DNA of 64,000 nt, taken from Branchiostoma floridae (taxonomy: Eukaryota; Chordata; Leptocardii; Amphioxiformes; Branchiostomatidae). How positions within the stretch are numbered: position 1 is the first letter of the stretch; each line of letters begins with the position of its first letter. The translations under genes and the position numbers were made by a program. Under the pieces are notes generated by a model. The model was not told the DNA's origin. It did not search any database and saw nothing but the letters and a program-made list of their open reading frames with translations. The DNA is taken from contig NC_049981.1 in assembly GCF_000003815.2 (NCBI RefSeq), positions 18,649,041 through 18,713,040 of the forward strand, in the 5' to 3' direction. This document shows, piece by piece, positions 1 to 64,000 of the stretch.

Positions 1-171
1 ACACAATCCAAGCACTATTCCAAACAACCTGTTTCTGTCACATTTACGGACATACTAATTATGGCCACACCAATTCATTTTGTTGGTTCTTGGATTTTAT
101 AAAGAGAAAATATAGCAAGAGCCGAAGAGGCAACAGGCAGGAACAGAAGATGGAAAACTTGAATATGACAG

Positions 172-383
172 TACAGTAAATGCATTTAAGTTCATGGGGA
201 TTTACTTTCGCGGTATCAGGAAAATGGAGTTTTCACTGTGGTTTTAAGTTTGCGGTAGCGCCACAGACTGTAGTCAAAAACTATGATGGAAAAATGTTTG
301 CGGTGGTTTTAAGTTTGCGGTGAAGCAGCCACCGCGAAAACCTCAAATATAAAACCACTGCAAACATTTCTGCATTTACAGTA
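172..383. mobile_element. Short MITE-like element with TACNGTAAATGCA ends
   Basis: The left end reads TACAGTAAATGCA and the right end is TGCATTTACAGTA, so the 13-bp ends are perfect inverted repeats. The interior is rich in GCGGT and ACCGC blocks that can fold back on each other. No coding potential is visible. A related single end (TACTGTAAATGCAG followed by GTTCGCGGTGG) is at 3,240. I infer a non-autonomous DNA transposon; the superfamily is not determined. Confidence 0.6.
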
Positions 384-1209
384 TTCACTCCATAAAACCG
401 AGTGCACCAAGGCATAAACCTGGTCCTTGGGCCTGACCCTGTTCCTTTGTTTTCATTATGTTTTTCCAATTAAGCATATTTTTCTTTATTTTTCTACAAT
501 CTGAGAACTAACAAATTTAGATGGTATGGCCCTACCACCATTTAGCAGTTTTAATTCCATATATTTCAGGACGGTACGATGAAAGACAGATTAGATAACA
601 ATTGGATTTTCCAGAAATACAGACAAAAAAAAAAAAAAAAAACTTCCAGAATTGGCCTGAGATGCAAACATTCCTGATCCCTTTGTTATAATCTGAGCTG
701 ATACTCATAACAAGAATGTTCGTTAAATCAAACCCTTCCTGTTCAAGATTAGAAGTGAAACATGAAACCAATACTTAAACCTCTACTTCAGAAGTAATTA
801 AGTTGGAATTAATACAGTATTAAGGAAAGAATGTACCTCTAAGCATCTGTACAGCAAAACATTTTGGAAGCCCATTATCAGATAATTGCACTGTGTGCTT
901 CCAAGATAAAGTAACTACTACAGTAACTACCTTGATGATTTTAACATGTAAAAATGAAGTGCATCAGTATACTCTATATTTTCACATCATAACCATACAG
1001 ATGTACACTGAACTGCACATTCTTATTTCAACTGTTCAAAGACCAATTTGAGTACAACAAGGCTGTATTAAACTTTATCACTCAAAATTTTATGTCTTCC
1101 CAACGGTCTACACATCATTAAGGCTCAGGGTTGGCAGGTTGTTACTGTCGGTCAGGTAACCGGAAACACAAGATTATTTTTCGTAGGCCTATCGACAGTT
1201 AACACTAGT
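384..1209. other. Non-coding, no gene seen
   Basis: AT-rich sequence with an 18-base A run near 625-642. The only open frames are short and show no exon structure or recognisable protein. Confidence 0.5.
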
Positions 1210-1414
1210 CCACCTTTATTCGTAAGGTAACATATATATGTTGATTTTAAAAATGTGAATAGGGATAATAGGGATATCAAGTAAATAGACGGTGGTTTCA
1301 ACTTGCAATTTTTCAGAAATACTGAAGTTTGAAACAACCGTCCGTCGACTTGATATCCCCAAATTGCCCTTATTTTTAAAACAACGGATAAAGGTTACCC
1401 CGCGGATAAAGGTG
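1210..1414. repeat. Long imperfect hairpin (fold-back MITE)
   Basis: The left arm starts CACCTTTATTCG and the right arm ends CGGATAAAGGTG. The arms stay alignable almost to the centre near 1,315; for example GGATATCAAGT on the left pairs with ACTTGATATCC on the right. The element is therefore nearly all inverted repeat with only a short loop. A single related arm is at about 36,744-36,790. I infer a fold-back miniature transposon. Confidence 0.6.
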
Positions 1415-1569
1415 AATCAGCATTTAAGTGACCACTTAGATCTAACATATCTACTTTTCTTTCCTTTCCTAAACTTTAGATCTTCAGATCAAGGTTGCTG
1501 CAATATCACTTTTATTATTATATTTTGTAGGATATCTACATATTGAAAAACTGAAAAAGGGGAATATAG

Positions 1570-2108
1570 CAGTCAAACCTGCCCGAGCGACCACCTCTTC
1601 TCAGCGACCACCTGGCCATTTCGACCGCTTTTTTTCGGTCCCGATTTTTTTTTCCATTGACGTAAGCATTAAGCGACCTTTTCTCAACGACCACCTGGCC
1701 AACGCGACCGCGACCGGCCCAAATTAGGGCCCATAACGACCGCATCATTTTCAAAATTGAGGTTTTCATCAATTTTTTATGATAACTAGCGCGATTTTGT
1801 GTCGAAATCGGCCATTTTGCGTCGTATTTTGACTGCCATTACGAAGTTATTTAGAATAATATTTTTGAATTTTTATTACAGAATAATTTTGAATTTACAA
1901 TTTATAGTGTGCGTGTTGTATTTGACATTAGATACTTCGCTTCTTTACGTGCGCGCAATGTGCTCGCTATTTGCCATTAAACAAAACGGAAATCATTTAT
2001 ACTTTACATCGGGCATGTTTTGAGTCGATACTCTTCTCAGCGACCACCTGTCCAAATCGACCGATTTTTCCCGGTCCCCCGGGTGGTCGTCTTGGGCAGG
2101 TTTGACTG
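1570..2108. mobile_element. Non-autonomous DNA transposon, CAGTCAAACC family, copy 1
   Basis: The left end is CAGTCAAACCTGCCC followed by repeats of CGACCACCT. The right end is the reverse complement, GGGCAGGTTTGACTG. The right flank begins TA; the left flank is AG, so a TA target duplication is not clean in this copy. A second copy with the same ends and much of the same interior lies at 35,522-36,363. Open frames inside show no transposase motif. Confidence 0.75.
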
Positions 2109-3237
2109 TATATATATTTAATTCAATGTTAGACATATTAAAAAAGAGTAGCCACAATTTGAAAACCATTACAAGTTCAGATGGTAAAAAAGGAGCTTGG
2201 ATTCCAAGTATTTTATTACCTTACCTACTTTATAAACCTACATGGTGGCACCCATGGTCAAAGACACTAGTAGTCTGTATGGGTCCACATGTGTTTTGAA
2301 GACCACCTTGTGAGTTAGGAAGAAACTCTATCCCTCTCAGTAATGACTGTGGTTTTGACTACAGCCAGAAAATAAACTCGACCAGACATAACGCCACCTA
2401 CAAAAGCAGACAACCAGGAATGGCTTAGTTTCAGCTCTGCAATGTCTGCAAGAAAAACTCAGAGATACAGATCAACATCCTTCCTCTTTATCAAGGAAAG
2501 AATGAGACTTGCAGCCCTTATCACTGTTCCAAGCCTGAGAAGTTTCCCTGGACCACCATGTCTGCAGACAGGGCTGACAAGCAGCACATGCTCCCACTTC
2601 AACCTGAGACACTACAGACAGGATGAACCACAGCTTTTCCAACAGGAGACTTGAAACAAAAAGGTGTTTTGCAGCCAGAAGCTATCTGAAAGTAATAGTC
2701 TGTGCCTTTGGCATGTTTATTCATGACAGCATATGCACAAATATATATATATCCATGCATCAATCTGCAGATTGCTGAACAGTTAACACTCTTGATGAAG
2801 GTCAAGCCTCAAGGTAGACGAAAATCTTGTTCAGTTACGTTTCCCAACCCATGTTCCAAATTTTCTACGAGCTGGATTTCTAAAATGTAATCAAATGATG
2901 AAGTTGAAATCTTTCAACCACAATAGATTAATTCTGAGCAGGACAATTCTGTTGAAACATGAAAGATGATGATAGAAAATGGTAGAATTCTTCTGTAATT
3001 GCTAGTAGAATACATTACTGACAGTAAAGGCTTGGTACTTGGAAATAAATAATGTCACTGAGTTACTGAAAATTTACTAAAATGCTGCTATTGCTTATCA
3101 GTCATCATTCTTCCAAGGGGACATATAAGTATTATTATTATTAAGTAACATTTTTAGTTGATATGTATCCATGTCGTAATCATTGTAAGGAAGGAGCAAA
3201 GGAGGCAAGCTACAGATGAGAACATAACATCGTAGCA
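2109..3237. other. Non-coding, no gene seen
   Basis: No splice-bounded exon, RNA gene or strong repeat was recognised. Short open frames here have no family resemblance. Confidence 0.45.
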
Positions 3238-3310
3238 AATACTGTAAATGCAGAAATGTTCGCGGTGGATTAATGTTCGCGGTTTTCGCGGCGGTCGCTT
3301 CACGCGGCAT
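3238..3310. repeat. Solo end of the TACTGTAAATGCAG element family
   Basis: This begins ATACTGTAAATGCAG, followed by GTTCGCGGTGG and a GCGG-rich stretch, matching the terminal and inner sequence of the element at 172-383. No partner end was found nearby, so this is probably a truncated copy. Confidence 0.5.
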
Positions 3311-5071
3311 AACCCATAAGTATTGACGACAGCATGGCGTCACTTCAGGAATACCACAATACTATATTTGCAACTGACGAAGGCATTATACATAAGGAAA
3401 GGAAACATCACACTGAGAGGAAGCACAATTAGAACCATATATTACGCTCTTGACATTCGTTGTGACATTACCTATTTTGGAGTAAAAACAAAATGAAATA
3501 CAGTTCAAAATGTTTAAAATATATGTATGTTTGTATGTGCAAACAAATCAGTAAATGATCAATGATGTTGACAAGTCTGGTATTAGATGGGGGACAATTG
3601 TAACATAATATTAAAGCACCACTCAGACTCCCCAGGGTTGGTGAGTCTTGAGAGAATCTCAGTTGGGCATGGACTGTGTTTCTGTGTAACGTTCTGCTAC
3701 CTACACTAACAAGGACTTTAAAAAATGAGCTGGATTATTAAGGCATGTTAAACAAAGCCCAAATAAATCATGTCCACCAAACATGCGTGTATACTAAGAC
3801 TATCTGACTATACTAAAAGTCTAAATGCATATAATATGATGGAATCAACTACCAGAATTTTGTATTACAATGTATTTCCACTTTACTCTGCATAAAACTT
3901 TTGCCCTCAGTGACCACACCCATGACATCCACTACCAAACCCAAGCACTTCCCTTTGAGTTTGACACTTGACATGTGAAAGACAAAGCACTGGTGGCATC
4001 TGCCAGTTGTGTAATAATTGAACAGACAAGCCTCTGCCTACTTGATGATAAAATCCCGGCCCCAACAAGATATCCAGACAGATCTAGGCACAAATGGATC
4101 CCAGAAGTCGGACAGGCAGTCCTGTCTGAATTTGTCTCTGTGACCTTTTGCCTTTGTTCACGACCTTCGAGCTGCAGGACCAAAGAGCAGAGTGGGCTCA
4201 TGCAGAGATGTAAGAAGTACTTTGCTCACGAAATCTGGTCCAGAAAGGAGGACAAATGCTTTCCAGCCTGCAAGTAGGAACTGCTAGTCACTTAAGACCC
4301 ACCACATGGATGAAAGTAATAATTGTCAGTATGGGGCAACCAGAAATGCTTTGTTCCAACTTTACATAAACAAACAATCATTAAGGCTGTCAGCAGCCAG
4401 TAGTCACTTGTCATTCTACTATTATATGCTAATGAAGCTTTTTCAAAAGTTGCGTATTTGCATCACTGTTGCTAGGGTTATAAAGGTTTCAACTTTGTTT
4501 GAAGTTCAGTACAATAAGTTTGATGATAATGTATGCATATGCAGACTGCATGTTTTCAAATTTCTCTTTTGTCTGAGCCGAGATGTCTTGAATAACACAA
4601 TATAATAAGTACGAGTTGTGTGCATTTGCTTTCTGTGATAATTGTAATTTTTGTTGTGAATATCCTCAGGAGTAAACAATTACATCAAATGAGATAACTT
4701 CCTTTTTCACTTCACATGAGAACACTCCGCTTTGTCTGGAATTGATAGATTTCCAAGGACTATCATCAGTACTGAAAGATAACAAAAAATTATCTCCAAG
4801 CAGATGTAGGGTTTTATTTGTTTTACATCTGTTCATCTAAATAAAGCACAAACCTCATTGCTGGACTACTGACAGTATTCTATTGCCAAAATTTTCAGAT
4901 GATCATCAGGACATTCTTGATTCCCTCCCACATATTTCAAATCTGTACCATTTCAAAATCAACCATTGACCTTCCAGTAGCATTTGCGTTCTTGCACACA
5001 TTTTCTTAAAATGTGAAGCTCCATAATATCTATCAACTTTGCCATGAAATCAATGTTTTTAGTAGCATTTG
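3311..5071. other. Non-coding, no gene seen
   Basis: Two open frames of about 100 codons at 3,975-4,277 and 4,306-4,605 (+) have no recognisable domain. They lack convincing splice or initiation context and are not called genes. Confidence 0.4.
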
Positions 5072-5200
5072 TATGTGGTTTTACAGCATAACTCAAGATG
5101 TTTGGGATGAATTGTCATGAAATTTGGTATGTGACTGGGTCTTGTCCCAATGCGAACTGAATTAGATTTTGCTATCCTTAGTATTACAGCAGAGTATCTG
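5072..5200 (+). repeat. Dispersed repeat, copy 1 (TATGTGGTT...AACTCAAG family)
   Basis: The stretch with TATGTGGTT, CATAACTCAAG and GTCATGAAATTTG in this order recurs at 56,863-57,015 and 62,418-62,575, with the same spacing and similar downstream text. It is therefore an interspersed repeat. No terminal structure is obvious. Confidence 0.6.
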
Positions 5201-5694
5201 CTTGTATTCCTTGTATCTGGGTTAGCATCAGCAAGGGCTCTGGTGCTCAATAATTTCTATTAGATTAAATTCTGACAAGTTGTTTATTTCTTTAAATGAC
5301 ATCATCTTCCTCTGGAGCTCACTGCTCTTTCCCATGAGGCCACATTGACAGGATGTTGTGTCTGACATCACTTCCTATAAAGTATCCAGCTGGAGAATAT
5401 TAGTGGTGGGTACTTCATCCTTTTCTAAGAATAAAACTTCTACAAATGTATCAGCATGTATGTCCCACAGACAAAAAGCCACTATGCACAAAAAAGGGCT
5501 AAATGCTAAAATGTAAGAAATTTTATCATCCCTCATGATCAAAGCAGCTGAGGAAAATTGATAGTCATCAATGTCATGTGCTCCAAGCAGATCTACCAGT
5601 GGCAAGACAGTACCCATGGGCCCAAATATGTAACAATCCAGGCAAGCTACAAGTGGTAAGAGAAACAGTCTAACCAGATCTGGAAGTGACAAGA

Positions 5695-5758
5695 CAGTAT
5701 CCATGGGCCAAAACAGCTCCAATGACTGGTTAGATACTGTTTTGGCCCATGGATACTG
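5695..5758. repeat. Perfect 22-bp inverted repeat with 20-base loop
   Basis: The left arm 5,695-5,716 begins CAGTATCCATGGGCC. The right arm 5,737-5,758 is its exact reverse complement, ending GGCCCATGGATACTG. The 20-base loop is itself partly complementary to sequence just upstream (TAACCAG against CTGGTTA). A diverged direct relative of the left arm occurs about 90 bases earlier. Confidence 0.8.
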
Positions 5759-5759
5759 T

Positions 5760-8336
5760 AAAACACAAGAGGTGACAAACCAATGTCCCTAACTGCCAGG
5801 CCCAAAGGACGGACCCATTGGTGGCAGTTGGACCCTACTGTTAGAGCTGTCTTGTCACTCTTGCATGTATGACCCAAATATTCAGAAATGATGGCACAAA
5901 TTTACAAATAGTGGTAAGTCAACATAATGTCTGGCTTTAATCTTAGTGACAAGTAAGTCCAGTGACTGGAAAATACATCACAGGATTGTACTAATACACT
6001 AATCATGGGTCATGATGGTCAGCCTCTGACATAACAGGCTTAGGGATTACTCTAGAGGCATCAGTTCTGACCCAGCAATTTTCCACTCAATGAGCAGCTT
6101 CAAAGAAATCAGGCAAGCTTCCTTCACAACCAGACTGAAAACATGTAAAGAAATCCTGCCTGGGGGAAAGGGAAAGGCACACTTATCTCACACAGGCTTT
6201 CAAGATGGGAACAGCTTAGAAAAGTGCAAAAACATCTCCACTTTCCTTTTCATAATGTGTGATTATCTGCAGCAAAGATACCACACTACTCAAGAGTAGA
6301 GACAGTAGCTAATAAAAAAAGCACCATGAAATTTTAAGAGCAAACACTGCTGACTGAAACCATTGGCTGGGAATAATGGTAGCACACAGAGAGCCTTTCT
6401 GTCTAGGCAAACAGCTGGCTTACTTTAGATACTGTAGGGTCCCTCATTCCTCTATTCCCTGACCCTCTGACATTATCCTTTCTACTTCAATGTGCATATT
6501 TGCTGCCCTTTTCTTGGTCTAAATAGAAACAGGCACAAGACCACCACTTCACATTCTGCAATTCAAGACTTGGAATGGATGGTAAATACAACATTACCAC
6601 CATAGGCCGATAGGGACTCTCCAGTATTTTATTCTAAAACCAGCCGGCAAGGATGCCTTTCATTGAAAATGCTAATCTGAATCAAAATTCATTCATAAGA
6701 ATTGCTGTTTATTGCACATAAGAATAAGGACACATGACACATATAATCCACTTGCTTTACATGTCTAATAGTCTGCGACCCTAACCATGCTCTTCTAAAG
6801 TAAATGCAACAAAGGCTGGCCTTTCCAGCACAACAGGAGGTTCAACAAACAGCTGGATAGGAGACATTGAGGTTGACAGATAGGCAACATCTGAACAAGG
6901 CCTTGGGGTGACAGGAGTAACCTCTAAACATGGCAGTCAGTTACAATTGCATATTGTTACATATACAGGCAGCCAAAAGAGCCATGGTAAGTTTATTTGT
7001 CAAACCACAGCCATTCATCAATCAAAAAGTCACCCACCAAAATATGAAGCTGAAAGAAATAATCCAAGTCTGAGAAGTTAGTATTAGCCTATTTGCCGTC
7101 TGATATACTGCTGGGGCTCTTCAACCAGGTTTATCTCCAGGACCCATCCCTACATCCCAGGACAGAAATTTCCTTGTTGGGCAAAAATTTCACCTCATCC
7201 ATCTAAAAAATCTGAACCTCTTATTTGAAACAAAACTGAACAAAGATCTAACCAAGAAAAAACAGTAGCAGACTGCTCCCGGAACAATGAGTAGGACATC
7301 TGAACAAGGCCTTTCCTCACTTCCCTAAAAAAATTGAGCAAGGGAGGCCCATTACTTCTTAATTTGGACTGCACCCAGGCTATTTTCCAACTGAAAAAGT
7401 CAAGAGATTGAAGAGGAAATCAAAGAGATAAGACAAAGGCTCTTATTCCTGTTTGTAAACAACACTTCAGCAAGCCAGGGGGACTGGACAACATATGGTG
7501 TGATTAATAATGACAATTGCCCTCTGTACAGACTTAAATATTTTCATAGACTACAAGCTACACAAAACAATGGACATATTCCCATATATCTAATCACATC
7601 ATATTGTAATAGCATTTTTCACTGAATATATGATTTATTATCTATATAAAAACTGCTTAGTGAAAGGCAAAATTGCACAGAGTGACTGTGACTGTTGGCT
7701 TGTTTAAAATTAAAGCCCTTCTCCTAGATCCTCCCTTGGTTTTACTAACTAGTGCTGAGCTGTTGTACAACCTTCAAGCAGTCAGGTCAGGATGCAGGGG
7801 ATTTCTCAAGGTCACAACAATGTTAGATCACCAAGGATAACATTCCCAGGGCCTTATTGTAAACATGTAACCAAACCATCAGAAAAATTATCCACAGTAG
7901 CCATGTTTGCAATAGTTTTTGACAAGACGATGTCAATCTTTTCTTAGTCATCCCAAAGAGATTCTAACACTAATCTATCTTCACAGTCATGGTTTTGACC
8001 CTGTTATGTCTCCACTGATGAAATTATGATCAGATAGATCCAGGGTTGTGTAAACAAATAGCTGAGACCCTGGACTTCATACCCTTGTGATAAACCCTCC
8101 CAATGTTTGTGTTGCCTGTTAATCTGTCAACAGATGGGTTTTCCCACCCATCACAATGACATCCTTCCCTTACTCAACAGAAACATTTCTTTCTGTTTCT
8201 ACAGACAAAATTTCTTTTTGTCATAGGACTTTCAAGCATTGTAAGGTTTGCGATCGGGAAATAAATGCATTATATAGTTAGTTGTATGATGTTGTTTTGC
8301 TCCAACATTGCTGTTTTGCTCCAGCATACAAAATTA
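5760..8336. other. Non-coding, no gene seen
   Basis: Unique-looking AT-rich sequence without long open frames on either strand. No RNA gene or terminal-repeat element was recognised. Confidence 0.45.
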
Positions 8337-8381
8337 GTGTTAGCAAGGAGGTTATGTGATATAACCTCCTTGGTGTTAGCA
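8337..8381. repeat. Miniature palindrome CAAGGAGGTTAT/ATAACCTCCTTG flanked by a direct repeat
   Basis: Twelve-base arms at 8,344-8,355 and 8,361-8,372 are perfect inverted repeats around a 5-base spacer. GTGTTAGC is present on both sides (8,337-8,344 and 8,373-8,380), as expected for a target duplication, although the left copy shares one base with the arm. A similar palindrome is at 43,494-43,519 and a single arm is near 8,537. Confidence 0.65.
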
Positions 8382-11300
8382 ATCATTGAATGTCATCACT
8401 TTTAATGGCAATCCTACATAACTCAATACTGTAATAACCTACACAGTTTCTTGTACTATACATTCAGCAATAGTAGCCTACATAAGCTTTACAAATTTGC
8501 ATAATTGTCTGGGTCTCTATAGAGGCATTGTATAACCAAGGAGGTTTTATCGGACACTAGGGTCTGTTTCAAATAAATCTACTGATAGAGAATGACATTA
8601 ATTGTACAGAAAATCCACAAAGTGAAAATCAAATGTGATAAGATGACCAACAAAAACAGAAACTCTATCTTTTCTTCTATGAAATCCTTTTCGTCCCAGA
8701 GCCCTGGTCTTTTGTTGATGTTGATTATGGATGACAGTCATGATACACCCCATGCATGGAGCAGTGATGACAACAAAACTGATGCATTGCAATTTTTTTC
8801 CAGAGACAGTCTTTGTGACTTTCTGCATGTACTAGTGCATTCTTGGTCAGTTTCTATTATACAAGACAACATAGAGTCTTTCAGGTAATTTGGAAGATTT
8901 TGCACCATATTTTCCATACACAAAAAAAGACAAGAAACCAGACCCTGATGACTTGGCATCAGATGATGACTATGTTTTCTTTTCTACAAAAAAAAGCCAG
9001 ACGTGAAATTAAAACATTGGCGTGAATATGTAACAGAGTGGCGCGATCGTGCGCCCAGAGTACTGGCTCTGAACATAACGGTATCTGTTTCACTGCTTTC
9101 TGACCTTCTGTAGTAGTTTTATGTGTTTGACGTAGTACGAGTGTAAACGAATCCCTCGCACACGAGCTTCTTTTTCACACTTTCTCGCGACACAAGCAAT
9201 GTAATACAGGTATCAGGTTCAAGGAAAAACGAGTAAAATATTCGAAATAGACTCGCGAGAGTGAAAGTGATTGAGCAACAAGTGAAATTGATGGCGAGCG
9301 TAAAGAGTGTTGAACCGCGCCCAACTTGGTGCGAAATCCCGCCCATACAAACTTTCACATCCCCCCGAGAACAATGCCATTTTTTAACCATAATATCATA
9401 ATACAGGGATAGGGAAGGAAGCTGGTCTCCTTGACGGGAGTTACATTGCAGGAAAAAATCAAGGCCTCCTGTGAGGATAGAAACCCAACACTTGTCCCTG
9501 TGCTACTCTCAACCGGTCATCAGATTCACCCGGCCGGACTGAGCCGTAACGGGAAGACAACAACAAACATGAACGAACATCCCTAAGTAAATATCTCTCT
9601 TCTACACCACTGGATGCGACATTGTCACGACTTGTTCACGATTCTACAAGCACAGCTGCCCTATTTTCTCGCCCCGCTATCTGCACTGTAGTTCCCACAC
9701 TATGGAAAGACAAGGACTGACCTGCAATGGGAGACGACCTCTTGAGAACACACCATCGCTGTTTCCACTGTGGGCGAGAAAACACAGAAATTAGTTCAGT
9801 CCAAGGTGGGCAAACGTCTCAACAATCGACGCGTGAAATCTGGCGGTTCACACTACCTTTCTTCCATCTCTGTGCTTGAGCAAACCTTCGAGTATTGCAA
9901 TGTCTGCCATGTTGAAACGGCATCCTGAAGTCGTGTTCCACTGGGTACGCATGCGTTGGCTCGTCAGCCCAAAAATAAAGTGCTCGCCAGCCAGCCCAAG
10001 CTTCTAAATTTGTATCAGGCGGGGCAGTAATTGAAAACAGGCCCCCTTTCCGGTACAAAATCTCCAACTGATAGGCAATTCTTTGCCAGGAGTCTTAGAA
10101 GGACTCGGAACGATTTGGTTGTCGTGATATTCGACTTTTGTAGGTTTGACAAGTTTGCAGGAATGTTAGGGGATAAGAGATGGTCTGAAGGCAAAAAGTT
10201 GCGTGTACCCCGGTAGGGGGCCTCATGACTCACGGGTCTGTCATGTTTCTCCGAATTAGCGGGTTTGTGACAGGTCACCACATCCTTCCCATCCTCACGG
10301 CCCACACCTAAAGCCGCAAACGGTCAAGGACATTGAGCTTGTTGTTTTTCCTTCTCTAAATCTTTCTTTCCTTCCAGAAAGTTTGAGTCGCGTTTTTCAA
10401 TACCTTTGTATTTTGATATATCGACTGTGTCCACTTTGTCTTCTGCGATTGGTAACGTGTAACATCTTTATTCATTTTACAGCGAGACAAATTAAGCGCA
10501 GTGTGCAAAGTTTATTTCATTTTGAAGAAACCATCGTAATAATCTGAACTGCCAAGGTTAGACAACAGTTAATTTCCATTCCCTTTGGATCTGTGTTTTT
10601 TTTTTTTCCTAGAGTGGATAACCGTTACTAGTAGCTATTTTGCTACCCCTGACCTACCTATAAATGCAATTCGCTACAAATACAAACACAGCTCATTGCC
10701 TGTTTGGTTTTGTTTTTCAGATTTCAAATTACGAAAATGGCTTTTAGTCGTATTTTTATAGTGTACTTGAAAAATCAAGTCTTTTGATATTACAACAGTC
10801 AGCGGGGACGTGGATATTTTCCAGCATGTAGATATTGTCATTTCAAGTAAGAAAAATACGACTGTACCTTAATAATAAACGTTGTTTCACGGATAAACGC
10901 TGTACGTGGGAGCCATGGTTTACAAAAATAATGTGAAACTCAGATGGCGGTCCAGACGTGTTCCCTGTGTGCAGTGCGCAGCTGAGTCGGACACACCTGG
11001 GGACTGTCATGACACGGGGTCCCCTGGGGTTGGGTGGATTTGAAGAGGACAAAGTGCCCTGCTTCTGATATATTTCGTAACATATTTCATCTCTAACTAC
11101 TCTACTGAAAAAAAAAAACTATTAAAGAAGACACTAGAACTCATCACAGTTTCCAAATGTTTGCTGTAAAATCAGCTACAATGAAGGAAACTGAGAAACA
11201 TTGGGTCAATCGTGTTCCACTGCTTCAATAAATGCTTTTATCAGCGTAGCCACTCCTTCCACTTGTCACAATTGTGTGTACTTTTTCTATATACTCATAC

Positions 11301-13730
11301 CGTTTCGTGTTGACTGATAAATGAAACTCTATTTACCTAAAATCTCCAAGCAGATATTGGAGGCGATAATCTAAGTAAATCTTCCTGACAGGAAAATAGG
11401 AAGAAGGCTTCACGATCTCCACTCCCAAAATCTGCGTGGAGATTTTACCTTGGATGGAACTCATGTGGACTACAATAGGATACAGGGCATCAGGAATCGG
11501 AGAACAGCGTTTAGTAAAAGAGGGGTTTGATCCATAACCAGAGTTTGTTCAATTCACTTTATTTTCTGTCGGTCTCTTTGATTTTTTTTGCTTGTATTTT
11601 GGGTCAACTTTCTTGTGGTATCTAATAATCTATCCTAATAGTATACCCCCTCCTCTCGGACCATCATACCTGGTCCCTGCCTATTTTCTACCAAATCATT
11701 TTTTCTAATGAATAATATAAATAACAGGTTTGATACTGAATACATTCGGTTGATTCTCAGTAGTCGGAAGAGCTGTGAAATGATTGATCCAAAGGAGGAC
11801 TTTAATTATGCGATTAATTGACAAACGAGTAGACAGTCACAACAGTGCGCTTCATTTAGGATCGAATTACCGAGAGGAAATTGGTTCCAGTTATCTGTTA
11901 GTGCTTAACGCATCGAGCTGCCATTTACCATTCTTCGTCCTCACCCGGTTGTTGTTATTGAGCAATTCTCAGGTAAAAAAAGTAAGGATAGATCGACTGA
12001 TTCACGGAGATCAAAAGAGATTAGTTTTGGTCCTTAACAGTTCCTTCCCAGAGGCCAGCTCGACTATAGTATGGCTACTCTCCAAGAGCCCACCTGCAAG
12101 CAGAGGCTCGACTCCGGATGATTTTTGACGTGTACTTAGTCGCTTAGTCGGGCTTTCCATTTTGCCAGTGTTTCTTTTTGCCGACAAATAAGTAACTCTG
12201 ACAAAACAAAGGGCCCAACAAAACGCCTAAAAGACGTCCTAAACCGGAGCCCTCTGCTTGGGACGCATCGGCCAGACCTGTACTAGGCCATGTAGACTGC
12301 AGTGTCGGCTACCCGCGCTTGTCCAATCTATTGTCCTTTGAGCTGCCGTCGTCTGACTTCATACATGACCAACCTTCGCCACTGTCCAGGCGTTACTGAT
12401 TGAGACATGAAAGCCTGGGCGAAATCGGTCCATTTGTAATGTGCATCTCCCGTAAAAGAAGTAATCTGGTGCAGTTTTGAAGATGTAACGTTGCCCTGTA
12501 AGGGGTTCTTGTACGGGATGCCGCAGGACCGGAAAGACTCGGTTGGGGATCATTGATGTTGGTGATGTAAACATTAAAATTAAATCAGAATCATGCAAAC
12601 ATGTGCTTGTATTTGTGCCGTTTATGATAATGGACGACAGCGAGCGAGGAAACATGTGATGGCTATGTGATGGGCCTGGTAGGAAACTGGCAGATAGTTG
12701 TCGATGCAATACTGGTACATCTACAAGTACTACTCAGTTACAGACTCTGTTACTAGTAGTTGAAATCACTCTAAAGCGACATTATGCGGGATGAGTTGAT
12801 ACTGCATTACTATTGCCAGCATAATCCAGCAGCAGCAGGCATAACCCATTCAAAGATAACGGTTTTTCTTTTGGTAGCGGCAAACGGTGTTTTACGATGA
12901 GTGATCACACTTTCAAGTCCAGTTGCGTGTCAGACGTCAGCAAGATTCAGTTGTCCTGTGAATGATTGTGTTGAGGTGGTAACAGAAATGATATGATACT
13001 AAAGATTCCAGTGAACAATTGTGTGGTGCAATTCCCCCACGATGCGCACTTAGTAAGAACATATAAAGGACGGACGTTTTCGATCCCGTCTTCTTTGAAT
13101 GGAAGGCTATAGAATCTTTTCAGATACAGTACCTAGTACTGATCTCGTTTTTAAAAACAACGAATATGAGATATATATTTGACGAATAAAGGTTTAGTTA
13201 ACATCTATAACCATATAAATGCCACTCTTTTCTTCTTTTCTATATTTGATAGGTTCTTGCTGTCACGTTACTGATTTCACAAAAAATGAGTAAAACAGTG
13301 TACCTACTTTAGTACTGAAAGAAAAACCTTTTTTTTTAAATCTCAGCTACAACTAAAAAGCAAGAAGTATCTAACGTTACTAACTTTCAACATATTTTTG
13401 TTACCTGTATCGTTTCTTAGCTCACTGTACAACTGTATGTGGCAAAATATGCAAGAAATGGCCTCATTCATTCATTGACGGACACATCCCAACCTCTGGT
13501 TAAATATTAAGTCATTTGACCCGGCTCTAGTTTACCTGGATTGTTTGTGTACAAAGTTCCAAAGTTCCAACAGAACCATTGTAGTTGCGCTCTTATCCTG
13601 TGAATAGGACTAAGAAAACCACTTGGAGACTTTCTGTTAATACCCGAACAAAGGTTTGAAATCATTGAAAGCTGTCTTTTATGCGGAAGACTTGCAGAAG
13701 TTTCAATATCCAGGAGTATTTTCTTGAGAT
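8382..13730. other. Upstream region of the DNase II gene; no gene supported
   Basis: CpG dinucleotides are noticeably more frequent around 9,030-10,330 than in the first 9 kb, which could mark a promoter or unrecognised exons. Open frames at 8,592-8,888 (+), 9,119-9,391 (-), 11,784-12,128 (+) and 12,359-12,709 (-) have no recognisable product. A TATAAAGG at 13,062 lies about 670 bases before the DNase II start codon, too far to assign with confidence. Confidence 0.4.
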
Positions 13731-16700
13731 ATGTGGCATTGTTCTTACCACGTGCACCTGTGCTATTTGTGCACGCTTGTTCTAGCGTTCTTCGGCTACA
13801 GTTGTAATGGTAGGATCTCGTGCCTCGATGGTGAAGGGGCTCCTGTGGACTGGTAAGTTTCCTTCTCAGAGCTTTAAGTCCATCATATGACATTAGGACA
13901 CTATAGGTAGATTTTCTACCATTTATTTACATGGTAAGTTGTATACCAGTTTTTAGCGGACGGAGGTTACAACATCATAGCACCTAATATACAGGCATGT
14001 TTTGGGACTGTGATTTTTCAAACCAGTGTACAGTATGTTTTTGTTTAGAACAGGAGGGTCTAGTTTCATGGTTTCAGAAACTTAGTAGACCTTCTGTAGC
14101 TTGCTTTGTATAGTTATAAACACCTGAAATACAAATTAATGACGGAAATATGCTGAAAATTGGTTGTACATGTCATTCACTTAAAGGTTTTGTTTTCAAC
14201 AATATTTTCAACTTAGAGGCCAAAACGATAACGTTACATAATGATCCTTAAATATTGTTCCACACTTTCAATATAAAGTACATTGTATGCAACATACAAT
14301 TCTGATACATTGTACTTTTAAGTAGTCTGAGAAGGTGTGTTAACAACACTTCAACAGTGAGAATTTTGAAGTGTTGAGTAATCATATCTTTTAAAAGTCA
14401 TGATCCACATTGTGACTAATCAATCATATCAATAAAGAAGAATTATAAATTGAGTGCTTTCCAGTTCTTGACTTTTTTGTTCAATCAGCTGTATCAGTTT
14501 CCATTGTTCTCATTTTGTATCCTGATGGAACCCCCACCCCCTAAAACTGCCCCAAGCTATCTCCATACAGTATCAATGAATTATGACTGAGAGGGATTCT
14601 TAGAATTATCTTATTTTCAATCTTTTGCACAAAAGGTTCATAATTTACAAGCTACCAGCCCTACCTGACCACAAGGACCCCCATGTGCAGAAAGGGCGGG
14701 GCCACCTGTACATGGATGCGCGGGTGGGGGAGTGGGTGTTACCTGGGACAGAGGTGGGCAGCAGAACAGGTGCGCTGGGACACACCCTCCAACAGATGTA
14801 CGACAATGTCAACAGGATGAGGCAGGTGAGATGAACTGTAGCACTAAATCACTGATATTAAGATTGACAACAAATATTCATTATGTAGGTACAAATGTGT
14901 TTCATATGCCAAATTGCAATTACTCAAAACAAACTGTGACAAAAGATAATAGGTGTTATCTGAAACGTTTGACTGTTTCCAAAATCATATCCAGTTGCTT
15001 GGGTAATTGCTATCTGGCATATCATATTACCTTGATGTCTAACCTTTATGGGTATAAATGTGTTTGTACATTTCGAAAATAGTCCATGTAAGTACCTCTG
15101 GTTGTGTAAAAAGAATTCTCCTATATCCCGTGTTTGTACTTCAGTTTTGTCTCATCTTGCTTACAGGAACAAGGTGCCTACTTTGCATACAATGACCAGT
15201 GGCCTGATGGACAGTTGCATAAGAACAAAGGACATGCCAAAGGTGGGATAGGAGGCAGAATTGTTCTACATGTGTTATGATTTTCACTGACTTTAAAAAT
15301 AATGAAAATAGCATAGACAACGGGGAACCGTATAAATCGTGACAATGGAGTGATGTCATTAATTGTTTAAAGGGTATGGTAATGATGGCAAGAAGGATTC
15401 ATTAGAATACAATGCCAGATGCTTTTTCTACATGTCACAGAAACATTCAGAGGAACAACTCAACAAGCAGCCATTTGGCTACTAGTCATTACTCTTTATT
15501 AAGTATCTATTTCTGTTTTATTTAACCAGGGTAGCCCATCTCTGTGGCTTGGCACTGCTTTCCAGTGGGGCCCTGAAAACCAGCCTTTTCTGCCAAAACA
15601 ACCAGAAGAATTAAATTATCACAAGAAAAGGGACAAATTGAGTTTTGATGCATAATGTTTCTATCTAGGTTCTATCTTGTTTGACAAGGAAGGAGGGTTC
15701 TGGTTGGTGCACAGTCTACCCAGATTCCCAAACTGGCTGGAAGAGTCATACACCTGGCCCGTGGGAGACTTCTCCACAAAGTATGCGCACATCTTCATGT
15801 GTGTCACATTTGAACACAACGCCTTTAGAATGATCGGTGAGTGACAATTGCACAACATGCGAGTGACATCTGCCGGTTGTCAGATTCCAGCAAGGTACAA
15901 GAGTCAAAGTATCTTATTCAATCTTATTCAAGTTTTATTGGGGCCTATCTTGGCCACATGCAGCCAAGAAGAGACTTATCCTCTCCTGGAAAGTCCTGGT
16001 ACAGACTGGCACTCAAGCCCACTTGGCTTCTCTCAACAACTTATGTTGAGTACTTGTGAACAACTGTATTAGTATGTCTTTTGTGGCCTTAAATGGTCAC
16101 ACATATTTGGAGACTTCCATGGCTATCCCTATAAAGCTTTGGCTGTCTAAGGCACAAAAAAGGTGGTTACTGCAATTACGGACACATGTTCATTATTCCA
16201 TCAGCCCCAGATAACATTATTGTATAATTCTGACTACATGGAATATTTGCTTCTTGTCATGGTTTTGCAGGAAAGCTTCTCATGTACATGGAGCCTGCAA
16301 TCTATGACGCAAGTCTCCCAGCATCCTTACAGGAGGACAACCCTTACTTCTCCCCGGCTATGGATGGGATTGGGCCTGCCGTGCCACCATGGAACAAGAA
16401 GGCACCTCTGCTGTCAAGAGGAGGGGTCGATGTTCTCAGTTTCACCAAGTCAAGCAACTACACAGAAGGTGTGGTAGTGGAACTGTAGTTTGTGGTCAGT
16501 TGGTGAAGAATGAAAGGTCATGTGTCTTTGTTGACATATATAAATAACAACAACAATACATCATTATCATCATATCTTGTACATATTCGAATGGTCTAGT
16601 CTAGTATTTAGCATAGTTATGTATGATGACGTTTCCTGTAAAAATGTTTCCGTATATTTCAGAGATGTACAAGGCATTTGTGGGGAAACATTTGGACTCT

Positions 16701-19342
16701 GACCTGGCTGTACAGTCCTGGAGGACATCAAAGGACAGCATACCCAACTGCTGCTGGAAACCAAAGGTAGGCCTTTTTTGTGACTAGAACACAAGCAACC
16801 CCACCTAATATTAACCTCCCTGAGGCTTAAACCAATAACCCAATATATATAAATTTGGTGCCTAGTGGCAACCTCAGCAGGTTGAAAGTTAAAGCAAATT
16901 GCCAATGTCATTTGTTTACTAAGGTGTAAAAAAAATCAAAAGATGCATGACAAAGAAATGGAAACTGTTTATGTTACGACACATTACAACTATGAACCTG
17001 TGGCAAGTGTTTTACAGTACGAAACTGTGCACATATTTTCCATCCCATCTGTTGTAGGTAAAGAATGTGAAGAAACTGAAGCTCCCTTATGATGTGGAGT
17101 TTGCATCCAGCAAGGACAAGTCCAAGTGGGCAGTAACTACGGGGGGCAAGAGCAAGTGGACCTGTATCGGCGACTTGGACAGACAGGTATGCTACATAGG
17201 TTATCCTGAAGATAAAGTTGAATTAATGTTAGCTTGCAGTTGGCTACATTAGTAAAGGGGACAGGTTCATATTTTGTTCAATGGTTATTCATATATAACA
17301 AGTTTGATCCTCTATAAAGGTAATCTCATGAGGTTATCAATGCAGGGCAAATGTGTGGCCATTGGTTTCCCTACAGGAGTGTGTATCGATACATCAGGAC
17401 CTAGGATATTGTGTTTCAGTACTAGGTGCAGTGTGTGACGGTAGTTCAGAATCAGTGACTGCTTGATATGGTTGTTCAACATCAGGGGCAGTGTGTGATG
17501 GTATTTCAGCACCAAGGACAGTGTGTGATGGTAGTTCAGCAACAGGGACAGCATGTGATGGTAGTTCAGCACCAGGGAGTGTGTGATTGTAGTTCAGCAC
17601 CAGGGACAATGTGTGATGGATGTTCAGCATCAGAGAAAGTGTGGGATGGTAGTTCAGTACCAAGGACAGTGTGTGATGGAAGTTCAGCACCAGGAAGTGT
17701 GGGATGATAGTTCAGTACAAAGGACAGTGCATGAGAGTAGTTCAGCACAAGGGACAGTGTGTGAAGGTAGTTCAGCACCAGGGACAGTGTGTGATGGTAG
17801 TTCAGCACCAGGGACAATGTGTGATGGAAGTTCAGCACCAGGGACAGTGTGTGAAGGTAGTTCAGCACCAGGGACAGTGTGTGATGGTAGTTCTGTACCA
17901 GGGACAGTGTGTGATGGAAGTTCAGCACCAGGGACAGTGTCTGATGGTAGTTCAGCACCAGGGACAGTGTGTGATGGTAGTTCAGCACCAGGGACAGTGT
18001 GTGATGGAAGCTCAGCACCAGGGAGTGTGGGATGGTAGTTCAGTACAAAGGACAGTGCGTGAGAGTAGTTCAGCACAAGGGACAGTCCGTGATGGTAGTT
18101 CAGCACCAGGGACAATGTATGATGGTAGTTCAGCAACAGGGACAGTATGTGATGGTAGTTCAGCACCAGGGACAATGTATGATGGTAGTTCAGCAACAGG
18201 GACAGTGTGTGATGGAAGTTCAGCACCAGGGAGTGTGGGATGGTAGTTCAGTACAAAGGACAGTGCGTGAGAGTAGTTCAGCACCAGGGACAGTGTGTGA
18301 TGGTAGTTCAGCACCAGGGACAATGTGTGATGGAAGTTCAGCACCAGGGACAGTGTGTGAAGGTAGTTCAGCACCAGGGACAGTGTGTGATGGTAGTTCT
18401 GTACCAGGGACAGTGTGTGATGGAAGTTCAGCACCAGGGACAGTGTCTGATGGTAGTTCAGCACCAGGGACAGTGTGTGATGGTAGTTCAGCACCAGGGA
18501 CAGTGTGTGATGGAAGCTCAGCACCAGGGAGTGTGGGATGGTAGTTCAGTACAAAGGACAGTGCGTGAGAGTAGTTCAGCACAAGGGACAGTATGTGATG
18601 GTAGTTCAGCACCAGGGACAATGTATGATGGTAGTTCAGCAACAGGGACAGTGTGTGATGGAAGTTCAGCACCAGGGAGTGTGGGATGGTAGTTCACTAC
18701 AAAGGACAGTGTGTGATGGATGTTCAGCATCAGAGACAGTGTGTGATGGTAGTTCAGCACCAGGGACAATGTGTGATGATAGTTCAGCACCAGGGACAGT
18801 GTGTGATGGAAGTTCAGCACCAGGGAGTGTTGGATGGTAGTTCAGTACAAAGGACAGTGCGTGAGAGTAGTTTAGCACAAGGGAGTGTGTGATGGTAGTT
18901 CAGCACCAGGGACAGTGTGTGATGGTAGTTCAGCACCAGGGACAGTGTGTGATGGAAGTTCAGCACCGGGGAGTGTGGGATGGTAGTTCAGTACAATGGA
19001 CATTGCGTGAGAGTAGTTCAGCACAAGGGACAGTGTGTGATGGTAGTTCAGCACCAGGGACAAGTATAGTGTGCAATGGTAATTGATTGTCAAGGTGAAT
19101 CATGTTCCACCTACCTTTTTCAGTCAGTCATGCTGATTTCAGTTCAATCACTTAGCATCAAATGCATGTTCTCTGTATTGATACAAATTTTTTCTGTGTA
19201 CTTCCATGTTCAGGAGCGCGAGATGAAGCGAGGAGGTGGAACGCTGTGTCTGAAGGTTCCAGGTGTCTGGCAGGCTTTTACTTCTGCAGTAGCAGACACA
19301 GAGAAGTGCAAAAAAACTATCGACAAAAAGACGGAATTGTGA
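13731..19342 (+). CDS. DNASE2: Deoxyribonuclease II (lysosomal acid DNase), 8 exons
   Basis: Coding exons are 13731-13852, 14636-14825, 15167-15242, 15669-15836, 16271-16468, 16663-16766, 17058-17186 and 19214-19342. They sum to 1,116 nt (371 residues; human DNase II has 360). All junctions are GT-AG and keep phase. The start Met has an in-frame TGA two codons upstream and is followed by a hydrophobic segment (LCYLCTLVLAFFG), a signal peptide. Family signatures in order are PVDWFIIYKLPAL at the first junction, YNDQWPDG, GHAKG (residues 126-130, first HxK motif), GGFWLVHSLPRFP (138-150, with the third active-site His at 144), SKWAVT, WTCIGDLDRQ and RGGGTLC. DNase II cuts double-stranded DNA in lysosomes during clearance of engulfed or apoptotic DNA. 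Odd point: the second motif, HSK in human, reads KSK here (K307, codon 17118-17120), so catalysis may be lost. The last intron holds a large minisatellite. Confidence 0.93.
17411..19080. repeat. 30-bp minisatellite with higher-order structure, in DNase II intron 7
   Basis: About 55 tandem units, each containing TAGTTCAGCACCAGGGACAG followed by TGTGTGATGG. Most are 30 bp. A shortened 26-bp junction type ends GGGAGTGTGGGATGG and is followed by TAGTTCAGTACAAAGG. Junctions start near 17,693, 18,021, 18,229, 18,527, 18,677, 18,825 and 18,968. Long blocks repeat almost identically at an offset of 506 bp (the rare TTCTGTACC variant is at 17,891 and 18,397). Because 30 is divisible by three, several frames stay open on both strands; these are not genes. 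The array fills most of the 2,027-base intron 17,187-19,213. Confidence 0.95.
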
Positions 19343-19409
19343 CAACAGTAGAAGCCATCAGAACAAAGCCTCTACGAAGACTGATATAAAATGATTTGTC
19401 ATTTCTTTC

Positions 19410-19415
19410 AATAAA
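19410..19415 (+). terminator. Polyadenylation signal of the DNase II gene
   Basis: AATAAA lies 68 bases after the TGA stop of the DNase II gene, a normal position for a poly(A) signal in a short 3' UTR. Confidence 0.7.
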
Positions 19416-20996
19416 TTGTTGGGTGGCCGTCTACTTACCTACATAACACAATCTTCCCACTGTCAGGGTCTCCTCCAAAAGAGCTCCTGGCCATTCATCT
19501 CCAGCTCTAGAGAACCATTCACTTAAAACTCCAGATTCTTTACCACTATGACAGTCAGTCCAATAAGGGATCAGGATTCCATCACTATGTGAACCAGTTA
19601 TCATAGCCCCAACATCATGGCATCAAACAGTTCTCAGTCCGACAATAATTGGCCCATGTTAGTACATATGCATTAATCAAGATTAGAGTTTTTTCAATTC
19701 TCCTGATTTAGAGGTGTTGGGTATCAAGCTCCTGGCGACCTGACTAATGAAGGGCTAGGCAGGGTAGGCTTCACTGCTGGAGAACCAAACGTTTTCACTG
19801 GCTCTTTTCTTCTCAACTCTTCATGTAGGGATGACTTCTGGATGATATCTGTACTGTCATTTCCCAAAACCATTGACTAACACAAATGTATATCATAAAT
19901 TGGACTTCCCCCTAGATTCAATGAGGCACAGAATGACTGTTGAGTAACGGAATACATTGAACTCTGGTATATTTTTTACAATACAAAACTCTACATATGT
20001 ACAAACTATATCATTAGTCTAGTTTATCTAGCATTGTTACAGAGAAGGCAGTTTATCAATGTTATGAAAAAAAAACAATCATAATGCTGGAGGATGTAAG
20101 GCTTTGATACAAAGACAAAAGTTCCTCCAAATGTATGTTTACTCTGATATGTTATCAACTGTAGAACAATGTCATTTCTTTCACTAGACACAGACTTGAC
20201 ACTAGTAAAGCCTGAGGATAGGAAAGACATAACTATTGTTTCATTTGGTGTAGTTGCTCGCGTGCCAACTGTAATAAATCTGTTGTTGTACCTTAAAACA
20301 ATCCATCAAGATGTCAGAATATGTGCTGAACAAAGATTAGAGCCTGGGTCATAGTTGAGAGCAAAGTTGGTCCTCTGGTTAGGTAATGTCGCATTATGAA
20401 AAAAATTATGTCCTCAAAATTAGTTTGGGGTCATTGACAAAGAAATCTCTTTAAAAAAGTCATACAGTTCAGAATTTTCCCCCCAAAATGCAACACAAAA
20501 CATGGCAACTCTGTATTGAAATGTATCTACTGGGTACTGTATAATCTTGTGAATGAGCCCAACCCTAAAATAGTTACAGAGGATAAGTAGTGTCAGCCCT
20601 TTTGGAGAAGGTAATCTTGAACCAAACATTTCTACCTTATATGTCTGTAATACTCCGTATAGAATCATCTTTATAATGTTCAACACAACTTTAAATCATC
20701 TTCTAGGCATCACAGAATACTAGTGTTTCATTTGTCTCTGTATGTATGTACCAATGGACAGAATATAGGCTACAGGTAATGGACAACTCAAATCGATTAT
20801 GGATGAGTAATGGGAAAAGCAATACTGTGATAACTTCTTGACAATGTGTTTTCTTGAAGCTGTGTGTCTGACCAGCACCAAGTATTCCACTTGAAATGCA
20901 ATACATTTACATATGTACTAAACCAAACCTCTGTGACTACTACCTAATCATCCTAAACTATCTCAGATATCTAGTAAATGTTTGTGGGTTGCTTCA
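19416..20996. other. Intergenic sequence and probable 3' UTR of the minus-strand RS gene
   Basis: No exon was recognised. The stretch next to 20,996 must include the 3' UTR of the minus-strand gene. I found no AATAAA on the minus strand here, so its 3' end is not located. Confidence 0.45.
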
Positions 20997-23900
20997 TCAG
21001 TTCCCATATTTCTTCTTATCCATCTCAATCTCTTTTTTACGTTGGAGGATGGCAGCGTTCTTTTGCTGGATGAGGCGAATGCGAGCGTCCAATTCGCTTT
21101 CGTCTGGTCGGACTTCCAGGTCTGGTGCTGGCTTCTTGGATGAAGATGGAGCAGGAGACTGTGGGAGTGAAAGTATATCATATGTTAGTCACCACCTTCC
21201 ATCAGTAACTCAACAACCACAAGATCCTCTATCAGATCATAGCTGGAGAGATAGGCTAGGAAAAGCTAGTGTATAAAGTAACAAACTGCCAGACCCACAT
21301 TCTTTGACTTTGACGTGGAGAAACTAAAGAAAAGCATAATTTTAAATGCAGCGCTTTTATCTACTCAAGAAAATAAAAGTTTTGACTGTTTGCAAAGAAA
21401 TTGTCACCTTTGCTTTATATATCCTAATTATTACCTTCACCAAATTGAAAAGATGGTTGATGTTTTAGGAGCAGTTTGCCTAGAGAATCTGTGAATGGAT
21501 CCTTACAATACTTGATCTTTGGGTTGTGGTCTGGAAAAATAAAGCAAAAGTTTGAAAATGGGCCCCCTAACGGTTTTCAGTGGTAGTGGAGCTATTGGCA
21601 ACAAAGATTCTTGCCTGTTTCCTAGCAGTAGTGGCGGCGTCCAGGTCTCGTTGGACATCCTGTTTGATTTTGATCTGTATTTGCTGCCTGGATACCGCTT
21701 GTTGGGGAGCCTGTCTCTGCACTTTGGACTGCAGGCCTAGTCGCTCATGGATGGACTTCCTTTTGACAGGAGCATCTTCTGATGGATCAGGGGTGGTACT
21801 CACTGTGGGACAGCAGGAGGGTCTGCAGTTAGATCTAGATCATGAAATTAAGGCTTGAACAACTTGATCATGAAATTAAGGCTTAAACAACTTTTTTATA
21901 TGAGGAGATACGTGTCCCAAGAAACTTGTTGGGAATGTTTCATGAAAATAATATCAATCCAATTCAGCTCACTGAAAATAGCTCACTGAAGCTATTCTAC
22001 CACTGGTGGTGACATAGAAGATAGATGCTACCGGGTATATGATTGAACAGTATTTTACAGTTTCATTGTACTGGGGAAATTACTTCAGCTTTTTTTTGAC
22101 ATGCAAAATGAACAGTGGACCATGGCTTGTCCTGTCTTCAGCACTGCTACTCTGTTCGGAATTGTGCATGTCGGGTAAGACTAAGAGACACAGCCAGATT
22201 CAAACTCGCGGCCTCCAGTTCCAAAGGCAGGGCCGCTAACCACTGAGTAATTGCATCACATAAGTCTTGTTGTTAGAAGGGGAGGAATAATTCAACACTA
22301 GACGAAGGAACCGGCCCTTACCTTCATCACTTGTGATAGATATCTTCCTCTTCACGCCTCTTGCCTTCTTCTTTTTCCTCCCCTCCTCCTCACCACCACT
22401 ACCACCTACAGTTTTTCTCTGCAAAATCCTGACCCTCAAGTCAGACCCATCGATGGTATCAGCTCCCTCGGTGTCTGCTAGAACAATTCTCTTCACCTGT
22501 ACTTTTCTCTTCACTGCCTTGACTGCCTTCACCGCAGGGTTTTGTCTCTCCGAGTCCTCAACAATTTCCCGTTTGTCCAGCATGGGCTCTGGAGAAATGT
22601 TACGTTTTGGTGCCAGAGACTTAGGGGGAGAAATGTTGATGGAAAGCAAAGATTTTATTTTGGGCTGCCCACCATTCCCCTCTGATGAAGAGCCAGACTT
22701 GGACTCCTTTTCTGGTCTAAATGTTTTCTGAATTTTCTTAGGTGGGGAGTGAGGGACTCTGTCTGCCTTATCAGGTGTGGCTACTTTCCTCTTCACTTCT
22801 GTCTTGTCCCTGTCTCTATTACTGTGCCGTGTTTCCTGAGAGTTAATTGGAGAGTGCCTGTGTGTCTTGCGCCTGTCCCTGTGCCTATCTCGTGTCCGTT
22901 CGCCCCGGTCACGACGGAAACCAGATCTAAGCGGTCCATTCCTGTCCCTGTCCTCTCTCCTCCTGTCCCAAGGATCCAGGCTATCAGGGATATTTGTGCG
23001 TACTTGAGTTGTCCTTAACAGGCCCAACCCTCTACCTTCTTTACTGCCCTCTCCAACATCTTTCTTAGTCTGCCTGAACCTGGATTCTTCAGTTTCAGAC
23101 TCACTTTCACTGTCACTGAGCATGGAAGATGAACTTGATCCAGCACTCTCTGACCTCACGGAAAACCTCCTTGTCTCTTTCTTGGGTTTATCTTTACTTA
23201 CTTTTTTCCTATCTTTTTCCACTGGTGAAACTTTGATGCTCACCGAATCAAGACCACCCGTCTTTTCTACTATGCCCTGAAGTGAGACTTTCTTTCTTTC
23301 AAGTTTTGCCTCCCTGCCCTCAAATTTCCTCTTCCTTGCCTCTAACTTCTCATCTGTTGGCTTTTTCACATCTCTAAAGGGAGATGCTTTATCCTCAGTT
23401 CTGTCCGGTGTAACTCTGAGTGTTTTTTCTCCCTTTTCCAAGTTATTTCTATTGTGCCTTTCCCCATGCCTTGAAGGCAGACCCCTTCTTTCTGTCTGCC
23501 TTTTTGATTCCCTGACCTTTGGCTTCTGTGATGTCCTGTCAAGATTACGTTCTGGGGAAAGCGCATTTCTCCTGTAAGCAGCCGGTAAATGCCTACTTCT
23601 GTGTGCATCTCTTCCTCCATGTCTTGAACTTGAGTCAGATTTCTCTGACCTACCCTTGGCTACCTTTCTTGGTGGAGACTGAGATCTACTCCTCAATCTT
23701 TTTCTTGACCTAGACAGTGACCTAGAAGGCCTAGATTTTGAGAGAGATCTACCTCTCTTTGATCTCAGTTGAGATCCTGGTCTATCCAAGAGTCCTTTTT
23801 TCGGTGACTTGGATCTGTTCCTTGGAAGTCGAACTGGTGACTTTGATCTGTTTCCAGAAAGGGGAACAGGTGACTGGGATCTACGCCTCGCTACTCTGTG

Positions 23901-26887
23901 TGGAGACTGTGAAACTTTCCTTCCTATACTCCTCGACCTAGATCTGGAAGATGAAGGTCTTCTACTATATCTTTCCCTGGACAATGACCTTGTCTTCCTC
24001 TGCTTAGTAGGAGTTGGTGATCTTGACAGTGACCTTGATCTAGAGCGAGACTTAGAGGTAGACCTTGATGATGATCCATCAGAGCTCGTAGTAGTGAATG
24101 AGACAGAGCTCTTGGACCTTTCACTTGGACTTCTTTCTGGAGAAGATGGTCTACTTTCTGGAGATGGACTTCTACTGGTTGAATTAGATCCTGATGTGGA
24201 TGATGCACGAGATTCTGGCCTATCTTGAGTGTCCACTTTTTCTGTCTCTTGTTTTGAGGAGGGAGAATCCTCAACCTTGCCATTAAATGGCTCTCCTTTA
24301 TTCTGCTCCAACTTTTCATGTTCCGTATCTTTTGAAGAAGTATCCTTCTCTACAAGAGCATCATTTTCTGCTCTGATCTCAACTTTGGTTTCCTCCTTTT
24401 TGTCTAAGTCTGGTGACTTTTCCTCAATGAATCTGGTACCTGAAACATCAATCTCTTCTGCAACATCCTTAGTGTCCTTGTTTTCCTCTTCATTTCCATC
24501 TTTTGTGTTACATTCTACTTCATCTGAACTTTTCTCAACATTTTTTTCAGCATCAGAAACATCTCTGTTTTCCTCTTTTCCAGATTCAGAACTGCTGTCT
24601 ATGTGGTTAACTTCCTTCTCTTCCTCTTTTTCTGATTCAGAACTACTGCTTTCTTTGAGGTCTACTTCCTCCTCTTCCTCTTCAGAACTACTTGAACTTG
24701 ACCTTCCTAGAATTTCCTCCTCTGAGTCAGAATCGCTGTCAAACCTACTAAACTTGTCATTGCGCTTGGTTGGCGTGGATGACCGCCCTTCATTCGGAAG
24801 CACCTTCCTGTCAATCCTAGGCACACGTCCCCGCCCACCTCTGGTTGCAGGCGGCCCACCCATGGGGAGTGGGAGGTCATTCTCTGAGTCTTCTTGGACG
24901 ATGTTGATAGCAATTAGATTGCTTCTCTTTGGGTGCCTGCGATGACTGGGGAAGCCTGCCTGGTTCTGGGGAATTGGTGGGGGAACCTGTGATGAAGTGA
25001 GTGGTCGTATAGATTGATATGAGTATAAACAATGGCTGTATAGAAACAAAAATACAGAAATGTTTGAAATACTCGCTTATCTAAACCACTTAATCCATTC
25101 GCTATGTCACACACTTACCAATGTAACAAATTCTTCAAAAATCACTTTTGAAGAATGTTGCCATGTCCAATATCAAACAATGAATAAATGACTGAAGTAA
25201 AGTTTGTTATTGTGTCTTGTGACAAAGTCATCCATCCCATTTGGGTTTATAAGGGCTATTAGGGAAGACCTGCACGCCCTAAATTTACAGACTGCCAACC
25301 CAAAAGACAGTGACTGCTGGTGGGCTGCCATCAAGCCTCCATATCTACTCTATGTGCAAGAATGTCTAACCCTCGCATGACGGTGAGTGAGTGACTAAAG
25401 TTCTATGTAGTAAAAATAGTGATCAATAGCTTGTTTTACCTGTGTCGGACCAGTTGGAGGGACATGGGATTGTACCAAATTCCCTGGTTTGGACTTGGCT
25501 TTGAGTGACTGCAGCGCTGCAAGACGAAGAGCTTCCAAGTCCTCCTCATCATCATTATCATCACTGTCTTCACCAGTGACGGCAGGGGAATCTTCGCTCT
25601 GCTGAAAAACAGAAACAAGCAATCAATTACTTGTTTTTCCATAGAATTATCGTAGAGTGTAAAGTGTAACCACCAAGCACTACACAGGAGCATCCTCATA
25701 ACATAGACTTAAACAATGCTTACAGCTAGATGTGTGAAGGACACATGAGATGGGTGATGCAGTGTAATATAATCAGCTGCACCACAAAGCTGGTGTGTAA
25801 CACCAAAGAACAGTCATAGTGGATTATGAAGAAACAGTTACTGTATCATACAGAATCATGGATTTCTGCCTTCTATACTGCATTGTAACTCTTCTAGTTG
25901 CACTGGAAAAAACACAGCAGCACTGACAATGTACTAGTATGGCAAAGCTACATTGTCTGTGTGTTTCTAAGATTCCCACTAACTATGCATAAATATAATG
26001 GGATTCTCACACACCCATGCAAACAGACAAGTAGAAAAGCTCAAAACAATAGTTTCAAAATAAGTGCTTCAATGCACAGTTGGATGTACATGGGCAAATC
26101 AAATCATTGTCATGCAGGTTTCAGTTTCACTTACAGTTTTAAGTGAGGCCAGCACAGCTGTACGAAGGGACTGCAAGTCTTCTTCCTGTAATGAGAAATT
26201 TAGACATCACAACAAACATCAAACATCCTGGAGGTAAGGATGCCTGAATACAGCTAATTAAATTTCAGGTTCTTTTCTCAGCTGCAGAGAAGAAAAGTAA
26301 TAATTTTTTACAAATAAGTGTTATGCAAGTATTTATTTCTAAAGTATGTTGTCTGGATAAAAAAACTGATATATAGGCAAGATTAAAGGGTATAGGAGAA
26401 AAGGTCTACGCGCACACACTGAAAGGAAAAAGCACAACGTTGTCAACATAATAATTTTGGGGTGCAACTTTTCGAGGCCACGTGACTACAACGCAAAATA
26501 TTTAGACGAGGACAACAACAACAACATGCTGCAGTTTATCTGTATTGTTCGACAGTTGGAACGGGTGGAACACATCAGTTTCATTCATATCACATTGTAC
26601 TTGTAAGCAAATCTACGTAATACAAATACAACGACGTATTTGACTGACAAGGGGCCAAATTTTGACACAGGCAGCTAAGATCTTCCATATTCTGCCAAAC
26701 TTCGTATGAATTTATCAAAGGAAACAAAACAAAGTTGATAGAAAAAGTGGTATCAACCAAGTCCCTGTATTCCTCTGACTCTGTATGTGCTACATATAAG
26801 TCCTAAAGGATGGAAACTGCAGCTAGATAAAGAGAAAATATGAGAAATTCGCGGGACATTTCCTACCTCGACGTCCGACGCCATCAT
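20997..26887 (-). CDS. Large Ser/Arg-rich nuclear protein, 6 exons, unrecognised family
   Basis: Coding exons in transcript order are 26887-26867, 26185-26135, 25601-25440, 24986-22322, 21802-21615 and 21158-20997. They total 3,249 nt (1,082 residues) and stay in phase throughout. The first coding segment reads MMASDVE. Exon 2 (EEDLQSLRTAVLASLK) and exon 3 (EEDLEALRLAALQSLK) carry two copies of one short helical motif. The 888-codon exon 4 has an acidic Ser/Glu region (roughly 155-300), then RS and SP dipeptides with many basic residues (roughly 330-560), and further RD/RH-rich sequence. Exon 5 has KRKSIHERLGLQSK. The C-terminus is a short predicted coil with AILQRKKEIEMDKKK. RS composition and basic tracts suggest a nuclear mRNA-processing protein; that is inference. 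The donor of intron 5 is GC rather than GT. It is head to head with MELK. Confidence 0.85.
22090..22255 (-). repeat. Possible tRNA-derived SINE fragment in an intron of the RS gene
   Basis: On the minus strand the sequence starting at 22,255 reads GTGATGCAATTACTCAGTGG, then a tRNA-like middle and GAGTTTGAATCTGG, which resembles a pol III B box. It lies between exons 4 and 5 of the RS gene. There is no proper acceptor stem, so this is not a functional tRNA. The lower boundary is a guess. Confidence 0.4.
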
Positions 26888-27244
26888 TGCTATCCTTGTG
26901 GACTCGTTTACTCTAACTTTAGGGGTGCCACGTTTAAAATCCACATAATGTACCCCCTGCCTTACGTACTGTATCCATGCAAAAAGTACCAAGAAGCAAA
27001 TATATTATAGGATAATTCTTTTTGTCTAATTCTAGATATGTTACACGTGTTACATTTTGAGTTTCTTAATAACTTTATTTATTAAATAACCTGTCAGGGA
27101 AAGTTATGGTAGAGTCTAGTATCCCAGAGGCCTTTGTGAGCTCACAGTGTTCTGAGAACGAGAACGTCACTTGATGCCTTGGGGACGAGTGTAACTTCTG
27201 ATTGGCCAGTCATGACGTCACTCACTGACGGAGGCCATTTTGAA
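26888..27244. promoter_or_regulatory. Divergent promoter shared by the RS gene and MELK
   Basis: The RS-gene start codon ends at 26,887 on the minus strand. The probable non-coding first exon of MELK ends at 27,272 on the plus strand, so both promoters must lie in a few hundred bases. Visible motifs are ATTGG (inverted CCAAT, NF-Y) at 27,201-27,205, a perfect CRE palindrome TGACGTCA at 27,213-27,220 and CCATTTTG at 27,235-27,242 (YY1-like). The last overlaps TTTGAA at 27,239-27,244, matching the cell-cycle homology region (CHR) of G2/M genes. GGAGG sits four bases upstream of TTTGAA, where a CDE would be. Confidence 0.6.
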
Positions 27245-27272
27245 AACCAGTATCTCAGGCTGTTGCAGGCAG
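27245..27272 (+). other. Probable non-coding first exon of MELK (donor only)
   Basis: The sequence GCAGGCAG followed by GTAAAAAT gives a good donor at 27,273, just downstream of the CHR-like element. An acceptor (TTGTTCTTGTCCAG) opens the exon carrying the start codon at 29,342. The transcription start is unknown, so the 5' boundary is arbitrary. Confidence 0.4.
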
Positions 27273-28667
27273 GTAAAAATTCCGTCCAAAGTATCTTTAT
27301 TTTCTTGCTAATCTGTTACTGTCTGCATTATTAGATGTGCATGTTGGGTCAGGAAAGATATGCATAATAGTTTGGAGTGGGTGACGAGGTGTTGGTCTGC
27401 ATTTGTGGTCAGTATTTTGCAAATGAAAAATTGTGGTTTGCTGTGCACTGTGCAACGGTTTGGCCTTGGGAGCAGAAATTTAAATATGATCATCCTTTTC
27501 AAAATTTTAATTTTCAAGCTGTACATTTGATCATTGGGCTTGTAATCTTACAATAATCAAGATAAGTGTCGCATAGTCTGATGTTAAATATTGACTATAT
27601 ATGTTGACTTTCTACTACAGTTTACAAGGCATAGTATGCTGTGATACGTTTGTACTTTTCTACTCAACGGATCATGGATCAAATATGGCCATAATTTGAA
27701 AAATGAAAAATTACTGATCTTATGAACGACGATGCCAGTTTGGAGCTCGAACTTCATTAAAAGTACAAATTATGCTGACTAATTTCCAAAACATTTGTAT
27801 TTATTTTGAAACATATAGATGTCTGTTTATAGCTTTTTGTGAGTGCGCTGTTTACTCTGAACTGTTTGTTTGACTTGAGATAATAGATGGATATATTTGC
27901 ATGAGAATAGATCACAGGTATTCATTTAGCAAAGATAAACTTGCTGTAACACTTTCAAATTTGCTTGGCCTCAGACACCTATTAACCCTTTGATAGTGAA
28001 AGTAGAAAAAATTAATTTATTCTTGGAAGATGTAAAGGGCACTTTGTAACACCCTTTGGATTATGAATGATCATATTTTCAGTACCATATTGTAGGAATC
28101 TGAAAGAAAAAATGTGTTTTACTTTTATCTAATCCCCAACCTGCTTAATCAAAGGCCGAGGCTAGCTATTTACAGGATGTTTTTCCTTTCCCCTAAAAAA
28201 ATTGTTACTACATGTTTGTATTGACAAGATGTTCCTGTCAATCAGGTTTTATTTTCGCTATTAACAGGATGTTCCATTGAAAAGCTTGTGAGTAACACCT
28301 CGTGATCCTGCAAACCCTAACCCTGAGGCTGATCCTGTAAATTGTTGCAAAGACTCAGGGGGGCATGACCTTTTGTAACATCTATTTTTTTTCATATTCC
28401 AGACAGTGAGGAAGAAATAGTAATAAAATTAACTAATGAAACAATGAAAAATGGATGTAAAAAAATGTTAAGGTACCCTGAGTATACCCTGAGTCCCTGA
28501 CATTCTTAAAGCTACCTAGGCCTGCCACTATCAGGTGACTAGACTACCCCCTGAGCTATAGTTCTGGTAGTCTGGTACTTTTGGTCAGATGCTGTTCAAA
28601 GGTATTCCTGTGCTTCCTGTCAATAAGACTTTTTGGCACTATTGACAAGATAATAGCCTTTACCTAT

Positions 28668-29166
28668 ATCTTTACCTAGTCCCATCCTCATGTCTGAGGG
28701 TCGGGGACTATGGTAGTATCGATCCAGTATCCAGTTTGCTAAGTCCCTTCTAACATCCATGATCCAGCCAGTACCGTCATCTCCTGCCACCGGACAGACA
28801 GAGTATTAGTGGCAGACAGACTCGCTCCTCAAACAACTTTGACTTGGTTCATTGTAGAACAGAGCGATATAGAAACAGCGCCGTCCCATATATGACACGC
28901 TTGATCAACACATAGCCCATCAATGTATGATGTTGTTGTAAATAGCTCAAATTTACTTTAACGACGGTGTTGCATATTATTGTTTTGCATTTTAAATTGT
29001 AATAAGTTGTATACTTCGCATTTGCTTATCCTATAATAATTTTTGTGTAAAATAACATACAAAAAGACTGTCAAGCAGTGCAATTCAGCCCTTTGGGCTG
29101 CAAGACCGCTTTTAATTTGTCATTCTTGTTGAATTGAATGAATAAACCAATCTACTACTATCACTA
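28668..29166 (+). mobile_element. Possible 3' part of a non-LTR retroposon in MELK intron 1
   Basis: The stretch ends with AATAAACC close to a short CTACTACTATCACTATC tail, preceded by GCCCTTTGGGCTGCAAGACC, an arrangement typical of 3' ends of LINE-type elements. No reverse transcriptase coding is seen and no second copy is in this window. The remainder of the intron (27,273-29,341) shows nothing else I can name. Confidence 0.35.
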
Positions 29167-29383
29167 TCAGCCTCCTCCACTCCCTTCTGTCTCTGGCTCT
29201 GTGAGCGCACTCAGCCAGTGGCTCTCACATAATAGCCACACCACCAATAATCAAATGCTCATGAAAGTGCCTGAATAAAGCTATTCAACTTCTCACTCCC
29301 TGATGTAGCATTGTACTAAGATCATTTTTGTTCTTGTCCAGATCTTTGTTGTATCTTGAGTTGAAAACCTAGACCCAGTCAGG

Positions 29384-54431
<25,048 letters not shown>

Positions 54432-54477
54432 AACTCATGTCAGGTTAGTTATACTGTGATCAGAAGGTATCTATATC

Positions 54478-54483
54478 AATAAA
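54478..54483 (+). terminator. Candidate polyadenylation signal of MELK
   Basis: AATAAA lies 47 bases after the MELK stop codon. A donor-like CAG|GTTAGT at 54,444 offers an alternative, spliced 3' UTR (see 63,174), so this signal may be used in only some transcripts or none. Confidence 0.45.
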
Positions 54484-54489
54484 AAAAGT

Positions 54490-54732
54490 AAAAGTCCCTC
54501 CCACACTGGTGCCCATCTCCATTTCCATAGCCCATTGGCAACACAAAGTTGTGCAATCACTACAGTAGGGGGCTAGTCCACTAGTATCAGCAGGTGTTTA
54601 ACTACCAGACTCTCTCCCAAATGCTGAGTTCTAAACAGAACAAGCAGCATTTGGTACTCAGCTTGGGATCAAACTCACGATCTACCAACTGCATATCGAA
54701 CACTCAATCCACTCCACCATTGCACCACAAAA
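54490..54732 (-). repeat. tRNA-derived SINE, intact reference copy
   Basis: Read on the minus strand from 54,732 it starts TGGTGCAATGGTGGAGTGGA and continues to CGTGAGTTTGATCCC, which resembles pol III A and B boxes of a tRNA-like head. The body extends to about 54,490. The same sequence, in two halves, flanks the transposon at 31,267-32,851. It is not a functional tRNA. Confidence 0.65.
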
Positions 54733-56862
54733 GATAATGGACAGCCATTTACAAGGGTGTATTTTTGACCAGAGGTGGGAAATCATTCTTGTTTGCCATC
54801 ACATCTTAAACTCCTATTATGATATTCTTTAGCATATAAGGTCTCATTGATGTATTACTCCGCGAGTGGACACCCTAAAAGAGATCCGAGCCAAAAATGA
54901 ACGGCTGCACGGACGCATGTTTTTAGCGGTGAGAAATTCCCTTTTAGCCAGCGGAACTGATCTCAAAAGTTAGATTGGTGAAAGCTTATTTGTAACTGAA
55001 GAAATTAGCAGGTAAAGTTTTGCAGCCGCGTGCTAGGTCGGAGGTACACAGTCGTGGGTTCTGAGTGGTGCGGTTGTACAATAGCAGCGAAAAAGTGCCT
55101 TTTGTGGGGATTGACTAATCGTAGTTTGTAATTGCTATAAAAAAAGTTCCTACGTATAGTTTACATTGGCAATTTTTTCCCACGATATAGGGTAAATGTG
55201 CTCGACATAGAATGAAAAATCTGCTGAAATTTCACGCAGCTTCATTATGAACGCGCCCATTTAAACCACGAATTATAACATAGAAGTCTATGGAAAGAAG
55301 AAACTCATCAATGAGACCATAAAGAAATCTCAGAAAGGCATACGATTAGCACATAGAGTTTATTATTCACATCAACTTGAGCTAGATGTGAATTCCTCCA
55401 ATTTTACTCTCGGGAAGAAAGAATAACCTATGACAAATTTCTTTTACAAAAATAATCACCCTGATAGGATTTCTATAAAAATCCTGATTTCTACCTCCCA
55501 AATTCTAATCTGTTTAGATGTAGGCTTAAGTTCTGAAATATTTCATATTTCTGACAAAAACAATATGTCGCAACAACCGTCAGGCCTGTGGCAGACCTTC
55601 ACTTCAAACTACAAGGAGGAAAAATCAGAGCGACCTTCAGACTCCCGCTGTGACCTTTGTTTCACCACTGATGGTTATAAATCACCTATTACCTGTCATT
55701 TGTCGCCACTGTCTGGGCAGTAATATGCTCCAGACTGCCTTATATTGAAGCCACAGTAGTGTTAATGAGCGGGACATCCCTGGTGACTGTTGTTGGAGTG
55801 CACTTAATGACCTACCTTTGGGAAAAGTCAAGTGCCTGCTGCTAGTAGTTTTCCACAGTTTCCTCTTGTCGTTACTCATCTGACAGCCTCATCTGCTTCC
55901 TTGCCTTTCAAAGAGAAGCGCCGCAAAGCTATTCTATTGTGTGGCCAATGCTTTGGTACATGTACATGGTTTTTACTGAGCTCATTTTCAAAATTGTTGA
56001 TGTCTGTATATCTTTGGAAAACAAGCCAGGGGACCGAGAATCTTATCATATACAGTTTTTGTCTCAACCTATCAACACCCACACCATAAACCTACCTACA
56101 TGTACCTACCTACCTAGTCCCTTGACCTCCAGGTCGTTTGGGGGACCAGGTAGACGGGATGATAGAAAACTGTCTCCAGGCGCGTCTTCCACTACCAACA
56201 CACCAAATATAAAACCAGTCTATCAAGCCGTTCTTGAGTTATCTTGGTGACCAGCACACACACAGACACACACACAGAAGGACAGATCACACACACCAAA
56301 GGTACCCAAAATACAACCTTCCTGATGCAGGTTAGAAAGCACCATAGCTCACAGACCCTGGTGTAAGCATGGACATGCCCATGCTTTTCAGGTGTGCACC
56401 CACCCACATCGTGTATGTCAGGGGCACCAATTTCCCACCAAAGTCCAACAGTTGTGTCGTCTCACTCAGGACCATTACAGGTCCTCTTTCGTCGCCCAAA
56501 AAGCCAGCAGCCACCAGATTGCATCCTACAAGGTGCAGTCTCCACCCAAATGCGGCTGTTTTGCCAACGACGGCGACTAATGATCAAACACGTTTTTAAG
56601 CAGTGTTGTAATGCAAATAGAGAGGTTAGGGCACCTGGGAGGAAAAGGTGGTTGAACGGCCAGCTGGTGCTTGTTGGTGGTGTTTGTACCAAATACAAGG
56701 TAATGTTAGAGGGGATTGGTGCCAGGGTGGGGATGATGGGGTCACACTTGTAGAACAGATCACTGTGACCAGAGTCTGGCTTCCCAAGACTGAGCAACTT
56801 CCATTTCGTGTAGTGTACTCTCTGGTGACCAAGAGAAGGTTGTGTTTTTGGTAGTATTCTTA

Positions 56863-57015
56863 TATGTGGTTGAACAGCACAACTCAAGAAACTACATCTA
56901 TGGATGAAGTGTCTTTAATCTAGTATGTGGTTAAGCATTGTCTTATTGAAGATTTGGGGACCCAACAACTTTCCTTGGTACTGCAGCAGAACTATGTGTT
57001 TTGATATCCTGGTTC
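56863..57015 (+). repeat. Dispersed repeat, copy 2 (TATGTGGTT...AACTCAAG family)
   Basis: TATGTGGTTGAACAGCACAA, then CTCAAGAAACTA, TTGGGGACC and TCCTTGGTACTGCAGCAGAA, parallels the copy at 62,418 over its whole length. Confidence 0.65.
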
Positions 57016-59681
57016 TGAACAAACTATTGTCACAATGTTTGGCTGGTACATGTTGTGCCGGGTGACATACATGTATGGGCCCTCTGGCAGCTTTCTTTGG
57101 AAGAGCAGGTCCATTTCAGTGCCAGACTTTGAAACAGGGTTACAAATAACTTACAATGTATATCCAAGATGGGATGAATAAATTCTCATAATTTTTGTCC
57201 TGTAGGAAACAAAACCAGAATATTACACAAAACATCTATCCTCCTCTAGTCAAAGTCAAGGATCAGATCAAAATTTAGTTTCGAACAACTTTTCCAGACC
57301 AACCAGGTTGCTTGTAACTTCTTTCCTCAGTTTGACCGGAAGTATTTGCCAGTTTGTTTTACAAAATTGCAAAGCTGTTGGAACATTTTGAACTTGGAGG
57401 TCAAGAGAAGAATGGGGCTGATTGTTCCCTGTATTAAAAGGGGTCAGCATTCCCTACTTTTCTGCACAATTTGGCACACTTGCCTTAGGAGGAAAATAAG
57501 TTGAACTGCCCAGGTGCAAGCCATTTGCCATGTTGTGACTGAATACATTGTAATGTTAGCAGGGTGATCTCTCAAGGAGGTCACCATCTCAAAGGGACCA
57601 GCTGGGTTCAACTACGCCTACATCTGTACTCAGTTCTCTTATCACGATTCTGGAAGTTATCCTTGATAATGGGGTTGACAGACTTCTGCCAAAAATTTAG
57701 GTGCAGATCTTTTCCCCATTATCCGTTTAAGGGATAAGTGTTGATAACGGCGATGCTGATAAGTCCGCTGAACATGTAAAAAAAGTCTAGCAGATGAGTT
57801 GGCAGATTATCTCTGGTTTATTTGATCACACACTTAAATGTACATGTAAAAACACAAACTTCTAGGATACATTGCAGAGCACTTTGATATACAATTATAA
57901 TACAAGACATACTTAATTTTGTCATTTGTCAAATTGTGTCACTTTCTTTCACAAGTTTCAATTTCTGCACTGTGTAGGTCTCATTATTATTTCCATTGCC
58001 TCACATTGGATCAGTGCTTAGCTATTTTTATCCAAATGTCTTCAAGTTCTTCCCTTGAAGACATACTACTTGACTTCCTTGCTTCTTGACCCCAGGCGGA
58101 AGTGAGCAGAAGGTACCTTTCACCCTTCCAGGGCAGCTGGGCTTGTCGCTTCCCGGTTCTTTTGAAATGTTAGTGGAGGTAATTATGATGCTGTTGACAA
58201 GACGGAAACAAGCGGGGCAACTGTGCTGGACGGGCAGAGACGTCAGTTTCCAGTCAGTGGCATAGACTCCGTGGAATAAAGTCTTAGGACCAGCAGTCCA
58301 CCTTGTCTGTCAGGATTGGGGAGTCAAGTGCAGGTCATTTTCAGAAGGATTCTCTTCGGTCTGCTGGCTGCTTGGGCTTCCTGGGATCCTTAGATGAATT
58401 CTTCAGAGGATACTCACCTTAGATTCAACATTAGAACAACATTGTATACATGAAATGTAGCTCTGCAGGCGCTACCCACATACAAGTTTAACTTGACTGT
58501 AGACACAAGCTTATCTGATTTAAACCTTTCTTTGTATTGTTTGAATTAAATTTTGCTTCTTCTAAAAGCTCTTATTCCTGGGTGGAGAAGAAATGGTCTT
58601 AAAATCATAAAAAATTCAAGACCTTGGTAAGAATTTGTTCTTCCTGTCTATCTTTATAAGAATGTCTCCTATAAGAATATTTGAAGATAACTTAAGATTT
58701 TTTTTTTTTTTCATGCCAAATCTCTATTCATATCAAGACTGGTAATTTTGTAAGAATCAATTAGGTTGCTTTCCAAATCTTATGAAAGATTGAAGAAAAT
58801 TCTTATTCCACTGATAATGAGATGACCTCATTCATGTGCTTTTATTTCTTCTGTTGGTAGGGATTAGGGAGATAGATGGTAATTCTGGCCCTGACATTTA
58901 TGGTTGTGTCAGGCCAACGTTAGTTCCTGGGCTTCATCACGTCTCCAGTTACTGTACAAACTGTGTAGTCACTGAACCATCAGAACACTGGAATCTGATA
59001 TACCACAAACTGGAGGCTATTATGGGGTTTAGGAGTACCCATTAACCCATCTGAGACTCTTTTGGGGTTCTTCAGTACCCACTAACACATCTGACCACTG
59101 GAACAAAAATTACCTCACAAACCAGAGGCTCTCATGGGGTTCTCCTGAACCACCTTAACACTTAAAACAGTGGACTGCAATGTAAATTCCACTATGTCAA
59201 ATCTATATGAGTGATAATGCAGCTATCTTTTCTCAGATACCTATAAGTTGGCTGTCAAAGAAAACCTTTTTTAGCTACCATAATTCACAAGGTGGATAAT
59301 ATGATTCAATTCATGCTGTTGTAGCAAGAAAATGGGGTGAACCTGGTGGTTTTGATTTTGGTGTACATAGCATTTAAGTTACATGTAAGTACTGTACAGT
59401 AATCGAAATATCTGTGTTGAAGTAGTCACAGACAAAACTGCAATCATAAAACCACAGTGACTGCAAAAATTTCAAGAATTGCAGTGCACAAATGTGTGAT
59501 AAGTGTATGTACAGCCGGATGGGCCGAGTCAACCTTCAATCTAAAGAAATCTGCTATTTGGGAATAAAGCCAAGCCCATTCCTATCAAATGTACATGTAA
59601 ATTGTATGATGTGACATGGATGGAAAAGGGCAGGACTGTGTTGTTTGGGGGGTTCTGAGAACCTCTCTGGGTGGTGACCTC

Positions 59682-62262
59682 AGTTAACACTCAATTTCAG
59701 TGCTGATGATCCTGAACTCTATTGAGGAAATCCAATCATTATATGCCATTTGCACACACCCAGTCAGCCATTCTTTAGCCTGGCCTGGCCAGTTTATTCC
59801 TCTGTTTATAGCAACATGACATGAAATTTGTTACCATGCCAATCAATTCTTGCGGCATTTCAGATGACAAGTTATGTGAATTCAATTCATTTTCTAAAAT
59901 TGGAAAATTAAAATTTTCCTTAGCAAAATGTACTTATTCTGGATCAAGTATACACAACTTTCATGTTCGAAAGCCAGCTAGCTTAGAACTCCTTGTATTA
60001 AATCTAATGCATCATCTTGGCACAGGTTACCATATGTACCATTCAGATGATCACAGGTATACACGTCAGTAAATGTGCAGTTGTAGGATGGCAGTAAGGC
60101 TCAATCAGTGGAGTAATGCCTACTCCCGTGCTCTAATCAGACCTCCACAATGATCACGGCTTGTTTCTGAGCTCATCCCTCACCCAATGGGGCACCAATC
60201 AGAAGCAGGTCTCCGCAGAAGTCCCTGTATTATCTCCACCAAGCAGAAATAAGCTTGTTCAATGCAGTCCAATTGGAGGAGTCTTCTGGGCGCTTTGTGC
60301 AATGATGCTGGTGTTAACACGCAATTTATGCCATAATGGCAGTAACCTCGTCGAGGTGGTTGACTGATTGCGCGTGGTTCGCACACTGCCACCCAACTGT
60401 GGTGATGGTGGAACAAATCGTTCAGGGACTCAAACCTCTCCGTAGGTGCGTGCCATGGTGGAAGCATCCTGTCATCATTTCTCCTGCTCTTCCAGTGTAA
60501 AAAAAGAAAAAAAAAAGAAGTAGAGTACTACAATGTATAAGCATAGTGATTTTTTCAGGGTTGGGCCTTTGACAACTACATGAAACTATGTAAAAGATCA
60601 ACAAAGTGCAGTGAGCAACTCTTCAATATAGGGTATCATTATTTACCATTGTCCATAACAATGGGGCGACTTTACTTCGATAACATTATCTTGATATGCC
60701 CTGCTGCTTGGCCACCTGGATCAAAGTCCGTAGATTCGTTGGAGTTTGATTCTAGCAGTGTCAGTTTGGACATGTTTTAATTTTAAGGGATTGCATTCAT
60801 AAGTCTGGATGGGGACTTGGAGTCGGTGACCCCTTGTACGAGGGAGCTTCAGGCTTAAGCCTCAAGTGTCAACCCTCTGTACATACAGTTCAAAATAACC
60901 CAACACACTTATCAAGAAGAGTTGTGGTAACCCTGTATGCTTGGCAAGCTTTTGCAAAGCCGCATTTCACTACTAGCTAGCTAAAAGCATTGTGCTTCAT
61001 CTTAAGTCTGGGGTTCAACTTCTTCACCTTACCTTACTGTGGGTATCTTACACAATGTTCAGATATAGGTCTGCAAGCAGCCAGCATATTACATCCCATC
61101 TTTGATATCCCCTGTTCCAGAAGGCTGTTAACACCCAATTTACGATTTGATGAGGCTGTAGTCTTTGGAGGGGAGGACATGATTGGTTTGGGTTAGCAAC
61201 AGACTGCCTCCCACCGTGTGATAAACCACGGAGAGTGAGCCATGACGAAGACAACACCGACCACGGAATCACAAGTCCTGCACCCTTCCTTCACTCACAA
61301 GGGTCTCCTGTGGGCTGGCTAACCTGCGCTGGGCCGCATCCTTCCACAGTCCATGAATTTGAATCTTTAAGACTAACTGAAGTGTCTCCTTGATCCCATG
61401 GCCAATCCTGTGATCCCTGCTGATCCAAAAATGTTAACACTCAATTTACGATTTGATTCATCTGTTGTCCGGAGAGTGGAGGATGACGGTTTGGACTCAG
61501 TCAATACTACTGAGGTGTTCATGTTGCTAGAACAAGTTATTTCCTTAAGCAAATTTTTTCAACCTCTTCTCTGTTGCCTCTTCCCATAACCCTTGCAAAT
61601 TTGGTGCTGAGCAGTTATCTCAGCTGGGATGAGGTTGAAATCAAAGTCAAAAAGCTGTATGACATATTTTCTCTTGGTGTAAATGATTATATACATCCTC
61701 TCTCTGTCTTTGTCTTTGTTCTTCTTCACTAACTTTAAAGCTGTGTAGCTGTCCTGTTATTGATGCCTACTCTATCAAGGGTAACTAAGAATTTGGTTTG
61801 TCACAATACTGCTATTGAAAGTGATCTCTTCCCTTGTTTGAACAAAAGTTTACTTATGAATCATGTTAATGTTTCTACCAACAATGATGAACTTTCCGTC
61901 CACAGGTCTTTACCAGACTGACGCTATGGGGAGAATATTTGCCAGGGGAGTTTGGCCATCATAGCATAACATTCGCCTTCTGAGAAGGAACTGTGCAATT
62001 ATGCACCCTATTTTTGCCGAATTCTTCTACACATACCCTTGTAGAAAGGCCTGGTGAAGGCTAATGAAGACCCGCAAATGCATTTTGGTTGGCCCAAGAA
62101 CTTGCCCACTACTTTTGTACATGGAGTCAATTAGCGTGCAGGACTCCCTTGATGAAATGAACCCAATCCATCCTACACCTCTCAGCCCATCCACAGTTAA
62201 CACCCAATTTACAGCTTGATGAGCCTGTTGTCTTCAGAGGAAATGAAGTGATTGCCTGTGGT
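59682..62262 (+). repeat. Cluster of five TTAACACNCAATTT repeats
   Basis: Copies start at about 59,682, 60,312, 61,126, 61,432 and 62,195. The three best (61,126, 61,432 and 62,195) share about 60 bases. In one frame they encode LTPNLRFDEAVVFGGED, LTLNLRFDSSVVRRVED and LTPNLQLDEPVVFRGNE. The other two match only the core. No splice-bounded exon or complete frame joins them, so I list them as repeats and not as a gene. Confidence 0.6.
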
Positions 62263-62417
62263 TTAAAGATCCATGTAGCAGTAAAGAACCTTGGAAAATT
62301 AAAGAACTGTAAAAGTTCACCGTGGGGAGCTGGTGGAACTTCTCGCCTTATGACTTTGCAAGTTATTACTTTATTACTGGTACCTTCACTGAGAAGGTTA
62401 TGTTCTTGGTACTGCTG

Positions 62418-62575
62418 TATGTGGTTAAAGAGCATAACTCAAGAAGCTATGGATGGATTGTCATGAAATTTGTTATGTGGTTAGGTCTGGTCCTATTGAG
62501 GAAATATGATTAGATTTGGGGCCTTCTAGCAGTTTTCCTTGGTACCGCAGTGGAGCATTTTTTTGTATCTCGCAA
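62418..62575 (+). repeat. Dispersed repeat, copy 3 (TATGTGGTT...AACTCAAG family)
   Basis: TATGTGGTTAAAGAGCATAA, then CTCAAGAAGCTATGG, GTCATGAAATTTG, TTGGGGCC and TCCTTGGTACCGCAG. This is the longest and cleanest of the three copies. Confidence 0.65.
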
Positions 62576-63173
62576 TCTCATATTGGATAAAAAGGGATGG
62601 AATTGAACAGAGGCAGTGGTACCTTAGGTCATCTATCTGTTAGCTGTCACATCAATATCAATATAGGGAGTCAAAACATAGCTACTGCCAATGGCAGGAA
62701 GGGAGGGTGATATATTGCAAGACCTTCAAAACATGTGCTTGTAAAATGGCCTGTGTTCCAGTTGGTGCACTGGGTCCCCCAGGTTTCAGAGTGCTAGGTT
62801 TCTTTTATATCTCTGTCGTAGGAATATGCCAGTTGAATGCCTGTTGAAAACTCAAGTTGCATTTAATGATAGAAATCGAAACACACGATTTCATAAACAC
62901 TCTTCAGAAATATCAAAGTTAGTGGTCACAGACCCTTTAATTAGATATGGATATTTCATACATGTACATTATATTCAATTTCGTGTAACAGCATTGGGTA
63001 TAAAATGGTCCTCTACTCAGCTTGAAATGTTCTAGCTTACCTGAGTAGCACAATGACATTGGTGCTATCCGGGTACATCTGAATTGTGCATATTTCACTG
63101 TGCTTTTTCAAAGACATTCTGTATTACGTACAGACAGACTAATGATAACTGATCCTTTTGTTTCCTCTTACAG

Positions 63174-64000
63174 AATACTGGAGAGCTGGAGGGAAGTGAT
63201 GTCTCCTGATGCACGCAGGAAGGAAAGCTGTCACTTGTACATAGAGCCTTGGTGGTGGGTTAGCCATATCCTTCTGTAATCATTACTTCTGTACATGTAC
63301 AGTAATCAGGACTTATACAGGTTATGATCATTAAGTTCTGAGAATAATTTGCTAAGAGCAGAGCTTCAATCCAGTCTTAATAGTTGTGCTAATAAGCATT
63401 TAGCAGAACCATCTTAAAGATATTTGCTGAAGATGACAGTTAACATGTATGTTATGTATGAAGTTTTAATACAGTGTCATCCACTTCTATTATTCAGTGT
63501 GAACAAAATTTAAAAAGCATGTTGTTAAGCCCAGGTTTAGCTTCTTTAGTCAGTTTGTCACATATAAAGAAAAAGTTTTGTTGAAAAATTCAAAGTACAT
63601 AGTGGAAGAGTAGCTTGTATACCCTTGTATGATTTAATTTTAGATTATGAAGGCTGTATTGGTCAGTAATTCATGTACACTACACTTATTGTGTGAGATT
63701 GTGCATCTAGTCTAATATAAATGTATTTGCGCATAAAACTAATTCAAGTCAAGAACCAGGGATTTTCTTAGATTTTTCATTACTAACAGTGGTAAAACTA
63801 AAAGCAATCATTATAATAACTACTGTGTATAAGTTGTGAAGCGAAGGTGAAGACAAATAGAGATGAAAAACAATTCAGTTCATTCAGATGGCCTCCACTG
63901 GAAGGAGCATTCGTGCTAATTACGGAATTAAGCCTGTACAATGTAAATAACGTCTACATTAAGATAACCTTCTGTCAGCCGTCCTATCATCATGTTACTA
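63174..64000 (+). other. Possible spliced 3' UTR exon of MELK (acceptor only), otherwise non-coding
   Basis: A strong acceptor (TTTGTTTCCTCTTACAG) ends at 63,173. It could pair with the donor-like site 54,444 just after the MELK stop. The sequence after it has no open frame that I recognise and no AATAAA before the window ends. It may equally belong to another transcript or be a chance site. Confidence 0.3.

Follow-up and report, generated by a model that had tools for sequence, protein, structure and literature searches.

The window, a stretch of 64,000 nucleotides of lancelet DNA (C3:18649041-18713040), carries on its + strand a complete DNase II gene that extends from 13731 to 19342 and encodes 371 residues in eight exons. 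Its parts, in window coordinates, are:

13731..13852, + strand: exon 1, with the start codon, a hydrophobic N-terminus and Cys31; spliced in frame with a GT donor
14636..14825, + strand: exon 2, with AG/GT ends and in frame; matches exons 2-3 of the paralogue on contig C8
15167..15242, + strand: exon 3, with the first HxK motif, GHAK, kept (His127 and Lys129)
15669..15836, + strand: exon 4, with His144 (the third catalytic histidine, kept) and Cys174
16271..16468, + strand: exon 5, with the N-glycosylation sequon N248-Y-T, the only one in the protein
16663..16766, + strand: exon 6, with Cys282
17058..17186, + strand: exon 7, with the second half-site, D-K307-S-K309-W ... G-D-L-D327-R, and Cys322
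17118..17120, + strand: codon AAG (Lys307), which replaces the attacking histidine of the second motif
17178..17180, + strand: codon of Asp327, in place of an invariant asparagine (coordinates derived from the exon 7 frame)
19214..19342, + strand: exon 8, with Cys341, Cys361 and the stop codon

All seven introns have GT...AG ends, there are no internal stops in the 371-residue frame, and the protein scores 324.2 bits against Pfam PF03265 (cut-off 23), with residues 30-361 covering profile positions 1-326 of 326. The description of the gene in an earlier note, as having eight exons with intact splice sites and as no obvious pseudogene, is therefore upheld. The N-terminus encoded by exon 1 looks signal-peptide-like by eye. 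The six cysteines (31, 174, 282, 322, 341 and 361) align with those of the C8 paralogue and are presumably bonded; three conserved cysteine pairs are described for the family (PMC9208542). An AATAAA lies at 19410. Intron 7 consists mostly of a minisatellite (17415-19062), which can be read as about 55 copies of a 30-base unit or, alternatively, as about 11 copies of a 148-base unit.

The first half-site of the protein is of the usual kind and the second is not. The first HxK motif and the third histidine are kept (His127, Lys129 and His144), as the earlier note had stated, and so is Lys309 of the second motif. However, codon 307 (17118-17120) is an in-frame AAG, so that the second HxK motif lacks its histidine, and a further change in this half-site, which the earlier note lacked, puts Asp327 at the place of its asparagine. 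The second half-site thus reads K-K-D rather than the usual H-K-N. A PDB sequence search (E up to 0.1) found one distinct chain, the bacterial DNase II of 5i3e/5unb, presumably from Burkholderia thailandensis, which matches the window protein over residues 29-352 with an E of 3.2e-27. At the two altered places this chain reads DHAKW and GDINR, against DKSKW and GDLDR in the window gene, and the search alignment pairs Lys307 with the histidine of its QDHAKW. The alignment with an amphioxus paralogue that the earlier note had proposed has the same outcome: the C8 protein has DHSKW, and its His306 stands opposite Lys307.

An alignment that brings some other histidine of the protein into the catalytic position was sought and none was found; there is no histidine past residue 261, and therefore no realignment can supply one. 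A register set by the KSKW that follows (17145-17159) was rejected, since that stretch too is without a histidine. Nor does the window seem to hold a mutually exclusive exon with DHSKW, as neither tblastn with the paralogue nor a pattern search revealed one: tblastn gave a single match to the exon 7 region within the window, and of the two matches from a six-frame search of the window for HSKW-like words neither is like exon 7. As a separate observation, the stretches 17115-17129 (DKSKW) and 17145-17159 (GKSKW) are nearly identical at a distance of 30 bases; the paralogue lacks the second KSK, and one stretch may have templated the other.

The base call at 17118-17120 rests on one assembly, and a sequence or assembly error, or an allele private to the sequenced animal, would also explain the lysine. 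Such an explanation is very improbable. The change from a histidine codon to AAG takes two bases, so that one wrong base would not account for it, a second invariant residue of exon 7 is changed as well, and no nearby copy of the window gene was seen among the best candidates of the protein search.

How constant the altered positions are elsewhere in the family can be judged from 60 bacterial homologues, confirmed from 128 stretches. The search patterns, which span window residues 38-46 and 108-116, were confined to the protein's first half, because the second motif should not choose the rows. An earlier homologue scan of contigs had yielded 71 stretches that matched patterns, none of which was confirmed, and a plasmid search gave one Burkholderia record among the matches listed. 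Two of the 60 rows (L070 and L071) are without a residue at the second motif, and counts there refer to the remaining 58, which are not independent, 28 of them being Bacteroidota, with two near-copies. The Lys307 column has histidine, and column 309 lysine, in 58/58 of the bacterial rows that reach there, and the Asp327 column has asparagine in 58/58 and in C8. In the first half-site, the His127 and Lys129 columns have the same residue in 59/60 rows, with a gap in one, and the His144 column has histidine in 57/60, glutamine in two and a gap in one. When the six residues are taken jointly, the bacterial site is H-K-H-H-K-N in 56 of the 58 rows and H-K-Q-H-K-N in 2; C8 has H-K-H-H-K-N and the window gene H-K-H-K-K-D. 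The replacement of the catalytic histidine by Lys307, as claimed in the earlier note, is thus borne out by the reading frame, by 5i3e/5unb, by C8 and by every bacterial row that reaches the motif.

The invariant asparagine is presumably the partner residue of the second half-site. This is suggested by its spacing from the histidine (18-27 residues in bacteria and 20 in both lancelet genes), by its invariance, by the H, K, H/N triads described for the half-sites of DNase2 (PMC9208542) and by the H-K-N site of PLD3 (PMC10783504). In the same stretch of the C8 protein, GGLNR, there is a departure of another kind: at the column of C8 Gly324 (exon 8) the window gene, like 58/58 bacterial rows, has aspartate.

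Family and protein searches of the genome (513,431,437 bases in 431 contigs), with the best candidates scored, place DNase II at a minimum of two sites, C3 and C8. The protein search listed 13 matches, eight in the window gene, four in the C8 gene and one on C12; the last, considered as a further copy, is at chance level (E 4.76). The C8 gene model has nine exons and 365 residues, its exon 2 ending at the frame-keeping one of more than one possible donor, and its protein is 41% identical to that of the window. The two genes have intron phases in common, C8 having one extra intron within the stretch of window exon 2, and because of these shared phases the pair most likely arose by duplication of DNA rather than by retrocopying. 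A fragment in the intron that precedes exon 5 of the C8 gene (L008 4677-4715; ECRFWLAHSTPKF) appears to be a decayed copy of a portion of this exon.

Two uricase matches lie on the minus strand at C8:20454120-20457529, one of them containing a stop within the match; they are about 3 kb upstream of the start codon of the C8 DNase II gene and head-to-head with it. The placing of DNase2b beside Uox has been described as old, conserved and ancestral, with one DNase2 credited to lancelets (PMC9208542, the only paper to treat lancelet DNase II among the literature matches listed). The window gene belongs to the same family and shares intron phases with the C8 copy. However, it lies on another contig, lacks the second catalytic histidine and the asparagine, and is not head-to-head with urate oxidase: a genome-wide search showed no uricase near it among the best candidates scored. 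By position it is therefore not the DNase2b orthologue; it is an additional, unlinked paralogue outside the lancelet count given in PMC9208542.

What the altered half-site would mean for catalysis can be considered in the light of related enzymes. In pig DNase II, His297 is described as attacking the phosphorus, whilst His115 serves as proton donor and later activates water (PMC11430429), and in human PLD3 the second-motif His416 is the postulated attacker (PMC10783504). By alignment, Lys307 stands at the position of the attacking histidine of DNase II. At lysosomal pH a lysine would be expected to carry a charge and to attack poorly. With Lys307 in place of the attacker, no phospho-histidine intermediate would be expected to form and ordinary acid DNase activity, which in catalytic DNase II is endonucleolytic and independent of metal, would be lost. 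Asp327 would place a negative charge where the asparagine helps to hold the phosphate, or it might pair with Lys307; in PLD3, the substitution N432A, of an asparagine at the like place of the motif, is reported to abolish activity completely (PMC10783504).

Loss of the attacker alone is no proof of inactivity, since human TDP1 without its attacking histidine keeps a reduced activity that has been ascribed to an adjacent histidine; the attacker in that enzyme is His263 and the acid/base is His493 (PMC5349943). In the window protein there is no histidine beside Lys307 in the sequence. The H493R form of TDP1 in SCAN1 resembles the window protein in being a two-HxK nuclease in which one catalytic histidine has become a basic residue, but in that case it is the acid/base that has changed, with stabilisation of the covalent complex (PMC5349943), whereas the second histidine of DNase II is the described attacker. 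On these grounds, ordinary catalysis by the window protein seems unlikely, and a binding role seems possible.

The loss itself has a precedent, down to the residue, in Trichinella. In DNase II-like members of T. spiralis the active histidine of DHSKW is replaced by lysine or serine, and two semi-quantitative methods showed TsDNase II-7 to be without DNase activity (PMC10249883). Of 125 predicted Trichinella genes only one is described as having the C-terminal motif, and a cloned relative with both motifs is active (PMC4148230). The window gene is like the inactive nematode proteins in having lost the histidine of DHSKW and kept the family domain, a likeness at the level of the family. The Trichinella proteins form an excretory-secretory family of about 125 members in a nematode, in contrast to the one extra gene of the lancelet. 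Thus, whilst the change of this histidine to lysine is already known, its occurrence in a chordate that also has a canonical sister gene, the change of asparagine to aspartate and the second lancelet DNase II are new here.

It is unlikely that the protein is an altered but active enzyme, either with His127 as attacker or with the first half-sites of two chains paired. The first half-site is intact, a one-half DNase2b isoform has been proposed to work as a homodimer (PMC9208542), and the roles of the motifs can differ between families, as the attacker His263 and the acid/base His493 of TDP1 illustrate (PMC5349943). Against this, the second half is changed at both its histidine and its asparagine, the altered Trichinella protein that was assayed is inactive (PMC10249883), and the literature searched, so far as its text was available, describes no active DNase II with such a site.

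The two lancelet genes have diverged far. By the NG86 method, over 348 codons, dN is 0.61 and dS is 3.5, which is saturated; 21/59 fourfold sites match. The pairwise ratio averages both lineages and says nothing on constraint after the loss of the histidine. GC3 is 0.62 in the window gene and 0.64 in C8; introns 1-6 of the window gene, with intron 7 left out, have a GC content of 0.36. Together, the intact frame and splice sites, the six cysteines, a dN far below the saturated dS and the high GC3 argue that the gene has been kept as a protein-coding one for a long time. A tree of 60 rows (the 58 bacteria, without L070 and L071, and the two lancelet genes), made by a quick search and with placements unsure on account of long branches, gives an end branch of 1.90 to the window gene and of 0.99 to C8. 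Identity to the bacterial rows is lower for the window protein than for C8 in 58/58 comparisons (means 0.27 and 0.31), although the rows are not independent. On these measures the window gene, the second paralogue, has evolved faster than C8.

Of the 27 columns that are invariant in the 58 bacteria, the window gene keeps 18 and C8 keeps 22; invariance at four of the 27 (Asp40, Asn113, Asp114 and Glu at 115) is in part made by the selection of rows, as these lie within the search patterns. Those changed in the window gene but kept in C8 are at Gln115, His170, Val240, Glu252, Lys307 and Asp327. Two of the five invariant catalytic columns are among the 9/27 lost overall (hypergeometric P 0.55). 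The losses therefore show no concentration at the catalytic positions, and this favours a gene released from its enzymatic constraint rather than one with a retuned active site.

Such a pattern raises the possibility that the gene is a relaxed duplicate with no function of its own, heading to become a pseudogene with its frame still unbroken. The branch about twice as long as that of the paralogue and the keeping of 18 rather than 22 of the 27 columns would also fit plain relaxation, as would losses spread beyond the catalytic columns and the uniformly lower identity, in non-independent comparisons, to bacteria. This is a reading of some weight, though a rather unlikely one, since the splice sites, the full frame, the six cysteines and a high GC3 have stayed intact despite synonymous sites saturated relative to C8.

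The better reading, and a fairly probable one, is that the window gene is a second paralogue whose fold is maintained, a pseudo-nuclease that lacks the attacking histidine and has lost ordinary acid DNase activity. The maintained fold is seen in the whole PF03265 domain, the six conserved cysteines and the hydrophobic N-terminus, whilst the second half-site has changed from His-Lys-Asn to Lys-Lys-Asp. His127, Lys129, His144 and Lys309, joined now by Lys307, could retain the ability to hold phosphate, and the protein might then be a secreted or endolysosomal DNA-binding pseudo-nuclease, with the cutting left to the C8 gene. Of the two proposals of the earlier note, a catalytically dead paralogue or a changed mechanism, the former is thus the best reading, but the binding or decoy role attached to it is hypothetical. 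The single sequon of the window protein, against four in C8, does not help the case for a lysosomal role.

More speculatively, Lys-Lys-Asp could be a selected state. Lys307 and Asp327 would then form a pair spanning the pocket, and DNA or RNA would be bound at acid pH and not released, perhaps by a slow covalent attachment to His127 as in the TDP1 mutants. In chordate innate immunity, or in digestion in the gut, such a protein might act as a receptor or carrier for nucleic acids. This is a doubtful proposal.

The lancelet repertoire, described as having one DNase II, gains a second through this gene, which also provides a chordate case of the Trichinella type of active-site loss, with the animal's own canonical sister gene as a built-in control. 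Should a function come to light, it would show how a nuclease family can yield nucleic-acid binders; if there is none, the gene would be a clear case of a relaxed duplicate.

Elsewhere in the window, Pfam searches of nine open frames gave no match. An open frame of 946 residues on the - strand (22239-25076), likewise without a Pfam match at E 0.001, is rich in serine and arginine and has acidic runs, and by eye it is like a splicing-associated RS protein.
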